From: an uncultured Coriobacteriaceae bacterium
Lineage (GTDB): Bacteria; Actinomycetota; Coriobacteriia; Coriobacteriales; Atopobiaceae
DNA length: 64,000 nucleotides
NCBI GenBank assembly: GCA_902786015.1
Contig: CADAAU010000010.1
Location: 62,001 to 126,000, forward strand
Direction of reading: 5' to 3'
Positions within the stretch are counted from its first letter, which is position 1. Each line of letters begins with the position of its first letter. The position numbers and the translations under genes were made by a program. The notes below the pieces were generated by a model. The model was not told where the DNA came from, did not search any database, and was given only the letters and a program-made list of their open reading frames with translations. Shown here one piece after another: positions 1 to 64,000 of this stretch.

Positions 1-323
1 TCTTTGGTTGCCGCGTCAGATTCTTTGGAGTCCCCCGAATCCTTTGCGGCTGCCGCAGAGTCGTCATTGGTCGACTGCACTTGAATGGGGGTCGTGCCGG
101 TTTTTGCACCGTCTGAGCGGCCAACGACTATGTAGGCGCCAAGGCACAATACGGCGATGGCAAGCACCACTGCAACTGCGATAAGAACTTTTGAAGGTCC
201 TGCGGGAGGTTGTTGTGGGGACACGGACTCCGATGATGCATCTTTCTTGAGTTCAGTTCCGCACGCAACACAAAATCGGGCTCTTTGCGCATTCTGCGCT
301 CCGCATTCGGGACAAATTGACAT
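1..323 (-). CDS. Zinc-ribbon single-pass membrane protein, 3' end outside window
   Basis: The reading frame starts at an ATG at 321-323 behind a good ribosome site (GAGAGGAG, 5 nt spacing) and is still open at base 1, so the C-terminus is missing. The N-terminus is a zinc ribbon (CPECG about residues 4-8, then CVACG about 23-27). A Pro/Gln/Ser linker follows, then one hydrophobic segment at about residues 48-68, then an Asp/Ser/Ala-rich tail. Zinc-ribbon plus transmembrane proteins of this kind are common in Gram-positive bacteria and mostly uncharacterised. It lies downstream of secY but behind a terminator, so it is probably its own transcript. No function is assigned. Confidence 0.8.
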   Translation of the reverse strand, partial: MSICPECGAQNAQRARFCVACGTELKKDASSESVSPQQPPAGPSKVLIAVAVVLAIAVLCLGAYIVVGRSDGAKTGTTPIQVQSTNDDSAAAAKDSGDSKESDAATK

Positions 324-472
324 CTTCGCTCCTCTCTTCGTCTGTTATACAGCAGCATAGCGCTACTTTTCACCCGTTTTGCGAAAGCTTTGAGCACAGA
401 CAGTATTGGTGGAACAGGTGTGATAGCAAATCCCATCTGCTCGCAATTATATCCGCGAGCGCAAAAAGCAAA

Positions 473-500
473 ATGGCCAGACCCGAGAGGATCTGGCCAT
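473..500 (-). terminator. Intrinsic terminator after secY
   Basis: A perfect 9-bp stem (ATGGCCAGA / TCTGGCCAT) is followed on the minus strand by a T-rich stretch. It lies 40-70 nt past the secY stop, so the ribosomal operon ends here. Confidence 0.8.
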
Positions 501-541
501 CTGTAACGCTTCATGCAAAGATGCACGCTCTTGACTGAGCC

Positions 542-1830
542 CTATTTGAAGAAGCCCTCGTAGTTGTGCATCTTGAGCTGTGACTCAAGCGCCGAGAGCG
601 TGTCCATCGCAACACCAACCATAATCAGAATCGACGTACCGCCGAATGACTGAATGAGCGGGTTGTTTGTAAACGCAAAGATGATAGACGGTACCACGGC
701 GCGATGATTGCCATAAAAATGGCACCAGGCAGCGTGATGTGGTTGAGCACGTTTTGGATGTACTCAGCCGTGGCCTTGCCCGGACGTACACCTGGAATGA
801 AGCCACCCGACTTACGCAACTGATCGGCAGTCTCCTCGGGGTTAAACACCATGGAGGTGTAGAAGTACGCAAAGAACACGATGAGTATGACCGACAGGAG
901 CCAGTTGACCCAACCAGACGCAATGGCCGACGAGAAGTCCTGCATCCACTGCACGTTGGGGAAGAACACCGCAATCTGTGCTGGGAAATACAGAATCGAG
1001 CTTGCAAAGATAATGGGCACGACGCCGGCCGTATTGACCTTGATAGGTAGATACGTTGCCTGTGCACCCATAATCCGGCGACCCACCACCCGCTTGGCGT
1101 ATTGGATGGGGATACGTCTTTGGCCACGCTCGATGTACACGATAACGGGAATAATCACGAGGATTATCGCAATCGTAAGCGCAGTGATGAGCGCACCATG
1201 CTCGTTGTTGTTCAGAGACTGGATAAGCGCCATGGGAAGGCCGCTCATGATGTTTACAAAGATGATGAGCGACATACCATTGCCAATGCCGCGCTGGGTC
1301 ATGACCTCACCAAGCCACATGATGATGATGGCACCCGTGAGCAGGCAGCCGACGATGATGATGTCTTCGATCCAAGGCGCGAAACCGAGGTTCGAGAAAT
1401 CCAACCCATAGGCGCTGCTCTTGAAGAGGAACAGGTAGCCAATGGAGTTGATGAGTGCGAGAACCACGGTGAGGTAACGCGTATACTGCGTAATCTTGCG
1501 CTGCCCGGACTCGCCCTCCTGAGCCAACGCCTGAAGACTCGGGATGACGGCTTGCATCATCTGAAAGATAATTTGGGCCGTAATGTAAGGCATAATGCCG
1601 AGGGCGAACACCGAAACGCGCGAGAGGGCGCCGCCCGAGAACAGGTTGAGCACTGCGAGTGCGCCTGTCCCGGTGGCAGCCGATTCGTATGCCGAATACA
1701 TGCCCCTAAACGGGATACCCGGCACGGGTACATAGGCACCAAGGCGATAGATAAGAATGATCCCCAGCGTGAGGAGAATCTTTTCCCTCAGCTCCTTGAC
1801 CCTAAATGCGTTGGCGATTCCCTTTAGCAC
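542..1830 (-). CDS. secY: Preprotein translocase subunit SecY, with a one-base frameshift near the 3' end
   Basis: SecY is the channel subunit of the SecYEG protein-export translocon. The start is GTG at 1828-1830 and overlaps the rplO stop by 7 nt. The first ~373 residues match SecY throughout (LRKSGGFIPGVRPG motif, about ten hydrophobic segments). After AIFMAIIA the frame breaks at about 697-702 and would run on to a stop near 625. Reading one base further restores the canonical C-terminus (VPSIIFAF, TSILIMVGVAMDTL, ESQLKMHNYEGFF) and ends at 542-544. The defect is therefore a single missing base in a GCGCC context. SecY is essential, so a sequencing or assembly error is the likeliest cause. 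Real truncation would remove the last transmembrane helix. Confidence 0.93.
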
Positions 1831-2273
1831 GCGGACTCGACCTTCCCTCCCGCGGCCTCAATCTTTGCCTGGGCGGACGCGGACACCTTGTCCACACGCA
1901 CGGTGAGGCTCTTGGTGAGCTCGCCGTCGCCCAACACCTTTACGGGAACGTCTGCGTGCTTGATGACGCCCTTTGCCTTGAGGGTCTCGCCGTCGACGAC
2001 GTCACCGTTGTCGTACAGCCCCTCCAGACGAGCGACGTTAACGGGCGTGTACTCTACGCGACCGTGATGAATAAAACCGGGGAGCTTGGGCAGGCGCATA
2101 GCGAGCGGCTGCTGACCACCCTCGAACCCGGCACCCTTGCCGCCACCGGAACGGGAAAGCTGGCCCTTGGTACCGCGACCCGCAGTGGTGCCATGGCCGG
2201 ACGAGCTGCCGCGACCAATGCGCTTGCGTGCCTTTGTGGAGCCCTCCGCGGGGCGAAGATCATTAAGCTGCAT
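1824..2273 (-). CDS. rplO: 50S ribosomal protein L15
   Basis: L15, 149 residues, normal length. The glycine-rich basic N-terminus (RKRIGRGSSSGHGTT) that threads into 23S rRNA is followed by the globular domain (GFEGGQQPLAMRLPKLPGF). It is an assembly and structural protein of the large subunit. It sits between rpmD (12 nt gap) and secY (7 nt overlap), as in the classical spc operon, which suggests translational coupling to secY. Confidence 0.97.
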   Translation of the reverse strand: MQLNDLRPAEGSTKARKRIGRGSSSGHGTTAGRGTKGQLSRSGGGKGAGFEGGQQPLAMRLPKLPGFIHHGRVEYTPVNVARLEGLYDNGDVVDGETLKAKGVIKHADVPVKVLGDGELTKSLTVRVDKVSASAQAKIEAAGGKVESAC

Positions 2274-2285
2274 GATGGGCGACTC

Positions 2286-2471
2286 CTATATCTCTTCCAC
2301 TTCCACAAGGTGCTTGACCTTGAAGATCATTCCACGAATGCTGGGGTTGTCCGGCTGCTCGACGACGCTGTTGATCTTGCGAAGACCAAGCGCACGGCAG
2401 GTGGCCGTCTGATCCTTCTTCACAGCGGGGCCGCAGCTGCGGACCAACTTGATCCTGAGCTTGTTTGCCAT
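2286..2471 (-). CDS. rpmD: 50S ribosomal protein L30
   Basis: L30, 61 residues, the bacterial short form (RIKLVRS..., [32 protein letters not shown]). It is a small ferredoxin-like-fold protein of the large subunit. It starts 2 nt after the rpsE stop, so its ribosome site lies within the end of rpsE, which is normal for this operon. Confidence 0.96.
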
Positions 2472-2473
2472 CG

Positions 2474-3007
2474 CTAGTTCTCCTTCCCGACGAACATCTC
2501 GGCGACGGTCAGGCCGCGCCTCTCGGCCGCTTCCTCGGGGCTCGAAAGCTCCTTGAGGCCCTCAGCGGCAGCCTTGATGATGTTGAGAGCATTGCTGGTG
2601 CCCAACGACTTTGAAAGTACGTTGGTGATGCCGGCAAGCTCGAAGAGCGGACGCACGGGACCACCGGCAATAACACCGGTACCCTCAATAGCCGGTTTAA
2701 TAAGAACGCGACCGGCACCAAAGCGACCCTCGACCTCATGGGGAACCGTACCGCTTTCGGTGACAGGCACCTTAAAGAGGTTCTTCTTTGCGTCGTCGAC
2801 GCCCTTCTGGATGGCCAGCGGCACTTCGGTGGACTTGCCCATGCCGATGCCCACGGTCCCCTTGCCGTCGCCGACGACGACCAGGGCGACGAGCGACATA
2901 CGACGACCGCCCTTAACGACCTTGGACACACGGTGGATGTAGACTACGCGCTCCTGAAATTCGGAGTCCTGCTGCTGGCGCCTGTTGTTACGCTGTTCAC
3001 GTGGCAT
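2474..3007 (-). CDS. rpsE: 30S ribosomal protein S5
   Basis: S5, 177 residues. The N-terminal double-stranded-RNA-binding-like domain ([18 protein letters not shown]) is followed by the C-terminal S5 domain ([35 protein letters not shown]). S5 acts in decoding fidelity and mRNA entry on the small subunit. The order rplR-rpsE-rpmD is canonical and the spacing tight. Confidence 0.97.
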
Positions 3008-3017
3008 CTTGATCCTC

Positions 3018-3386
3018 CTAGAACTTCAGGCCCGCTGCACGGGCACCGTCCGCAAGAGCCTTGATGCGGCCATGGTACAAAAAGCCGCTGCGGTCAAAAC
3101 GAACCGCGGTAACGCCCTTCTCGAGCGCACGCTCACCGATGAGCTTGCCTACGAACTCGGCGGCCTCCTTATTGGAGCCAACCTTGCCCGTCGCGCGGAA
3201 CTCAGGGCTCAACGTGGACGCGGAGCAAATCGTCTTTGCATCGGCATCGTCGATAATCTGAGCATAGATATGGGCGTTGGTACGGTGCACCGTAAGGCGA
3301 GGACGATCGGCCGTGCCATACACCTTGGGACGCACGCTGCGTGCACGCCTGTGCAGAGCCGCCCTCTTCTTCTGTTGCTTGTTCAT
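3018..3386 (-). CDS. rplR: 50S ribosomal protein L18
   Basis: L18, 122 residues, binds 5S rRNA. I place the start at the ATG giving [14 protein letters not shown] because AAAGGAG lies just upstream; the open frame extends 8 codons further without a better site. The conserved core is present ([41 protein letters not shown]). There is a 62-nt gap to rplF. Confidence 0.95.
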
Positions 3387-3448
3387 TCCTTCTCCTTTAC
3401 TTGCCACCACCTAACGGGGTAGTGGACTTGTGCCTTGGCTCTACCCTA

Positions 3449-4033
3449 CTACTTGGCAGCCTTGCCGAGCTTGCGACGGATGTGCTCGCCCACGTAGTGA
3501 ATACCCTTGCCCTTGTACGGCTCTGGCGGACGCTTGGCACGAATCTCAGCCGCAACCTGTCCGACCTGCTCCTTGGAGATACCACTTACAACGATGTGGG
3601 TGTTGTCAGGCACCTCGAAGGTGATGTTCTCGGGGCACTTGTAGAGCACTGGGTGAGAATAGCCCAGTGAAAGGTCAAGGTCCTTGCCTTTAAGGGTTGC
3701 ACGATAGCCAACGCCCGTGAGCTCAAGACGCTTGGTAAAGCCGTTGCTCACGCCCTCTACCATGTTTGCAATGAGGGTACGGGTGAGGCCCTGCATGGCG
3801 TTAGCTGCCTTGTAGGACTTGGTGTGCTTAAAGTCCTCGTGGCTCAGGTCCTTGGTCTCGGGCGTACGAGGTACCTTGACGGTAATCTGCTCGCCCTCGT
3901 AAATCAGCTCAATGAGCGGCGAGAACGTACGCTCAAGCTCGCCCTTGGGGCCCTTTACCTGCACTGTGTTGCCCTCGACTGTTGCGGTAACGCCGGCAGG
4001 AATCGGGACTGGATGCTTACCAATACGAGACAT
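3449..4033 (-). CDS. rplF: 50S ribosomal protein L6
   Basis: L6, 194 residues, at the slightly long end of the family's normal range. Two repeated L6 domains are visible (MSRIGKHPVPIPAGV at the start, VEGVSNGFTKRLELTGVGYRA at the repeat junction, PEPYKGKGIHYVGEHIRRKLGK near the end split around the KGKGI signature). L6 sits near the GTPase-associated centre of the 50S subunit. It is the fourth gene of the cluster, directly after rpsH. Confidence 0.97.
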   Translation of the reverse strand: MSRIGKHPVPIPAGVTATVEGNTVQVKGPKGELERTFSPLIELIYEGEQITVKVPRTPETKDLSHEDFKHTKSYKAANAMQGLTRTLIANMVEGVSNGFTKRLELTGVGYRATLKGKDLDLSLGYSHPVLYKCPENITFEVPDNTHIVVSGISKEQVGQVAAEIRAKRPPEPYKGKGIHYVGEHIRRKLGKAAK

Positions 4034-4060
4034 TGTCTCCTCCTTACTTTCCTGCGTAGA

Positions 4061-4459
4061 TTACCAAACGTAGCAGATGACCTCGCCGCCAACACCCAGC
4101 TTGCGGGCGTCGCGGTCGCACATCATGCCTTTGGACGTCGAGATAATGGCAATGCCAAGGCCGCCAAGCACGCGAGGAAGATCCTCGGCCTTGGAGTAGA
4201 TGCGACGGCCAGGCTTAGAAACACGCTTGATACCACGGATGATCTTTGCGCGCTTCTCGCCATACTTGAGGGTAACGGTGAGGGTCTTTTGGGGAACGGT
4301 GTCTTCCACAACGTATCCCTCGATGTAGCCCTCTTCTTTCATAACACGCGCGACCTCGACCAGCACCTTGCTGGACGGCATGGAAACCTGAGGCTTGTTG
4401 GCCGTGTTTCCGTTACGAATGCGCGTGAGCATATCCGAAATCGGGTCGGTTATTTTCAT
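4061..4459 (-). CDS. rpsH: 30S ribosomal protein S8
   Basis: S8, 132 residues. N-terminal motif [13 protein letters not shown] and C-terminal [14 protein letters not shown] signature are both intact. S8 binds the central domain of 16S rRNA and in E. coli is the translational repressor of the spc operon. Whether it regulates this split cluster cannot be seen from the sequence. Confidence 0.97.
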
Positions 4460-4547
4460 TTACTGTCTCCTTCGTTACTGATGAACCTGCGCGAATGGTT
4501 CGCTTCCGCCCGTGGCGGAGACGCCTGTACGCGAGAGCCCGAACGTC

Positions 4548-4733
4548 TTACCAGCTTGCCTTGCGGACGCCCGGAAGCTCGCCCCTGCTCGCGAGTTCGC
4601 GGAAGCAGACACGGCAGAGACCAAACTTGCGGTACACGGAGTGGGGACGCCCACACCGCTGGCAGCGGTTCTGCTTGCGCGTCGAAAACTTCGGCTCACG
4701 CGCAGCCTTGACGATCATCGATGTCTTTGCCAA
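4548..4733 (-). CDS. rpsN: 30S ribosomal protein S14, zinc-binding type (S14Z)
   Basis: 61 residues, the short type Z form. Four zinc-ligand cysteines are intact (CQRC about residues 22-25 and CRVC about 38-41). The start is TTG at 4731-4733, chosen because AAGGAGG sits 4 nt upstream and because the family begins MAKTSM. An ATG four codons downstream lacks a site. The type Z, C-plus paralogue requires zinc, and many actinobacteria also carry a zinc-independent S14 elsewhere. There is a 100-nt structured gap from rplE. Confidence 0.95.
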
Positions 4734-4752
4734 AACTCCTCCTTCTTGCTGA

Positions 4753-4822
4753 GCCCTGGGAATCCAGGGCGCCAAACGGCTAATGAAAAGTGCGCACGAG
4801 GAGCATTTGCCCTATCGTGCGC
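4753..4822 (-). promoter_or_regulatory. Two stem-loops between rplE and rpsN
   Basis: Two perfect hairpins fill most of the gap between rplE and rpsN. One has a 7-bp stem (GCCCTGG/CCAGGGC, 4753-4770) and the other an 8-bp stem (GCGCACGA/TCGTGCGC, 4792-4822). Neither has a T-run, so they look like RNA-processing or regulatory structures rather than terminators. Confidence 0.5.
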
Positions 4823-4833
4823 GTCTTGCTCCC

Positions 4834-5397
4834 CTACTTAGCGGCCTTGAACGGGAAGTGGAAGGCGTCCAGAAGTGCCTTGCCCTCCTCGTTGGTGGGA
4901 GCGGTGGTAACGATGGTGATGTCCATACCGCGGGTACGGTCGATCTTGTCGTAGTCAATCTCGGGGAAGATGAGCTGCTCGGTTACGCCCATGGAGAAGT
5001 TACCACGGCCATCGAAGCTCTTGGGCGAGATACCACGGAAGTCGCGGATGCGCGGGATGGCGATGGAGATAAGACGATCGAGGAACTCCCACATGCGGTC
5101 GCCACGCAGCGTGACCTTGGCACCGATGGCCATGCCCTGACGCAGCTTAAAGGTAGCGATGGACTTGCGGGCGTGTGTGACGATGGGCTGCTGACCGGTG
5201 ATGGTACGCAGGTCGGCAACGGCACCGTCGATGGCCTTGGAGTCCTGGGCGGCCTCGCCCACACCCATGTTGACCACGATCTTCTCGAACTTGGGAATCT
5301 GGTTTACGTTCTTGTACCCGAACTTCTTTTGCAGCTCGTCACGAACGGTGGCGTAATACTGCTCCTTCAGACGCGGTACGTACTTCTCTTCTGCCAT
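4834..5397 (-). CDS. rplE: 50S ribosomal protein L5
   Basis: L5, 187 residues, 5S rRNA-binding protein of the central protuberance. The conserved core is intact ([52 protein letters not shown]). The start ATG follows TTAGGAG. It is the first gene of the cluster here. The usual upstream partners rplN and rplX are not adjacent; a pilus operon ends 190 bp upstream instead. Confidence 0.97.
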
Positions 5398-5541
5398 GTT
5401 TGACTCCTAACTCTTGGATGGATGACGTGCGGGGTACCGACCTCGCACCTCCCGGCTTGGCATGCCGAGAGCCATAGACACACGAGTGGGAATCTTACTA
5501 CTTGCATGTGTGTGTTTTATGATGCACGCGCCAAAGAGCAG
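5398..5541 (-). promoter_or_regulatory. Leader region of the rplE cluster
   Basis: This is 144 bp between the upstream operon's terminator and rplE, so the promoter of the ribosomal cluster should lie here or upstream. I see GC-rich self-complementary stretches (CTCGGCATGCCAAGCCGGGAG) but no convincing -35/-10 pair. Confidence 0.3.
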
Positions 5542-5578
5542 AAACGGCACAAACGAACTCGGTCCGTTTGTGCCGTTT
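5542..5578 (-). terminator. Hairpin terminator at the end of the pilus operon
   Basis: A perfect 13-bp stem (AAACGGCACAAAC / GTTTGTGCCGTTT) with an 11-nt loop lies 10 bp past the sipW stop. The T-run is weak. It belongs to a small family of similar palindromes also at 41461 and 42670. Confidence 0.7.
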
Positions 5579-5587
5579 ACAAAGTGG

Positions 5588-6136
5588 CTATTTCGCCTCG
5601 TCTAATCGGTCGGCATGCAACCAGAGCAAGAAGCCAATGCCGGCTGTTAGCAGCAGGTATATCTTTCCTGCGACAGTCGAATACAGCGCCATGAACATAC
5701 CCAAATACGGAATGTGTTGCTCTACACGACCAACGACCGCATCGTATTTGATTGGTTCGCGGTCTTCGGTGTTATTTGCATCGCCCTTGGTTACAAACTC
5801 ACCCAATGTCGATCGGTTATGCACTACGCGATGCGCTACCACTTCGTCAACATCCTGATAAGCAATAACGTCGCCTTCTGCAACCCCAGCCAAATCGACT
5901 TCCTTAACGTAGAGCACGCTTCCTACCGGGATCGCGGGATCCATGCTACCGCTCACCACTTCGTAAATCTCGAACCCAAAGATACGAGGCAGCGTAACGG
6001 GCACACACAGGCCGATGACGACGACAAGCAACACGACGCCCACCACACGGCAGAAGCCGGGAAGCCACGCACGCTTCCCGCCCTTCTGCGTTGCAGTAGT
6101 AGCGTCAGTATTGTTTTTGTCGCTACGCTTCTTCAT
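5588..6136 (-). CDS. sipW: SipW-type (ER-type) signal peptidase I
   Basis: A membrane signal peptidase, 182 residues. The catalytic Ser is in SGSMDPAI (about residue 64). The general base is His in VVAHRVV (about 102) instead of the Lys of ordinary SPase I, which marks the SipW/archaeal/ER type. There is one N-terminal transmembrane helix and one near the C-terminus. The chosen ATG overlaps the preceding gene by 14 nt; an in-frame start 10 codons earlier lacks a ribosome site. It is the last gene of the pilus operon. SipW in Bacillus processes TasA-like fibre subunits, so its likely substrates are the upstream SipW-dependent proteins. Confidence 0.9.
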   Translation of the reverse strand: MKKRSDKNNTDATTATQKGGKRAWLPGFCRVVGVVLLVVVIGLCVPVTLPRIFGFEIYEVVSGSMDPAIPVGSVLYVKEVDLAGVAEGDVIAYQDVDEVVAHRVVHNRSTLGEFVTKGDANNTEDREPIKYDAVVGRVEQHIPYLGMFMALYSTVAGKIYLLLTAGIGFLLWLHADRLDEAK

Positions 6137-7133
6137 TCTGCTCTTCACCCTTCTTGCGCTTTGCAAGAACCACTATGACAGTACCAATCGCGACGACTGC
6201 ACCGATCCCAACGCCCGAGAGAACGACCGGATTGATGAGGAACGATCCGGCCTCCGGCCCCTTAGCGGCACCATTTGCGGAATCAGGTCCAGCCAAAGGA
6301 TTGTCGAGGTCCAGAATCTCTCTTGTTTCGGGTTCGGCGGCCTCTCCACCTTCAGCACCTGCGGCGCCTTCATTGCCCTCTGTAGCAGCTCCACCGCCTG
6401 CATTTCCACCTTCTGTGGTACCGCCGCCCGCAGTCGTGCCGCCACCTGCGGTCGTGCCGCCACCAGTAGTACCCCCTTCGGTTGTGGTCGTTCCACCTTC
6501 CTCGGTATTCGTTACGGTATTGCCGGGAATCGTCTCATACGAGGTCGTGGTGTTAGTTGTGGTGGTTACGATCGTCTCGCCCTCTTCCAAGGGGACGTAC
6601 TCGAACGTCCACACGTTTTCTTCTTCGCTTTCGCGAAGCGTGCCGGTAATGGCCAAGTAAAGAGGACGGTAGCCTTCGATGTGCTCGTACGCAGCTACAG
6701 GCTTATCGCCTATTCTGCCTTTGTAAGTTTTCGAATCGGCAAGCTCCTTGCCCGTTCCATACTCTACGAATCGCACTGTGTAGGATACGGTCTCAGATTC
6801 CACGCCATAAGCAACAACAAAGTCCATATCCTCAGAGATACCGTTAATCTGTCCATTGCCAAGCAGCTCGTCCGTACCCGACAAGCGGAACCCGATTTGG
6901 ACATAACGATCGTCGGTAACGTCGGCAGTGGCGATATCGTAGAGGTTGACGTTTCCGCCCTTGGGTACGGTTACCGAAACGGGAACTTGCGGAAGCATGC
7001 CACGATTTCCCGCGAAAACACGCACCGTATAATCATAAACGTCCGCCCGAGCAGTAGAACCCATAGCGAGCGCCACAAAGACGGTCGCAACAAAGGTCGC
7101 AAGTGTTACCAATACGGAAGTACGCCGGCTCAT
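6123..7133 (-). CDS. MucBP-like surface protein with Thr/Gly repeat linker
   Basis: 336 residues with a signal peptide (about 1-30, ending STARA). A region like a MucBP domain follows (SYTVRFVEYGTGKELADS ... IEGYRPLYLAITGTL, about 115-180), then a Thr/Gly-rich low-complexity linker made of TTEGG/TTAGGG repeats (about 190-260). A hydrophobic segment and KRKKGEEQ tail close the protein. I see no LPxTG; the pre-membrane sequence is LDNPLAGPDSA. It probably acts as a stalk or anchoring component exported with the fibre. It overlaps the upstream gene by 4 nt and sipW by 14 nt, so the operon is translationally coupled here. The partner or adhesive ligand is unknown. Confidence 0.8.
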   Translation of the reverse strand: MSRRTSVLVTLATFVATVFVALAMGSTARADVYDYTVRVFAGNRGMLPQVPVSVTVPKGGNVNLYDIATADVTDDRYVQIGFRLSGTDELLGNGQINGISEDMDFVVAYGVESETVSYTVRFVEYGTGKELADSKTYKGRIGDKPVAAYEHIEGYRPLYLAITGTLRESEEENVWTFEYVPLEEGETIVTTTTNTTTSYETIPGNTVTNTEEGGTTTTEGGTTGGGTTAGGGTTAGGGTTEGGNAGGGAATEGNEGAAGAEGGEAAEPETREILDLDNPLAGPDSANGAAKGPEAGSFLINPVVLSGVGIGAVVAIGTVIVVLAKRKKGEEQNEEA

Positions 7134-7936
7134 TGTGCACCTCCATCTTCCTTGTTCTCGTTTTTCTTGTTCCTAATGTTGCGAATGGCAAGCGCCAAGC
7201 ACAGAATCCCAACACCCGCTATCAGTAGATACACCGGTAACTGCGAGGTCTGATCGCCCGTCTTTGCAAGATTCTGCCTAGAGCCAGAGACGACGCGATT
7301 CACGACGTTATCGGGCTCGGTCGTCGTGACCGTTTCCTTCTTTTCGACCGTCTCGTTCTTTGTGACAGCCTCGGCACCCACGTTGGGCTCAACGGCAAAC
7401 TTGAGCTTCAGTTGCGCGAGCGTGTCGAAATACGCGTTGCCCTCGGTCTCGCCGTCTAGAGCGACGTTGAGAATGACTCTGCCTGTCTCGCCCTTGGCAA
7501 GTGTTCCCAAGAAGAAGTAGTCGTCCATTGCGTTGGTTGCCTCGGCCAAGCCCTCAGCTGAACCGATGCCGCCCACGTTTTTACTCGTAAACAGCGTGAG
7601 GGAGTTTGACGGTCCTTCATACGAGAGCGTGTAGCCATAAGCGGAACCCGTCGCGTCTCCTTCCTCGAGCGACTTAAGGACTTCGTTGCTCATGTACCAA
7701 TCGGCACTCGCATCGTTGGTCTCGCGTACTTCGACGGAAAGGGTGATGTCATCGCCAGGCTGAAGCTGGCTCACGTTGTCGGCCCAAGATTTCTGGGTGT
7801 AGTTGTCTACCACGCGGCCGGAGCTATCGTACTCAACATACCAACCGGCATCGCCTTCGATGTGGTCTGCGTATGCTGCCATAGGCCCACAGAACGCAAG
7901 TACGAGGCCAAGAATTACGGCAAATACTCGTTTCAT
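7130..7936 (-). CDS. LAKTG-anchored surface protein of the fibre operon
   Basis: 268 residues. A cleavable signal peptide (about 1-23, MAAYA) is followed by a ~170-residue extracellular domain and a short Lys/Glu/Thr linker. The cell-wall sorting signal is LAKTGDQ, a hydrophobic helix and a NIRNKKNEN tail. LAKTG is a plausible LPxTG variant, so a sortase (the operon's own class C or a housekeeping enzyme) should anchor it. It lies between a TasA-like subunit and the MucBP protein. I do not recognise the extracellular domain; a role as accessory or basal subunit is inference. Confidence 0.8.
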   Translation of the reverse strand: MKRVFAVILGLVLAFCGPMAAYADHIEGDAGWYVEYDSSGRVVDNYTQKSWADNVSQLQPGDDITLSVEVRETNDASADWYMSNEVLKSLEEGDATGSAYGYTLSYEGPSNSLTLFTSKNVGGIGSAEGLAEATNAMDDYFFLGTLAKGETGRVILNVALDGETEGNAYFDTLAQLKLKFAVEPNVGAEAVTKNETVEKKETVTTTEPDNVVNRVVSGSRQNLAKTGDQTSQLPVYLLIAGVGILCLALAIRNIRNKKNENKEDGGAQ

Positions 7937-7946
7937 CGCCTACCCC

Positions 7947-8627
7947 CTACTCGTTCGTACGGCCCCAGGCACTGGTCATGGCCTCGGTACCGTTATGGGT
8001 CTGGACAGCGTCAACCGTTGCCTTTATATGGAAGGTGACGTTATCGTAATCGTAGTAGCCTCCACTAATCTCCTTGGAGACTGCTTTGTCAATAGAGATC
8101 TTATCAGCGAAGGGCTGCGTATCGCCATCTACGGGCACAATGTCCTTGTAGTAAAGCACCGTACGCTCGGGCGTAGAGGCCTCCTTGTCGATAGTCCAAC
8201 CGTTATCGGTAAGGAAGTGAAGATGGATGTAGTCAGGATTGAGGTTAACGGCCTTGCCGTTGCCATCTTCCCAGTAACGATACACGGTCACGCGTACGTA
8301 CTCTTCAATACCCTCACCCTCGTTAACACTGTCGGGACGCCTTGTGTTGCGAACCGACAAAACCTCGTCGTATTCCTTGCCGAGCACAAGCTGCTTGTCA
8401 CCCGCACGCTCTAGAAGGTCGGCAAGAAGCTTATCGTTGTTGCTCTTTACGTTCCCGTTTTCGGTTAGGGCCACGTTGATGTTTGATAGCTGTACTTGCG
8501 CACGATAATCAGCAGACTCAATGCGGGGTGCAGCTTGAATGGCGTTGATGCCGCCAAAAGCTATCAAGACCGCTGCGAGTGCAAAGAGCACTACTGTTGC
8601 TATGGGGGTACTTAGAAACTTCTTCAT
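7947..8627 (-). CDS. TasA/camelysin-like exported fibre subunit (putative)
   Basis: 226 residues. An N-terminal membrane/signal segment (about residues 6-32) leads into a beta-rich domain (RAQVQLSNINVALTENG, VRVTVYRYWEDGNGK). The layout resembles TasA-like, SipW-processed proteins, where the alternating hydrophobic strand begins just after cleavage. It has no sorting signal and no C-terminal helix. Placement between a clear SipW-dependent protein and sipW supports the call. Subunit function is inferred from context; identity of the family would need a profile search. Confidence 0.65.
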   Translation of the reverse strand: MKKFLSTPIATVVLFALAAVLIAFGGINAIQAAPRIESADYRAQVQLSNINVALTENGNVKSNNDKLLADLLERAGDKQLVLGKEYDEVLSVRNTRRPDSVNEGEGIEEYVRVTVYRYWEDGNGKAVNLNPDYIHLHFLTDNGWTIDKEASTPERTVLYYKDIVPVDGDTQPFADKISIDKAVSKEISGGYYDYDNVTFHIKATVDAVQTHNGTEAMTSAWGRTNE

Positions 8628-8641
8628 GGTATCCCTCCGTC

Positions 8642-9133
8642 CTAGTCGTTCCAGTTGGCCGGCTCAGGCGAGCCATTCGCGTCGTAGCTTACGGGCACGC
8701 TCTCGTAGACAACCACGACATTGAGCTCGTCACCGTCTTGTGCACCCGTGCCAGTCTTTTCGTCATACACACCAGGCAGTTTGAAGGAGACCGTAAGAGC
8801 CTCAGTCTGAGAGTTGGGATCCACGACCTCACCGTACTCATACCACTCAGACGAAGCGGTCCAATTGGTGCCCGCAGCACTAGCACCAAGAACAGCAGGA
8901 GCGTACACGCGAACGCGCGTCCAAACTGGTACTACCTCGCCGGTGTTCTGAATGCGTATCGTCTTGGTTCCGGGACCGTTTTCCTCGGTAATCCCAGTGC
9001 TAGGCTTTACGCTCAGGGAAACCGATCCCTCTGCCGTGGCCGAGTCAGTGAAGTATGACCACGCACTGCCCACGCTCAAGCCAAGCACGAGCACCACGGC
9101 AAGTAGGGAAAGAATGATTGATTTACATTTCAT
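8642..9133 (-). CDS. SipW-dependent-type signal peptide protein (fibre subunit)
   Basis: 163 residues. The N-terminus carries the hallmark SipW-dependent signal: a hydrophobic stretch, then AWSYFTDSATAEGSVSL, with cleavage expected near the YFTD element. The mature part is a short beta-sandwich-like domain (IRIQNTGEVVPVWTRVRVY) typical of TasA/CalY-like proteins. No LPxTG is present. With sipW in the same operon, processing by that enzyme is the obvious inference. Whether it polymerises non-covalently or is incorporated into the sortase pilus cannot be told from sequence. Confidence 0.8.
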   Translation of the reverse strand: MKCKSIILSLLAVVLVLGLSVGSAWSYFTDSATAEGSVSLSVKPSTGITEENGPGTKTIRIQNTGEVVPVWTRVRVYAPAVLGASAAGTNWTASSEWYEYGEVVDPNSQTEALTVSFKLPGVYDEKTGTGAQDGDELNVVVVYESVPVSYDANGSPEPANWND

Positions 9134-9164
9134 GCTATACCACCTTTCTGTCTACTCGCTGGGA

Positions 9165-10166
9165 TTAAAGTACTTCAGACGCGTTAATTGCTCGCGCGTC
9201 GAGACGCCAGTCACCGCCGTTATAGTCTTTGTCGAAGACGAAGTGGTTCTCGATGCCATGACCAACCTTGCCAGAGTCATTTGGAGCGTTGGTAAAGCTA
9301 ACGGGTGCTTCTTCGTCAGCACTGATAGTGGCGGTCTTCGAAGAACCGTCTACGCTCGAATACTGTGCGCCGTCATTGATTTCTGTAACCGTAACTTCGA
9401 GTCCGGCGGGAATTCCACCGACAATCGTGTAGTGGTCCCCTTCTCCGTTGGCGGCATAATGGACCGCTGCATAGTTCTCATAAGCCGTACCGTCAGGCAG
9501 GGTACCCGTAATGTGGTAAGTGAACGTAGCATCGTCACCCACGAAGTCCGTGATGTCTTTATTGATGCGTAGGCTCCCTTTGCGCGGCGTCATAGTCCAC
9601 TTAGCAACTGCTTGAACCTGATCGGTCCATGCCCCTGTAGCCGTATTGTATACAGGACCGTCGGCGCCCACCTTTCCAGGCAGAGCTACGATAGAGGCCT
9701 GGAATGTATAAACGTGTGTTGCGGTTGATGCATCGGGAATAAGCACTAAATAGAGGCCATCGGCAAGGCCTGTGATTGGCTCCCCTACAGAAGCGGTCGC
9801 GACCGGAGTCGTACCATTGTCTGCCACGATCTTCTTTGCCGCTTCTGCCATGGCTTGCCATGAATCGCTGTTCATCGTCTGCGGATCGTAGCCTTTTCCA
9901 AGCTCAGTGAAGGGATCCGCTTCGAAAGTGTATTTATATGTGTCGTACTGCGAGTCCTTGGCACCCGTCGCAATGCGATATACGTTTACCTGTGCTTTTG
10001 CATCCTTCACGTCGGACTCGCCGTCTGCGACTCCAATGGTCAGCTGGTTTTTGCCACCCATCCCAGAGTCAATGGCAGCCTGCGCAAGCGTGGCTCCAAA
10101 CGCGAGCACACATGCGACACACGTGGCCAAGACAAGCAGTGCGCGGTTACTAAACCTGTGTTTCAT
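9165..10166 (-). CDS. Pilin with isopeptide-type domains, lacking a sorting signal
   Basis: 333 residues with a strong ribosome site (GGAAAGGAG). A signal peptide (about 1-30, TLAQA) is followed by an N-terminal domain like fimbrial D1 domains (QVNVYRIATG ... ITGLADGLYLVLI). A second Ig-like domain resembles pilin isopeptide-linkage/Cna-B-like repeats (KGSLRINKDITDF, FTYHITGTLPDGT, VTVTEINDGAQY). The frame ends in NASEVL with no LPxTG, helix or positive tail, and no sorting signal appears in other frames downstream. It may be a tip or secreted subunit, or may have lost its anchor. It sits directly after the sortase gene. Confidence 0.75.
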   Translation of the reverse strand: MKHRFSNRALLVLATCVACVLAFGATLAQAAIDSGMGGKNQLTIGVADGESDVKDAKAQVNVYRIATGAKDSQYDTYKYTFEADPFTELGKGYDPQTMNSDSWQAMAEAAKKIVADNGTTPVATASVGEPITGLADGLYLVLIPDASTATHVYTFQASIVALPGKVGADGPVYNTATGAWTDQVQAVAKWTMTPRKGSLRINKDITDFVGDDATFTYHITGTLPDGTAYENYAAVHYAANGEGDHYTIVGGIPAGLEVTVTEINDGAQYSSVDGSSKTATISADEEAPVSFTNAPNDSGKVGHGIENHFVFDKDYNGGDWRLDARAINASEVL

Positions 10167-10193
10167 GGGCTCTCCTTTCCCTTCTATGTTGAG

Positions 10194-11234
10194 CTATTCC
10201 TTCGTGCTTGCTGACTTGCTTTCTTTACTACCTTCACCGTCTTCGTTTCCAGAATCCGCATTCATCGCTTGTTCGCGAATGGCCTTGAGTGCTGCCTTTG
10301 TATCGAGGTCACGGTGGCGATGTCGATAGTATATGAGGGCCCCGAGCAGGTAGATGAATACCAATGGTATGCCTACTGCTGGGATAGCAATATATGCGGG
10401 GATTTGTACCGCTTCTGCAGGCACTTCCGATCTATCGCTCAGATTCTCGATGCGATGTCCGCGCACCAGCATGCGATGCGTATTGATGCCATAGGGCGTA
10501 CAAGTGACCAGCGTCGCGTAATCCTTGTCCTTTTCTATGGTCAAATCACTCAAATCATTAGGCTCCACGATGCGAATCTGGTCTACCTGATAGGTAATGG
10601 TTTGGTTGAGGACGGTAAAGGTAAAGGTATCACCCTCCTTCAACTTATCCAAATCCGAGAAGAGCTTTGCAGAAGGCAAGCCACGATGGCCACTCACCAC
10701 GGTATGAGTACTCTTGCCACCGACCGGAAGGCTCGTACCCTCAATGTGGCCGATGGCCACCTGCAGGTGCGTCTCGTCGACACCATGATAGATGGGTAGA
10801 TTAACGCCTATAGAAGGAATGTTCACATAGCCCATAAGGCCGTTGCCCGTAAGATTCAGCAACGAATTGTATTCTTTGCGTTCCTCGTCGTTCATCGAGA
10901 AACGCCCCCCATCGGCTGCCAACGTCTTGTTGTACTCAGCGGCATCCTTGAGCATTGCCTCGATTACCTTCTGGTCCGTATTATCGACTGCTTCCACGTA
11001 AGCTGCGATAGCCTTCGCCTGATGATAGCTATTCCACCAGTCACTAAAGCTAGGATACGCCATGATGCCCAAGCCCACCACGAGGATGAGACTCAACACA
11101 ATGGTAGAGACGGACACCTTGCGCTTCTTCGCAGGCTTAGACCCACCCTTGCCCGATAGTTCGTCGAGCGGGGCGTTAACGTCGTGAGACGCTGGAGCCA
11201 TCTTCGACTTGCGGCTGTGTCCCAATATGCCCAT
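10194..11234 (-). CDS. srtC: Class C (pilus-polymerising) sortase
   Basis: 346 residues. A cytoplasmic N-terminus precedes one transmembrane helix (about 42-60). The sortase fold carries catalytic His183 (SGHRG), Cys245 (TLVTCTPYG) and Arg254 (NTHRML). A second hydrophobic segment near 285-305 followed by a charged tail is the class C hallmark. Class C enzymes join pilin subunits through Lys-Thr isopeptide bonds. It lies directly downstream of the LPSTG pilin, separated by two stem-loops, so that pilin is its likely substrate. Confidence 0.93.
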   Translation of the reverse strand: MGILGHSRKSKMAPASHDVNAPLDELSGKGGSKPAKKRKVSVSTIVLSLILVVGLGIMAYPSFSDWWNSYHQAKAIAAYVEAVDNTDQKVIEAMLKDAAEYNKTLAADGGRFSMNDEERKEYNSLLNLTGNGLMGYVNIPSIGVNLPIYHGVDETHLQVAIGHIEGTSLPVGGKSTHTVVSGHRGLPSAKLFSDLDKLKEGDTFTFTVLNQTITYQVDQIRIVEPNDLSDLTIEKDKDYATLVTCTPYGINTHRMLVRGHRIENLSDRSEVPAEAVQIPAYIAIPAVGIPLVFIYLLGALIYYRHRHRDLDTKAALKAIREQAMNADSGNEDGEGSKESKSASTKE

Positions 11235-11272
11235 CGTTCCTTCTATTCATAACCACTTCGAATCAATACGAG

Positions 11273-11369
11273 CGTCTGTTGGGTATACCCAACCTTGTAT
11301 ATGCCCAACAGACGACCGTATCTAACGAGACGGGATGGGTGGAACTCCCCAAAGAGGAGGAGTTCCACC
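11273..11369 (-). promoter_or_regulatory. Two stem-loops between backbone pilin and sortase genes
   Basis: Two long perfect hairpins fill the gap: CGTCTGTTGGG/CCCAACAGACG (11273-11314) and GGTGGAACTCC/GGAGTTCCACC (11338-11369). There is no clear T-run. In an operon where the first gene encodes the abundant backbone, such structures commonly attenuate or stabilise mRNA; the direction of effect is inferred. Confidence 0.6.
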
Positions 11370-11387
11370 GCTTCCAAGTTAACTCTG

Positions 11388-12965
11388 CTACTCTGCAGTC
11401 ACGCGACGCTTGGTAAGCAGGAAGATAGCTGCACCAGCAACCATAACGCCACCGACGATGTAGAAAATCGTGGTGCCGATGCCACCGGTGGAGGGAAGCG
11501 AAGTGCCCTTCGAGTTATTAATCGGGAAGACTTGATTATTGCCCGGAGCCACACTGTCTATATCGCTGTCCGTCTCTTTCGTCTCTTCATCAGTTGTAAC
11601 GCTATATGTGGAAGTAGCCTTTCCATCAATTGTGATGGTGTAGCTCGTCAGCGTGCCATCCTCATCATACGTTGCAGTGATTACAACAGTATGCTCCGTG
11701 GTGTCCATGATATAACCATTTGGTGCCTTGGTTTCCTTAAGGGTATAGGTGCCAACCTCAAGGTTGTTGAAGAAGATACGGCCATCCGCATCTGATGTAG
11801 CGGTCTGCTTATAAGCTTCCTCATCGTTTGCCCCACCGTTCGGAGCAACGCCGGTCAAAGTGAACTCAGCGCCAGCTAGTGCACTTACTTTTGCAGGAAG
11901 AGGTGTACCTTCTATGTAGGCGTTGATTGCATTGCCACCTTCATCTACGCCAACCTTAATCAATTCGTTGGTCTTATCAGACGTCGACCCGAAGCGTGCC
12001 GCGTCGATAGCGAACGTGTAGTGATGCGTCTCATCGGTAACAGTCTTGTGATCGGATGAATCAGAAGGGTTATTCGAGAATTCAAGTGTGACCGTATTGG
12101 TTTCCTCGTGAACCTGAGCTGTGTCCATTACAGCTTCGCCAACCTTGGCAGAGTATTTGATATCAACAGACGCGGTAGCATTCTCCTTCAGATATTTATC
12201 GCTGAACTGGATAGTAAAGCCACTCTTGTCATTTTTAACATCGAGAGTGTAATCAGTGCCAGCAGTCAGTCCTTCAATCGTAGGATTCGTTTCAATTGTT
12301 AGGCCAGTGGAAAGAACATCGGACACCGCGAAGTACGGCTCAGTCCAGTTGCTGTTGTACTGCGGTACTGTAACCGTTACTGTGAACGGAATGATGTCAC
12401 CAACCTGAACGCTATAATCCTCTGGAGCATTGTCAGCCACTTTCGAAACGGTAACATCCTGCTTTTTGAGGGTGGCTTCGTCTTCCGTGAGATCAACAGC
12501 TGCAGAATTCGTTCCGTTGAAGTCTGCGGATACAACTGCCGGGTTATAAACATGCTCCGCATTGTTGGAAGTAACAAGAATAAGATACGAACCTGCAGTA
12601 GCGACGCTATTGCATGGCAATGTCCAAGTAGTATCATTAATTGTGGCTCCCTGGACAGGAGTTATTTTATTGTTACTAACTGCTGTTGCCACTGCACTTG
12701 CCAGTGAACCAAGTTCTTCTGCATTAAGGCCATCAACGATGTCCTCAAGGTCAATCCCTGTAATACCGTCGGCAAGTTCCCAGCCTTCTCCATCTTTCCA
12801 TTCGATGATGTGATACGCAGTTACGGTATCGCCGCTTTCAAATCCTGTAACGGTTACCTGTGAATCAACATTAAGATCTCCGTTTGCGGCAATCGCCGGG
12901 AGCATAAACCCGAACGCCATGACAAGCGCCAGGGCAAACGCAAATAGTCTTCTTACGTGTCTCAT
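11388..12965 (-). CDS. Major (backbone) pilin, LPSTG-anchored
   Basis: 525 residues from the ATG behind GAAAGGA (a GTG 11 codons earlier lacks a site). The signal peptide covers about residues 1-27 (LPAIAANG). A D1-like domain is followed by a mid domain containing the LKKQDVTVSK strand and a C-terminal Cna-B domain with the E-box LKETKAPNGY. The sorting signal LPSTG is at about 490-494, then a helix and KRRVTAE. This is the expected architecture of a sortase-assembled backbone pilin stabilised by intramolecular isopeptide bonds. It is the first large gene of the operon, upstream of srtC. Confidence 0.93.
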   Translation of the reverse strand: MRHVRRLFAFALALVMAFGFMLPAIAANGDLNVDSQVTVTGFESGDTVTAYHIIEWKDGEGWELADGITGIDLEDIVDGLNAEELGSLASAVATAVSNNKITPVQGATINDTTWTLPCNSVATAGSYLILVTSNNAEHVYNPAVVSADFNGTNSAAVDLTEDEATLKKQDVTVSKVADNAPEDYSVQVGDIIPFTVTVTVPQYNSNWTEPYFAVSDVLSTGLTIETNPTIEGLTAGTDYTLDVKNDKSGFTIQFSDKYLKENATASVDIKYSAKVGEAVMDTAQVHEETNTVTLEFSNNPSDSSDHKTVTDETHHYTFAIDAARFGSTSDKTNELIKVGVDEGGNAINAYIEGTPLPAKVSALAGAEFTLTGVAPNGGANDEEAYKQTATSDADGRIFFNNLEVGTYTLKETKAPNGYIMDTTEHTVVITATYDEDGTLTSYTITIDGKATSTYSVTTDEETKETDSDIDSVAPGNNQVFPINNSKGTSLPSTGGIGTTIFYIVGGVMVAGAAIFLLTKRRVTAE

Positions 12966-13051
12966 TGTCTTTCCTTTCTCTTGACAAACTGTTTCCACTT
13001 TCTTTTATATACGTGGAGGTTTAGCATGACGCGCGTGGCCCTAATTCAAAC

Positions 13052-13225
13052 TCATCGCACTTCACCCCCAAGAAAGCCCGTCAGAACTGCTGTAGTTGCA
13101 GTTATGGTCACAGGAGCCCTCTCGTCGTTCGCCACCGTTAGCATTGCGAACGCATTCGCGGACCGGACGCGGCGAACCTCAGACAGCAGCACGCTGCTAG
13201 GGCGATTGTTGGTATTCTCTGACAT
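13052..13225 (-). CDS. Possible small protein upstream of the pilin gene
   Basis: A 57-codon frame starting MSENTNNRPSSVLLSEVRR behind GGAGAGGAGACAG. It ends 86 nt before the pilin start on the same strand. One hydrophobic stretch (VTITATTAVLTGFLGG) is present near its end. It has no recognisable family. It may be a leader peptide, a small operon member or a chance frame; the good ribosome site is the main support. Confidence 0.4.
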   Translation of the reverse strand: MSENTNNRPSSVLLSEVRRVRSANAFAMLTVANDERAPVTITATTAVLTGFLGGEVR

Positions 13226-13291
13226 CGTGCTGTCTCCTCTCCGCTTTAACCTAGACCTACTAAGCCAAACTACACAGTTGTTCATAATCGA

Positions 13292-13297
13292 ATTATA
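13292..13297 (-). promoter_or_regulatory. Candidate -10 box of the pilus operon
   Basis: A perfect TATAAT on the minus strand lies about 70 nt upstream of the small ORF and 327 nt upstream of the pilin. The -35 region (about CCCAAG) is poor, so an activator or extended recognition may be needed. Confidence 0.4.
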
Positions 13298-13325
13298 TGC
13301 GCTCAGCAAGACGCTTGGGTACATG

Positions 13326-14692
13326 TGCGCACGAACGGGTAATGGATTACCCGAATGAGAAATCAGGGATTCTGTTGTGTAGATATTGTGTAGTTATGCA
13401 AAGCCCATCGTCAATAGAAGCAATTGTAAACCCGTTCGCACTCGAAAGTGCATTTCTCCTATTGTCTTTCCCTATTAACGTAGTCCAGATAAGTGCTGAC
13501 CACCTTTAGTCCACTTCCTCAAAAGAGCAGAATTAGAAGGAACTCTACCCACCCTAGCGAAGCGACAAGCGACGCCCACAGACACCGCAGTGAATCCGTC
13601 GCTTCATCAATATAGCTGGTGCTGATGACATGGAGACGATTGCGAGCACTCTCATGCAGGAATCCATCCATATGAATCGCTTGCGTTATCCTTGTGGACA
13701 AGGCATAGCGTTCTCGTTCGCTTCGCGGTAATAGTTTTTCGTCAATTTTTATGCCCTCAACTCCCGAAGGATACTCGTCTTCCTATATGGTACCTTTTAG
13801 GGATTGCTCCTTGAGGCGCAGACATTAAGCGAGCGGTGTCCCGTGTTGGTACCGGATGTCAGTGTAGTCGGAAACATGAGTCAGGCGAAAGTGGTACCTT
13901 CTGTCAACATGGCAGTACCACCGCTTACGTGTCATTCCATCTGTCCCGTCTCGCTTTCGCGATTGTGGTTGGCTCTTTTGTCCTTCTTTGCCGATTTGAC
14001 GCGAGCTTTCGTCGCCAAGTGAATAGGGTCGAAGAGAAAAGATGGCGGGTGTTACCCTGGCTTCCAGTATCGCTCGTTGGGTTCTAGCGGCAAGATGACG
14101 ATGATCACAGGCCTTCCGCGCTTGTTCTTCTCCATGGCCCATGATTGATTGCGCGCATCCATCAAGTTGGCTAGCGAGATTCCGTTCCTGGATCCGTCAG
14201 ATTTTTAAGTGCCGTCTTTTCAAGGTGAGGAGCGACTGTCTCTTTCGTAATACAACTGACTCGATATAGCATGTGAACAGCTCCATGACAAAAGTTAGTA
14301 AGTAATCGTTACCACATATGCTTACTCTTGGTACCAATGGCACTGATTCACGGTACAATTCTCGGCTTATACACGGTAGCAAGAGATTACAACTCAAATA
14401 GAGAGTGTTTTGAGCATGGACACAGGCAGAAGAATTTGTAGTTCTTATCCGCCGCAAGTCTAATTACCACTCATAGGGAGAACCAAATGCAGCAAACCGA
14501 CATGTGACAGTTTCCTACACACCATGTGATAGACCGTAACAAAGGAAAGAGTCCTTTCTATGCGGGCTCTACCGCCCTATTGTGTGAGGAACATATTCTG
14601 CGAGGTAGTTTTCGTAACATGTCTACTCGGGAGGTGTGACGGCACTTCCTGCTGGCCGTCGCCGGGGAAGGCACCGGCTCAATCATATTCTC
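13326..14692. other. Gene-free, lower-GC stretch before the IS110 element
   Basis: Only short overlapping frames without ribosome sites or recognisable motifs occur. The sequence looks like eroded DNA marking the edge of the accessory island. I see no RNA gene or strong repeat in it. Confidence 0.5.
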
Positions 14693-16142
14693 ATTGGTTG
14701 ATGCACGCCACGCTCCGCAGAATATTGCCGAGGGAAGCCGCCGCGACACGATGCCAGCCCGTTTCGTCACGGGAGGTAGCATGGATAGGAAGGAAGCTCT
14801 GAAGTACCAGGTCTTCTGCGGCGTCGACGTCGGGAAGGCGACGAACTACGTGGTGGCCCTCGGAAGGGACGACGACGAGAGGCTCGTGTCCCGCGCGGTC
14901 GAGCAGACGGAGACGGACATGCGTGCGGCTCTTGCAGAGGCCACGTCGCATGGTGTTACGCTGCTGGTCGTCGACCAACCGGGCTCGTTCGGCAGGCTGA
15001 CGGTCGCCGTCGCCCGCGACATGGGCATCGACGTGGCGCAGATCCCGCCGAAGAGGTTCAGGCAGGTGGCAGAGACGTACGGCGAGGGGAAGTCCGACGC
15101 GAAGGACGCCTTCATCATTGCCGACGCCGCGCGATCCACGCCCCGCAACGTGGAGCTGCTCGGCAGTCGTAGCGACGCAATCGCGGCGATAAGGGTGGTC
15201 ACCTCCTGCAGGGACGACGTCGTGCACGAGAGAACCCGCACGTACAACAGGCTGCACGACCTCATCAACCAGGTCTGCCCGCCTCTCGAGAGGCTCTTCT
15301 CCGGACAGAAGCTCCACAGCGAGCTCGCCACCAGGATATTCGCGCGCTACGGCGGGCCGCACGGCCTCAGGAGAGCGGGCAGGTCGCGGGCTTCGAAGTG
15401 GGCGGGGTCGCTCAAGTGGCACCGCAATGACGGCCCGGCGAAGATCGCCGAGGTCTTCGACGCGATCGACGGCCAGACGGTGGACATGCCCGGAACCGAC
15501 GCAATCGAAAGGCAGATCACAAGGCTCGCCGCACGCGCCCTCGAGCTGGAGACCGAGGAGAGGAGCCTGAACGGGGAGCTCGAGCGGCTGTCATCACTGG
15601 TTCCCGAGGTGTCGCTCCTCAGGAGCGTTCCCGGCATCGGCGCGGTCTATGGGGCAACCATAGCGGCGGAGATAGGGGACGTATCGCGTTTCAGCCGTCC
15701 GTCGAGCTTGGCCTCGTACGCAGGCGTTGCCCCCGTGAGGGAGGAGTCAGGCTCCAGCGTAAGCAGGAGCAGGAGGCGCAAGGGCGGGAACAGGCGCCTC
15801 AAGAACGCGGTCATAAGGTCGTCCGAGTGCTCCGTCCTCCATGACGAGGTGGCACGAGGCTACTACGATAGGAAACGCGCCGAGGGAAAGAGCCACAGGC
15901 AGGCGATTCGATCCCTGGCGCGCCGGCGCATAGATCTCGTCTATGCGCTCTTGAGAGACGGCACGCTCTACGAGCCGTCTTCGGGAAGAGTCTAGACGAG
16001 ATCGACATGGTTTGCCACGAAGGCCTGCAAAACCACAGGTCTCGGCTCGGCATGTCGAAAACCCCTGTAGAAAACCATTGCATGCATATCAAGGCGCCCG
16101 ATGTTTGTGGAGAGAATGAGTGGCCTCTCCTTATTGGTTGAT
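14693..16142 (+). mobile_element. IS110-family insertion sequence, about 1.44 kb
   Basis: One full transposase gene is flanked by short non-coding ends. A 10-bp direct repeat ATTGGTTGAT occurs at 14693-14702 and 16133-16142, bracketing the gene at a distance typical for IS110 elements, which lack terminal inverted repeats. I take the repeats as the approximate boundaries. The 78 bp before the gene and 137 bp after it are the places to look for the guide (bridge) RNA known in this family. Confidence 0.65.
14781..15995 (+). CDS. IS110-family transposase (DEDD recombinase)
   Basis: 404 residues, full length for the family. The start is the ATG behind GGGAGGTAGC; the frame is open 29 codons further upstream. 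The N-terminal RuvC-like DEDD domain shows CGVDVGKA (first Asp), VVDQPGS and KSDAKDAFIIAD. The C-terminal Tnp_20 domain shows VPGIGAVYGATIAAEIGD, SYAGVAPVREESG and RRRKGGNRRLKNA with the conserved Ser region. No stops or shifts are present, so it looks active. It catalyses RNA-guided insertion through Holliday-junction-like intermediates in characterised relatives. Confidence 0.93.
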   Translation: MDRKEALKYQVFCGVDVGKATNYVVALGRDDDERLVSRAVEQTETDMRAALAEATSHGVTLLVVDQPGSFGRLTVAVARDMGIDVAQIPPKRFRQVAETYGEGKSDAKDAFIIADAARSTPRNVELLGSRSDAIAAIRVVTSCRDDVVHERTRTYNRLHDLINQVCPPLERLFSGQKLHSELATRIFARYGGPHGLRRAGRSRASKWAGSLKWHRNDGPAKIAEVFDAIDGQTVDMPGTDAIERQITRLAARALELETEERSLNGELERLSSLVPEVSLLRSVPGIGAVYGATIAAEIGDVSRFSRPSSLASYAGVAPVREESGSSVSRSRRRKGGNRRLKNAVIRSSECSVLHDEVARGYYDRKRAEGKSHRQAIRSLARRRIDLVYALLRDGTLYEPSSGRV

Positions 16143-16771
16143 CGTCTACCGCTGTGACACACGATGTAACGGATGTGAGGGATGGCTCATGCGCAACGGT
16201 CACGATTAGACAGGGGTGGGCGTAGAAGACAGCGTCACATCTCTGCTGAACCTATTCGACATTGCGTCCGGGTCGTGCCGGGAGCTCTTGCCTTTGCTGC
16301 TTGCGGCTGCTTCTCTGTAAGGTACCCGTATGTCTGCGGTGATGACGACATTGCGCTTTTTCTGACATTCGTCGCATCCTACACCGCTGGCACGTTGTAG
16401 GTGCGCCGCTTAGGTTTCTGGCCAGGCTCCTCAGTGTTCTTATCCATCTGATTGCATATGGCGGCAACCCCCGGGATTGCCATCTGAATCGCGATCCTTT
16501 TTACAGTGGGGATGATGAATTATGTTGAAATTCTGGGCGAAAGCCCTCAGTGAGTACATATTTTCTCCATATATAGAGCTTTTTCCGAAGAGCCTTAAAG
16601 CGTTCTGAGGGCCGCTGGGGTGGTTTTCCGCGTAAAGTGGTGCTCCGAGCGTGTGACTCTCCGTTCTCACGACTTGCATAGGTCTCTGTGGCTTAGAACA
16701 GCGTGAATAAAGCTTGGACAGTAAAGCATATGTTAGAAGGCTTTCACGAGTGCCAACCCGCAAAGCTGATT
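16143..16771. other. No gene recognised
   Basis: 630 bp between the IS110 element and the promoter of the three-gene operon. Frames are short and mutually overlapping, with no ribosome-site support and no homology I recognise. Confidence 0.5.
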
Positions 16772-16800
16772 TTGGTATTTTATTGATGACTGAACATATA
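16772..16800 (+). promoter_or_regulatory. Candidate promoter of the three-gene operon
   Basis: TTGGTA and CATATA are separated by 17 bp, placing transcription start about 13 nt before the first start codon, with GGGAGG between. Confidence 0.4.
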
Positions 16801-16819
16801 GAGACGGGAGGTGCGATCA

Positions 16820-17035
16820 ATGGCAGCAGTGGCCAATACATATGCTTCGAGTGAACGAGTCGGCAGATTTGTGGCTAACATCGAGGCGGTCAGGGGTGCG
16901 CTCCAATCGATATCTGAGTGGAACGACGACAACGGCAGGGTGTCTGAGGACATGAGCTATCATGACGTCCTCAGAACTGGCATGGACATAATCGACGCCA
17001 ACGAGTCATACGCGCGACTGTTCAGGGTGGTCTAA
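16820..17035 (+). CDS. Small unrecognised protein, first gene of a three-gene operon
   Basis: 71 residues, acidic, no signal peptide or membrane segment. The ATG follows GGGAGG with good spacing; an in-frame GTG three codons earlier overlaps that site. The protein is predicted mostly helical (VGRFVANIEAVRGALQSISEW). The stop TAA directly abuts the next gene's ATG, so the two are certainly co-translated. I know no family for it. Size and position would fit an antitoxin or regulatory partner, but nothing in the sequence shows that. Confidence 0.65.
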   Translation: MAAVANTYASSERVGRFVANIEAVRGALQSISEWNDDNGRVSEDMSYHDVLRTGMDIIDANESYARLFRVV

Positions 17036-17614
17036 ATGTCGTTGGGCGAAGAGGCCTTCTCGTATAGGACGAAAGCTCGATACGGGAAGATGCCAGAAAA
17101 GAATTGTCTCGACCGGGTCAACGAGATTCTAGATGCTTGGGGGAGGTTCTGGGACCTCTCCCAATTTGACAAGTACGGCTGGAAGCCAAGATGGTCGACG
17201 TATGCATTGTCTGATGTGGTCATTCGTGTCGACAAGCGCAAGGAGTACTACGCGTTTTTCCATGACATGAAGATCAAGGAACGAAAGTATGCGGGATTGG
17301 TGGCATACTGGATAGTAAAGTTTCACCCATTTTCTGTGGACGTACGGAATCCTTCCGAGCTTACGCCGTATCAGGATTGGCTCATTGGGACCCTCAATGA
17401 GCGGTTTGCTGCGTATTTGCTCTACTCCGCCGTCCTCGGCGAAAACAGTCGCAGCGGTGAGGATGCTGTGCCCTTGACTACGAAGGACAAGGGCTCATAT
17501 TATGAGGCTCTCCTCTATGCGTTACGTTACAGGTGCGTAACAATAGATTCTATGATGCTCCTTGTGGAAACCATGACTCCCGATGACTTCGATCGTCGGG
17601 TGAGCAAAAAGTGA
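17036..17614 (+). CDS. Unrecognised basic cytosolic protein, second gene of the operon
   Basis: 192 residues, rich in aromatic and charged residues (RWSTYALSDVVIRVDKRKEYY, KERKYAGLVAYWIVKFHPF split here for length). No signal peptide, membrane helix or catalytic motif I recognise. It starts at the base after the previous stop and overlaps the next gene by 4 nt (GTGA). The tight packing on both sides indicates a single functional unit. It lies between an IS110 element and istB remnants, which suggests recent mobility. Function unknown. Confidence 0.7.
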   Translation: MSLGEEAFSYRTKARYGKMPEKNCLDRVNEILDAWGRFWDLSQFDKYGWKPRWSTYALSDVVIRVDKRKEYYAFFHDMKIKERKYAGLVAYWIVKFHPFSVDVRNPSELTPYQDWLIGTLNERFAAYLLYSAVLGENSRSGEDAVPLTTKDKGSYYEALLYALRYRCVTIDSMMLLVETMTPDDFDRRVSKK

Positions 17615-17958
17615 GGTGCGGTGTGGCTAGGGACGATGAGGGCTCGGTAATATCTGACATATTTGTAGAGATTGTTGCTGGCTTTTTCGCCGCGAATGCG
17701 CTGGGGGCTTTGCTGTCCTTCGCTCTTGAGCAAACCCAAATCGAGCAGGTCTATAAAAACGTAGTGCCGGTATGTGCGGCCGCCTTTATGGGGTCTCTAG
17801 TTGCCGCACTTGTTTGTACCCGGAGGATGAACAATCGGATTGGCCTCGTCCAGCGTGACCTTGACAAGTACAAGAGACTTTTGAATGAGTATGATGAGGC
17901 GAGTAGAGACGTCAAGTTGCTTCATGGCATTCGTCGACGCTTGAACGAGAGCGATTAG
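17611..17958 (+). CDS. Small membrane protein with coiled-coil tail, third gene of the operon
   Basis: 115 residues. Start GTG at 17611 overlaps the upstream stop (GTGA); a second GTG at 17623 preceded by GAGGT is an alternative. Two hydrophobic segments (about residues 18-42 and 50-68) form a helical hairpin. A charged, heptad-like C-terminal tail follows (LVQRDLDKYKRLLNEYDEASRDV). A two-helix membrane protein behind two soluble proteins resembles the effector layout of several abortive-infection systems, but no homology supports this. Confidence 0.7.
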   Translation: MRCGVARDDEGSVISDIFVEIVAGFFAANALGALLSFALEQTQIEQVYKNVVPVCAAAFMGSLVAALVCTRRMNNRIGLVQRDLDKYKRLLNEYDEASRDVKLLHGIRRRLNESD

Positions 17959-18519
17959 CCCTTCCGGCTGCATGTGTCGTGGTACGGATTGCAGGGCTGA
18001 ACGCACGGCCGACATACGGTACGACAGATGATATCGCAGAACTCCCATATATGTAACCTATCCCGGGCTAGTCGGCCGGGGGAGAGGCGGTCCAAAATTG
18101 GGAGGATAGTCCGCAATCTTTTGATTGCCGACGCGCATTTACGTAGCTCGATCCAGGGAATACATGCCCGGCTCTTTGACCGCTAGAACACCGTGTTGAT
18201 TCGATTGTTTCCGGTAGTCTGTAGGCTTCTGATGGAGAATGCGGAGAACTACATTGCCGGTCGGCATAGGGGGTACTTTCGGGATCACCAATAGGGTGAC
18301 GTTGCATGGCTTGTGAACTATAAGCCGGTTTTTTGCTGTCTGTATCAGCTCAAGATTACTAAAAAAGATGTTCAACGGGTATCGGAATTTCTGGGATGTC
18401 CTGAGGGCGAAGGTATCGACACAGCTTACTATAGTGATTATTCGCACGCAATGTGGCCGGTACACCCACGAATGAGTGCAACGGCCACATCGTTCAGGTT
18501 ACCGCCGATATCATAGTCG
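17959..18519. other. Gene-free stretch with an inverted repeat near istB
   Basis: No supported gene. ATGTGGCCG at 18451-18459 is matched by CGGCCACAT at 18482-18490, a perfect 9-bp inverted repeat that may be part of the terminus of the adjacent insertion-sequence remnant. Confidence 0.4.
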
Positions 18520-18954
18520 CTACCGCTTCGCCTTAAGCTGCTCCTGCCTCCTCTTCGTCCTCTCCCTCATGCTCACGTCTCCCATCTGTATCCTAATCGC
18601 GTTGTGACTATGCGGTCCATGATCGACTCCGCGTGGGCGCCGCCGTCCATGCGCCTGTGCCACTCGTCCACAGGGTACTGGGAGCAGAAGATGGTCGAGC
18701 TGCTGCCGTAGCGCCTCTCGGTTAGCTCGATCAGGAAGTGCATCTGGTTGGTCGTGGGCTTGTCGATGAGGTGCTCGTCGAGTATCAGCACCTTGTAGGC
18801 CGCGTACTTGTTCAGCACCTTCTTCTCCGGCCAGTCCGCGGCCATCTTCTCCGCGCGGTAGGCGAGCATGTCGGGCATGCGTATGTAGAGCGTCCTGAGG
18901 CCGTGCCTGCGGGCCTGCTTACCCAGGGCGCACGCAAGGAAGCTCTTGCCCTTA
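18520..18954 (-). pseudogene. istB: istB (IS21-family helper ATPase) remnant, 5'-truncated and frameshifted
   Basis: The frame begins at the P-loop residues GKSFLACALG and shows the Walker B region KVLILDE and the C-terminal ERRYGSSSTIFCSQYP and HAESIMDRIV motifs of IstB. The N-terminal DNA-binding half is missing. Near 18600 a one-base deletion shifts the frame; reading through restores NAIRIQMGDVSMRERTKRR and a stop at 18520-18522. IstB is the AAA+ targeting partner of the IstA transposase; no istA lies beside it, so this copy is dead. Confidence 0.85.
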
Positions 18955-18974
18955 TGTAAGAACCTACATAAGGG
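18949..18974. repeat. 26-bp palindrome joining two istB fragments
   Basis: CCCTTATGTA and TACATAAGGG are separated by 6 nt. The palindrome lies exactly where both istB remnants stop homology, at their P-loop codons (GGGCAAG on one side, GGGAAAG on the other). Confidence 0.85.
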
Positions 18975-19491
18975 AAAGACCCACATAGCCGTGGCCCTGG
19001 GCGTCGAGGCCGTGAGGTGCCGCAAGCTCACCTACTTCGCGGACTGCCAGCGCCTGGTGGACGACCTCAGGAGGGCCGCCTCCAAGGGCTAGCTCGAGAG
19101 GAGGATGAGGTTCTACGCCCACCTGTCACTGCTAATCCTCGACGAGCTTGGGTACCTCGGCATCGACAAGGAGGGCGCCGACCTGCTGTTCCAGCTCGTG
19201 AGCAGGCGCTACGAGCGCGGGTCGACGATAGTCACGACCAACGTCGGCATAGGCGCGTGGCCCCAGGTCTTCGGCGACCCGGTGACGGCCTCGGCGATAG
19301 CGGACCGGCTGTGCCACCACTGCCACGTCATCAGGATCACGGGCAGGTCCTACCGCATGAAGGACCTGCTCCCGGACCTGCCGGAGGGTGGCCTCGGCGT
19401 TACCAAAAACGGCGAATTAACGTTTGCGGGATTGGCGAAACTACGTTGGTGGAAATGGTGTGTAGGATTGGTGGAATTGGCGAAAGTGTAA
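18973..19491 (+). pseudogene. istB: Second istB remnant, 5'-truncated with a nonsense codon
   Basis: Starting at GKTHIAVALGVEAV (P-loop) the frame continues with LTYFADCQRLVDDLRR, then hits TAG at 19090-19092 where relatives have Lys. It resumes ERRMRFYAHLSLLILDELG (Walker B), RRYERGSTIVTTN and ASAIADRLCHH. The N-terminal half is missing. The last ~35 codons read into the element's terminal repeats rather than coding sequence. Sequence differs clearly from the minus-strand istB, so two different IS21 elements are involved. Confidence 0.85.
19431..19485 (+). repeat. Terminal repeats of the IS21-type element
   Basis: ATTGGCGAAA occurs at 19431-19440 and 19476-19485, with related GATTGGTGGAATT between. 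Multiple short repeats at the ends are typical of IS21-family elements, so the right end lies near 19500. Confidence 0.5.
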
Positions 19492-19593
19492 TTGACGGTA
19501 ACATCGCTCACGGCGCGAATAATCACTATAGGGCATGGCATGATGTAGTGTACAAGTCCTCAAGCCATAGTGAGTGAGATGGAGCTGATAGTT

Positions 19594-20727
19594 ATGGATG
19601 CGTTACGCGTGTTTACCGAAGAACCAGAGGTGGAACTGTGGAAAGCGCTGCTCCGCTACTCATATGCTACGAACATCAAGCGCTACTTTTCGGAGAATCA
19701 TATTGTGCCAAAAGAGGACGGGGACAGCTGCATCAACTGCATCTCCGGCGCATTGCTGCAGGCGGATGAGTATTACAGGGCGAGTCAGGGGGTAAGCCTC
19801 CAAGTACGACCGCTGCTGCTGTACTACGGAACGACGAACCTGTTGTACGCTATGTATGTGTTGATGAGTGGGACAATCCCCGATATCAAATGCCACGGCA
19901 TGCGCATCGAAGTCGCCGCTGACGACAAGCCCTTCATAGCGGACACGCTCGTGAGGTTCGATAATCCCAGAGACGGAGGGGTTCATCTGTTCGCAAAGCA
20001 GCTAGGCTATGATGTCAACCTGTGCGAGCTTGTCGACTGGGACCTCGGCATGTTCTTGGACTCAATTGCCGAGATTGCGCAGGATTTCGAGGAATGCTAC
20101 ACGGATCGGAGGTCGCACGTCCTGCTCTTGAACACTGTGAAGACGCCCGATGGAGATGTCGAGAAGGTATTCCTCAATGAGGGAGGTCAAGAGGTGTTCG
20201 CTGCTGTAGAAGGACTGAACAAGGCGTTCTTGACGCCACAGGAAGTGCGTTACCAGCAGGGTGGCCCTTATTATGTGCTGCGTAGGAAAATGGCAGGCAA
20301 GGATATAACGCGCGTGTCCTACTCTGGCCAGCCGTATCTCCAGGTTGCTCATCGGAAGGGCAAAAGACTGGTGACGGTATCGAGCGAGCTGGGCATGTAC
20401 ATTTCTCTATTTGTGCTGGGAAGCCTGTGCAGATACCATCCCGAAAAATGGAACCCATTCGTCACTCAGGATTCCACTGGCGAGAGGCTTCTGGTGGAGA
20501 AGCTCCTCTACTACGCGCGTCGCATGCTCCCCAATGTCGTGCTGAACGCCATCACCGGAAGAACGACGATCTTTGTGACGAGTAGGTTCGAGCCGGACAG
20601 CAGGATTCAGCCGGTCGGAGAGCATGAGGTTCGGGAAATCGTCCGCAAAGCGGTTGGACAACAGCTCAGAGCCGAGCAAGCCCGTCATGTAATGCATGGT
20701 TCGGAAGGACAGCGGAATGGCGACTGA
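19594..20727 (+). CDS. YaaC-family protein, first gene of a two-gene operon
   Basis: About 377 residues. Starts at 19570 (GTG) and 19579 (ATG) are possible; I prefer the ATG at 19594, which has GGAG 9 nt upstream. The motif YYRASQGVSLQVRPLLLYYG (about residues 62-81) and the later YARRMLPNVVLNAITGR match the YaaC-like family, known from Bacillus subtilis and without established function. The protein is soluble, with no signal peptide. It lies just past the IS21 terminus and overlaps the next gene by 11 nt, so the two act as a unit. The island setting suggests a defence role, but that is inference. Confidence 0.75.
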   Translation: MDALRVFTEEPEVELWKALLRYSYATNIKRYFSENHIVPKEDGDSCINCISGALLQADEYYRASQGVSLQVRPLLLYYGTTNLLYAMYVLMSGTIPDIKCHGMRIEVAADDKPFIADTLVRFDNPRDGGVHLFAKQLGYDVNLCELVDWDLGMFLDSIAEIAQDFEECYTDRRSHVLLLNTVKTPDGDVEKVFLNEGGQEVFAAVEGLNKAFLTPQEVRYQQGGPYYVLRRKMAGKDITRVSYSGQPYLQVAHRKGKRLVTVSSELGMYISLFVLGSLCRYHPEKWNPFVTQDSTGERLLVEKLLYYARRMLPNVVLNAITGRTTIFVTSRFEPDSRIQPVGEHEVREIVRKAVGQQLRAEQARHVMHGSEGQRNGD

Positions 20728-21811
20728 TTTCAAAGGGGCGGTCTTTGCCCTCTGCAAACAGCTAGCGATGCATCCCAAGGCGCAAGAGGTCAGTACCCTC
20801 ATTCATGACATAAGCGTGTTGAGGGAGACGGACACAGTGCCAGGGGGACTCGCAAAGCCGATTCACGGCGACCTTACGCAGGTTGCCTCATATGAGCACG
20901 CGCAGTTCCTGGGGTATCTGCTGGCCGACGAGTACTCAGAGCAGCTTAACCGTCACCAGTACGTCCGCGTAACGCGACTTGATGACCAAGAGCGCAGTAC
21001 CATAGGTTCCGCCCATGCTACACTGCGCCTCTTTCTTGACGAGTGCTTGGGCGAGCTTAGGGAGAGATACCCCAAGGCCTCGATTCTTCTGGACCCGTAT
21101 GCCAAGTTCAAGACCAATGTTGACAGATTGGGCTTTGAACCGTTCTTGACCAAGGAAGGCATCGCCACTTGCGTGTCGGCATTCAAGAGCGGAAAGCTCT
21201 ATGGCCAGCTGATGGCAAACGATACGCTAACGATACTGGAGGGCTCGACCATGCGGGACATCCTAAACGTTTCGGTTGCGCTCGACAGGCAGTTCACCGA
21301 AGTCATTGATGGGGCGTCAGAGGAGACCAAGGCGTTTCTCAGGAGAGCCCTTGTACGGACAACGTTTACCGCCGAGGACCTCCTTATGGCGAGCTGCTGT
21401 TACTGCCATGCGCTGATGCTCTCGCTGACACTTGCGCTTCAAATGATGTTCGACGCGATAATGGGCTCTGACCTCATCGTATTGGATAACGACTGCATTA
21501 TAGACATGCAGAGCCATCAGTTGGACCAAGTGTACGATAGGTATTCAGTGCTGTTGCAAGGCGCACTCTTTTCATTGGCGAGCGACACCGTGGGTAGCAT
21601 CGCACTGCTCGACTGTGACCTGCCTAACCAACGCCACATCAAAGTCTTCGGTGTTGTATATGCACTCACCGTCAACTTTGCCGGTGAGTTCGGAGAGACA
21701 TCCAAGGTATCAATGCTGAGCTTAGACGGCGAGCTTAACCGCATGCATCGCATGACTGATACTATGCTAAACTCCCCAATTGGTAAGACACGGGTTGTGC
21801 TTGAGCATTAA
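20717..21811 (+). CDS. Unrecognised partner of the YaaC-family protein
   Basis: 364 residues. The ATG follows GGAAGGACAGCGGA and lies inside the last codons of the YaaC gene, so translation is coupled. The protein is largely alpha-helical. A hydrophobic patch (SCCYCHALMLSLTLALQMMF, about 230-250) may be a buried helix rather than a membrane span. I recognise no domain or catalytic motif. It is followed by 290 bp of non-coding DNA and an IS3 remnant, so the operon has just two genes. Function unknown. Confidence 0.7.
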   Translation: MATDFKGAVFALCKQLAMHPKAQEVSTLIHDISVLRETDTVPGGLAKPIHGDLTQVASYEHAQFLGYLLADEYSEQLNRHQYVRVTRLDDQERSTIGSAHATLRLFLDECLGELRERYPKASILLDPYAKFKTNVDRLGFEPFLTKEGIATCVSAFKSGKLYGQLMANDTLTILEGSTMRDILNVSVALDRQFTEVIDGASEETKAFLRRALVRTTFTAEDLLMASCCYCHALMLSLTLALQMMFDAIMGSDLIVLDNDCIIDMQSHQLDQVYDRYSVLLQGALFSLASDTVGSIALLDCDLPNQRHIKVFGVVYALTVNFAGEFGETSKVSMLSLDGELNRMHRMTDTMLNSPIGKTRVVLEH

Positions 21812-22099
21812 CCATCTATTGTTGATTGCGGGCATGTCAGGCGATATGGAATCGCATCCACGCTGATGGGATAATTCCGTATGGTAATTGGGGGCTTGGA
21901 AACAACAGCAACGACCACTTACATTCGGTGTAGGGTTTTCCTACCCGCGTTTATAGATTCCTGTGCGGAGGGGAACAGCGAACGTTAGAGCTTTGCGATT
22001 GGTGAGGTGTATCGTTTTCTCAGACACGGAGAACTCAGGTCATTTAGGTAGTTATATTTCCTATAAGATATTGAGTTTCACACGTGATTGGAGAGGAAG
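21812..22099. other. Non-coding gap with a weak hairpin
   Basis: The stretch contains GTAGG/CCTAC around a GTTTT loop near 21930, a possible terminator, and presumably the left end of the IS3 remnant. No gene is supported. Confidence 0.4.
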
Positions 22100-22911
22100 A
22101 TGGCTAACAAGTACACCGACGAGTACAGGAGAGAGGCCGTGGACTACGTCCTCAACTCCGAGGGGAAGTCGATCAAGGAGTGCGCGAGGGAGCTCGGCCC
22201 CGACGACAAGACCTTGTCCCACTGGGTCTCCAGGTTCAAGAAGGAGGGCAGGACCGGATCGGGCATGACCGACGAGGACATGGAGATTGCCAGGCTCAAG
22301 AGGGAGAACGAGCGGCTGAGGATGGAGAACGAGTTCCTAAAAAAGCAAGCGCCTTCTTCGCCAGGAACCAAGCGTAGAGGAGGGGTACCTCCTCATGGCG
22401 GCGGAGAGGGCGAAGTATCCCGTGAAGATGATGGCGGAGCTGCTCGAGGTGAGCAGGCAGGGCTTCTACCAGTGGCTCTCCAGGAACCCGGACGCAGGCC
22501 ATGACCCGTGGTCCAGGCTCAGGGACGCGATACGTGCGGTGTGGGAGACGAGCATGCGGATCTTCGGGGCGAGGCAGATACTGCACGGCCTGCCGGAGGA
22601 GTTCGACGGCACCACGCTATATAGAGTGAGGAAGCTCATGCGCGAGCTCGGGATCTGCGGCGTCGTGCCCCATAAGAAGAAGAGGACGACGATTCCCGAC
22701 GAGGGCGCGCCCACGCGCCCTGACCTCGTGAAACGCGACTTCACGAGCCCCGTGCATGGCTCTACCTCGCGACCGTGGTCGACCTGGCCACGCGCATGGT
22801 CGTGGGCTGGGCGATGTCGGAGCGCATGACGGCCGACATCGTGGTCTCGGCGCTGGAGATGGCGCACGGCCGCGGCTACGTCGCGGACGGATCCATATTC
22901 CACAGCGACTA
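22100..22911 (+). pseudogene. IS3-family transposase remnant (orfA plus broken orfB)
   Basis: orfA starts at the ATG after GAGAGGAAG and encodes the helix-turn-helix and leucine-zipper region (YTDEYRREAVDYVLNSEG ... RLKRENERLRMENEFLKK). It reaches a CTAAAAAAG slippery run near 22340 where IS3 elements shift -1 to make OrfAB. The orfB part (AERAKYPVKMMAELLEVSRQGFYQW, split) is out of register, has lost about 60 bp between FTSPV and LYLATVVDLATRMV including the first catalytic Asp, and stops being homologous after IFHSDY. The element is inactive. Confidence 0.88.
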
Positions 22912-22990
22912 TGCCGCAGAAAGCGCTAAGCCGCAAAATATGGCATTGCCGCCGGCAGAGGAAGCGACCCGGACATTGATTGCGGCATAG
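22909..22990. repeat. 82-bp segment bounded by a 10-bp inverted repeat
   Basis: CTATGCCGCA at 22909-22918 is matched by TGCGGCATAG at 22981-22990. The segment begins exactly where IS3 homology ends and lies just upstream of a tyrosine recombinase gene. Confidence 0.6.
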
Positions 22991-23048
22991 CGAAACCCAA
23001 TAGCATCGTGCCCGTACCCATCCGATTCGATTGAAGGGAGAAAAGGGA

Positions 23049-23880
23049 ATGGGCACGAGCATATCAAGCATAGCGGAGCACGCAGTGGGGGCGCTCCGCG
23101 CGGCCGGCTACATGGAGTCGACCGTGGGCCAGTACCGGAAGATCTTCCGCTACCTTGCCGAAAGCAGCGAGGACGGCATGTGGTCGGACGGCGTCGGCGA
23201 GGCGTTCGTCGCTGCCACCAGGCCAGACGGCAGGCCGTTCGAGCACAACTACCAGCTGTCGAGGGAGCGCGTCGTGTCACTCTGCGCGGACTTCGCCGAG
23301 ACCGGGCGCTTCGACCTGTCGATGCGGGCCGACAGGCCGAGGATGCCGGAGCCGAGCCACGACGGCCTGTGCGCCTCGCTGGCCGACTACATGCGCGCCA
23401 ACGAGGTGCGCGGACTCGCGGCGGGGACACGCGACTACTATGCGAGGCTGGCCAGGGAGTACCTGCTTCACCTGGAGCGCATCGGCGTCGACGACGTGGA
23501 CCTCGCCACGCCCGCCAGCGTCGCGTCCTTCATGGCAGACATCGCGGCCCGCTGGCCCAACACCTCCACCTACCACCTCGCGAGCAACTTCCGCCCCTTC
23601 CTGCGCTTCCTGGGAAGGGACGACCTTGTCGAGGCCCTCGCGCTCACCAGGCCGCGCCGGGAGCACCGCATCATCGAGACGCTCACCGACGACCAGGCCG
23701 ACGACGTGGCCGACGCGTGCGTGGGCGGCGGCGTCGCGCCGATGGACGCCGCGATCACGCTGCTGGCGCTCACCACCGGCATGCGCGCGTGCGACATAGT
23801 CGCGCTGTGCGTCTCCGACCTCGACTTTCGCACGCCGGCAGTCTCGTTCGTGCAGCGCGACGAGGCGCCGGCTCTTGATG
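23049..23880 (+). pseudogene. Tyrosine recombinase/integrase, 3'-truncated
   Basis: The ATG follows AAGGGAGAAAAGGG. The N-terminal SAM-like core-binding domain is complete (GTRDYYARLAREYLLHLERIG, split; NFRPFLRFLGR), and the catalytic domain begins with LLALTTGMRACDIVALCVSDLD, containing the first catalytic Arg. Homology then stops at about 23880. The HxxR and Tyr motifs are absent because the frame runs into an unrelated glycosyltransferase scrap. It may have moved the island in the past but cannot act now. Confidence 0.85.
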
Positions 23881-24126
23881 CGTTCTGGCTGGGTGGCGTG
23901 CGTGCCCAACGCGCTGGTCCACTACCGCGAGCGGGAGGGGAGCATCTCCAAGCAGCACACAGCGGCGAACCTCGTGGACTACTGGCGAGCGTACCTTGAG
24001 TGCTACGAGGAGCTTAAGGAGATCTCGGGGGATAGGTTAAGACACCCGACCCTAACAGGAGTTCCGCAGGACGTGCGTGCGTGGGCGCCGCGCGCTGGTC
24101 AGCCGGCTTCGCGTGCCGCAGATTAG
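23881..24126 (+). pseudogene. Fragment of a family 2 glycosyltransferase
   Basis: In another frame from the integrase, about 50 codons read NALVHYREREGSISKQHT and DYWRAYLECYEELKE, which resemble the C-terminal part of GT2 enzymes (the Y-x-R-x-R-E-G-S-I-S motif). No start, no catalytic domain and no continuation is present, so this is a scrap left by a deletion or recombination event. Confidence 0.5.
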
Positions 24127-24239
24127 AACCGGGCAACAATGGAAGTCAAGAGTCGTCGTTGCAAATTCCCTTCGTGCGTACGCCCTAGGGCTATATTAGG
24201 CCTATGTGCCCCGTCCAAGGTTCTCGATGAGTGCCTGCG

Positions 24240-25130
24240 TCAAATCCAGGCCTGCTCTTCTGGACTCCACGCGCACCCTTCCACCTTGCCCTCGAGGACG
24301 GGTCGCAGCCAATCCGCCACAGCCGCCTCTGCCGCTGTGACCTCCTCGAACTCGCGGGGAAGCTTCGCCTCCTTGGCCATCTTTCGGTAGTTGCCGGAAA
24401 ACGTCGTCTTCCACGTCGCTGGTACGGCGAATTCGTCGATGGGGCTCATATGCCTGAACGCGACCTCTAGGCTCAAACGTCTCGCGAGCTTGCCTGCGTC
24501 GACATTCTCGTTCAGCATGGAGGTCACCAGGTCGGCGAGATCCTTCACCCTCGACGACGGACCCGTGGCATATGTCTGCATGGTGGCGCAGGTCTTCTCT
24601 GCAACGCGCGTCTCAGAAGTGTTTGCCACATAGTCGAAGCACACGAGGCCCGCCACATCGAGCCTGGCTGCCGGGGTTAGGACCTCGAAGTCTGTCGGTG
24701 GAATGGGGTCGACGACCAGGTCAACCGACAGGGCGCCTATGCGTTTCGTACCGCCAAGCCACGTGTCGAAGGTTACGGTGTAGCCCTCGCGGTAGTCTTG
24801 CGAGGTGTCCGTAGGCACGGCATCGCGGAATCGGAACTCGATGAAGTCGCCGAGGTCGACAGCGGCGGCCTCTTTTAGCTCGGAGAGTGCCTCGTCGAGG
24901 TCCGGAGTGCGTCCGAGCAGGTCCACGTCCCGGGTCTCACGGGTATTCGGGATTTTGGCCAGCATGCTCTGTCCGCCCTTCAGGACGAACGCGGGCTCGC
25001 TTGACGCGAACGTCCTGCACAGGAACCGGTCGTGGTAGAAGCCCGCTATGGCCTTGTTCGTGTCCCGGCCAGATTTCACGGCCGCAGCCTTGACGGCCTG
25101 CTCGAGGGCTTTGGGCGTCTTGTACCTCAT
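24240..25130 (-). CDS. abiEii: AbiEii-type nucleotidyltransferase toxin
   Basis: 296 residues, normal length. The nucleotidyltransferase core shows FVLKGGQSMLAKI (KGG about 51-53), then RDVDLL (catalytic Asp pair 68-70) and a third acidic strand in SVDLVVDPIP. AbiEii proteins modify RNA (tRNA acceptor ends in studied relatives) and arrest growth on phage infection. The start overlaps the upstream antitoxin gene by 4 nt. The pair is intact, so this is a probable functional type IV toxin-antitoxin/abortive-infection system. Confidence 0.88.
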   Translation of the reverse strand: MRYKTPKALEQAVKAAAVKSGRDTNKAIAGFYHDRFLCRTFASSEPAFVLKGGQSMLAKIPNTRETRDVDLLGRTPDLDEALSELKEAAAVDLGDFIEFRFRDAVPTDTSQDYREGYTVTFDTWLGGTKRIGALSVDLVVDPIPPTDFEVLTPAARLDVAGLVCFDYVANTSETRVAEKTCATMQTYATGPSSRVKDLADLVTSMLNENVDAGKLARRLSLEVAFRHMSPIDEFAVPATWKTTFSGNYRKMAKEAKLPREFEEVTAAEAAVADWLRPVLEGKVEGCAWSPEEQAWI

Positions 25131-25915
25131 TGGTGTCTCCCAGCATTATTCCCGCTTTGCATAAGCGTTTCAATGGCCTCTCGGAATCTCTCGCGCGTTA
25201 CGGAATCGGCTTCCGTGCCCTGGAGAATCTGGGCAATGGACTGTAACGCATATTGAACCTGCGCGTCCGCAGCGTAGTCGGAGGCGAGCTTGCGTGCGAA
25301 CGCGCCGCCGTCACCCTTGGCGAACCCGTTGCGAGCTGCAAGTGGAGAGAGCAGCTCCGCGAGCCTGCTTTCGTCCAAGATGTGACCTCTGCCGCACACG
25401 CCGGCAACGAAGTTACCCACGAGGCTCGGGTCCTCGTGGTCGCGGACGAGGTCGGCCACCGTCCGCTCGACGCACGTCACGGGCAGGCCATCGATTATGA
25501 CCACGTCGCCCTCGTCGACTGGCCATGGGTGCAGCTCGACGTCCGCGCGTGTGGTTCTCTTGGGCACGGGCACGTCGAATGCGAAGGGCGCCTCGTAGAA
25601 GCCGGTATCGCCGTGCATGCACGCGGCGGTTCTACCGGCAACGACCGCGTCGCGTGGCCGCGAGCGGAGCCGCTCGAATGCGTTGAGCTTCGGGTGAAGC
25701 GAGAGCCACGCTGCCTTGACCGAAACACGTATCGTCTCCTCGCCGTCCGCCATGCGGTAAACCCCGTAGGATGCGGGCTCGATGCGCCCCCTTGCGGCCA
25801 TCCGGGAGAGCTGCGTCCTGCTCGCGCCCTCGCCTATTGCCTGCGCGGTCGTAAAGAGCCCCCACTGCGATGCGGCGAGCTCGAATACCCGTTGTATGTC
25901 ATCTCTGCTTGGCAT
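25127..25915 (-). CDS. abiEi: AbiEi-type antitoxin/transcriptional regulator
   Basis: About 262 residues. The N-terminal winged-helix domain (SQWGLFTTAQAIGEGASRTQL split around GLFTTAQA; RMAARGRIEPASYGVYR) is the standard AbiEi start. The C-terminal domain carries the VTCVERTVADLVRDH motif. AbiEi represses the operon and neutralises AbiEii. Two ATGs (25928-25930 and 25913-25915) are possible and neither has a good ribosome site, so the start is uncertain. It overlaps abiEii by 4 nt. Confidence 0.85.
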   Translation of the reverse strand: MPSRDDIQRVFELAASQWGLFTTAQAIGEGASRTQLSRMAARGRIEPASYGVYRMADGEETIRVSVKAAWLSLHPKLNAFERLRSRPRDAVVAGRTAACMHGDTGFYEAPFAFDVPVPKRTTRADVELHPWPVDEGDVVIIDGLPVTCVERTVADLVRDHEDPSLVGNFVAGVCGRGHILDESRLAELLSPLAARNGFAKGDGGAFARKLASDYAADAQVQYALQSIAQILQGTEADSVTRERFREAIETLMQSGNNAGRHQ

Positions 25916-25950
25916 GTCGATATCATACACCTATATGTGTGCAAAATCGA
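25916..25950 (-). promoter_or_regulatory. Possible AbiEi operator
   Basis: ACACATATAGGTGT, a short inverted repeat (ACAC/GTGT around ATATAG), sits at the likely start of the operon. AbiEi proteins bind inverted repeats at their own promoter; this one is weak. Confidence 0.3.
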
Positions 25951-26538
25951 CAAAGAAGAATAGATGAGAAATAGCGTAATCTACGGTGCTGCTTCGGGGG
26001 TAATTGCGCGCTCTGGACGCGCCATGCCTGCGCCGACGGGTGGGTTGTGCAGCTGTGATGCCGTGTTGAACGCGGAGGGAGAACTCGCGTTACGTCTGCT
26101 GCCATGCAACCACGCGGACATACCTACCGCAAGCGTGGCCGTTTGTAATTGCCTGTAGCAATAGGCAGCGGCCAACGTAGACGACACGGTCGGGAGCGCG
26201 AACTGATTGCGATTCTGCTCACGTGTGTTAGCCAAGACGGTTACGTAGTCGGTCGGAGGAGGACTCTTTGGGGTAGGATAAAGGCAGGGGGTCGTTGGCG
26301 TGGAAGGCGTTGGTGCGGAAGGTATCGTAGTACACCCAAATTGCTATAAGCACGGGCTCGAGTAACGAGGACTTGGTGTCGGCATGGGAAAACGTGCTGG
26401 CGTACACGATACGAGAGTCGCTTTCGGGTGACCGCATGGTGGTCGTCGGATACGACACCAAGGCAAGGCCGTGCGAGGTTATTTGCTCACCCACGCCATG
26501 ACGCCCCCGACGGATAAGACGAGGCAGCATCCGGGTAT
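25951..26538. other. No supported gene
   Basis: The region holds only short frames. A 100-codon minus-strand frame (26228-26530) has protein-like composition (LLEPVLIAIWVYYDTFRTN) and could be a remnant of an unknown gene, but it has no ribosome site and I do not recognise it. Confidence 0.35.
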
Positions 26539-26599
26539 CCTGGACATCTTTCTGGACATATTCTGGACATTATCTGGACATGCGACTATTATGTCCAGA
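26539..26599 (+). promoter_or_regulatory. Helically phased TCTGGACAT repeats (operator-like)
   Basis: YCTGGACAT occurs at 26539, 26551, 26562 and 26573, spaced 12, 11 and 11 bp, and once inverted (ATGTCCAGA) at 26591. They end 28 bp before the next start codon. Spacing near one helical turn is typical of cooperative repressor sites. Confidence 0.75.
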
Positions 26600-26627
26600 A
26601 AGTCAGCTATCGTCACCGGAGGATATG

Positions 26628-28055
26628 ATGGACGGACGTCTTGCTCAGTACCTCTTGCAGGGGGAGGGCATCAGTCTCGAGTTCAAGCGCTGCGGGAACC
26701 AGCCGGGCGCGGACGTCTTCGAGACGATCTGCTCGTTCGCCAACCGCCAGGGAGGGAGCCTGCTGCTCGGCGTGCTCGACGACGGCTCGGTGGAGGGCGT
26801 CCCCGTGCAGTCTGCGCTCCCCATTGAGCGTAACCTCGTGAACGTGACCTGCAACCCCAAGCTGTTCAACGTCGCACCGGCCATAGAGTGCGAGCGCATC
26901 CCGTGCGGGGACGGTCGCGTCGTCGTTCGCGTGTGGGTTCCCATGGGCCCCTCGGTCTACGCTTACAAGGGCGTCGTTTACGATCGCAGGGGCGACTCTG
27001 ATGTTCGGCTTACGGGCGAGGCGGACAGGGCAGCGATGGCCGTGCGCAAGCAGTCGTACTACACCGAGCGCACAGTCTATCCGTGGGTGGGCGAGTCGGA
27101 CCTAGACCTTACGCTGCTCAAGATGCTGCGCGACGAGGTGCGCGCGAACGATGCGGGGCATCGGTGGCTTGCGCTAGACGACGAGGAACTGCTGCGGGAC
27201 GCTCGTCTCTTCTCCCGTGATCCCGTGAGCGGCGAGCGGGGCTTCAACCTCGCCGCGGTTATGCTGCTCGGTCGCGAGGACACGATTCTCGACGTGGCGC
27301 CCGTCTACCGCACCGATTGCGTGTTGAGGCGCCTTGACGTCGAGCGCTACGACGACCGCCTAACGTGCACGTCGAACCTCATGCTTGCATACGACGAGTT
27401 GGTCGGCTGGTGCGAGCGGTGGCTGCCCGACGCCTTCGTGCTGGACGGCGACCGTCGTGTGGGCGCGCGCGGCATCATCGTAAGGGAGCTCGTGAGCAAC
27501 ACGCTCATCCACCGCGAGTTCGTGAGCCCGCGCATCGCGACCGTCACCATAGATAGGGACGGCATCCGCACGCGCAACGCGAGCCGTGCGCTCTGGAGCG
27601 GGCCAGTGGACCTTGAGAACCTCGACCCCACACCCAAGAACCCCATCATCGCGCGCGTCTTCACGCAGATGGGCCGCTCGGAGGAGCTGGGGAGCGGCAC
27701 GCGCAACCTGTACAAGTTCTCGCGGCTCTACTCGGGCGAGGACCCCGTGCTCGTGGAGGGCGACTGCTTCGAGGCATTCGTGCCGGTGCCCGATGTCTCT
27801 GGAGGCCGCCGGCCGGACGGGTCCGGCGTGAGCGATGGGCTAGGGGTCGCGTCCGCGGAGGTCAGAGAGGCCGTCGAGGGCCTCCTCGCGCGCTATGGCT
27901 CCTTTGCCGCATCCGAGCTTTCGAGGGAGGTGGCCTCCGTCGGCGAGCGCACCGTCAGGCGCTACCTCGCCAAGATGGTGGCTGGCGGCGAGCTGCGCGT
28001 AGTCTCGGGCGGTCGCTCCACGAGGTATGCCGCGGGGGAGAGCGGCGGCGAATAG
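26628..28055 (+). CDS. AlbA_2/Schlafen-type ATP-binding protein with C-terminal wHTH
   Basis: 475 residues. The start is the second of two adjacent ATGs, 5 nt after GGAGG. The N-terminal AlbA_2 domain (EGISLEFKRCG, DVFETICSFANRQGGSLLLGV) is followed by a middle region and an ATP-binding HATPase-like segment (REFVSPRIATVTI preceded by IIVRELVSNTLIHR, GRSEELGSGTRNLYKFSRLY). The C-terminus is a winged helix (YGSFAASELSREVASVGERTVRR, split). Such proteins are common, often repeat-bound regulators or defence-island genes. It probably binds the phased repeats just upstream, which is inference. Confidence 0.85.
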   Translation: MDGRLAQYLLQGEGISLEFKRCGNQPGADVFETICSFANRQGGSLLLGVLDDGSVEGVPVQSALPIERNLVNVTCNPKLFNVAPAIECERIPCGDGRVVVRVWVPMGPSVYAYKGVVYDRRGDSDVRLTGEADRAAMAVRKQSYYTERTVYPWVGESDLDLTLLKMLRDEVRANDAGHRWLALDDEELLRDARLFSRDPVSGERGFNLAAVMLLGREDTILDVAPVYRTDCVLRRLDVERYDDRLTCTSNLMLAYDELVGWCERWLPDAFVLDGDRRVGARGIIVRELVSNTLIHREFVSPRIATVTIDRDGIRTRNASRALWSGPVDLENLDPTPKNPIIARVFTQMGRSEELGSGTRNLYKFSRLYSGEDPVLVEGDCFEAFVPVPDVSGGRRPDGSGVSDGLGVASAEVREAVEGLLARYGSFAASELSREVASVGERTVRRYLAKMVAGGELRVVSGGRSTRYAAGESGGE

Positions 28056-28109
28056 CTTCGGTAGGCAAGTCCTGTCACCCGAGGTTTGCGTTATGAAGGG
28101 TTCCTGCAA

Positions 28110-28364
28110 GTGACAAACGGCTACAAAGATCTCCAGAAGAAAGAGCATCCCGATATGTACTCGGACTCCACGTCCGCCACCTGTGTGGAGCTGAGTCGCG
28201 ATGGCCTTGGATTCATATTGAGTACCGTCACGGCAGGGAACAAGGAGCACGAGTTCGAAGAATACTGTCGCATGATGGTTCGGCTGACCGTCACGCCCAA
28301 CCTCATTCCCCAGACTGGTCCTACCGGTGGTGGAGATAGCAAGGTGGACTCCGTCAGCGTGTAG
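28110..28364 (+). pseudogene. N-terminal fragment of a GGGD-motif (PD-(D/E)xK-like) protein
   Basis: 84 codons from a GTG behind AAGGG. The sequence shows ANKEHEFEEYCRMM-like text (seen here as GNKEHEFEEYCRMM) and then PNLIPQTGPTGGGDSKVDS, a pattern I associate with the N-terminus of large restriction-endonuclease-like defence proteins (Asp followed by Gly-Gly-Gly-Asp and a Lys-Val-Asp). The frame stops right after, whereas the relatives are much longer. It is therefore a truncated remnant. The family call rests on memory of the motif. Confidence 0.5.
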
Positions 28365-28492
28365 GCGGGTGGTATACCCGCAGCAATATCTTTTGATGAG
28401 CCCGATTCGTTGCCTAACGCGTGGGTTGTTAGGAACGTTGTCTTTCAAGAGGGTCCGATCATGTTCTGGATAGCGAGATGGAGACTGGCAAA

Positions 28493-29224
28493 ATGAACCA
28501 GGAATATCAAGGACATAGGCAGGCTCTATTAAGTGTTATCAGTAACGCTCTGAATAAGTACTGTGTAGATGTGGACACCGGGCTTTCCAGCGGGGCTGAG
28601 CTGATGAGTGATATGGCATCGACGCTAGAAGAAGAGGGAGGTGTTCGACTTTTCAAATACCAACCATTCTCCGAGCGGAACCTGCAGGATTGCAAGGCGG
28701 GCGTACTGCAGCAAAAGCGTCTGGGGCTCTTGCCAGTACCATTGTTCCCGGTATGGCGTCCGTACTGGAAGAGTGGCTTAGGTTGCGAAGGCCTCGGCAA
28801 CTATGTGGCTCGCTGTCCACGACTGAGAGGTCGGCGAGCATGTGGGATAGGTACGCGTATGGCCACCGAGGATTTGTGGCCGGTTACTCCATATCGTCAT
28901 TTGTAACCGACTACTCAAGGATGCGAGAAGGGGCATGTGGCTTGGGTTACAAGGCGCTCCTTGCACCTGTGTACTATGGAGACAGGCCAGATTTCTTTCG
29001 TTGCGACTGCTGCCTATGCTTGCTCGAAGATGGTCGGTTGCCAGGCAAACATGGAGTACCTGTTGCACACCCTCTCGCTCCTTCAGAAGGCCCCCGAGTG
29101 GGGGCACGAGCGGGAATGGCGGGTCATAGCTTACTCATGCTCAGACGATTCGCGAACGCACTACTGTAAGCTGATGCCTGACTCCGTGTATCTGGGCATC
29201 GAAATGCAGGAGGTGTGGCTTTGA
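28493..29224 (+). pseudogene. DUF2971-family gene with frameshifts
   Basis: Three frames joined in order give a DUF2971 protein: frame one has LFKYQPFSERNLQDCKAGVL, frame two has SASMWDRYAYGHRGFVAGYS and LAPVYYGDRPDF, frame three has WGHEREWRVIAYS and ends near 29222. At least two frameshifts (about 28712 and 28995) and a small internal deletion around the expected NDPFD motif are implied. DUF2971 genes are frequent in accessory islands; the function is unknown. This copy is not translatable as a whole. Confidence 0.7.
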
Positions 29225-29481
29225 GTTGCGAACTCATCCAAGCATCGTCTTCTTTTTCAATGAGTGGCTGTGCGTGATCGGTTTAGGAACAAAGCCGTAT
29301 TATCCATCGCGTCGCGGGTATTTTCGTCTTGTTGAGTATCGCCGCTAATTCTTTGCCCCTCTCGTGTGTTGGTTTGTACCCAATAGCACGTTAAGTTTGC
29401 GCTCTGCCGCGCAACCCGATATCTGCCACGTCTGCACCAATATCCTCAAGTTGCCTTCCATCGAGATGACGAAAGGATGCG
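29225..29481. other. Non-coding gap
   Basis: About 260 bp between the DUF2971 remnant and the possible istA scrap. I see no gene or strong structure. Confidence 0.4.
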
Positions 29482-29571
29482 ATGCAAGTGGCGAGACGAA
29501 TCAATGCCAAGCTCGTGCTGGAGCTGCTTGGTGGGCATGACCGGCACAGTTTTCGGTTGACACATACATAG
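29482..29571 (+). pseudogene. Possible istA N-terminal fragment
   Basis: A 29-residue frame behind GAAAGGATGCG reads ARRINAKLVLELLGG, similar to the start of IS21-type IstA transposases, then ends at TAG. With istB remnants 10 kb away this may be further IS21 debris. It is short, so doubtful. Confidence 0.3.
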
Positions 29572-29626
29572 CCCGAGCGGTTCCTCGTGCCGGCGAGGCG
29601 AAGAGGCCCCTCTTCACGAGATTGGC

Positions 29627-30301
29627 GTGGGCGTAAAACGGCTGGGCCCCCGAATCCGGTACGATGTGTGTCTGGCAGACGAGACGAGAGAGGAGGTCCC
29701 CGCCATCGACAGGACACTGGCACTTCTTCGCTACCTGTGGACGTACCTAGTGGTGAGGCTCGGTCCCCTCTGGTGGGGTGTCGCGACAGTCGTGGGCGCC
29801 CTTGCCGCCGCCGGCTGCCTGGCAGTTGGGAGGGCCCGCGGAAGGCACGTCCGTCCCGGGCGGGCGGCATCGTTTGGGATCCTTGCTTCATACGTCGCGG
29901 TGGTGCTGTCCGGCACGCTCGTCGTGCGCCCGCGGGCGTCTGTAAGGGTACTTCGCCCCAACGTCATCGCCCGGCTGTGGCGTGTCTTCGGTCAGGGCCA
30001 CGCGCTCGACCCGGAGCCGCTGGCCAACATGCTCATGTTCGTTCCCGTGGGTATCCTGCTGCCGGCTGCTCTGGGCTGGAGCGCGCGGCGGACACTCCTG
30101 GCCTCCCTGGCGCTCTCCGTGTGCGTGGAGGCCGCGCAGTACCTGCTCGTCCGCGGGGAGTGCGATCCCGGTGACGTCGTGCTCAACGTGGCCGGCGCGC
30201 TCGCGGGCTACGGGGTGTGGTGGCTGGCACGCCGGGTCCACGAACGCGCGACCCGGCTCTCGCACACGGGCCGGCGCCCGCGCCACATGCGGGTCTCGTG
30301 A
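29627..30301 (+). CDS. VanZ-family membrane protein
   Basis: Up to 224 residues with four or five hydrophobic segments. The VanZ core is clear: NMLMFVPVGILLPAALG (about 135-151), then SVCVEAAQYLLVRGECDPGD and NVAGALAGYG. VanZ proteins are small multi-pass membrane proteins linked to teicoplanin resistance in one case and otherwise uncharacterised. The start is uncertain: GTG at 29627 and GTG at 29666 are both possible, and GAGGAGG at about 29690 has no ATG after it. GC content is visibly higher than that of its neighbours. Confidence 0.8.
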   Translation: MGVKRLGPRIRYDVCLADETREEVPAIDRTLALLRYLWTYLVVRLGPLWWGVATVVGALAAAGCLAVGRARGRHVRPGRAASFGILASYVAVVLSGTLVVRPRASVRVLRPNVIARLWRVFGQGHALDPEPLANMLMFVPVGILLPAALGWSARRTLLASLALSVCVEAAQYLLVRGECDPGDVVLNVAGALAGYGVWWLARRVHERATRLSHTGRRPRHMRVS

Positions 30302-30652
30302 GCGCGACGCTTGGCAGCCTCGAAGGGAAGGGCGCCCCAATGTCGTTCGACTGTCATTCCGAGTGGGGGCCAGGACCGGCCGCGACAGGACGTTTTGGGC
30401 CCGGGACTACTACGGGTTTTTGTTCTCAATAAAGGGCAAATGTTGAATCGCAAACCAGTGAGGTGCCGTTTATCTCGTCAAAATCTGAACGAAATTTCGG
30501 ACACCTTAAGGATGCTAGGCCTGCTCAAAGCCCATTACTTGAAGCGTCGTTTCTTATACCGACATATTCATGTTCCAAATGATATAGTACGATTTCAACA
30601 TATTGTGTTCGCGCGGCGTGCCTGGGGACTATACGCAGAGAGGATATGGCCG
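30302..30652. other. Upstream region of the DUF4012 gene
   Basis: 351 bp, AT-richer towards the 3' end. The frame of the next gene stays open through it, but no internal start has a ribosome site. A promoter probably lies in the AT-rich part (30530-30610), though no clear -35/-10 pair stands out. Confidence 0.4.
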
Positions 30653-32560
30653 ATGGCAAATCACGAAAGCGATACTGAATGGGGCCTCCCCGGATCATCC
30701 GACCACAAGCGCCGTCCGCGTCGCAGGCGATCGGGTGGCCATCACTTCTCCCACCACTCAGTTCGACGCAGGCGTATATGGCCACGCGTCGTAGCGGCGC
30801 TTCTGGTTGTGTTGGTGGCGGTTTGTGGGGTTGCAGCTGCCTTGTTCTACCAGTCCGCAACGCGTATGGAAAACAAGGCAAAAGAGGTTATGACGCAAGC
30901 TAACGGCTTAGAACGTAGTTTGCTCTCTGGCAATGCCGATGAGCTTCGGACGACGGCTGCTACTATAAATGATAGCGTGCAAGACATTTACGATGAGGTC
31001 CATGGCCCCATGTGGACGTTTGCATCGTATATTCCCGTGGTAGGGCATGATGTGGCCAACGTGCGGGGTTTGTCTGCCTATGCGTATGACCTTGCCCAAA
31101 ACGCCCTTGTCCCGTTTGCCGATGGAGTTGCTGACGTTACGTTTGGCGACCTCGTGCAGGAACGCTCGGTTAACACAGCGATGCTGGGCGCTGTGCGTAA
31201 CACTGTGGTTTCGATCTCTCCGGTTGTGGTGCGCAACATCGACGCCCTATCGGCCCTTACCCCAGGCTCTATAGCACGGGTAAACAAGCTCATAAACGAC
31301 CTCAAGACTCCCTTGGAGGGGGCTCGCGTCGTGTTTAACGATGCAGACCATTTGTTCTCGATCCTGCTTGGTATGTTGGGGGACGGCGGACAAACGCGTT
31401 CATACGCGATTGTGGCGCAAACGAATTCGGAGATTCGTGCTGGTGGTGGATTCCCCGGTCAAGTTGGCATTGTGCACGTGACCGATGGCGCTGCGACTTT
31501 GGAGAAGTTCGTTGCAGTTAGCGATACTCAACGTATCGTGTGGGACAATTCCTTTTCGATGCCCATCGATGAGAGCGAGCTTGTGGCTTTTGAGGTAGCC
31601 TTGGGCAACGATGCTGCGGCATGCACCCTTACGCCTGACTTCGTACGTTCTGGACAGCTCATAAAGGGTTTTTGGGGAAATGCCTATGGGATTGATGTAG
31701 ACGGAGTCATTGCCATGGATCCCGTGTTTTTGCAACGCATGCTGGGTCTTGTTGGCGGCATTACCGCCTCGGACGGAACGGTAGTCGATGGCACCAACGC
31801 GGCCTATGAACTCCTCAACAATGTGTATTGGCGTTATGGATACGATGATGCTGGCGCCAAGCTTGAGGATGAGTTCTTTAACGACGTAGCGCACGAGGCG
31901 TTCTCGCGCCTGCTTGATGCTATGGGTGACTTTGACATGGATGCCTTTGGAAAACTGTGGAGCACGCTGCAAGCATCGGGTGAGGACCATCGCTTTTTGG
32001 TCTGGATGGCCGACGATTCGGAGGAACAGCTCATAAGCGATTGTGGCTTTTCGGGCGCGATTACAGATGACCCGGAACATCCAGAACTGGGCGTGTACGT
32101 TAACGACAACACGTGGGCCAAGTTGTGCTGGTACTTGGATGTGTGGGCCGATGTGGATGACGGTATCCGTAACGAGGATGGAACCACAACGTACCAAGTA
32201 ACCGCGCACTTCAAAAACAACATTACCCCAGAAGAGGCAGAGGCGGCACCCAAGTACATAACGGGCGGCAATCCTTGGAAGCGCAGTGTGAGCGACCTCA
32301 TGGAGACGGTTGTCATTATGGCTCCTGCGGGCGCAGGCATAAACAATGTACAGGCGCACCAAGACACGCCTATTCCCGACGACAAGATTATTATTGATAA
32401 GCCGTATTATGCAGAGTGCATGTTGTACGGGCGTGACACGCGGGTGCAGCATATAAACATCGAAGCGGAGGGTGAAACTACGGTATCTTTTGAGGTTACC
32501 ATGCCATCAGGTGCCAACGTAAAGCCCGTGGTGCGAACATCACCGCTTTGCCACGAGTGA
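30653..32560 (+). CDS. DUF4012-family exported membrane protein
   Basis: 635 residues from the ATG behind AGAGGA. The very basic cytoplasmic N-terminus (KRRPRRRRSGGHH) is followed by one transmembrane helix (about 44-66) and a large extracytoplasmic domain. The DUF4012 signature is seen around IVAQTNSEIRAGGGFPGQVG (about 261-280) and later YELLNNVYWRYG. These proteins are common in actinobacteria and often lie near cell-envelope polysaccharide genes; their function is unknown. It stands alone here, with VanZ upstream. Confidence 0.88.
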   Translation: MANHESDTEWGLPGSSDHKRRPRRRRSGGHHFSHHSVRRRRIWPRVVAALLVVLVAVCGVAAALFYQSATRMENKAKEVMTQANGLERSLLSGNADELRTTAATINDSVQDIYDEVHGPMWTFASYIPVVGHDVANVRGLSAYAYDLAQNALVPFADGVADVTFGDLVQERSVNTAMLGAVRNTVVSISPVVVRNIDALSALTPGSIARVNKLINDLKTPLEGARVVFNDADHLFSILLGMLGDGGQTRSYAIVAQTNSEIRAGGGFPGQVGIVHVTDGAATLEKFVAVSDTQRIVWDNSFSMPIDESELVAFEVALGNDAAACTLTPDFVRSGQLIKGFWGNAYGIDVDGVIAMDPVFLQRMLGLVGGITASDGTVVDGTNAAYELLNNVYWRYGYDDAGAKLEDEFFNDVAHEAFSRLLDAMGDFDMDAFGKLWSTLQASGEDHRFLVWMADDSEEQLISDCGFSGAITDDPEHPELGVYVNDNTWAKLCWYLDVWADVDDGIRNEDGTTTYQVTAHFKNNITPEEAEAAPKYITGGNPWKRSVSDLMETVVIMAPAGAGINNVQAHQDTPIPDDKIIIDKPYYAECMLYGRDTRVQHINIEAEGETTVSFEVTMPSGANVKPVVRTSPLCHE

Positions 32561-32627
32561 CACAAAACTCCGAGGGAATAGTTGATCGCTTGCTATGACG
32601 ACAAAGGACGTGGACAAATCCTAGGTT

Positions 32628-32783
32628 ATGGGCACAAGGGTGATAGACAACCCCGTTTGGGGCATTTTGCCGAGGGAGCTTTCCGGTGGTGTGAAGACGC
32701 TGATAAGCATTTACAAGCGGCTGAGCGGGGTCTTTAACGCGTCTGCTGCGGCGACAATTGCGCAAAGTGGTTGCTTGCCATAG
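32628..32783 (+). pseudogene. Fragment resembling DUF4869
   Basis: A 51-residue frame reads VIDNPVWGILPRELSGGVKT and VFNASAAA, matching what I recall of the DUF4869 core (SPxxGxIxPxxLSGGVKTLIL ... NAS). Full members are about 150 residues, so both ends are lost. No convincing ribosome site is present. It is treated as a remnant. Confidence 0.4.
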
Positions 32784-32810
32784 GGGATACCTGACTTCCG
32801 CAGTTTATTA

Positions 32811-32850
32811 GTGCCGTTTGCCCTATTGTAGCTAGGCAAACGGCGCTTTT
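32811..32850 (+). terminator. Intrinsic terminator
   Basis: GTGCCGTTTGCC and GGCAAACGGCGC form a 12-bp stem with one G-T pair, followed by TTTT. It ends the DUF4012 transcript. Confidence 0.75.
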
Positions 32851-33426
32851 GTCTTGAATGTTTTCTGACGGCGCACCGCTTTGCGGCTACCTCCAGCGAA
32901 TCTGCTTCCCCTTTGCGAACAGAGCCTTTATGTCGCGCGTGCGCATCCCGTGAGGTCCCATTTCAACTCAATTCGCAGGACCCTCCAGTCCTGTCAGTTT
33001 GGGTCGTATCATCTGGGAAGGCGTAGGACACCGTTTTGCCACTCTGACGCCATAGAAGACCTTATAGTCTGCAAACGGTCCTTAGAATGGCTCTAGGGTA
33101 TTTGCCCAGCTAGATGAGGGTGTTTGGTGCGATTATCTACGGGAATGGATCGTTGCTTGGGGTGTGGTTCGATACCGATGGCGAAATGAGCCTCGGAAAA
33201 CCCCAGCTAAACGGCCTAGAAAACGGGGCAGTTTTGTGTACACAGTGAATATGACATCGGAAAACAGTGCTTTTGACCTCGGGTTTTGCGGGGGCTGAAG
33301 TGTTCATATGAGCGAAATTGTACTCAAAAATAGTCCCGATATAGAAATGAACGCTGATAAAATACGAGGAAATAAATCCAATAGTATGAAACAATATATG
33401 TTAACGGGGCGGATTTCGGAGGCCAG
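32851..33426. other. No gene recognised
   Basis: 576 bp with only short frames; the last 120 bp are AT-rich and probably hold the promoter of the next gene, though no clear pair of boxes is visible. Confidence 0.4.
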
Positions 33427-34686
33427 ATGCACATACTAGCTGCTTCGAGCGCTCTTCGGGCAGTTCGCGCCATCCGAAGCCGAAGCATAGGCATCTCGCT
33501 GCCCGCTCCCGTATTGCAGCGAGACCACGTATTTCTACCGGGCGAGGAGCACGATTCCACCTTTGACGAGTACGAAGGAGACTTTACGTTCCATGTGACC
33601 CCGACGCTCGAGGAGGTGGGATTTGGATTTGACGATACGGAATCGAACGCACGCGTAGACCTCTCCAGGCTCGGTGATGTGGGTTCCTTCACGCAGGAGA
33701 GTCCCCTTGAGCTCGTGGTGTTCAGCGAGTCCCGTAAGTTCCATCGCAAGAAAAGCGTTGCGAGGACAATACCCAAGTCACTTCCGGCGCGTTCCCTCGT
33801 GCGCATCGACGCGGGTCTGTATATGGCATGTCCGGAGCTTATCGTTTTGCAGATGGCGTCGCGCCTGAGCGAAGTGACCCTTGCGCAACTTATCATGGAG
33901 TTGTGTGGAACGTACTCGCCAGGTCCAGTTGGAGAGGCCGATGCCCCAGTTGTCAAAGAATCGCATGCAGCGAGTGTTGACGAATGGGATGCCGATATGT
34001 GGGACGGCGGTAAAAGCGATGCGGATGAGTGCTCCTTCGATTTGGAACCCGTGACCACCATTGAACGCATTCGGTGGTACAGCCAGCACGTAAGGGTGCG
34101 TGGAGGAGCCGGGAAGCTTCGCGACGCGCTGTGTTTGGCAATGGAGGGATCGGCTTCTCCACCAGAGACCATAATGGCACTTATGCTGAGCCTTCCACGA
34201 GAGATGGGAGGATACGGATTCGGAAGGCCGTCGCTCAATGCGCGGCTTGACGTGAAGCCAGTCGAGCACGACAACGTTGGTAAGGATGTCTACTTCCCTG
34301 ACGCATTTTGGCAAGACGCCTTCGCCGACGTGGAGTACGAAAGCACGAGCTTTCACCTCGACCCACTTGCGGCATTGGCTCTCGTAGCTGCACGTGCGAG
34401 TGATTCCGAGGCGGGTGACGCGGTATGTGAATGGCGACGTGAGTACGTCATGAAGGCTGACGCCGACCGAAGGCGTCTGCGAGACCTGCAGTACCTGGGC
34501 ATCCAAGTGATTCCCGTTACCGCATTTGACCTTAAGGACATCTATCGCCTGGATCAGGTCGCTCGCTCGCTTGCCCGCTGCCTCGAACGTGCAACGGGTG
34601 TAAGTATGGGCGAGTGGGCCGATTCTCTTATCGAATGGGATTACCGTGAGGCGCAACGTGCCCTCCTACAAGAGCTCAGAGGTTGA
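33427..34686 (+). CDS. Unrecognised protein with Vsr/DUF559-like nuclease features
   Basis: 419 residues. The ATG follows GGAGG with 4 nt spacing. No signal peptide or helix is present. The C-terminal third reads ADVEYESTSFHLDP (acidic D-x-E after a beta strand), then DADRRRLRDLQYLGIQVIPV. That arrangement is typical of Vsr-like/DUF559 PD-(D/E)xK folds, where the basic/Asp helix precedes a final strand. The N-terminal two thirds (about 1-290) are unknown. The protein is a stand-alone gene at the end of the accessory island. Nuclease activity is a hypothesis from motif shape alone. Confidence 0.65.
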   Translation: MHILAASSALRAVRAIRSRSIGISLPAPVLQRDHVFLPGEEHDSTFDEYEGDFTFHVTPTLEEVGFGFDDTESNARVDLSRLGDVGSFTQESPLELVVFSESRKFHRKKSVARTIPKSLPARSLVRIDAGLYMACPELIVLQMASRLSEVTLAQLIMELCGTYSPGPVGEADAPVVKESHAASVDEWDADMWDGGKSDADECSFDLEPVTTIERIRWYSQHVRVRGGAGKLRDALCLAMEGSASPPETIMALMLSLPREMGGYGFGRPSLNARLDVKPVEHDNVGKDVYFPDAFWQDAFADVEYESTSFHLDPLAALALVAARASDSEAGDAVCEWRREYVMKADADRRRLRDLQYLGIQVIPVTAFDLKDIYRLDQVARSLARCLERATGVSMGEWADSLIEWDYREAQRALLQELRG

Positions 34687-35176
34687 ACGCACCTCTTGGG
34701 TGCGGGCAAATGCCTTGTGCTGGAATAAAAACACGCGCTTCCAAGGTTGCATTTCTGGTCGCAAGCAAGTCCGTGGTGCCAAAGGGTTTGCAAGGGTGAC
34801 GACAGTGAGACCATGCACCTTGGGAATCATCCAGCGTATCCTCTGCAGCGACTTGCCCAGACCTCCGTTCACGTCCTCGAAGTCCCGTCCCTCGATTATG
34901 ACGGGGCTCATCCCTCACGTATACGCAGCGTGGTCGATGCGATCGCCAACGGTGTCAGACCAATTGTCACCTTTCCTGATGGACTGCTGTGGATGAGAAG
35001 CCGTGGCGTCAATCCGTCATGCGTGTCGGTGTGACGATCAGCATGCGATGTGGGCGTTCCCCTGCAGATTCCTGACATGTTTTGATGTGGGGACCTTCTG
35101 GCGAGTATGGCGTTCGAATTTGAGGAACCAATCCACTGGGTAAATACGAACTATACGTAAAGAGGAGAGGAGGGTT
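34687..35176. other. Non-coding region upstream of the cation exchanger
   Basis: 490 bp. A plus-strand frame at 34747-35034 and minus-strand frames overlap each other and have no ribosome-site support. No repeat or RNA seen. Confidence 0.4.
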
Positions 35177-36133
35177 ATGAACATTATTATGCTTATTGTT
35201 TCTCTGATCGTGGGATTTGTATTGTTGATTAAAGGTGCTGACTTTTTTGTTGACGGGGCCAGTCGCCTTGCGCTTAGGCTGGGTGTTCCCACGATGGTAG
35301 TGGGTCTGACGGTGGTCGCGCTGGGGACCAGTGCGCCGGAAGCAGCGATTTCCATTTCCGCGTCTTTCCAAGAGACGGACGGCATGACCATTGCCAACGT
35401 GCTGGGCAGCAACATCATCAATACGCTCGTGATCTTGGGAGTCACAGCGTTGGTGGCAAGGGTGCCGGTGGAAAAGACGATGATCAGGCGAGGAATGCCG
35501 ATCATGCTAGGAGTCACGGCACTGGCATTGGGCATGTGCCTGCACGACGGCGAGCTTGGCCGTGTCGATGCGATGGTACTGCTTGCGTTGCTCGCCGGAT
35601 ACCTGTGGTGGATGGTGACGATTGGCCGCGCGGGAAGTACGGAACCTTCGGAAGGTGGTGAGTGCGAAACAGCTGAGGCTGACCAAACCTCGCTAAGAAA
35701 ACTTTTGGCGCTTTGCGCTTTCGGTGCGGTGGGAATTGCTGTGGGAGCTCATCTTGCGGTGGGAGGTGCCTCCGGGTTGGCTCGGCTACTTGGTATGTCG
35801 GATCGTGTGGTTGGTCTTACGGTGGTGGCCCTTGGAACCTCTTTGCCCGAACTGGTCACCTCGGTGACAGCGGCGCGCAAGGGTCAAGCGGACCTGGCCG
35901 TTGGAAACGTGGTGGGCAGTGGCCTGCTCAACCTGCTGTTTGTACTCGGAATGGCTGGCGTCATCGCTCCGGTAACGTTTGCCTCAGGGATGCTGGTCGA
36001 CGGGCTTGTGGCAGCAGGCGCGGTCGTGCTCCTCTGGCTGCTGAGCATACGTCGAAAGCGGCTTGGCCGCACGGAAGGCATTGTTTTGCTGGGAAGCTAC
36101 ACGGCTTATCTCGGCTGGATGCTGGGGGCGTGA
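35177..36133 (+). CDS. Calcium/sodium antiporter, CaCA family
   Basis: 318 residues with about ten hydrophobic segments in two homologous halves. Each half carries an alpha-repeat: GLTVVALGTSAPEAAISI with LGSNIINTLVILGV in the first, GLTVVALGTSLPELVTSV with VGSGLLNLLFVLG in the second. The acidic residues (PEAA / PELV) bind cation. The family exchanges Ca2+ for Na+ or H+ across the membrane. The ATG follows AGAGGAGAGGAGG. It is monocistronic, ended by the hairpin at 36168. Confidence 0.93.
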   Translation: MNIIMLIVSLIVGFVLLIKGADFFVDGASRLALRLGVPTMVVGLTVVALGTSAPEAAISISASFQETDGMTIANVLGSNIINTLVILGVTALVARVPVEKTMIRRGMPIMLGVTALALGMCLHDGELGRVDAMVLLALLAGYLWWMVTIGRAGSTEPSEGGECETAEADQTSLRKLLALCAFGAVGIAVGAHLAVGGASGLARLLGMSDRVVGLTVVALGTSLPELVTSVTAARKGQADLAVGNVVGSGLLNLLFVLGMAGVIAPVTFASGMLVDGLVAAGAVVLLWLLSIRRKRLGRTEGIVLLGSYTAYLGWMLGA

Positions 36134-36167
36134 GGACGGAACACGAACGTAAGGCTGGAACACAAGA

Positions 36168-36198
36168 GCGACGCTGCGCGGAGGCTGCGCAGCGTCGC
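36168..36198. terminator. Bidirectional terminator between convergent genes
   Basis: A perfect 12-bp stem GCGACGCTGCGC/GCGCAGCGTCGC with a 7-nt loop lies between the exchanger and the convergent DUF4349 gene. Moderate T-rich stretches follow on the plus side. Confidence 0.75.
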
Positions 36199-36223
36199 TT
36201 GTTGCCCTTTGTGACAAAGACGG

Positions 36224-37249
36224 CTAGTCTCTATCCAGTGGATTCCTTGGACCTCCTGGCGTTTTGGGTTTGTCACTTGGAGGCGCGGAGTTTGAGATCT
36301 CGTTGGCGGACGTGTCGTCTGCGGGCTCGGAGCTTACAGGTTTGTCCTGCTTTGGCCGGCGCGCCTTTCTGTGCCTGACGATGGCTATTACGATTCCTGC
36401 GATGATCCCCGCGAATACCAATAGGGGCAAGATGCGAATGAAGAACAAGAGCAGGTAGCCGAACGCTGCTGCGATGTTGGCTGGAATCATGACAAATGCA
36501 TCCTGTATCTCCTGCCATAGTCCCGCGCTGCCGTCTTGGTCAGAAAGCGCTGTGTCCTCAGAGAGCGTGATGTCCATAACCGAATAGGCCACGTCCTTGT
36601 CGATTTCGGACTTGGTGTTTTCCAGGCCCTTGATTTCGTCGAGCAACTCAAACATACGATCCGTATATTTGAGACGTGTGTCGGGATCTGTCGTCTCCTT
36701 GAGTGTCTGCTCGTAGAAGTCGTATTCCTGCTTGAGGAGCTGGATGCGGCTCTCGCTGTCGTTGTACTCTTTGGTTCTGTCGGAGGCATGGACATTGCTC
36801 GACTTGACTGTGACTGAGGATATTTCGCTAACGGATTTTACGAGGTCCTTGAGGCCTTCGGAGGCGACCCGAATGGTGAGCTGGCGCGTTCGTTGCGGGT
36901 GGTCAGACCAGTCAGTTTGCTGCGTGCTGTCTCCAAAGATAATAGCTCCGGCTGCTTCGAGCTTGGCATCGAGCTCCTTGCTTGCCTCGTCGAACTCACG
37001 CGTGGAAAGCGAGACATCAGCTGTGTATACCATCTTTTCTGGCGCTGCTAGCTTCGGAGCCTCTTTGTTTGCGTCGTTTGACTCGGCCGTGCCTGTGGTG
37101 GCTCCGTCTTCGTAAGCCTCGGTTATAGAGGAATCGCTCGACTCCGAAGCACGAAGGCTTGGTGAGGATGCCGCATCGCTGCAACCAGCTACAAGAATCG
37201 CCAATAGGAACGCGAATACGACGTTTAGAACCTTGTTGCGTGGGATCAT
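36224..37249 (-). CDS. DUF4349-family lipoprotein
   Basis: 341 residues from the ATG behind GGCGAGG (16 codons inside the longest frame). The lipobox LVAGC is at about residues 19-23, so the protein is a membrane-anchored lipoprotein. The DUF4349 domain (VYTADVSLSTREFDEA ... QLTIRVASEGLKDLV) is followed by a coiled coil (ESRIQLLKQEYDFYEQTLKE). A C-terminal helix (about 270-300) precedes a Lys/Arg/Pro tail. It is thus anchored at both ends. Function of the family is unknown. Confidence 0.88.
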   Translation of the reverse strand: MIPRNKVLNVVFAFLLAILVAGCSDAASSPSLRASESSDSSITEAYEDGATTGTAESNDANKEAPKLAAPEKMVYTADVSLSTREFDEASKELDAKLEAAGAIIFGDSTQQTDWSDHPQRTRQLTIRVASEGLKDLVKSVSEISSVTVKSSNVHASDRTKEYNDSESRIQLLKQEYDFYEQTLKETTDPDTRLKYTDRMFELLDEIKGLENTKSEIDKDVAYSVMDITLSEDTALSDQDGSAGLWQEIQDAFVMIPANIAAAFGYLLLFFIRILPLLVFAGIIAGIVIAIVRHRKARRPKQDKPVSSEPADDTSANEISNSAPPSDKPKTPGGPRNPLDRD

Positions 37250-37500
37250 GTGTACCTCGCCTTTCACGAATGTCAACATGTTCAGTATACCGCCCACAAG
37301 GAACGAGACGTACGTAATGGTGGGGGATGCCTTACACCCGCCGGAAAAGGAGTCTCTGGCGTCGCTGAAGGTCTTTGCAGGTTGATGTCCATCATTTGGT
37401 GGCTTGGATTCCGAACGAGTGTTTTGGGTATGAAAAGGGCAGGGACCGTGCTACAACACGTGTACGGTCATGGTATTTGGAGTATATGGAGGTACCCAAC

Positions 37501-37971
37501 ATGAAGAAGGCAATAACGTACGTGGGGTGTGTTGCCCTTACTGAGGTGGCAGGCCTCATTGTTGGTATGCTGACACGCGAAGGCACGCAACTGTATGCCA
37601 GCACAATCGTCAAGCCACCACTTTCACCTCCGGGAATCGTTTTTCCCGTAGCATGGACAGTGTTGTATGCACTCATGGGAGTCGGACTTGCAAGAATCCT
37701 GCTAGCGCCAAACGCGTTTTCACGGGGTCGTGCGATAGCCCTGTTTGCTGTTCAGCTGGCGCTCAACTTGGTATGGTCCTTCATTTTCTTTGGAGCAGGC
37801 AATTACGGCATTGCGCTTGCGGAACTCGTCTGCATGCTTGTTGTGGTCATACTTATGATGAAGGAGTTCGCGGGGGTTGATGGGTTTGCGGCGAAGCTCC
37901 AAGTGCCCTATGCGGCGTGGCTTTGCTTTGCAACTTATCTCAATGCCGGTGTTTTGGCGCTCAACGGATGA
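37501..37971 (+). CDS. tspO: TspO/MBR-family membrane protein
   Basis: 156 residues with five transmembrane helices. Family motifs are KPPLSPPGIVFPVAWTVLYA (about residues 39-58), QLALNLVWSFIFFG and PYAAWLCFATYLNAG. TspO binds porphyrins and related ligands; its physiological role in bacteria is debated. The start ATG follows GGAGG (7 nt). Confidence 0.93.
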   Translation: MKKAITYVGCVALTEVAGLIVGMLTREGTQLYASTIVKPPLSPPGIVFPVAWTVLYALMGVGLARILLAPNAFSRGRAIALFAVQLALNLVWSFIFFGAGNYGIALAELVCMLVVVILMMKEFAGVDGFAAKLQVPYAAWLCFATYLNAGVLALNG

Positions 37972-38444
37972 TTGTGGAACGAGATAACTTATGGTGTTGC
38001 TGTTCTAGACCCTTGTATGTTGTGGTCATGTTTTGGCCGGTGCTAGTTGAAGCCGCGTGTGCAATTCTTCGATGGTTTTCTTGCCATAAAGAGTGCGTTC
38101 TCATTGTGTGGCGGATTGTCTGAAGCAATTAGTGTACACCAAATTAGTTAGAAACCGTATATTCCCAGTTGACAGAGTGCCGACAAAATTTTCGTGTGCA
38201 GTGTGTATTTTATACAGTGCACACGAAAATTGTTTCTGTGCAACGTCAACTGGGAAAACATGTTTTCAGGTTATTTTGGTGTGCACTATTTGACGACAGG
38301 GAAAATGAGAAGAGCCGCTGGTCCTGCATAACGCAAAGAAAGAGCACGATGAGCGCAAAAAAGGCCCCAGAGAGACCTAATTGGGCTCCATCGGAAGCTG
38401 ACTTGAGCTACAGTGTGGACGATGCGTCGCTAGGAGGGTGCCGT
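37972..38444. other. Non-coding region containing a long palindrome, upstream of queH
   Basis: 473 bp with no gene. The middle is occupied by the palindrome at 38131-38287; the last 100 bp stay in frame with queH and could encode an N-terminal extension starting at 38349. Confidence 0.5.
38131..38287. repeat. 157-bp MITE-like imperfect palindrome
   Basis: The ends are AGTGTACACCAAA and TTTGGTGTGCACT. The outer 43-bp arms match at 33 positions, including a perfect 12-bp inner block (TTCCCAGTTGAC / GTCAACTGGGAA). A second nested pair of 14-bp arms (AATTTTCGTGTGCA) lies at the centre. ATT flanks both ends (38128-38130 and 38288-38290), a possible target-site duplication. It is AT-rich, unlike its neighbours. 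Confidence 0.75.
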
Positions 38445-39068
38445 ATGTCTAAGCAATTGCTCTTACACGCCTGTTGCGGGCCGTGCTCGCTCGAACCCTT
38501 GCGCCTTTTGCGCGAGGAAGGCTTCGAACCGACCATTTGCTGGACAAATCCAAACATCCAGCCGATCGCCGAGCACCAACTGCGCCTAAACACGCTGCTC
38601 GCATGGGCTACAGAGGTCGCCCACGTTGACGTCATCATAGCGGGGGACGACCGCATGGCGTGGGAGAAGGCGGCGGCGCCCGCCGGTTTCGACCGTGAAC
38701 GCCGTTGTCGCGCCTGTTACGCGCTTCGCTTAGCCGAGAGTTGTCGTATTGCACAGGATCGAGGCTTTTCGTATATTTCTACGACGTTGGCTGTGTCCCC
38801 GTATCAGCTGTTTGAGACGTGCAACGAGGTGCTAATAAAACTGGCACGTGCAAACGGGCTTGAGCCCGTGGTACGCGACTTTCGACCGCACTATCCACAG
38901 GCGACGCAAAGGTCGCGTGAACTGGGGATGTATCGACAAAACTACTGCGGCTGTCGATTCTCGGCTGTCGAGGCGACTCTTGAGCGTCAGGAGCGCCGAG
39001 ATGCGCGTAAGGCGGCCAAACGAGCTGCGCGTATGATGGCAAAGGATGATACCATCGGTTCGAAGTAA
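38445..39068 (+). CDS. queH: Epoxyqueuosine reductase QueH
   Basis: 207 residues. Last step of queuosine synthesis: reduction of epoxyqueuosine in tRNA to queuosine. The Cys pattern of QueH is complete: HACCGPCS (about 7-14), CRACYALR and YCGC. The start is the ATG after AGGAGGG (6 nt). An earlier in-frame ATG at 38349 has only a weak site and would add 32 residues. queA and tgt lie 3 kb and 7 kb downstream on the same strand. Confidence 0.93.
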   Translation: MSKQLLLHACCGPCSLEPLRLLREEGFEPTICWTNPNIQPIAEHQLRLNTLLAWATEVAHVDVIIAGDDRMAWEKAAAPAGFDRERRCRACYALRLAESCRIAQDRGFSYISTTLAVSPYQLFETCNEVLIKLARANGLEPVVRDFRPHYPQATQRSRELGMYRQNYCGCRFSAVEATLERQERRDARKAAKRAARMMAKDDTIGSK

Positions 39069-39095
39069 GTGGTTTGCCCACTTGGAAGGGTCGAG

Positions 39096-40856
39096 ATGAG
39101 CGATACGACAGATGCCCTCATGTGTCCAGCCTGCGGCGATTCGTTTTTGCCTCCACGTGGCACTTCGCGTTGCTTCTGCCCGCATTGTGGGAGACCGGTG
39201 GACGTGACCCAAGCACGGGCGCTAGAAGAGGTGCTTCGCACGGCTCAAGAGACGGCACGGGTCGCGCAAGAGACTGCCTTGCAGGCACAACAAGCAGCAG
39301 TACAAGCGCAACAAGCGGCAGAGGAGTCCCACCGGCAAGCCAACGAACAGGCTGAGGCATTTGCGGCCGAACAAAAGGCGATGGAGGAGCAACGAAAGGC
39401 AGCCGAACGAGAGGCCGCGGAGCAGGCTGCTCGTCGGGCGGCAGCAAAGCAAGAGGCGCTCAGGAAGAGGCGTGAAGCCGAGCGACGCATGGCGGAGCAT
39501 AGAGCGCGTGAGGCGGCCTCCGGACCCAAGCAGGACACCGCAACGCAGGCTACGCCCCAAGCTCCCGCGCCCCTGGCGTATCGTCGCGACGCGACGGTTC
39601 GTGACGACAGCACGGGGTACGGCCTGTTCATCGTTACGCTCCCCACCACGTGGTCGCTGGATGAGACGCGCCTGAGACGCGTAGATTCCTCCTCGCAGCC
39701 GTATCGACCGTTCGCGAGCTTCACTGACGAGTCCGGGAGCCTTATCACGTTGCGCGTAGACGATGGTGGCATGCAGATGAGCGACGGCATGAAGGCCGTC
39801 ATGCGCACCTACGGATCCGCGCTCGCGGCGCAGGACCGTACGAACTACGCGCGTATGCCCAATCCCCTAAGGCTTGCCGACAACCATATGCTCGAGTTTA
39901 CCGACAAGGTGGGAGCTACGGGCCTTTGTCTTGTGCGCGAGTGGGGAAGTCCCGACCTGGCGGCGCGCCAGGAGGAGGCCCGGCAGCTGTTTCATGAAGC
40001 CGCACGCGCCTCGGGACCTGCCTTGCTCAAGGACCCCTTCGCCGCGGAGTTCGTGCGCATCTACGAGTTCATATACAACGGCGTGCAAAGAAGCACGGCC
40101 GTCTACGTTCGCCTCTTTGCCATAAAGGATGCCTCAGGCGTCGACCTCATGCCAGTTGGGCTTGCAGGAAGTCTGGGCGGCACCATCGGCGGGGCGATTG
40201 GCAACATGATCGCTCGCAAGAAGACGCAATCGTCAGGTGCGCAGGGAGCCGCGCCGCAAGGTCCGGCCCGCACGGCGGCGGCGCCCGCGTGGAGCACATC
40301 GGACTTCGATGACTACACAAAAGGAGGTTCCATCTACTGGAACATCCAGGGATTCGCGACACTCAACTCGCGGACGGAGGTCTTTGACCAGCAGCTCGAG
40401 CAGGTGTTTCTTCCGTTCGCGCATACCTTTAGGATTCATCCTGACGTGCTTGCCCTCTGTGGCGAGGTGGGCGCGCAGTATGCGGCTGGCATGCAACAGG
40501 CAACGGACGCGCAGGTCGCACGCATGAACATGCAGACGCAGGCGGCGCTCGCGGCCGACCGACAGCGACAGGCGGCCTTTGACGCTCAACTCGCGTCGTG
40601 GCATGCGCAAAGTGACGCCCACCACGCCGCGTTTCGGGCGCAGACAAACGCCCAGTTCGGAGGCCCTGGCGGAGCCTCCGCGCCGGACTATTCGGAGGCC
40701 ATTCGCGGCGTCAACACGTTCGTGACGACGGACGGGCGCGAGGTGGAGCTGGACGTCTCGGCAGATCGTACGTACCAAAACCAAGCGGGGGATGTCATCG
40801 GTGGCTCAGGCAGCTTCGACCCCGGTGCCGACTGGACCGAGATTCCTCGCGCCTGA
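39096..40856 (+). CDS. Zinc-ribbon, coiled-coil protein of unknown function
   Basis: 586 residues. The N-terminal zinc ribbon (CPACGDSF about 10-17, CFCPHCG about 26-32) leads into a long Ala/Gln/Glu-rich coiled coil (about 40-140). A globular region follows (GYGLFIVTLPTTWSLDE, a segment like surfactant or PsbP-like folds), then a glycine hinge (LAGSLGGTIGGAIGN) that may insert into membranes. A second Ala/Gln-rich helix lies near 480-540. There is no signal peptide. The ATG follows GGAAGGG. I know no described homologue. Confidence 0.75.
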   Translation: MSDTTDALMCPACGDSFLPPRGTSRCFCPHCGRPVDVTQARALEEVLRTAQETARVAQETALQAQQAAVQAQQAAEESHRQANEQAEAFAAEQKAMEEQRKAAEREAAEQAARRAAAKQEALRKRREAERRMAEHRAREAASGPKQDTATQATPQAPAPLAYRRDATVRDDSTGYGLFIVTLPTTWSLDETRLRRVDSSSQPYRPFASFTDESGSLITLRVDDGGMQMSDGMKAVMRTYGSALAAQDRTNYARMPNPLRLADNHMLEFTDKVGATGLCLVREWGSPDLAARQEEARQLFHEAARASGPALLKDPFAAEFVRIYEFIYNGVQRSTAVYVRLFAIKDASGVDLMPVGLAGSLGGTIGGAIGNMIARKKTQSSGAQGAAPQGPARTAAAPAWSTSDFDDYTKGGSIYWNIQGFATLNSRTEVFDQQLEQVFLPFAHTFRIHPDVLALCGEVGAQYAAGMQQATDAQVARMNMQTQAALAADRQRQAAFDAQLASWHAQSDAHHAAFRAQTNAQFGGPGGASAPDYSEAIRGVNTFVTTDGREVELDVSADRTYQNQAGDVIGGSGSFDPGADWTEIPRA

Positions 40857-40977
40857 GCGAGACGTGTCTCTCCATCAGGTCATCCCAAGCTGCTAGGCAA
40901 ACTGCCAGAGAGCTTCCTTGCGGGAGCATGTATCATGGAGGAAGCGCTGTACACGTCGCAAAGAAGGGGGAGCATTC

Positions 40978-41445
40978 ATGAACGCACAGGCGAGCATCGC
41001 GCTCGAGCATTTCGTAGAGGACTTTGACGCTTTTTTGTCGGCATGCAACGACCTCGAGGAGTCGGGGGCTTGGGATGTCGTTGACATGGGTCCCATGGCG
41101 GCGTACTTCGAAGCTGACCTGTTTGCCGTTACGCTTCAGGTCATGCGCGCCGACGGGGTATTCGAGCGCGCAGAGGCGGAAGTTCTCAACACCATGTTCT
41201 CTTTGCAGTACACACCACGCCAGCTGAGCCAAATCTATCACTCAACGAAGCCCGTCGTCGAGGACTATTGCGACGAGGGGTCCGACGACGCCCTCGCAAT
41301 CCTCTCGCGCGTCGATCAGAAGCTTGCCGAGACGTATCGTGGCCTGCTTTTGGAGGCGTGTCGCATCGTGTCGCTGAGCGATGGCGATACCGAGAAGAGC
41401 GAACGCATGCTCATAGCGCAGCTTCGTGAGGCGTTGCAGGACTGA
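40978..41445 (+). CDS. TerB-like helical protein
   Basis: 155 residues from the ATG behind AGGGGGAG. The central stretch VTLQVMRADGVFERAEAEVL (about 45-64) has the TerB/DjlA pattern, where a D-G-x-x-x-x-E-x-E motif lines a metal-binding helical bundle. No membrane segment. It follows the zinc-ribbon/coiled-coil gene by 120 bp and may be co-transcribed. TerB domains occur in tellurite-resistance and envelope-stress complexes; the specific role here is unknown. Confidence 0.6.
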   Translation: MNAQASIALEHFVEDFDAFLSACNDLEESGAWDVVDMGPMAAYFEADLFAVTLQVMRADGVFERAEAEVLNTMFSLQYTPRQLSQIYHSTKPVVEDYCDEGSDDALAILSRVDQKLAETYRGLLLEACRIVSLSDGDTEKSERMLIAQLREALQD

Positions 41446-41460
41446 CGTGCCACAAGCAGA

Positions 41461-41516
41461 ACGAACGAGCCGGGTCCAAACGTGCCGAGCGGCGCAGTTG
41501 AACCCGGTTCGTTCGT
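41461..41516 (+). terminator. Large hairpin, probable terminator
   Basis: ACGAACGAGCCGGGTCCAA and TTGAACCCGGTTCGTTCGT form a 19-bp stem with two mismatches and an 18-nt loop. It shares its core with the palindromes at 5542 and 42670. No long T-run follows. Confidence 0.6.
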
Positions 41517-41575
41517 GCCAAATTGCCTAAAATATGATGCTGCCCCGCAGAAATTGTACAAAGAAAGGCGTTGCG

Positions 41576-42664
41576 ATGCGGACTGACGACTTTGACTACG
41601 ACTTGCCCGAGGAACTGATTGCCCAGGCTCCGGCTGAGCCGCGCGACTCGTGTCGGCTGCTCGTTCTCCATCGCGAGACGGGAGCCATCGAGCACAGACG
41701 CTTTACCGACGTGGCGGAGTATCTGGAGCCGGGTGACCTCCTTGTAGCCAATCGCACGCGCGTACTGCCGGCTCGCCTGGTGGGCCACAAGCCCACAGGT
41801 GGCGCCGCTGAGGCGCTTTTGCTTCGTCGCCGAGAAGACCTCGACGCGCTTGGAGCCACGTGGGAGTGCCTAGTGCATCCCGGTAGACGGCTTCGCCGAG
41901 GGGCAATCATCGAGTTTCGTGCCGGAGGGCTGCTCGCGCCTCAAACGGCAGAGGTCGTGCTGGTGGCCGAGGTGCTCGACTTTGTGGAGGGAAGCCGCGG
42001 AGGACGTCTCGTGCGATTCTCTCCACAAGGGTCGCGGACGCTCGACGAGGCCATACATGCGGTGGGCAACGTACCCCTGCCACCCTACATCACCTCATAC
42101 AAAGGCGATCCCGAGAAGTACCAAACGGTGTACGCCATGAACGAGGAACACTCGGCAGCCGCACCGACGGCGGGTCTTCACTTCACGCCCGAGCTCATCG
42201 AGCGCCTACGTTCCCAAGGCGTCTCGTGGGCCGAGGTCGAGCTGGAGGTTGGCATTGACACCTTTCGACTGGTGGAGGAGGACGATCCGCGCGATCACAC
42301 CATCCATACCGAGCGATATCACGTCGGGCCGGAGGTGGTGGAGGCCGTCCGCTCCACGCACGAAGCAGGCCACCGCGTGGTGGCGGTGGGCACGACGAGC
42401 GTTCGCTCGCTCGAAAGCGCATGGGACGAAGCTGCAGGTACCATGGTCGCGCGCAAGGATGCCACGACGAACCTGTTCCTCATGCCCGGATCCACGTTTC
42501 ACGTGGTAGATGCCATGATAACGAACTTCCACGTGCCTCGCTCCACGCTCATGATGCTCGTCTCGGCGTTTGCGACACGCGACCACATAATGGCTGCCTA
42601 CGGCGAGGCCATAGAGCAACGCTACCGTATGCTCTCGTTTGGTGACGCGATGCTCATCTTGTAA
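41576..42664 (+). CDS. queA: S-adenosylmethionine:tRNA ribosyltransferase-isomerase QueA
   Basis: 362 residues, full length. QueA transfers and isomerises the ribosyl part of SAM onto preQ1 in tRNA, giving epoxyqueuosine. Motifs: DDFDYDLPEELIAQAP at the start, GDLLVANRTRVLPARL, AAPTAGLHFTPELI and ITNFHVPRSTLMMLVSAF. The ATG follows GAAAGGCG. It acts between Tgt and QueH, both encoded nearby. Confidence 0.96.
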   Translation: MRTDDFDYDLPEELIAQAPAEPRDSCRLLVLHRETGAIEHRRFTDVAEYLEPGDLLVANRTRVLPARLVGHKPTGGAAEALLLRRREDLDALGATWECLVHPGRRLRRGAIIEFRAGGLLAPQTAEVVLVAEVLDFVEGSRGGRLVRFSPQGSRTLDEAIHAVGNVPLPPYITSYKGDPEKYQTVYAMNEEHSAAAPTAGLHFTPELIERLRSQGVSWAEVELEVGIDTFRLVEEDDPRDHTIHTERYHVGPEVVEAVRSTHEAGHRVVAVGTTSVRSLESAWDEAAGTMVARKDATTNLFLMPGSTFHVVDAMITNFHVPRSTLMMLVSAFATRDHIMAAYGEAIEQRYRMLSFGDAMLIL

Positions 42665-42669
42665 GAAAT

Positions 42670-42698
42670 GGCGTAAACGAATCCGGTTCGTTTGCGCC
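42670..42698. terminator. Palindrome between convergent genes
   Basis: GGCGTAAACGAA and TTCGTTTGCGCC pair with one G-T mismatch around TCCGG. It lies between queA and the convergent coiled-coil gene and can serve both. Confidence 0.65.
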
Positions 42699-42706
42699 GC
42701 GTCTAG

Positions 42707-44044
42707 CTAGCCCCGCAGGAACAAAAACCAGACGATAAGAGCAATGAGGATCAGAACTACTGCCACGACCGCAAACAGGACCATGCGCGAACCGCGTGTC
42801 GCCTGGCGTAGCTCGCGCTCTGTTTGAAGCAGATCTTCGAGGTCAACCTGAGCGTCCTCGAGGTCTGCCTCCTCGTCGGCGATGCGTTCGCGCAGCCCCT
42901 CGGTCGTTTCGGGGTGTGCATGGATCTGGTGTGCCTCCTCAAGGATGTCCTGAGCCTCCTCAAGGCGGTCTTGGGCGTCGTCGCGCACCTGCTCAAGATT
43001 GCGGATGCGCGTCTCGTGCGACTTGATTTCCTCCTCCTGCGCACGCTCCTTTGCCTGGGCGTCCCGATACAGTCCGTCGTATTCGTCCTTGCGTGCCGTG
43101 GCGTCGGATTTGTTGGTCTCGGCGATCTGTTCGGCCTGTGTCTGCTCACGTTGAAGCGAAAGGAGTCTGCGCTGCGCTTGGTCGACGGCATCCTGTGCCT
43201 CTTGGGTGACCTGTGCGACGTCGCGGCGCGCTGCCTCGAGCGCAATCTGATTTGAAGATAGCTCACGCTCCATCTTTGCGATGGCGGCGGGAGTCGCCGC
43301 CTCGCTGCCTGCGGAGTTCCGCATGACCTCGAGTTCCGCCTCGACTGCCCCCACGCGCTCTTGGGCGTTGTCGACTGCGCGGTGCGCGTTCGAGATGCGC
43401 ACGTCGCGGTTTTTCGTTGCGTCGTTGAGCGCGCGCTCGGCGCTGCGTACGCTACGCCGGACGTTGGCAAGCGACTTTGCGGAGTCGTCGGAGCGCCCAC
43501 GCGAACTGTCCATAAGGTTGCGATAGGGGCGAAGCTTCTGTTCGTGTCGCTCGCGCATGCTGCGCAGTTCCTCGTTCAGGCGTCTGACCTCGGCCTCCTC
43601 CTTGGCGATCCGAGCCTTCGCCTTCGCGACGGATTGCTGCGCGTCCTCGATCTCGGCTTCCTCGGCGGCCACGATCTCGTGGTAGTTGCGCTCGACGTCC
43701 TCACGATGGGCAAGCTCGTCGCGATCTTCCTCGAGTCCTCGCTCGATGTCGCGTACGTCGGCCTCCGCGTCCGCGCGCATCTTGGACGCTTGACGTACTT
43801 GGCGCATGGCGCTAAATCCGACACTCAGCGAGCGCCCCGCTCCTCCCGCCGCCTCGCGTGCAGATGAACCCACGCGCATGATGGCACCGGGGGCGTCTTC
43901 AGACTCAATGCCGTCAGCGGACGCGTCGACCTCGTACTCGTTATATTCGTCGTACTCGTCATATTCATCGTCGTACTCATCGTACGAGTCGTCGTACTCA
44001 AAACCGTCTTGGGCGGCGCTCTGGCGTTTCTTGGAGCGTTGCAT
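42707..44044 (-). CDS. Long coiled-coil protein with C-terminal membrane anchor
   Basis: 445 residues. The N-terminus has a striking Asp/Glu/Tyr repeat (YDEYDDEYDEYDEYNEYE, about 20-38). Residues about 80-400 are almost continuous coiled coil (heptads rich in Ala/Glu/Arg). A single hydrophobic helix ends the protein (LFAVVAVVLILIALIVWFLF), so it is tail-anchored with the coil in the cytoplasm. Such architecture suggests a structural or scaffolding role at the membrane. No family recognised. Confidence 0.8.
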   Translation of the reverse strand: MQRSKKRQSAAQDGFEYDDSYDEYDDEYDEYDEYNEYEVDASADGIESEDAPGAIMRVGSSAREAAGGAGRSLSVGFSAMRQVRQASKMRADAEADVRDIERGLEEDRDELAHREDVERNYHEIVAAEEAEIEDAQQSVAKAKARIAKEEAEVRRLNEELRSMRERHEQKLRPYRNLMDSSRGRSDDSAKSLANVRRSVRSAERALNDATKNRDVRISNAHRAVDNAQERVGAVEAELEVMRNSAGSEAATPAAIAKMERELSSNQIALEAARRDVAQVTQEAQDAVDQAQRRLLSLQREQTQAEQIAETNKSDATARKDEYDGLYRDAQAKERAQEEEIKSHETRIRNLEQVRDDAQDRLEEAQDILEEAHQIHAHPETTEGLRERIADEEADLEDAQVDLEDLLQTERELRQATRGSRMVLFAVVAVVLILIALIVWFLFLRG

Positions 44045-44160
44045 GGCGTGGGGTCCTTTCGTGTGACATGCTCGCCTATGATTCTAACCATACCAAGCTT
44101 TACCGTGTACCGCACAAAAACACACGTTCAACGAACAAGATTCGCAACTCGGCGAGATGA

Positions 44161-44189
44161 TTGACAAAAACGCCTCCGTGTGTGCTACT
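44161..44189 (+). promoter_or_regulatory. Promoter of ptsH
   Basis: A perfect -35 TTGACA is followed 17 bp later by GCTACT as a weak -10. The leader to the ptsH start is about 70 nt. Confidence 0.6.
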
Positions 44190-44266
44190 GTGTCAAGAAG
44201 TGTTTAGGGGATGACCAGAGGGGTCAGTCTCCAACGTCCGTCAGCGAGAGTCGAAGGAGCTTCAAA

Positions 44267-44539
44267 ATGGTTTCTAAGCAGACGTCCATCGTAAACGCCA
44301 CTGGCCTGCACGCCCGTCCCGCTTCCGTCTTCGTGACTGAGGCCAAGAAGTACGAGAGCACCGTTACCATCAAGGACGTCGACAAGGGCTCCGCTCCCGT
44401 CAACGCCAAGTCCATCATGATGATCCTGGCTGCCGGCATGGGCTCTGGTACCACGGTCGAGATTGCATGCGACGGTCCCGACGAGCAGGCCGCTCTTGAC
44501 GCCCTCATCGCTCTCGTTGACAGCGGCTTTGGTGAGTAG
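44267..44539 (+). CDS. ptsH: Phosphocarrier protein HPr
   Basis: 90 residues. HPr relays phosphate from enzyme I to sugar-specific EII proteins of the phosphotransferase system. The active-site His is in NATGLHARPAS (about residue 16). The regulatory Ser region reads PVNAKSIMMIL, as in Gram-positive HPr. AAGGAGC precedes the ATG. ptsI is not adjacent; a HAD phosphatase gene overlaps the end by 8 nt instead. Confidence 0.96.
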   Translation: MVSKQTSIVNATGLHARPASVFVTEAKKYESTVTIKDVDKGSAPVNAKSIMMILAAGMGSGTTVEIACDGPDEQAALDALIALVDSGFGE

Positions 44540-45545
44540 TCTTAGCGAAAGACGTTTTCAAGCGCTCAAAGCGAACGCCCGGTGCCCTCGTGGTACCGGG
44601 CTTCTCTTGTTCGATTTGGACGACACGATTGTCCAGTCGGGATCGTACGTCTCGTCGCGCGTGCTGATGGCATTGCGGTCTGCGCGTGATGCTGGATTCG
44701 TTCTTTCTGTTGCGTCGGGAAGACCACTGTGCCTGGTCAACAAACCCTTGCTAAAGAGTGGCGTCATGCAATATGCGGTTTGCGCAAATGGTGCGAGCGT
44801 GTATCGTCTTGGCGATGAGCGGCCGCTCGTGAGCGAACACATGACACGTGGCGACGCGCTCGCATGTTACGACATGTTGGCAAGGTTTAAGCCGGCGTGG
44901 AACGGCTTCTTTGACGGTAAGGCGTACTTTGAGTGGAAAGGCGCTTCGTATCTGCTTACCGGGCGTACGGGTGCCGTCGCCCGTGCAAATCGTTCCACGG
45001 ATCGCTGCGGCGCAAAAAGGCAAAAGAGGACTGCGATTGGTCGCGTTCTGAACGTGGGTTGGCGCGGGATGCGCTACTTGGGACGCATGATCGGTGGAGG
45101 CAAGACCAGACAGGTCTTCTCGCTTCGACGGTGTTTGCTGCGCGCGCATGGGGATATCGAGAAGATCGGTTGTACCATTCCAGACTTCCGGTCCTGCGCC
45201 CAGGCTGCAGAGTTGTTGCGCGCGGACGGCCGCTTTGAGGTCGTTTCGATGGGCACGACGGAGCTGGAGATAACCGCACGGGGCGTGAGCAAGGGCACGG
45301 GCACGCAGGCCCTCCTGCATGAGCTTGGCGTAGGCCCAGAGCGTGCCGTGGCGTTCGGCGATGGAGGAAACGACCTGCCACTGGCGGCCGTTGTAGGACG
45401 GTTCGTTGCTATGGGAAATGCAGATGACGAGGTGAAGGACGCCGCGTTCGAGGTCTGTCCGTCGGTTCTTGATGATGGCGTGGCGATTTGGATCGAAAAC
45501 ATGCTTGCCGCCGGCGGGCTCGAGGAAGGACGTAGGTATGTGTGA
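44532..45545 (+). CDS. HAD-superfamily (Cof-type) phosphatase
   Basis: 337 residues. Motif I is LLFDLDDTIV, motif IV FGDGGNDLPL, with the Cof-type cap between (about 100-230). These enzymes dephosphorylate sugar phosphates or similar metabolites. The only sensible start is GTG at 44532, which overlaps ptsH by 8 nt and lacks its own strong site, implying translational coupling. The cap holds an unusual very basic insertion (ANRSTDRCGAKRQKR) whose role is unknown. It overlaps tgt by 8 nt. Confidence 0.88.
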   Translation: MSSLSERRFQALKANARCPRGTGLLLFDLDDTIVQSGSYVSSRVLMALRSARDAGFVLSVASGRPLCLVNKPLLKSGVMQYAVCANGASVYRLGDERPLVSEHMTRGDALACYDMLARFKPAWNGFFDGKAYFEWKGASYLLTGRTGAVARANRSTDRCGAKRQKRTAIGRVLNVGWRGMRYLGRMIGGGKTRQVFSLRRCLLRAHGDIEKIGCTIPDFRSCAQAAELLRADGRFEVVSMGTTELEITARGVSKGTGTQALLHELGVGPERAVAFGDGGNDLPLAAVVGRFVAMGNADDEVKDAAFEVCPSVLDDGVAIWIENMLAAGGLEEGRRYV

Positions 45546-46683
45546 GAAGAAGGACTGGTTTACGTACGACATCATTGCGGAGGACCCTGGCACGCATGCC
45601 CGCGCCGGCGTCTTCCATACGCCACATGGTGATGTCCCCACGCCCATCTTCATGCCCGTGGGAACCAAGGCGACGGTGAAGGGGATTCTTCCCACGCAGC
45701 TCAAGGAGCTGGGCACACAGATTCTGCTTGCCAACCTCTATCACCTCTCGGTCCGTCCCGGCGCGGAGCTGGTGGCAGAGATGGGGGGCTTGCACGGATT
45801 CATGCGATGGGACGGACCGATTCTCACCGATTCCGGCGGTTTTCAGGTATTTAGCTTGGGCGATCACTTTAAGCTTACCAACGACGGGGTGAGCTTTCGT
45901 GCTGTTGACTACGGTGGTGAGCGGATGAGCTGGACACCGGAGGAGAACATGCGCATCGCACAGCTCCTGGGTGCCGATATCGTCATGCAGCTCGACCAAT
46001 GTCCGGGCTATCCGTCTCCCAGGCCGTTCGTGGAGCGAGCTGTCGAGCTATCGAGTCTGTGGGCAGAGCGCTGCTTTGCGGCACACGAGCGCCGCGACCA
46101 AGCGCTCTTTGGCATCGTGCAGGGTGGCATGGACCTCGACCTACGCCTGCGCTCGCTGCGCCATCTGGAGAGCTGTGGGGACTTTCCCGGCTATGGCATC
46201 GGCGGCTATTCGGTGGGGGAGAGCCACGAGGTGATGTTCCAGACGCTTGCGCCGCTGGCAGGCGAATATATGCCACGGTCCAAGCCACGCTATCTTATGG
46301 GCGTGGGAAATCCCACCACGTTGGTGCGGGGCGTCGCGTGTGGCATCGACATGTTTGACTGCGTGCTTCCCACGCGTACGGCAAGGATGGGTACGGCGTT
46401 TTCGAGTGAAGGCCGCCTGAACCTCAAGAACGCACGATTCGCTCACGACGCGGATCCCATTGATCCTACGTGTTCCTGCCCGGCCTGTGCGGGCGGCTTC
46501 TCGCGTGCCTACGTGCATCATCTTGTTCGCCAGCGCGAGATGGTGGGGGCCCAGTTGCTTTCGCTGCACAACATATACTATCTGCTTGACCTCATGCGTC
46601 GCGCACGACAGGCAATCATCGACGGTGAGTATGCGTCGTTCGTGAGCGATTGGGAGCAGAGCCAAGCGGTCAATGACTTCTAG
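45538..46683 (+). CDS. tgt: tRNA-guanine transglycosylase
   Basis: 381 residues. Tgt exchanges guanine-34 for preQ1 in tRNAs with GUN anticodons, the first tRNA-level step of queuosine synthesis. Signatures: LTDSGGFQVFSL (catalytic Asp region), GIVQGGMDLDLR, GVGNPTTLVRGVACGIDMFDC split around the second catalytic Asp. The zinc site is present as CSCPACAGG with His downstream. Start behind GGAAGGACGTAGGT, overlapping the HAD gene. The next gene is secD, as in many bacteria (tgt-yajC-secD) but without yajC. Confidence 0.96.
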   Translation: MCEKKDWFTYDIIAEDPGTHARAGVFHTPHGDVPTPIFMPVGTKATVKGILPTQLKELGTQILLANLYHLSVRPGAELVAEMGGLHGFMRWDGPILTDSGGFQVFSLGDHFKLTNDGVSFRAVDYGGERMSWTPEENMRIAQLLGADIVMQLDQCPGYPSPRPFVERAVELSSLWAERCFAAHERRDQALFGIVQGGMDLDLRLRSLRHLESCGDFPGYGIGGYSVGESHEVMFQTLAPLAGEYMPRSKPRYLMGVGNPTTLVRGVACGIDMFDCVLPTRTARMGTAFSSEGRLNLKNARFAHDADPIDPTCSCPACAGGFSRAYVHHLVRQREMVGAQLLSLHNIYYLLDLMRRARQAIIDGEYASFVSDWEQSQAVNDF

Positions 46684-46690
46684 TGCGGTG

Positions 46691-46714
46691 GAAATCAGTT
46701 CCTATATTGATTTC
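46691..46714 (+). terminator. Short hairpin after tgt
   Basis: GAAATCA/TGATTTC with a 10-nt loop; a TTTTTT run occurs 26 nt later. It is a weak terminator candidate separating tgt from secD. Confidence 0.35.
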
Positions 46715-46827
46715 AAAAGCAGAATCGCTCAGTCGCCTCTTTTTTGACGTTCTCACGGATGCTCACGTCTGCTAGAATCTGTAAGTTACTCATACGCGAG
46801 AATCGTTTGTGCGAAAGAGGGGCTTGT

Positions 46828-48267
46828 ATGGCTCGACAGAAAGAGGCGCCGGAGCGAAAGACCGGTGTTGCTGGATGGAAAGAAAGCGAAGGCACCGCAC
46901 AGAAGCGTGCCTCTGTTGGCGGAAGAAGCAAGCGTGCTGCGGCGGATCGTCGTAGGCGCTTGGGCATCATCGCCTGTGTATTGGTGGCGTGTGTGATCAG
47001 TGTCGTGTTCGCGTTTCCCATTCAGGAGCGCGTCACACGCGGGTTGTGGTTTAAGGGCGGAACTGCCAACACCATGAAGGCCGACGGCGAGGTGAGTTCC
47101 GAGGATCTGTCGAAGGCAATCTCGACCATTAACGCGCGGTTGGGAAAGGTCGGCGTATCGGAGTTTGCCGTCGATGCGTCTGGTTCCGATGCGGTCGTCA
47201 TTAAGCTGCCGTGGAATGTTGATGGGAAGCAGATCGCCGAATCCGTGTCGGGTGCCGGTGTCTTGGAGTTCGCACGTGTGGACGAGATTGGCGACGCCGA
47301 TGCGCTTGCGCTCATTAGTGCTGGCTCCAAGGACGCCAAGCTCAAGAAGGGCACCTACTCGTCGTTCTTGGACGACTCGCACGTCAGGTCATGCGAAGTC
47401 ACGCCGGTGGGTGATGGTGCGTACGCCATTACCGTGAACTTTGACGAAGAGGGTACCAAGAAGTTCGCAGAGGTTACCGAGGAGCTTGCGAAGGACTACG
47501 GTTCCATTGCCATAGTCATCGATGGCCGCGTCGTGGCCTCTCCGGGAGTCTCAGAAAAAATCGACGGCGGGCAGGTATCCATCTCGGGTGGCTTCACCCA
47601 AGCTGAGGCGGGTGCCATCAAGTCGGTTATCGATACCGATCGCCTTGCGAACAGCTTCGCGCTCCAGAGCTCCGAGGAGATTGGCCCGCTCGTAGGGCAG
47701 ACGACGCTTTGGGTTATTGCGGGTGCGGCCGTTGCCGCTATCGTGGTCGTTGCCGTGGCGGCGTTCACGCGCATGCGCAAGACGGCGCTACTCGTGCTGG
47801 GTACCGAGGTGGTTCTCGCGGTCATCATGTTGGGCGAGATGGCAGTGATGTCTCGCATAGAGGTGTACGTGCTGAGCATGGCGGCGTTTGTCGGCGGTGT
47901 CGTTGCCTGCGGATGTGGTGTGATTGGCGCGTGGCAGGTGGCAAGCACGTTCGTCAAGCTCGTTAAGTCTGGCAAGTCCGTACGCGGATCGTCGCTCGCG
48001 GCTGCTTCGGAGGCGCTCACTCGCTACGCCCTGCCCGTGTCACTGGTGGCCGTCGTGTCGCTGGTGGCCCTGTTCCTGCCCTTCCCGATTCTTCGAGATG
48101 CGGGTCTCTCAATCGCTTTGGGCATCATTGCTTCTGCAATAGCTATACTTCTCTTTGAGGTTCCCCTAATGAGGGTGTTGGCTACTGGCTCGATGCAGAA
48201 CGACCTCGCTGCGTGGGGCCTGGAGGTATCGGCGACGGAGGCGGATGCGGAGAACAAGACCGCATAG
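46828..48267 (+). CDS. secD: SecD-like protein-export accessory protein
   Basis: 479 residues. A basic N-terminus precedes TM1 (about 45-63), then a periplasmic-type domain (GLWFKGGTANTMK, GAGVLEFARVD, ITVNFDEEGTKKFAEVTEE split) and a C-terminal block of about five helices starting after NSFALQSSEEIGPLVGQTT. This is SecD topology, and the LEFARVD and VGQTT elements correspond to SecD motifs. The typical D-G-G-S/T core reads FKGGT. The protein drives late steps of Sec export using proton motive force. yajC is absent upstream and no secF follows. Confidence 0.85.
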   Translation: MARQKEAPERKTGVAGWKESEGTAQKRASVGGRSKRAAADRRRRLGIIACVLVACVISVVFAFPIQERVTRGLWFKGGTANTMKADGEVSSEDLSKAISTINARLGKVGVSEFAVDASGSDAVVIKLPWNVDGKQIAESVSGAGVLEFARVDEIGDADALALISAGSKDAKLKKGTYSSFLDDSHVRSCEVTPVGDGAYAITVNFDEEGTKKFAEVTEELAKDYGSIAIVIDGRVVASPGVSEKIDGGQVSISGGFTQAEAGAIKSVIDTDRLANSFALQSSEEIGPLVGQTTLWVIAGAAVAAIVVVAVAAFTRMRKTALLVLGTEVVLAVIMLGEMAVMSRIEVYVLSMAAFVGGVVACGCGVIGAWQVASTFVKLVKSGKSVRGSSLAAASEALTRYALPVSLVAVVSLVALFLPFPILRDAGLSIALGIIASAIAILLFEVPLMRVLATGSMQNDLAAWGLEVSATEADAENKTA

Positions 48268-48282
48268 CAAAGGGACGGAGAT

Positions 48283-51200
48283 ATGCCTGGTCTGTATGAC
48301 AGCAAGCGCTGGGACGTGCTTCCCTCACATGGGGAGTCTGAGCGCTTGCTGTGCGAGTCGCTTGGCATATCTACGTTGGTGGCGCGCGTGCTCTGCGCTC
48401 GCGGCATCACGGACCCGGTGAATGCAAAGCGCTTCTTGGAACCGTCGCTGGAGCGCGACTGGGAAGATCCACGTAGCATACCTGGGATGGAACAGGCGGT
48501 TGACCGCGTCGAGTGTGCGTTGAAGCAAGAGGAGACCATTGCCGTCTTTGGCGACTTCGACGTGGATGGCATGACATCAACATGTCTTTTGACCTTGGCG
48601 TTGCGTGCCTTGGGTGCGACGGCACATCCATATATTCCCCATCGCTTTGGCGAAGGCTACGGCCTTTCGCATGAGGCGCTCGATCGCGTCATTGCCGATT
48701 CGCATCCCAACCTTATCATCACCGTCGACAACGGTATCGCGGCGGCACGTGAGGTGTCTTGGCTGCTCGAACAGGGTATCGACGTTGTGATTACCGATCA
48801 CCATGAGCCGGGTGACCTTGTTCCCCAAGGCGTGCCCGTAACGGATCCCAAGCTTATTGAAGACTGTCCCTCGCGCGAACTCGCGGGGGCGGGTGTGGCC
48901 CTTAAGCTCGTGTGCATGTTGGGCGAGCGACTGGGGCAACCGGATCTTTGGTGGTCGTTCGTGGACCTTGCCGCCATGGGCACCGTGTCCGACATGATGC
49001 TGCTTCAGGGAGAAAACCGCTCCCTGGTAGCGGAGGGCATCGCACGAATACGCGAGTCAAACCGACCTGGCATCGTGGCCCTTGCCGCGACTGCCGGCTG
49101 CGATCTGACGCAGATTACGTCCGACAACCTTCCGTTTACCCTCATTCCTCGTCTGAACGCGGCGGGGAGGATGGGCTGTACCGAGACCGCCTTCGACCTT
49201 CTTATATCCGACGACCCTGCCGAGGCAGCCGTGCTGGCGGCCGCACTTGAGCGAACGAATACCGAGCGACGTGAGACCGAGTCTGCGCTTTCGGACGAGG
49301 CGATCGAACGTCTCAAAAAGACCTATCACGGCGAGCGTGTGATCGTCTTGGCTGGAAAGGGCTGGCACGAAGGCGTAAAAGGTATCGTCGCGAGTCGCAT
49401 CGTGGGTATCTACCACGTGCCTACGATTATTCTCTCGATTGACGAGGGCATCGCACGCGGTTCTGGGCGGAGCGTGGGGTCGGTCGACCTCTTCCATGCC
49501 ATAGAGCAATGCTCCGATGTTCTTGTGCGTTTTGGAGGTCACTCGGGGGCCGTGGGCGTCACCTGCGAAGAGGACAAGATCGATGCGTTCCGCGCTCGAC
49601 TCGAAGAAGTGATGGCACAACTGCCCGAGGAGCAGTTCCAAGACAAGGGTGAAGTTGCTGCGGTCGCGACGCTCGACGAGCTGAGGTTGCCTGGCATTCA
49701 GGCGATTGATAGCCTGCAACCGTTTGGCCAAGGCAACAAGAAGCCCCTGTTTGGCGTTCGTGGCGTCTTTATGCGAAATCGAGCCCGTGTAGGATATGAA
49801 GGAAATCACCTGAGGTTCGTCGCGACAGATGGCGTCAACTCGGTGCCGGCCATTATGTTTCGCGCTCCCCAGATGAATCGCGCGTATTCCTGCGAAGGTC
49901 TTGTCGACTTGGTGGTGGATGCCGTCAGCGAAACATGGCAGGGGCGCACACAGGCGAAACTCATGATACGTGACATCATGTATCGATCGGACGACATGGA
50001 GTCCTGTGCGGAGGAGCGCCCGGGACTGCCAGACTCCATGACGAATCAGTTGCCTGACGACGAGTTGCCAGCAGGCGCCTCGCTGGCGCAGGAACGTTTT
50101 GACGGTCTTTCCATAGATGAACTCACCGACTGCTTGCGCAGACAGCTCATTGGCGATTCCAAGCTTTTGCCTGCACAACGAGCGGCTCTCGATCAGTTGG
50201 CCGCCGGGCATTCGACTCTGTGCGTCATGGCCACGGGTCGTGGGAAGTCCCTTGTGTTTCATATTCACGCGGCGCGCATCGCGCTTTCGCAAAACAAGGC
50301 AAGCATATTTGTGTATCCGCTGCGCGCACTCGTGGCCGACCAGTCGTTGCATTTGAGCGAAGAGTTCTCCAAGCTCGGGCTGTCGGTGCGAGTACTTACG
50401 GGAGAGTCTACCCGGGAGGAGCGTAGCGACGTATTTGCAGAGCTCAGGCGTGGCAACGTGGACGTTGTGCTCACGACGCCCGAGTTTCTTGCCATTCATA
50501 CGCAGCGTTTTGCGGCTTCCGGTCGCATTGGATTCGTGGTGATGGATGAGGCCCATCATGCGGGCGCAGCGGCCGGCGGCGACCGTGAGGCGTACGGTGA
50601 GATGGGTCGTGTCCTTGCCGAGCTCAACAATCCTACGGCACTTGCGGTCACGGCGACGGCATCGGATCCGGTGGCACGAGAAGTGTGCAGATTGCTCGAC
50701 ATCAGGGAGCGTGATGTCGTCGTTGACCGAGTCGTGCGACCAAATCTTGAGCTGGATGACCATCGTGACCTGCGTGAACGCGATCTGTATCTTGCCTCGG
50801 TAGTCTCCACGGCACAGAAGACTGTGGTGTACGTTAACTCTCGCGGCCAGGCGCAGGTGCTCGTTCGCACGCTGAGGGCGGCCGTACCCGAGATTGGCGA
50901 GCGGATCGCGTTCTACCATGCGGGACTTTCGCGCGAGAAGCGACGGGCGATCGAGGATGCCTATCGTGACGGCCGCTTGTGCTGCATCGTGTCGACGAGT
51001 GCGTTTGGCGAAGGGGTAAACCTGCCCGACATTCGCAACGTCGTGCTGTACCATATGCCCTTCGGATCAACCGAGTTCAACCAGATGAGTGGCCGTGCAG
51101 GCCGCGATGGCAAGCCTGCGCACATTCATGTATTGTTTGGTAGTCGTGACGCGCGCATCAACGAGGGGCTGCTCGCGTCTGCAGCGCCTGCCAGGTCCGA

Positions 51201-51591
51201 CTTGGTTGCACTCTATCGCATCCTGCGTGCGGAAGCTGCCCGATGTGGTGGCCCATCGCTGCAATTCCAGAACTCTGAGCTTGTGCAGATGGCGCGCACG
51301 GCTGACCCCCATGTATCTTTGGACGAGGCGGCGGTATCTTGTGGCATCGCGGTGTTTGACGAATTGAACTTCTTGGATGTGGAAGGCTTTGAGGAGCATC
51401 GTCGCATCATCATGAATGCCTCGCCGAGCCATGCCGACCTTGCTACCTCGATTCGATACAGCGAGGGGCAGCGATCGATGCGCGAGTTCACGCGTTTTCG
51501 CGATTGGGTGCTTTCGGCAACTCCACAAGAGATGCTCAGCCGCATCAACAGACCAATCGTTCCGGGATTTGGCGTTACGGTAGACAGATAG
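48283..51591 (+). CDS. recJ: RecJ exonuclease fused to a RecQ-like DEAD/DEAH helicase
   Basis: 1102 residues in one frame. Residues 1 to about 570 are RecJ, the 5'-3' single-strand exonuclease: DFDVDG at 91-96, VDNG at 148-151, DHH at 172-174 and the DHHA1 element FGGHSGAVGV. Residues about 610-1000 form a superfamily 2 helicase: Walker A ATGRGKS (about 650), Walker B DEAH (about 755), motif III TATAS and motif VI GRAGRDG (about 937). The last 100 residues may bind DNA. Fusing helicase and nuclease would make one end-resection machine; the coupling is inferred. Confidence 0.93.
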   Translation: MPGLYDSKRWDVLPSHGESERLLCESLGISTLVARVLCARGITDPVNAKRFLEPSLERDWEDPRSIPGMEQAVDRVECALKQEETIAVFGDFDVDGMTSTCLLTLALRALGATAHPYIPHRFGEGYGLSHEALDRVIADSHPNLIITVDNGIAAAREVSWLLEQGIDVVITDHHEPGDLVPQGVPVTDPKLIEDCPSRELAGAGVALKLVCMLGERLGQPDLWWSFVDLAAMGTVSDMMLLQGENRSLVAEGIARIRESNRPGIVALAATAGCDLTQITSDNLPFTLIPRLNAAGRMGCTETAFDLLISDDPAEAAVLAAALERTNTERRETESALSDEAIERLKKTYHGERVIVLAGKGWHEGVKGIVASRIVGIYHVPTIILSIDEGIARGSGRSVGSVDLFHAIEQCSDVLVRFGGHSGAVGVTCEEDKIDAFRARLEEVMAQLPEEQFQDKGEVAAVATLDELRLPGIQAIDSLQPFGQGNKKPLFGVRGVFMRNRARVGYEGNHLRFVATDGVNSVPAIMFRAPQMNRAYSCEGLVDLVVDAVSETWQGRTQAKLMIRDIMYRSDDMESCAEERPGLPDSMTNQLPDDELPAGASLAQERFDGLSIDELTDCLRRQLIGDSKLLPAQRAALDQLAAGHSTLCVMATGRGKSLVFHIHAARIALSQNKASIFVYPLRALVADQSLHLSEEFSKLGLSVRVLTGESTREERSDVFAELRRGNVDVVLTTPEFLAIHTQRFAASGRIGFVVMDEAHHAGAAAGGDREAYGEMGRVLAELNNPTALAVTATASDPVAREVCRLLDIRERDVVVDRVVRPNLELDDHRDLRERDLYLASVVSTAQKTVVYVNSRGQAQVLVRTLRAAVPEIGERIAFYHAGLSREKRRAIEDAYRDGRLCCIVSTSAFGEGVNLPDIRNVVLYHMPFGSTEFNQMSGRAGRDGKPAHIHVLFGSRDARINEGLLASAAPARSDLVALYRILRAEAARCGGPSLQFQNSELVQMARTADPHVSLDEAAVSCGIAVFDELNFLDVEGFEEHRRIIMNASPSHADLATSIRYSEGQRSMREFTRFRDWVLSATPQEMLSRINRPIVPGFGVTVDR

Positions 51592-51608
51592 AGGAAGGGA
51601 ACGGGCGC

Positions 51609-53948
51609 ATGCGAGTGAGAGAGTCAAGAATTGCTCAGGGGCTTAGCAGCGATGTGCCCGGTGCTGACAACTATCGTCTGCTACAGGCGGCATGTACGAG
51701 TTACCTCGATGACGAGGGGCGGCAAAAGACCGAGGAGGCCTACCGGTTTGCGGCTGAGTTCCATCGCACGCAGCGCCGTCGGTCGGGGGAGGCTTACATC
51801 AACCATCCCGTTGAGGTAGCGTTGATTCTTGCTAAGGACCTGCACATGGATGCCGACACGGTGTGTGCGGCCCTGTTGCACGACACCGTGGAAGACACGC
51901 CCGCGACACTCGAGGACCTTGTCGAACGATTTGGCCCCACAGTCGCCGAGCTTGTTGATGGCGTCACCAAGCTCACGAACATTCAAGTCTCCAACATGGA
52001 CGAGAAGCAGGCGCTCAACCTGCGCAAGATGGTGCTCGCCATGTCCAAGGACATTCGCGTGGTTATCATAAAGATTGCCGATCGCCTGCACAACATGCGC
52101 ACGCTTGCGGCACTTCCACCACACAAGCGTGAGTTCAAGTCTCGCGAGACGATGGACGTCTATGCGCCACTGGCCGACCGACTGGGTATTTCGTCCATCA
52201 AGTGGGAGCTTGAGGATCTTGCGTTCTTTTACTTGCAGCCGGAGGAATACGAGCGCATAGCGCGCATGGTGCAGGATTCCCGAGTGCAGCGCGAGCGTGA
52301 CGCCGACGAAGCCATAAAGACCTTGTCGGACGAACTCAACCGCGTGGGCGTAAAGAACTTCCAGGTAACTGGACGTCCCAAACACCTGTGGTCCATATAC
52401 CAAAAGATGCAGCGTCGTGGCATGGAGTTTACCGACATTTACGACCTGATTGCGCTGAGGGTCATAACGAGCACCGTTGAAGAGTGCTATTCGGTGCTGG
52501 GTGCGGTCCATTCGCTTTGGCATCCGTTGCCCGGACGCTTTAAGGACTACATCGCCACGCCCAAGGCAAACATGTACCAGTCGTTGCATACCACGGTCAT
52601 CGGGCCCGACGCGCGTCCCATCGAGGTCCAGATTCGTACGGCCGAGATGCACGAGCATGCCGAATACGGCGTTGCCGCGCACTGGCTTTACAAGAAGTCC
52701 GGTAACTCCCAAGGCAAGATGTCCAAGGACGATCGTAACATCGATTCCACGATCAACCACATTCGCCGCAGCCTTGACTGGGTCAGCGAGGACGAAATCA
52801 GCGACCCGCATGAGTTTCTCAACAACCTTCGAGTGGATCTCTTTGAGGGAGAGATCTTTGTGTTCACGCCCAAGGGTGAGGTCATGAGTCTGCGTCGCGA
52901 GTCCACGCCGTTGGACTTTGCCTATGCGGTCCATACTGAGGTGGGCAACCACTGCGTGGGAGCAAAGGTCAATGGGTCAGTGGTGCCGCTTACCTACCAC
53001 CTTCAGATGGGCGACCGCGTGGAGATCCTTACAAACAAGAACGCCCGGCCTTCGCGCGACTGGATGAACATCGTGGTCACTCCGTCGGCTCGCTCAAAGG
53101 TACGTCGCTATTTTGCCACGATGACCAAGGCGGACGACGCCGAGCAAGGACGATCAGAGCTTGCGCGCGAGTTGCGCAAACGCGGCTATGGCATTTCCAC
53201 TACGCGTACGGTTCGCGCCATCGACAAAGTCCTGAGCCAGTTCGACGCTAGGACACCGGAGCGACTGTTCCAGTCCATCTATTTGGGCAAGACTTCGGTC
53301 AAACAGGTCGCCAATCGAATTCAGGCCTTGCTGGAGGCAGGATCGCCCGAGCAACTGGCGCAGGCGCGCAAGGAAGCAGAGGCAAAGCATGCGCTTGAGG
53401 TCTCGCAAAACGTAGAGCAGCATCTGCGCGTTCCCCACGTTCGGAGTGCAAAAAAGAAGAGACGCACAAGCTGCGGCGTGGTGGTGAAGGGCGACTCTGA
53501 CTTGCTCGTCCATCTGGCGCATTGTTGCAATCCCGTTGCGGGAGACGACATCGTGGGCTTTGTGACGCGCGGACGTGGTGTCTCGGTGCATCGGACGACG
53601 TGCCCCAACGTACGGAGCCTTATGGGCAATCCTGAGCGGCTCATAGACGTCGAGTGGGACACTTCTGGCGCAACAGAGTTCAACGTAGAGATTGTGGTTG
53701 AGGCGACCGATCGGTTAGGCTTGCTCAAGGACATTACGATCTGCCTCTCTGACGTAGGCGCAAACATTCTCTCGGCGTCAACGCAGACGACGCGCGAGGG
53801 AGGCGCTCGCTTGCGTTTCTTGGTGTCGATTTCGGACGCCGGATTGCTCGATACCCTTCTCGCAGCGGTGAGTAGGGTGCCGTCGGTGTTTGATGCCCGT
53901 CGCCTGATGCCGGGCGAGGGAGCCGAGCAAATGCGGAGAAGGGTGTAG
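51609..53948 (+). CDS. Bifunctional (p)ppGpp synthetase/hydrolase (RelA/SpoT homologue)
   Basis: 779 residues. N-terminal HD hydrolase domain (NHPVEVALIL, LLHDTVEDT with the HD pair about residue 90, DRLHNMRTL). The synthetase domain follows (GRPKHLWSIYQKM, FTDIYDLIALRVI, HTTVIGP, EIQIRT-type VQIRTAEMHEHAEYG), then TGS (FTPKGEVMSLRRESTPLDFA split) and a C-terminal ACT domain (EIVVEATDRLGLLKDI). The HD site looks intact, so both activities are likely. It sets the stringent response. Start behind AGGAAGGGAACGG, 17 nt after recJ. Confidence 0.95.
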   Translation: MRVRESRIAQGLSSDVPGADNYRLLQAACTSYLDDEGRQKTEEAYRFAAEFHRTQRRRSGEAYINHPVEVALILAKDLHMDADTVCAALLHDTVEDTPATLEDLVERFGPTVAELVDGVTKLTNIQVSNMDEKQALNLRKMVLAMSKDIRVVIIKIADRLHNMRTLAALPPHKREFKSRETMDVYAPLADRLGISSIKWELEDLAFFYLQPEEYERIARMVQDSRVQRERDADEAIKTLSDELNRVGVKNFQVTGRPKHLWSIYQKMQRRGMEFTDIYDLIALRVITSTVEECYSVLGAVHSLWHPLPGRFKDYIATPKANMYQSLHTTVIGPDARPIEVQIRTAEMHEHAEYGVAAHWLYKKSGNSQGKMSKDDRNIDSTINHIRRSLDWVSEDEISDPHEFLNNLRVDLFEGEIFVFTPKGEVMSLRRESTPLDFAYAVHTEVGNHCVGAKVNGSVVPLTYHLQMGDRVEILTNKNARPSRDWMNIVVTPSARSKVRRYFATMTKADDAEQGRSELARELRKRGYGISTTRTVRAIDKVLSQFDARTPERLFQSIYLGKTSVKQVANRIQALLEAGSPEQLAQARKEAEAKHALEVSQNVEQHLRVPHVRSAKKKRRTSCGVVVKGDSDLLVHLAHCCNPVAGDDIVGFVTRGRGVSVHRTTCPNVRSLMGNPERLIDVEWDTSGATEFNVEIVVEATDRLGLLKDITICLSDVGANILSASTQTTREGGARLRFLVSISDAGLLDTLLAAVSRVPSVFDARRLMPGEGAEQMRRRV

Positions 53949-53950
53949 AT

Positions 53951-54595
53951 ATGGCAAGAAACGTAAACGCCAAAGATGGCATTCGTCAGTTCGTGGTAGG
54001 ACATCTGGAAACGAACTGTTACGCGGTTGTCAGTGATGGAGAGTGCCTCGTCGTTGATCCCGGGGCACAAGGAACACAGATTGCCGAAGCGCTTGACGAC
54101 GTCAAGGTAATAGGCATCGTGGCTACACATGGTCATCACGACCATGTGGGAGGGGTGCGAGCCCTCAAGGAGGCGACGGGCGCGCCTTTCTCGATTTCGA
54201 GGGGTGATGCCGAGAGGTGCCAGCATGCGCTGGAGCTCTCGTCGCATGTGTTCGACGTGTCTGGTGGTTCCGTAGAGGATGCGCCAGAGCCCGACTGCCT
54301 TCTTGCGGAGGGTGACGTGCTCAAGGTTGGCTCACGTGTGTTCAGGGTCATTGAGTCGCCTGGGCATACCGAAGGTGGCATCGTGCTTCTGGGTGAAGAT
54401 GTTGCGTTTGTAGGCGACACGATTTTTGCGGGCTCGGTGGGCCGCACCGACTTGGTGGGGGGAGATGCCGAAGTACTCATGCAGACGCTCGATCGCCTCA
54501 AGCGCGAAATACCCCCGCAGACTGTATTACTGTGTGGCCATGGTGTGGCTACCACAATGGAGCGAGAACTCGCCACAAACCCTTGGTTTGCCTAA
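53951..54595 (+). CDS. Metallo-beta-lactamase-fold hydrolase (glyoxalase II-like)
   Basis: 214 residues. The zinc-binding THGHHDHVGG motif is at about residues 58-67, with further ligands in ESPGHTEGGI and FVGDTIF and a final CGHG. The layout LETNCYAVVSD ... VDPG is that of YcbL/glyoxalase II-type thioester hydrolases. The exact substrate cannot be told. The ATG begins 2 nt after the RelA/SpoT stop, so it belongs to the same transcript. Confidence 0.9.
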   Translation: MARNVNAKDGIRQFVVGHLETNCYAVVSDGECLVVDPGAQGTQIAEALDDVKVIGIVATHGHHDHVGGVRALKEATGAPFSISRGDAERCQHALELSSHVFDVSGGSVEDAPEPDCLLAEGDVLKVGSRVFRVIESPGHTEGGIVLLGEDVAFVGDTIFAGSVGRTDLVGGDAEVLMQTLDRLKREIPPQTVLLCGHGVATTMERELATNPWFA

Positions 54596-54610
54596 TTGTC
54601 TCTTGAAGCA

Positions 54611-54638
54611 AGAAAGCCACCTCATTGGGTGGCTTTCT
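54611..54638. terminator. Bidirectional intrinsic terminator
   Basis: AGAAAGCCACC and GGTGGCTTTCT form a perfect 11-bp stem with a 6-nt loop, between the MBL gene and the convergent tRNA-Leu. Confidence 0.8.
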
Positions 54639-54649
54639 CAAAAATCAAA

Positions 54650-54734
54650 TGGTGCCCGAGGCGAGACTCGAACTCGCACGTCTTTCGACAAAGGTTTTTG
54701 AGACCTCCGCGTCTGCCAATTCCGCCACTCGGGC
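54650..54734 (-). tRNA. tRNA-Leu (anticodon CAA)
   Basis: 85 nt including an encoded CCA. Acceptor GCCCGAG/CTCGGGC, D-arm with GG, anticodon loop CTCAAAA, long variable arm (TGTCGAAAGACG) and T-arm GCGAG-TTCGAGT-CTCGC all fold. The long variable arm and the CAA anticodon identify Leu, reading UUG. Confidence 0.95.
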
Positions 54735-54765
54735 TTGAGCGAACTTACTATAGCACAAGTTTGGC

Positions 54766-55326
54766 CTACCATCCATACACAATGCGGTTCTCATCGGAAT
54801 TGGGATAGCACGTCTGAAACACGGTGGCGTCTTTCCCCACAAGATAGGTGATCTCTTCGTAAAAGCTGTTCTTGGGATAGTTGAAGATGCCTTGTACCGC
54901 GAACGTTCGCCCGTTGACCGATGCCACGTCATCTGGCTGCATCGTTAGGATTTGCTTTCCAAAATCCGACCAGTCATGAGCAATATAGTAGTGATCGGCC
55001 CACTCCGTGAGCTTGCCGTCGTCATTTGCATCGGTGGTCCCGGGTTCGGCAAGGGCAGACCAAGGTCCAAAGCTCTCTGATGGACGATCGTTTGGCTCGA
55101 TGGGAATCATGCGTTCATGACAGTACACATCATACCAACGGTTGATGGCTTCGTTGAGCAACTGTTCCTCAAGTTTATCGGGCGCATGGAGCAACGGCGC
55201 GATGGATGCCTTTGCAGTGGGTTCGATCTCTGGGAAGGGGTTCGACAGCATGAATCCATATGCGCCTGTGGCACATACAAGCACTATAAGCAAGAAAACC
55301 ACAATCTTTGGTAGCTTGCCTCGCAT
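54766..55326 (-). CDS. Membrane-anchored sortase-like protein (putative)
   Basis: 186 residues behind AAGGAGG. One N-terminal transmembrane helix (about 7-26). An EF-hand-like loop DANDDGKLTEW lies about residues 98-108. After it come YIAHDWSDFGKQI (candidate catalytic His), a short beta region (VNGRTFAVQG), and near the C-terminus FQTCYP ... ENRIVYGW. The order His - Cys (in T-C) - Arg matches sortase active sites, though the usual TLxTC is QTC. It is smaller and more divergent than the class C enzyme in this window. A sortase-family transpeptidase is my best guess. Confidence 0.5.
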   Translation of the reverse strand: MRGKLPKIVVFLLIVLVCATGAYGFMLSNPFPEIEPTAKASIAPLLHAPDKLEEQLLNEAINRWYDVYCHERMIPIEPNDRPSESFGPWSALAEPGTTDANDDGKLTEWADHYYIAHDWSDFGKQILTMQPDDVASVNGRTFAVQGIFNYPKNSFYEEITYLVGKDATVFQTCYPNSDENRIVYGW

Positions 55327-55387
55327 GATTCACCTCCTTACAGTAACGGAGAACTAGTGTAGCGCAAATCGTCTCCACATTCCGTGC

Positions 55388-55416
55388 TTGCACTTGGCCT
55401 ACAAACGAGATAATAT
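55388..55416 (+). promoter_or_regulatory. Promoter of the infC operon
   Basis: TTGCAC and TAATAT are separated by exactly 17 bp. Transcription from about 55423 would give a ~190-nt leader before infC. Confidence 0.7.
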
Positions 55417-55511
55417 CGTTGAGGCAAAAGAGGGGCAGAACATATGCCCCCACCTGCGTGGCGCTGTGGAGTAGCTGCCGGGTCACAACAATATACGGTG
55501 TATGTTGCTGT

Positions 55512-55590
55512 CTCCCTTGCTACCCTTATGGCGCGAGGGAGTATTTGTTTAGCGCGACAAAGTCGCACGAGTGCGATGCTTAGCATCGCA
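55512..55590 (+). promoter_or_regulatory. Structured infC leader
   Basis: Three successive hairpins precede the gene: CTCCCT/AGGGAG (55512-55541), GCGAC/GTCGC (55554-55566) and TGCGATGC/GCATCGCA (55572-55590). Leaders of infC-rpmI-rplT operons bind L20 or act as attenuators in other bacteria; that this one does is inference. Confidence 0.55.
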
Positions 55591-55610
55591 GCGAAAGGAA
55601 GGTGTAGACA

Positions 55611-56189
55611 ATAGCCAGGAACGAGGGCCCTCGCATTAACGGAGAGATCACGTCGCGGACCTGCCGACTCATCGACGCCGACGGAACGCAGTTGGGTCTC
55701 TTTGGCGTGCGCGATGCGTTGCGCATTGCTCACGAGCAGAACATGGATCTTGTGGAGATTGCTCCCAATGCGGAGCCTCCGGTATGCAAGGTCATGGACT
55801 ACAGCAAGTATAAATACGAGCAGGATCGCAAGGCCAAGGCAGCCCGCAAAAAGCAGGTTCGCATTGAAGTCAAGGAGATGAAGTTCCGTCCAAAGATCGA
55901 CGTGGGTGACTACGAAACAAAGAAGAACCACGTCATGCGATTCTTGCGAAAGGGTGCTCGCGTAAAGATCACCATCATGTTCCGTGGCCGCGAGATGGCA
56001 CATCCGGAACAGGGCCTGAACGTGCTCGATCGTCTTGCCGAGGATTTGCGTCCGTACGCGACGGTAGAGCAGCAGCCCAAGATGGAAGGTCGCAACATGC
56101 ATATGCTCGTTGCCCCCATAAAGGGCGCCTTCGACAACGAGGCTTCCGAATCGGGCGACGCAAGCAAAAACAAAAAGAAGGGAAGATAA
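55611..56189 (+). CDS. infC: Translation initiation factor IF-3
   Basis: 192 residues. IF-3 prevents premature subunit joining and proofreads the start codon. No ATG/GTG/TTG stands before the conserved N-terminus (ARNEGPRINGEITSRTCRLI). The codon ATA at 55611 follows GGAAGG with 8 nt spacing and gives the correct start. infC genes commonly use AUU/AUA/AUC starts that IF-3 itself discriminates against, giving autoregulation. Motifs PVCKVMDYSKYKYE and KITIMFRGREMAH are intact. rpmI follows 3 nt later. Confidence 0.93.
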   Translation: MARNEGPRINGEITSRTCRLIDADGTQLGLFGVRDALRIAHEQNMDLVEIAPNAEPPVCKVMDYSKYKYEQDRKAKAARKKQVRIEVKEMKFRPKIDVGDYETKKNHVMRFLRKGARVKITIMFRGREMAHPEQGLNVLDRLAEDLRPYATVEQQPKMEGRNMHMLVAPIKGAFDNEASESGDASKNKKKGR

Positions 56190-56192
56190 CTC

Positions 56193-56387
56193 ATGCCAAA
56201 GATGAAGACGCACAAGGGGTCGGCCAAGCGCTTCCGTCGTACCGGCACTGGCAAGATCATGCGTGCCAAGGCGTTCAAGAGCCACATCCTTACCAAAAAG
56301 TCTCCCAAGCGTATCCGCGGCTTCCGCAAGGAGGCAGAGCTGACCAAGGGCGACGCCAAGGTCGTAGACCAGAGGATGGGCAAATAA
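56193..56387 (+). CDS. rpmI: 50S ribosomal protein L35
   Basis: 64 residues, very basic, [20 protein letters not shown] start and [11 protein letters not shown] core. Standard middle gene of infC-rpmI-rplT. Confidence 0.97.
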
Positions 56388-56433
56388 GGAAACGCCCACC
56401 TATCTTTTGCACTGATTTGAGGAGTTGATCACT

Positions 56434-56796
56434 ATGGCACGAATCAAGCGCGCCGTCGCAGGTCGTAAGAAGCGCAATACGCTCAAAGAGCGGTCCAAGG
56501 GATACTACGGTGTACGCTCGCGTACGTTCCGTGGCATGAAGGAGCAGGTACAGCATTCGCTCCAGTATCAGTACCGTGATCGTCGCAACAAGAAGCGCGA
56601 TATCCGCGCCCTGTGGATTCAGCGTATCAACGCTGCCGCGCGTATGAACGACCTTTCTTACAGCCGCTTTATGCATGGCCTGAAGCTTGCGGGTGTTGAG
56701 CTCGACCGCAAGATGCTGGCTGCCATCGCCTATGAGGACGAGAAGGGCTTCGCAGACCTTGCCGACATCGCCAAGAAGGCTCTTGAGCAGGAGTAG
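56434..56796 (+). CDS. rplT: 50S ribosomal protein L20
   Basis: 120 residues. Basic N-terminal extension ([20 protein letters not shown], about 13-32) and globular C-terminal domain ([20 protein letters not shown]). L20 starts 50S assembly and is the usual autorepressor of this operon. I choose the ATG giving MARIKRAV, 9 nt after GAGGAG. The longer frame has three extra codons from an ATC. Confidence 0.96.
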
Positions 56797-56838
56797 TTCT
56801 AGCGAACGCACGCCATGCGCGAACGCGCGAAACAGCTG

Positions 56839-56882
56839 GGCCTTCCCCATTTGGAGCAAACTCAAATGGGGGAGGCCTTTTT
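56839..56882 (+). terminator. Strong intrinsic terminator of the infC operon
   Basis: GGCCTTCCCCATTT and AAATGGGGGAGGCC form a 14-bp stem with one G-T pair, followed by TTTTTT. Confidence 0.9.
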
Positions 56883-56922
56883 TCGCGCATTGCGAATTCT
56901 GTGGGGAACTACACCGCTACGT

Positions 56923-58122
56923 TCATTCCCCGGCATGGGGAAAGATTGGGTGCTCTTCTTCGAATTGCTCTGCGGCCTCTTCGAAAGCCTCGTCTTGTGG
57001 GGCTACGAGTTCGTCGGCCCCCGTCTCGGGATTGTAGTGGTGTAGAAGTACCGGCCTAAACAGATGCAACCGCATGGCAAAGAGGGCCGATGCGACGATG
57101 AGCACACAAAAGATGAGGATGCGAGGGATGACCTCGACTTGCGTCATCACGATGGATCCAACGCTGAGCATCGCTGTCCATGCATAGATGAACAATACCG
57201 TTTGCCGTTGGTTGAACCCCTCGTCCATAAGACGATGATGGATGTGTCCCTTGTCTGCTTGTCCTATGCTTACGTGTGCACGACCACGACGTACGATGGC
57301 CGAGAACGTATCGATAATTGGAATGCCCGAGATGACGAGCGGCACGATGATTGACGTGAGGCCGGCAACGCGTTGGACCGACAGCAATGATATCGAGCCA
57401 AGTGCAAAGCCGATGAGCAGGGACCCTGAGTCGCCCAGTATGATGGATGCCGGATTGAAGTTGTAGCGGAGGAACCCGAGGGTCGCCCCCGCAAGGGCTA
57501 TCGAAAGCGCGGCGCCGTTAAGATGGCCCGCCATGGTCGACACCACCCACATCGTAAGGCTCGCTATGCATGCGATACCAGAGGCAAGTCCGTCGAGCCC
57601 GTCGATGAGGTTAAAGATGTTCGAATAGGCGACCAGATAAACGACGGTTATGGGATAGGTCGCCCACCCGAGTTCGATTGCCTCGTTCGTGAGCGGGTTC
57701 ACGACGATGTCGATTACCAGTCCTCCCGATACGGCTACGGACGCCGCAATCACTTGGCCAAGGAGCTTTTGCTTGGGGTTGAGGCTAAAGCAGTCATCAA
57801 GAATTCCGGTAAGGAACACAAGGCTGAACCCCAAAACGATGAGCGGATAGTTCAAACGCGCGGTTGTCACCGACGACGGTACGATGCGAGGCCACCCAAA
57901 GAAGTGGCTCGCGATCAGTTGGAACAGGAGTCCCGCAATCAGTGCAACGAACACCGCAATGCCACCCATGCGGGGTAGAGGCTTGGAATTGACGCGACGT
58001 CCGCCGGGATAGTCCACCGACCCTATCTTCCAGGCGATGCGTCTCGCAACGGGCGTGGTGAGAAGCGCGGTGATGAGGGAGGTGGCAAAAATACCAAAGA
58101 AGGGAGCAAACCATTGCGTCAT
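56923..58122 (-). CDS. Undecaprenyl-phosphate GlcNAc-1-phosphate transferase (WecA/TagO type)
   Basis: 399 residues with about eleven transmembrane helices. Family motifs: PLPRMGGIAVF, ILDDCFSL (the DD pair), NIFNLIDGLDGLASG and the HIHHR element in ADKGHIHHRLM. The enzyme loads a sugar-1-phosphate onto undecaprenyl phosphate to start wall teichoic acid or other cell-wall polysaccharides. A Glu-rich C-terminal tail (EEAAEQFEEEHPIF) is unusual. It is monocistronic. Confidence 0.92.
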   Translation of the reverse strand: MTQWFAPFFGIFATSLITALLTTPVARRIAWKIGSVDYPGGRRVNSKPLPRMGGIAVFVALIAGLLFQLIASHFFGWPRIVPSSVTTARLNYPLIVLGFSLVFLTGILDDCFSLNPKQKLLGQVIAASVAVSGGLVIDIVVNPLTNEAIELGWATYPITVVYLVAYSNIFNLIDGLDGLASGIACIASLTMWVVSTMAGHLNGAALSIALAGATLGFLRYNFNPASIILGDSGSLLIGFALGSISLLSVQRVAGLTSIIVPLVISGIPIIDTFSAIVRRGRAHVSIGQADKGHIHHRLMDEGFNQRQTVLFIYAWTAMLSVGSIVMTQVEVIPRILIFCVLIVASALFAMRLHLFRPVLLHHYNPETGADELVAPQDEAFEEAAEQFEEEHPIFPHAGE

Positions 58123-58218
58123 TCTGTCACCTCCCGTCTTGCCTTCGCATAAGTCAACTCTTTCTATTTTTTCTTACATCTGGCACATGTCAAGACTGTT
58201 CTTCTGGCAGAAAAACTC

Positions 58219-58224
58219 TACTAT
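58219..58224 (+). promoter_or_regulatory. -10 box (TACTAT) of the small RNA gene
   Basis: TACTAT lies 7 bp before the base where the terminal stem of the RNA begins. The -35 is not obvious. Confidence 0.5.
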
Positions 58225-58230
58225 GGAGTT

Positions 58231-58397
58231 AGCGTCCCCTGCGGTGCAAACTGGGTGAACCGACAAGTGTTGTTTGGGAGTCCATATCTCGTGCTCAGTA
58301 CAGGGATCCTCCGATGACGAGGAAGCTGGAACAGGCGTCGAGGACACCCACCTGTTGTGAGGTGGGTTCATTATAGCAACCGCAGGGGCGCTTTTTT
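58231..58397 (+). ncRNA. ssrS: Probable 6S RNA
   Basis: About 167 nt. The ends pair over a long stem (GCGTCCCCTGCGGT with ACCGCAGGGGCGC, one bulge), followed by a T-run terminator. Inside are a large open central region and a hairpin CCCACCT/AGGTGGG in the 3' strand. The 3' half (GACACCCACCTG ... GGTGGGTTCA ... CCGC) resembles the E. coli 6S 3' half. 6S RNA binds housekeeping RNA polymerase and mimics an open promoter. The covariance-model check was not possible, so the family is probable, the structured RNA near certain. Confidence 0.7.
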
Positions 58398-58465
58398 GTT
58401 CGACTGGAATGTGTTGCGTGCGGTGAGGTCGGTTCTAAAGAACGCAACGTGGAGGTGGCTGACGC

Positions 58466-61114
58466 ATGTCCCGCAAGAAAAGAAAAGAACCCGCGGCAAA
58501 GTCTCGCTATGTCACTTCTCTTGACGGTCTGCGCGCAATCTGCGCGCTTGCTGTGGTTGGATACCACATGAAGCTCGGGTGGTGCGCTGGCGGTCTTTTG
58601 GGCGTGACGGTGCTCTTTGTGCTTTCGGGCTATGTGGTGACCTCGGGACTCTTGAACGAGTTCAGTGCCTCGCGCGGGCATATCGACCTGCCTGCGTTTT
58701 GGAAGCGGCGCTTGGCGCGTCTTATGCCCACGTGCTTGGTGTTCGTTGCGGTGACCGGTGCCGTGTGCGCCTTGTTTGATGCGGCGCTCTTTACAAAGAT
58801 GCGCCCCGACATTCTTCCCGCCTTGCTCATGGTCATCAACTGGACCAAGATTTTGAGCAATGAGTCGTACTTTGCTGCAGCGGGCAACCCATCTCCACTC
58901 ACACATTTCTGGACGCTGGCCATCGAAGCTCAGTTCTATCTCATTTGGCCTCCCATCATCTACTTTGCCATGCGCAAGCACGTGCCGCGCAAGACGGTAA
59001 AAATCGCGACGCTGGCACTTGCCCTTGTGTCCGCCATCCTGATGGCCATCCTGTATGTTCCTGGAGCCGATCCTTCGCGCCCGTATTATGGGACCGACAC
59101 TCGTGCGATGAGCCTGCTTCTTGGCTGCTGGTTAGCGATTGTATGGCCCATGAAGCGAATGAGCATGCGCAGCACAAACAAACTCAGCAACGCGCAGTGG
59201 TTGATGCCGACGATAGTGGGGCCACTGTGCGTGGTGGGCATCATCGCAATGATGCTCTTTACGGAGGGCTATACGGCCTTCTCGTATTATGGCGGGTTCC
59301 TGCTGTGCTCGATCCTGTCGGTTGGTGCCATTGCGGGTCTTGTGCCCAACAACAGCCTGTTTGCCAAGGTGATGTCGGCAAAGCCGTTGGCATGGCTCGG
59401 ATCTCGCTCATTCGCCATCTACATCTGGCATTTCCCCATCTTGGAACTCATGAATCCCCTGAATGCGACCGAGGGGATACCTTGGTGGAAGCTGTTGCTG
59501 GAACTTGCGATTATCCTTGCCATCTCGGAGCTTTCGTTCCGCTTTGTGGAGACCCCGTTGCGCAAGCTGGGCAAGTCGTCCGCCGTCAAGGATTCGGCGC
59601 AGAACAAGAATGCGGTCCGGGGCAAGAATCGTTCTAATAACGTTTCGGCTCGCGTGAAATGGGCTCCGGCGTTGCCCGCTCTTGTTGTTACGCTCGTGGG
59701 TACCGCCATTACGGCATATGGCCTTGTAAACGTACAGCCTGTTACCGTGGCGGGGGATCGTCCGGAGGAGCGACGCGTGATGCAGGCATCGCTCAAGAAG
59801 CCGCTCCAAGATGGCGTTTACGACGTCGTGTTGATTGGCGATTCGGTTTCTTTGGGAGCTAACGAGCAGCTCAACGAGGCGTTCCCTCATGGGCTTATCG
59901 ACACCAAGGGCGAGCGACAGGCAGGAGACGCCCTTGCGGCGCTCGAGGACTACATCGATCAGGGCATCGTAGGCGACCAAGTTGTCATAAGCATCGGCAC
60001 AAACGGCGTGCTGACCGACAAAGAGATGAAGGGCTTCATTGATGCGGTGGGCAAAGACCGCCAGCTATGGTATGTGAACCTGCGGAGTCCGAACGCAAAA
60101 GACATCGACAACAATGCGCTCATTGACGAGTATGTCGAGGAGAACGACAACATGCATCTTGTCGACTGGAATGAGGCGACCGTTGGGCACTCGGACTGGC
60201 TCATCGAAGATGGCATACACCTCACTTGGGATGGCCGCGACGCATTTGCCAAGCTCATCGTGGACACCATGGATTATGAGGTCCCCGACGAGGCGAACAC
60301 CGTGTACAACGTCACGATTTTGGGAGACACCGTCTGCTTGCAAGCTGCTGACGAGTTGGCAAAAGTGTTCCCCAAGGGGATTGTCGACACGGCTGACGGC
60401 CGCTCGCCAGAAGAGGTGGCGAAGGCGTATGAGGGCTATGCGTCTCAGGACGTGGTGGGCGACGACGTTCTCGTGAGCATAGGAAACGAGGCGCAACTCG
60501 GCGCCAACGACCTCTCGACTATTATCAATGCCGTTGGCGACAAAAAGAACCTGTGGGTCGTCAACGTGCACGGTGGGCCTTGGCAAGATGCAAACAACGA
60601 GATAATAAAGAACTCGGTTTCAATGCACGATAATATACAGATAATCGACTGGTTTGGCAGATCGAATGGCCATGACGAGTGGTTCGAGGAGGATGGCATT
60701 CACCTCACAAAGGAGGGAATCGCGGCTTACACGAAGCTCATCCAAGACAACGTGAAAGTCGAAGATAAGAGCGAGAAATCCAAGGATGAGGATGATGAGG
60801 GAGACGAGGATTCGAGCTCTGCGTCGGAAGAGGAATCCTCCTCGAGCGATACGTCATCATCGAGCTCGTCGGACGACGAATCCTCCTCGAGCTCGAAGTC
60901 CGAAAGCAAGTCCTCCACGGACTCCACGTCCGATGACGAAACCTCCAGCGGCACCTCCACAAAGTCGAGCTCGAGCTCATCGTCGAGCGACGAGGACTCA
61001 TCGAGCAGCTCGTCATCAAGTGACGAGTCCTCCTCAAGCAAATCTTCGAACAGCTCGTCTTCAAGCGGTTCTTCGTCGGAATCGTCACAAAGCTCCAGCT
61101 CGTCCACCAACTAA
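58466..61114 (+). CDS. Acyltransferase_3 membrane protein with two SGNH domains and a Ser/Asp tail
   Basis: 882 residues, OatA-like. Residues about 15-380 form the multi-helix acyltransferase 3 domain (SLDGLRAICALAVVGYH start, FVETPLRKLG end). After a linker come two SGNH hydrolase-type domains. The first has GDSV (Ser460), GTNG and DGIHLT. The second has GDTV, with Thr622 in place of the Ser, and DGIHLT. The last ~100 residues are Ser/Asp/Glu low complexity. OatA-type proteins O-acetylate peptidoglycan or polysaccharide outside the cell. It overlaps the convergent radical SAM gene by 4 nt. Confidence 0.9.
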   Translation: MSRKKRKEPAAKSRYVTSLDGLRAICALAVVGYHMKLGWCAGGLLGVTVLFVLSGYVVTSGLLNEFSASRGHIDLPAFWKRRLARLMPTCLVFVAVTGAVCALFDAALFTKMRPDILPALLMVINWTKILSNESYFAAAGNPSPLTHFWTLAIEAQFYLIWPPIIYFAMRKHVPRKTVKIATLALALVSAILMAILYVPGADPSRPYYGTDTRAMSLLLGCWLAIVWPMKRMSMRSTNKLSNAQWLMPTIVGPLCVVGIIAMMLFTEGYTAFSYYGGFLLCSILSVGAIAGLVPNNSLFAKVMSAKPLAWLGSRSFAIYIWHFPILELMNPLNATEGIPWWKLLLELAIILAISELSFRFVETPLRKLGKSSAVKDSAQNKNAVRGKNRSNNVSARVKWAPALPALVVTLVGTAITAYGLVNVQPVTVAGDRPEERRVMQASLKKPLQDGVYDVVLIGDSVSLGANEQLNEAFPHGLIDTKGERQAGDALAALEDYIDQGIVGDQVVISIGTNGVLTDKEMKGFIDAVGKDRQLWYVNLRSPNAKDIDNNALIDEYVEENDNMHLVDWNEATVGHSDWLIEDGIHLTWDGRDAFAKLIVDTMDYEVPDEANTVYNVTILGDTVCLQAADELAKVFPKGIVDTADGRSPEEVAKAYEGYASQDVVGDDVLVSIGNEAQLGANDLSTIINAVGDKKNLWVVNVHGGPWQDANNEIIKNSVSMHDNIQIIDWFGRSNGHDEWFEEDGIHLTKEGIAAYTKLIQDNVKVEDKSEKSKDEDDEGDEDSSSASEEESSSSDTSSSSSSDDESSSSSKSESKSSTDSTSDDETSSGTSTKSSSSSSSSDEDSSSSSSSSDESSSSKSSNSSSSSGSSSESSQSSSSSTN

Positions 61115-62061
61115 GTGCGGGCGATGGACAGGCTAGGGCCCTCCACGCCGGTATCATCAAAGGAGGGCACAAAGCTCTCGGATACGGTCCCGCCTTCTTG
61201 CCACCACAGATGTTCGAATCCGACCTCGTCTGCGTGAAGTACGACGAGGTCATATTCTTCGTCCGAGATGCCGTGCGAAAGAGGCCCCCCAAGTCTGCGG
61301 CATCGCTCGTTTGGCGTGTACTGATTCATGATGGATAGATCAACATCGTTGCCAGCAAGTTCCCACACGCGATCTATAACGGCGCACGAGTCGTCCGCAT
61401 GCCCGGGTAGTACCAAGTGCCGGACGATGATGCCTTGGACCATGGTTCCCTGTTCATTGACCCTGCGTCCGCCCCGATGACAAAGAGACTCGAGCATGAC
61501 GCGCAATGCGTCACTTGCAACTTGGGGGTAGTCGGGTGCCCCAGAAAGCCGACCTGCAAGCTCAGGAGAACCGTATTTAAAGTCCGTGAGCCATATGTCC
61601 ACTATGTCTGACATGGACCGGACCACGTCGGCTCGCTCGTATCCCGAGGTATTGCAAACGATGGGGAGGACAAGGCCGGCGGTTCGGGCCATGAGCAGCG
61701 CCTCGCGCACATGGGGGGCATAGTGAAACGGTGTCACGAGATTGATGTTGAGCGCACCCTGTTCCTGCAGTTCCAGCATGATGGCCGCCAGACGCTCCGT
61801 TTCGATTTTGGTCCCTTGTCCCTCTTGCGATATTTCGTGATTTTGACAAAAGACGCAGCGAAGCGGGCATCCGCTAAAGAAGATGGCGCCCGATCCCGCA
61901 TCTCCAGAGATGGGAGGCTCCTCCCAGAAGTGGAGGGCGGCGCGGGCGATGCGCAACTGAGCGGTCGACCCACAAACGCCAGGGCGGCCGTCACTGCGCT
62001 TGGCACCGCAACGTCTGGGACAGAGCTGACAGGAGTCATAGGCGGAATGAGTCAGTTCCAT
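61111..62061 (-). CDS. Radical SAM protein, pyruvate formate-lyase-activase-like
   Basis: 316 residues. An N-terminal Cys-rich motif (CQLCPRRCGAKR, about 11-22) precedes the radical SAM cluster GCPLRCVFCQN, the CxxxCxxC motif. The C-terminus matches uncharacterised PflX/YfkB-type activases (LVLPGHADDSC, MNQYTPN). It should reductively cleave SAM to activate a glycyl radical enzyme or similar target, whose identity is unknown. No partner gene is adjacent. Confidence 0.88.
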   Translation of the reverse strand: MELTHSAYDSCQLCPRRCGAKRSDGRPGVCGSTAQLRIARAALHFWEEPPISGDAGSGAIFFSGCPLRCVFCQNHEISQEGQGTKIETERLAAIMLELQEQGALNINLVTPFHYAPHVREALLMARTAGLVLPIVCNTSGYERADVVRSMSDIVDIWLTDFKYGSPELAGRLSGAPDYPQVASDALRVMLESLCHRGGRRVNEQGTMVQGIIVRHLVLPGHADDSCAVIDRVWELAGNDVDLSIMNQYTPNERCRRLGGPLSHGISDEEYDLVVLHADEVGFEHLWWQEGGTVSESFVPSFDDTGVEGPSLSIART

Positions 62062-62072
62062 GGCAATCCCTC

Positions 62073-62100
62073 AAAAAAAGACCCAGCCTAGGCTGGGTCT
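62073..62100 (-). terminator. Terminator of the tRNA-Ala transcript
   Basis: AGACCCAGCC/GGCTGGGTCT, a near loop-less palindrome, is followed on the minus strand by TTTTTTT. It lies between tRNA-Ala and the radical SAM gene. Confidence 0.85.
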
Positions 62101-62110
62101 GAATCATCTA

Positions 62111-62186
62111 TGGTGGAGATGAAGGGATTCGAACCCTCGGCCTCTGCCTTGCGAAGGCAGCGCTCTCCCAACTGAGCTACATCCCC
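62111..62186 (-). tRNA. tRNA-Ala (anticodon CGC)
   Basis: 76 nt with encoded CCA. All four arms fold. The acceptor stem has the G3-U70 pair that identifies alanine tRNA. The anticodon loop TTCGCAA gives CGC, reading GCG. Confidence 0.96.
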
Positions 62187-62360
62187 GAAGCAAAAAGCAT
62201 TTTGGCAGAAGTGCTTCGCTCTGTCAACCCCCAGTTGTTGATGGGTAGAATGCGTTAGGGAAGCAAACGATGAACATATTGAAGTGAGCGATTGACCTCC
62301 GATTATGTGCCGGTCTGATGTGGCACAATATACAGGATTGTCTGAAGAACGGAGGAGAGT

Positions 62361-62903
62361 ATGGCCGCAATTGACGACATCGTTACGGCACCCGACAAAC
62401 GACTCAAGACGGAATGTGCGCCCATAGAAGAGATTACCGAAGAGATTCGAGCGCTTTCCGAGCGTATGCTCGAGGACATGTATGCCACCGATGGTTGTGG
62501 TTTGGCAGCGCCGCAGGTAGGGGAGCTTGTGCAGCTTGTGGTTGTGGACGTGGATTACGGTAAGGGCAAGCGCAACCCATACGTGCTAATCAATCCGCGT
62601 ATTTTGGTGGCGGACGGAGAAGAGCGCGAGACAGGGGAGGGTTGCCTGTCGTTTCCCGGTATCACCGTGCGCGTATCGCGTCCAAGCCATGTGGTGGTCG
62701 AAGCACGCAACCTCGACGGCGATCTCATGCGTTATGAGGCCAAAGACAACCTCATGGCCGTGTGCCTTCAACACGAGATCGACCATCTTCATGGGGTTAC
62801 CATGGTCGATCATTTGAGGCCTTTGCAGCGTGCGCGTATGATGCGCGAATACCAAAACGCCCTTGCCGAGGGTGCACGTCCGGGAGACGTGGGCGAAGAC
62901 TAA
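62361..62903 (+). CDS. def: Peptide deformylase
   Basis: 180 residues. Removes the formyl group from nascent proteins. All three motifs are present: GCGLAAPQ (about 46-53), EGCLSFPG and QHEIDHLHG, giving the Cys-His-His metal site. ATG after GGAGGAGAG. fmt follows 11 nt later, the usual def-fmt pair. Confidence 0.97.
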   Translation: MAAIDDIVTAPDKRLKTECAPIEEITEEIRALSERMLEDMYATDGCGLAAPQVGELVQLVVVDVDYGKGKRNPYVLINPRILVADGEERETGEGCLSFPGITVRVSRPSHVVVEARNLDGDLMRYEAKDNLMAVCLQHEIDHLHGVTMVDHLRPLQRARMMREYQNALAEGARPGDVGED

Positions 62904-62914
62904 CGGGAGGTAGC

Positions 62915-63832
62915 ATGAGAATTGTCTTTATGGGCACGCCCGAATTTGCCGTTCCCTCGCTTCGTGCTCTTGCTGAGCATCACGATGTTGTATTGGTGGT
63001 AACGCGGCCCGATGCCGTGCGTGGGCGTGGGAAAAAGCTCGTTCCCTCTGCGGTGAAGGCAGTGGCACAGGAGTTGGGGCTTGAGGTATTGGAGGCGGCG
63101 AAGGCCGATGCCGCCATGGTCGAGCGGGTGGTCGGGCTTAAGCCTGACGTCATCTGCGTCGCGGCATATGGCGCCCTGCTTCCCGACGACATTCTCTTGT
63201 GTGCTCCGCATGGATGCGTCAATGTTCATGCTTCACTTCTGCCGCGCGGACGTGGTGCCGCGCCCATACAGCGCGCACTTCTGGAAGGCGACGATCGCGT
63301 GGGCGTTTCGATCATGCGTCTGGTCAAGGCAATGGATGCGGGCCCGTACTGCAGACAAGGCTCCCTTGAGGTAGAGGAGCATACCTGTCCGACGATCATG
63401 TCTCGACTTGCCGAGCTGGGTGCGCAGGAACTTGTCGGAGCGCTTGAAGACATGGAAGCGAGGACCGTCGAGTGGATTGAGCAGGATGAGTGCCTCGTGA
63501 CTTATGCGGCAAAGATCGAGAAGAGCGAAATGCTTTTGGACCCTGCGGATGCCGCGCTCGTCAATCGGCATCGCGTGCAGGCATCGCTCGATGCGGCTCC
63601 GGCGCGTCTTGTGGTGGGGGGTCGAGGCGTCCGCGTGCTCGATGCGCGCGTCGTCGATCAAGACGTCGACTCCGGTGCTGTTGTGGTTGCCAAGAGGCGC
63701 GTCTTCTTAGGTTGTGCCGATGGCGCTCTTGAGCTTTTGAGCGTGAAGCCCGATGGCAAGCGACAAATGAGTGCGAGTGACTGGTCGGCCGGCCTTCGCG
63801 GTAACCTGACGTGGGAGCGGGTTGCACGGTGA
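62915..63832 (+). CDS. fmt: Methionyl-tRNA formyltransferase
   Basis: 305 residues. Formylates initiator Met-tRNA using 10-formyl-THF. MRIVFMGTPEFAVPSLRAL start, catalytic region VNVHASLLPRGRGAAPIQRA, and the C-terminal domain. ATG after GGGAGG. The last codons overlap rsmB (GTGA). Confidence 0.97.
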   Translation: MRIVFMGTPEFAVPSLRALAEHHDVVLVVTRPDAVRGRGKKLVPSAVKAVAQELGLEVLEAAKADAAMVERVVGLKPDVICVAAYGALLPDDILLCAPHGCVNVHASLLPRGRGAAPIQRALLEGDDRVGVSIMRLVKAMDAGPYCRQGSLEVEEHTCPTIMSRLAELGAQELVGALEDMEARTVEWIEQDECLVTYAAKIEKSEMLLDPADAALVNRHRVQASLDAAPARLVVGGRGVRVLDARVVDQDVDSGAVVVAKRRVFLGCADGALELLSVKPDGKRQMSASDWSAGLRGNLTWERVAR

Positions 63833-64000
63833 CGCAGGTTTCTGCGGCCAGGAAGGCGGCCGTTCGCGTCCTTGGCGATGTTAGGCGTCGTGAGGGGCGA
63901 GCACGCGACATCATGCGTTCGTCACCGCAACTCGCTCCATTGAGCGACCGCGACCGGGCACTGGCGTCGCGCATCGTATTGGGCGTTGTGGCCTCTAGGG
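63829..64000 (+). CDS. rsmB: 16S rRNA m5C967 methyltransferase RsmB, N-terminus only
   Basis: 57 codons remain before the window ends. Start GTG overlaps the fmt stop. AARKAAVRVLGDVRR and LSDRDRALASRIVLGV match the NusB-like N-terminal domain of RsmB/Sun. The fmt-rsmB order is standard. The methyltransferase domain lies outside. Confidence 0.85.
   Translation, partial: MTQVSAARKAAVRVLGDVRRREGRARDIMRSSPQLAPLSDRDRALASRIVLGVVASR

Follow-up and report, generated by a model that had tools for sequence, protein, structure and literature searches.

The locus analysed in this study raises the question of what a YaaC-family protein does when its gene is joined to that of an orphan partner beside insertion-sequence debris. 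It lies in the window, the whole stretch of 64,000 nucleotides analysed here, from an uncultured Coriobacteriaceae bacterium. A preliminary description of this DNA had stated that YaaC-like proteins have no known function; this holds within the literature searched (subscription papers and preprints lay outside its scope), in which we found neither a function for YaaC nor a mention of the terms PF14175 and 'YaaC family protein'. The same description had suggested that the pair constitutes an undescribed defence or toxin-antitoxin system.

Gene structure and coding status of the pair

The yaaC-family gene occupies positions 19594..20727 on the + strand (ATG at 19594, TGA at 20725-20727) and encodes a protein of 377 amino acids. 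The orphan partner gene occupies positions 20717..21811 on the + strand (ATG at 20717) and encodes 364 amino acids. The start of the partner gene and the stop of yaaC share an overlap of 11 nt, ATGGCGACTGA (20717..20727, + strand), and an overlap of this length had been described correctly. The yaaC start at 19594 is backed by alignment with the YaaC of a second locus, L002, and the conserved start of the partner is 20717 rather than the upstream ATG at 20696. Scans for promoters and terminators gave results no better than those for shuffled sequences.

In 200 shuffled versions of the region, no stop-free frame was longer than 268 amino acids; both genes exceed this maximum and hence are not chance open reading frames. 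Comparison of the window and L002 copies revealed mismatches at codon positions 1/2/3 of 118/95/229 and 141/95/223 for the two genes. The dN values between the copies are 0.33 and 0.42, and dS is saturated, so that no value is computable. As most mismatches fall at the third position of the codon and synonymous change has reached saturation, both YaaC and its partner are under constraint.

Family membership of the first gene and its C-terminal extension

Analysis of the first protein revealed a match to PF14175 with E=1.3e-27 and 97.4 bits (curated cut-off 27), covering YaaC residues 39-320 and profile positions 23-307 of 307. The conserved pattern YYG...HG...G...RYxPxxW is present, and all columns invariant in an alignment of 16 members are retained (Y78, H101, G102, G128, R280, Y281, W286 and P313). 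On its sequence, the first gene can thus be assigned to the YaaC family.

The window protein differs from other members in a C-terminal extension of 57 amino acids (residues 321-377) past the end of PF14175 and in the overlapping downstream gene; the other members examined have no orphan partner. In the L002 YaaC, PF14175 ends at residue 322 of 379, also leaving 57 amino acids, whereas unpaired YaaCs (n=4, same measure) continue for just 2-15 amino acids beyond it. The 16-sequence alignment agrees, with the extension in the paired YaaCs and in none of the other aligned members. As it is found only where the partner is present, the extension is a natural candidate for contact between the two proteins, and it is a plausible docking element for the partner.

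The idea of a HEPN domain at the N-terminus of YaaC drew no support from profiles, as 0 of the 16 members matched a HEPN family in Pfam up to E=10. An AlphaFold model of YaaC from a two-sequence alignment reached a pLDDT of 37, too poor to judge a HEPN fold.

The orphan partner protein

The 364-amino acid protein had been described as belonging to no recognised family, and our searches of Pfam, NCBIfam, PADLOC, PHROGs and PDB agree with this, yielding no significant match. Its conserved blocks are KPxHGDLxQVA, LMASCCYCHAL and ELNRxHRMTD. No catalytic motif was recognised in either YaaC or the partner, and the AlphaFold model of the partner (two-sequence alignment) gave a pLDDT of 33. Three candidate relationships were rejected. 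A match to TssF (E=0.029) is below the family cut-off; a match in genome G192 (E=3.7e-5) is short, lies inside a selenocysteine-synthase-like frame and drops to E=0.16 with the profile; and profile comparison between the partner and YaaC, considered as possible duplicates, shows no relationship. Tblastn, peptide patterns and three scans with degenerate motifs found no copy of the partner in plasmids, phages or viral contigs.

Conservation of the pair within one genus

A single homologous locus was identified, L002; it belongs to a metagenome-assembled genome of Atopobiaceae from the genus of the window itself. There the gene for a 50% identical partner again lies downstream of yaaC, and the overlap is again exactly 11 nt, ATGGCAGATAA. 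YaaC is 58% identical between the two loci, compared with 84% for RelA; the values for the pair imply that it is older than the split of the genomes or is evolving faster than core genes. When the open reading frames of the window were searched by tblastn against 40 kb around the L002 copy, only the pair reached the cut-off, hence the two copies lie in different neighbourhoods. The coupling of YaaC with its partner, as originally proposed, is upheld, since the pairing and the 11-nt overlap both recur at an unrelated site in another genome.

Of 400 Coriobacteriia genomes, just two carry YaaC, and just these two carry the partner; a search for the partner across 140 genomes of the family yielded those two again and no others. 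The chance of hitting the same two of 16 genus members is 1/120. Because just two copies are known, both from one genus, this co-occurrence may represent a single ancestral event. The results indicate that yaaC and its partner form a genuine unit of two genes, which is very rare and known from one Coriobacteriia genus.

Defence setting of the two copies

The debris of IS21 and IS3 elements reported earlier beside the window pair was found on both sides of it. Upstream lie two IS21 IstB fragments (18573-19031, - strand, and 19105-19491, + strand; PF01695, E=9.7e-19 and 2.6e-30). Downstream are IS3-type orfA/orfB fragments (22088..22829, + strand; PF01527 E=4.8e-12, PF13276 E=1.4e-9), followed by an integrase-like fragment (23031-23999) with a PHROG integrase match. 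An AbiEii/AbiEi abortive-infection pair (24240..25930, - strand; PADLOC AbiEii E=1.3e-75, AbiEi E=5.1e-66), a neighbour outside the unit, is situated 2.4 kb downstream of the yaaC-partner pair. Like AbiE, the yaaC-partner pair is bicistronic, overlapping and accessory and lies in an island, but it has neither a nucleotidyltransferase nor an AbiEi-type antitoxin domain, and the two systems share no domain. In an empty-site comparison of this region, the chosen flanking genes were either lacking from relatives or represented there by paralogues.

The second copy is located directly upstream of a Thoeris system on the same strand (L002:7326-9068), comprising a ThsA macro domain protein (E=5.9e-35) and a ThsB TIR protein (E=6.7e-99), and a PDC-S26 nuclease lies beyond ThsA/ThsB. 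The pair itself differs from Thoeris in having no TIR, macro or SIR2 domain. The PADLOC 2.0.0 models contained no family for either YaaC or the partner at E up to 1. Both known copies (n=2, a number that permits no statistics) are defence-island genes by location, and since both lie near phage-defence genes the pair may be an undescribed defence module.

Other genes of the window island were also recorded. An apparently intact IS110-family transposase gene (14694-15995) lies on its left side. Upstream of the IS21 debris, two more genes of no recognised family (17036-17958) overlap by 4 nt and encode a 192-amino acid protein and a 115-amino acid probable membrane protein, making them another candidate accessory pair. 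Adjoining the AbiE pair, positions 26580-28055 encode a 491-amino acid Schlafen AlbA_2 protein with a weak RecG-type HATPase match and no PADLOC match.

YaaC outside the genus

A total of 15 YaaC loci outside the genus were compared, on plasmids and in genomes of Rubrobacter, another actinomycete lineage, Streptomyces, Pseudarthrobacter, Methylobacterium, Eleftheria, Leclercia, E. coli, Yersinia and Klebsiella; a truncated YaaC copy on a Rubrobacter plasmid and a Priestia copy beside guaB were also examined. These YaaCs occur without the partner and mostly on plasmids, and a search of all open reading frames of the YaaC loci fetched by then with the partner profile gave matches only in the two known genomes. 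The co-occurrence analysis proposed in the preliminary description thus gave a divided result, with the partner beside YaaC at two of two loci within the genus but at none of the 15 outside it. The partner is consequently no general partner of the YaaC family, and the family itself is accessory and mobile.

Some of the YaaCs outside the genus adjoin Abi, ABC-3C, SIR2, type I RM or DNA methylase genes. By hand-scored annotation, a defence-type gene was present within about 5 kb at 9 of 15 YaaC loci, and 3 of the 11 stretches used as controls also had one (p=0.13); when the same scoring was restricted to the 11 plasmids for which a matched control existed, the numbers were 6 versus 3 (p=0.39). 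The enrichment is not significant and is suggestive only.

Two further arrangements were observed. On an Eleftheria plasmid (L010:4613-7032), genes for a DUF4231/SLATT-like protein, GTP cyclohydrolase II and YaaC stand in a row, the first two overlapping, which possibly represents a different YaaC-containing operon. Two enterobacterial plasmids (L050:4397-6512 and L059:4397-6512) encode, after a recombinase gene, a YaaC of 506 amino acids with a long N-terminal extension, and one of these plasmids carries blaNDM-1.

Proposed explanation and alternatives

The pair can be described as a partnered, extended form of the known YaaC family, with a suggestive link to defence. We propose that yaaC and its partner form one operon whose overlapping frames are probably translationally coupled, and that the two genes have travelled together, by inheritance or by transfer, among the defence genes of one Atopobiaceae genus. 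The two proteins would most likely form a complex, and the C-terminal extension of YaaC, which is specific to this lineage, would be where the partner docks. To judge from its location, the most likely role of this complex is that of an accessory module for defence against phage or other mobile DNA, probably through abortive infection, where one of the proteins would be the sensor and its counterpart the effector. This reading as a whole is offered tentatively, at somewhat below an even chance. The narrower claim that Coriobacteriia possess an undescribed two-protein anti-phage system, in which YaaC acts with the orphan partner through the extension, we consider possible but rather unlikely.

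The main alternative is a non-defence accessory operon, in which YaaC keeps a cellular role, for instance in guanine-nucleotide metabolism, to which this lineage has added a partner, and the island location reflects only the landing sites of horizontally acquired genes. We give it a real but clearly minor chance. In the Bacillaceae (B. subtilis and Priestia) yaaC adjoins guaB, a co-evolution analysis places yaaC in a group with relA, folE, ndk and pyk (PMC3814617), the Eleftheria YaaC gene follows that for GTP cyclohydrolase II, and control stretches of the same plasmids hold defence genes too. Against this, both Coriobacteriia copies lie among defence genes and not metabolic ones, and a gene present in just 2 of 400 genomes has no core function in Coriobacteriia. 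It is also conceivable that the pair no longer has a function and is simply cargo in decay within a mobile region, as the broken IS21 and IS3 genes around it might imply; the intact frames of two divergent copies and the pattern of substitution between them, mostly at third positions with dS saturated, make this the least probable of the explanations considered.

A toxin-antitoxin system, in which one protein is toxic, the other neutralises it and the overlap keeps the genes in step, would fit the overlap of the two genes, their place in a mobile region and the AbiE pair nearby. However, the proteins are 377 and 364 amino acids long, our domain searches found neither a toxin or antitoxin domain nor one for DNA binding, and YaaCs lack the partner in every other lineage examined, which makes a classical system of this kind unlikely; the combination of a toxin domain and a small, usually DNA-binding antitoxin that marks type II systems was not seen in searches of Pfam, NCBIfam and PADLOC. 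Alternatively, the pair could be ancillary to a defence system next to it instead of forming a module by itself; its position immediately upstream of ThsA/ThsB in L002 and on the same strand speaks for this. Among the genes scanned in the vicinity of the window pair, none belongs to Thoeris, and the two loci have only the pair in common; we regard this explanation as very improbable. The original suggestion of an undescribed defence or toxin-antitoxin system is supported in part: both copies have defence neighbours, but our results support neither a particular activity in defence nor toxin and antitoxin of the classical type.

YaaC proteins span Bacillaceae, resistance plasmids of enterobacteria and plasmids of Streptomyces; a fixed partner with defence neighbours in one lineage offers a concrete route to testing the role of the family. 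If the anti-phage reading of the pair is true, a member of the YaaC family would have a function assigned for the first time, and plasmid-borne YaaCs would become defence candidates.
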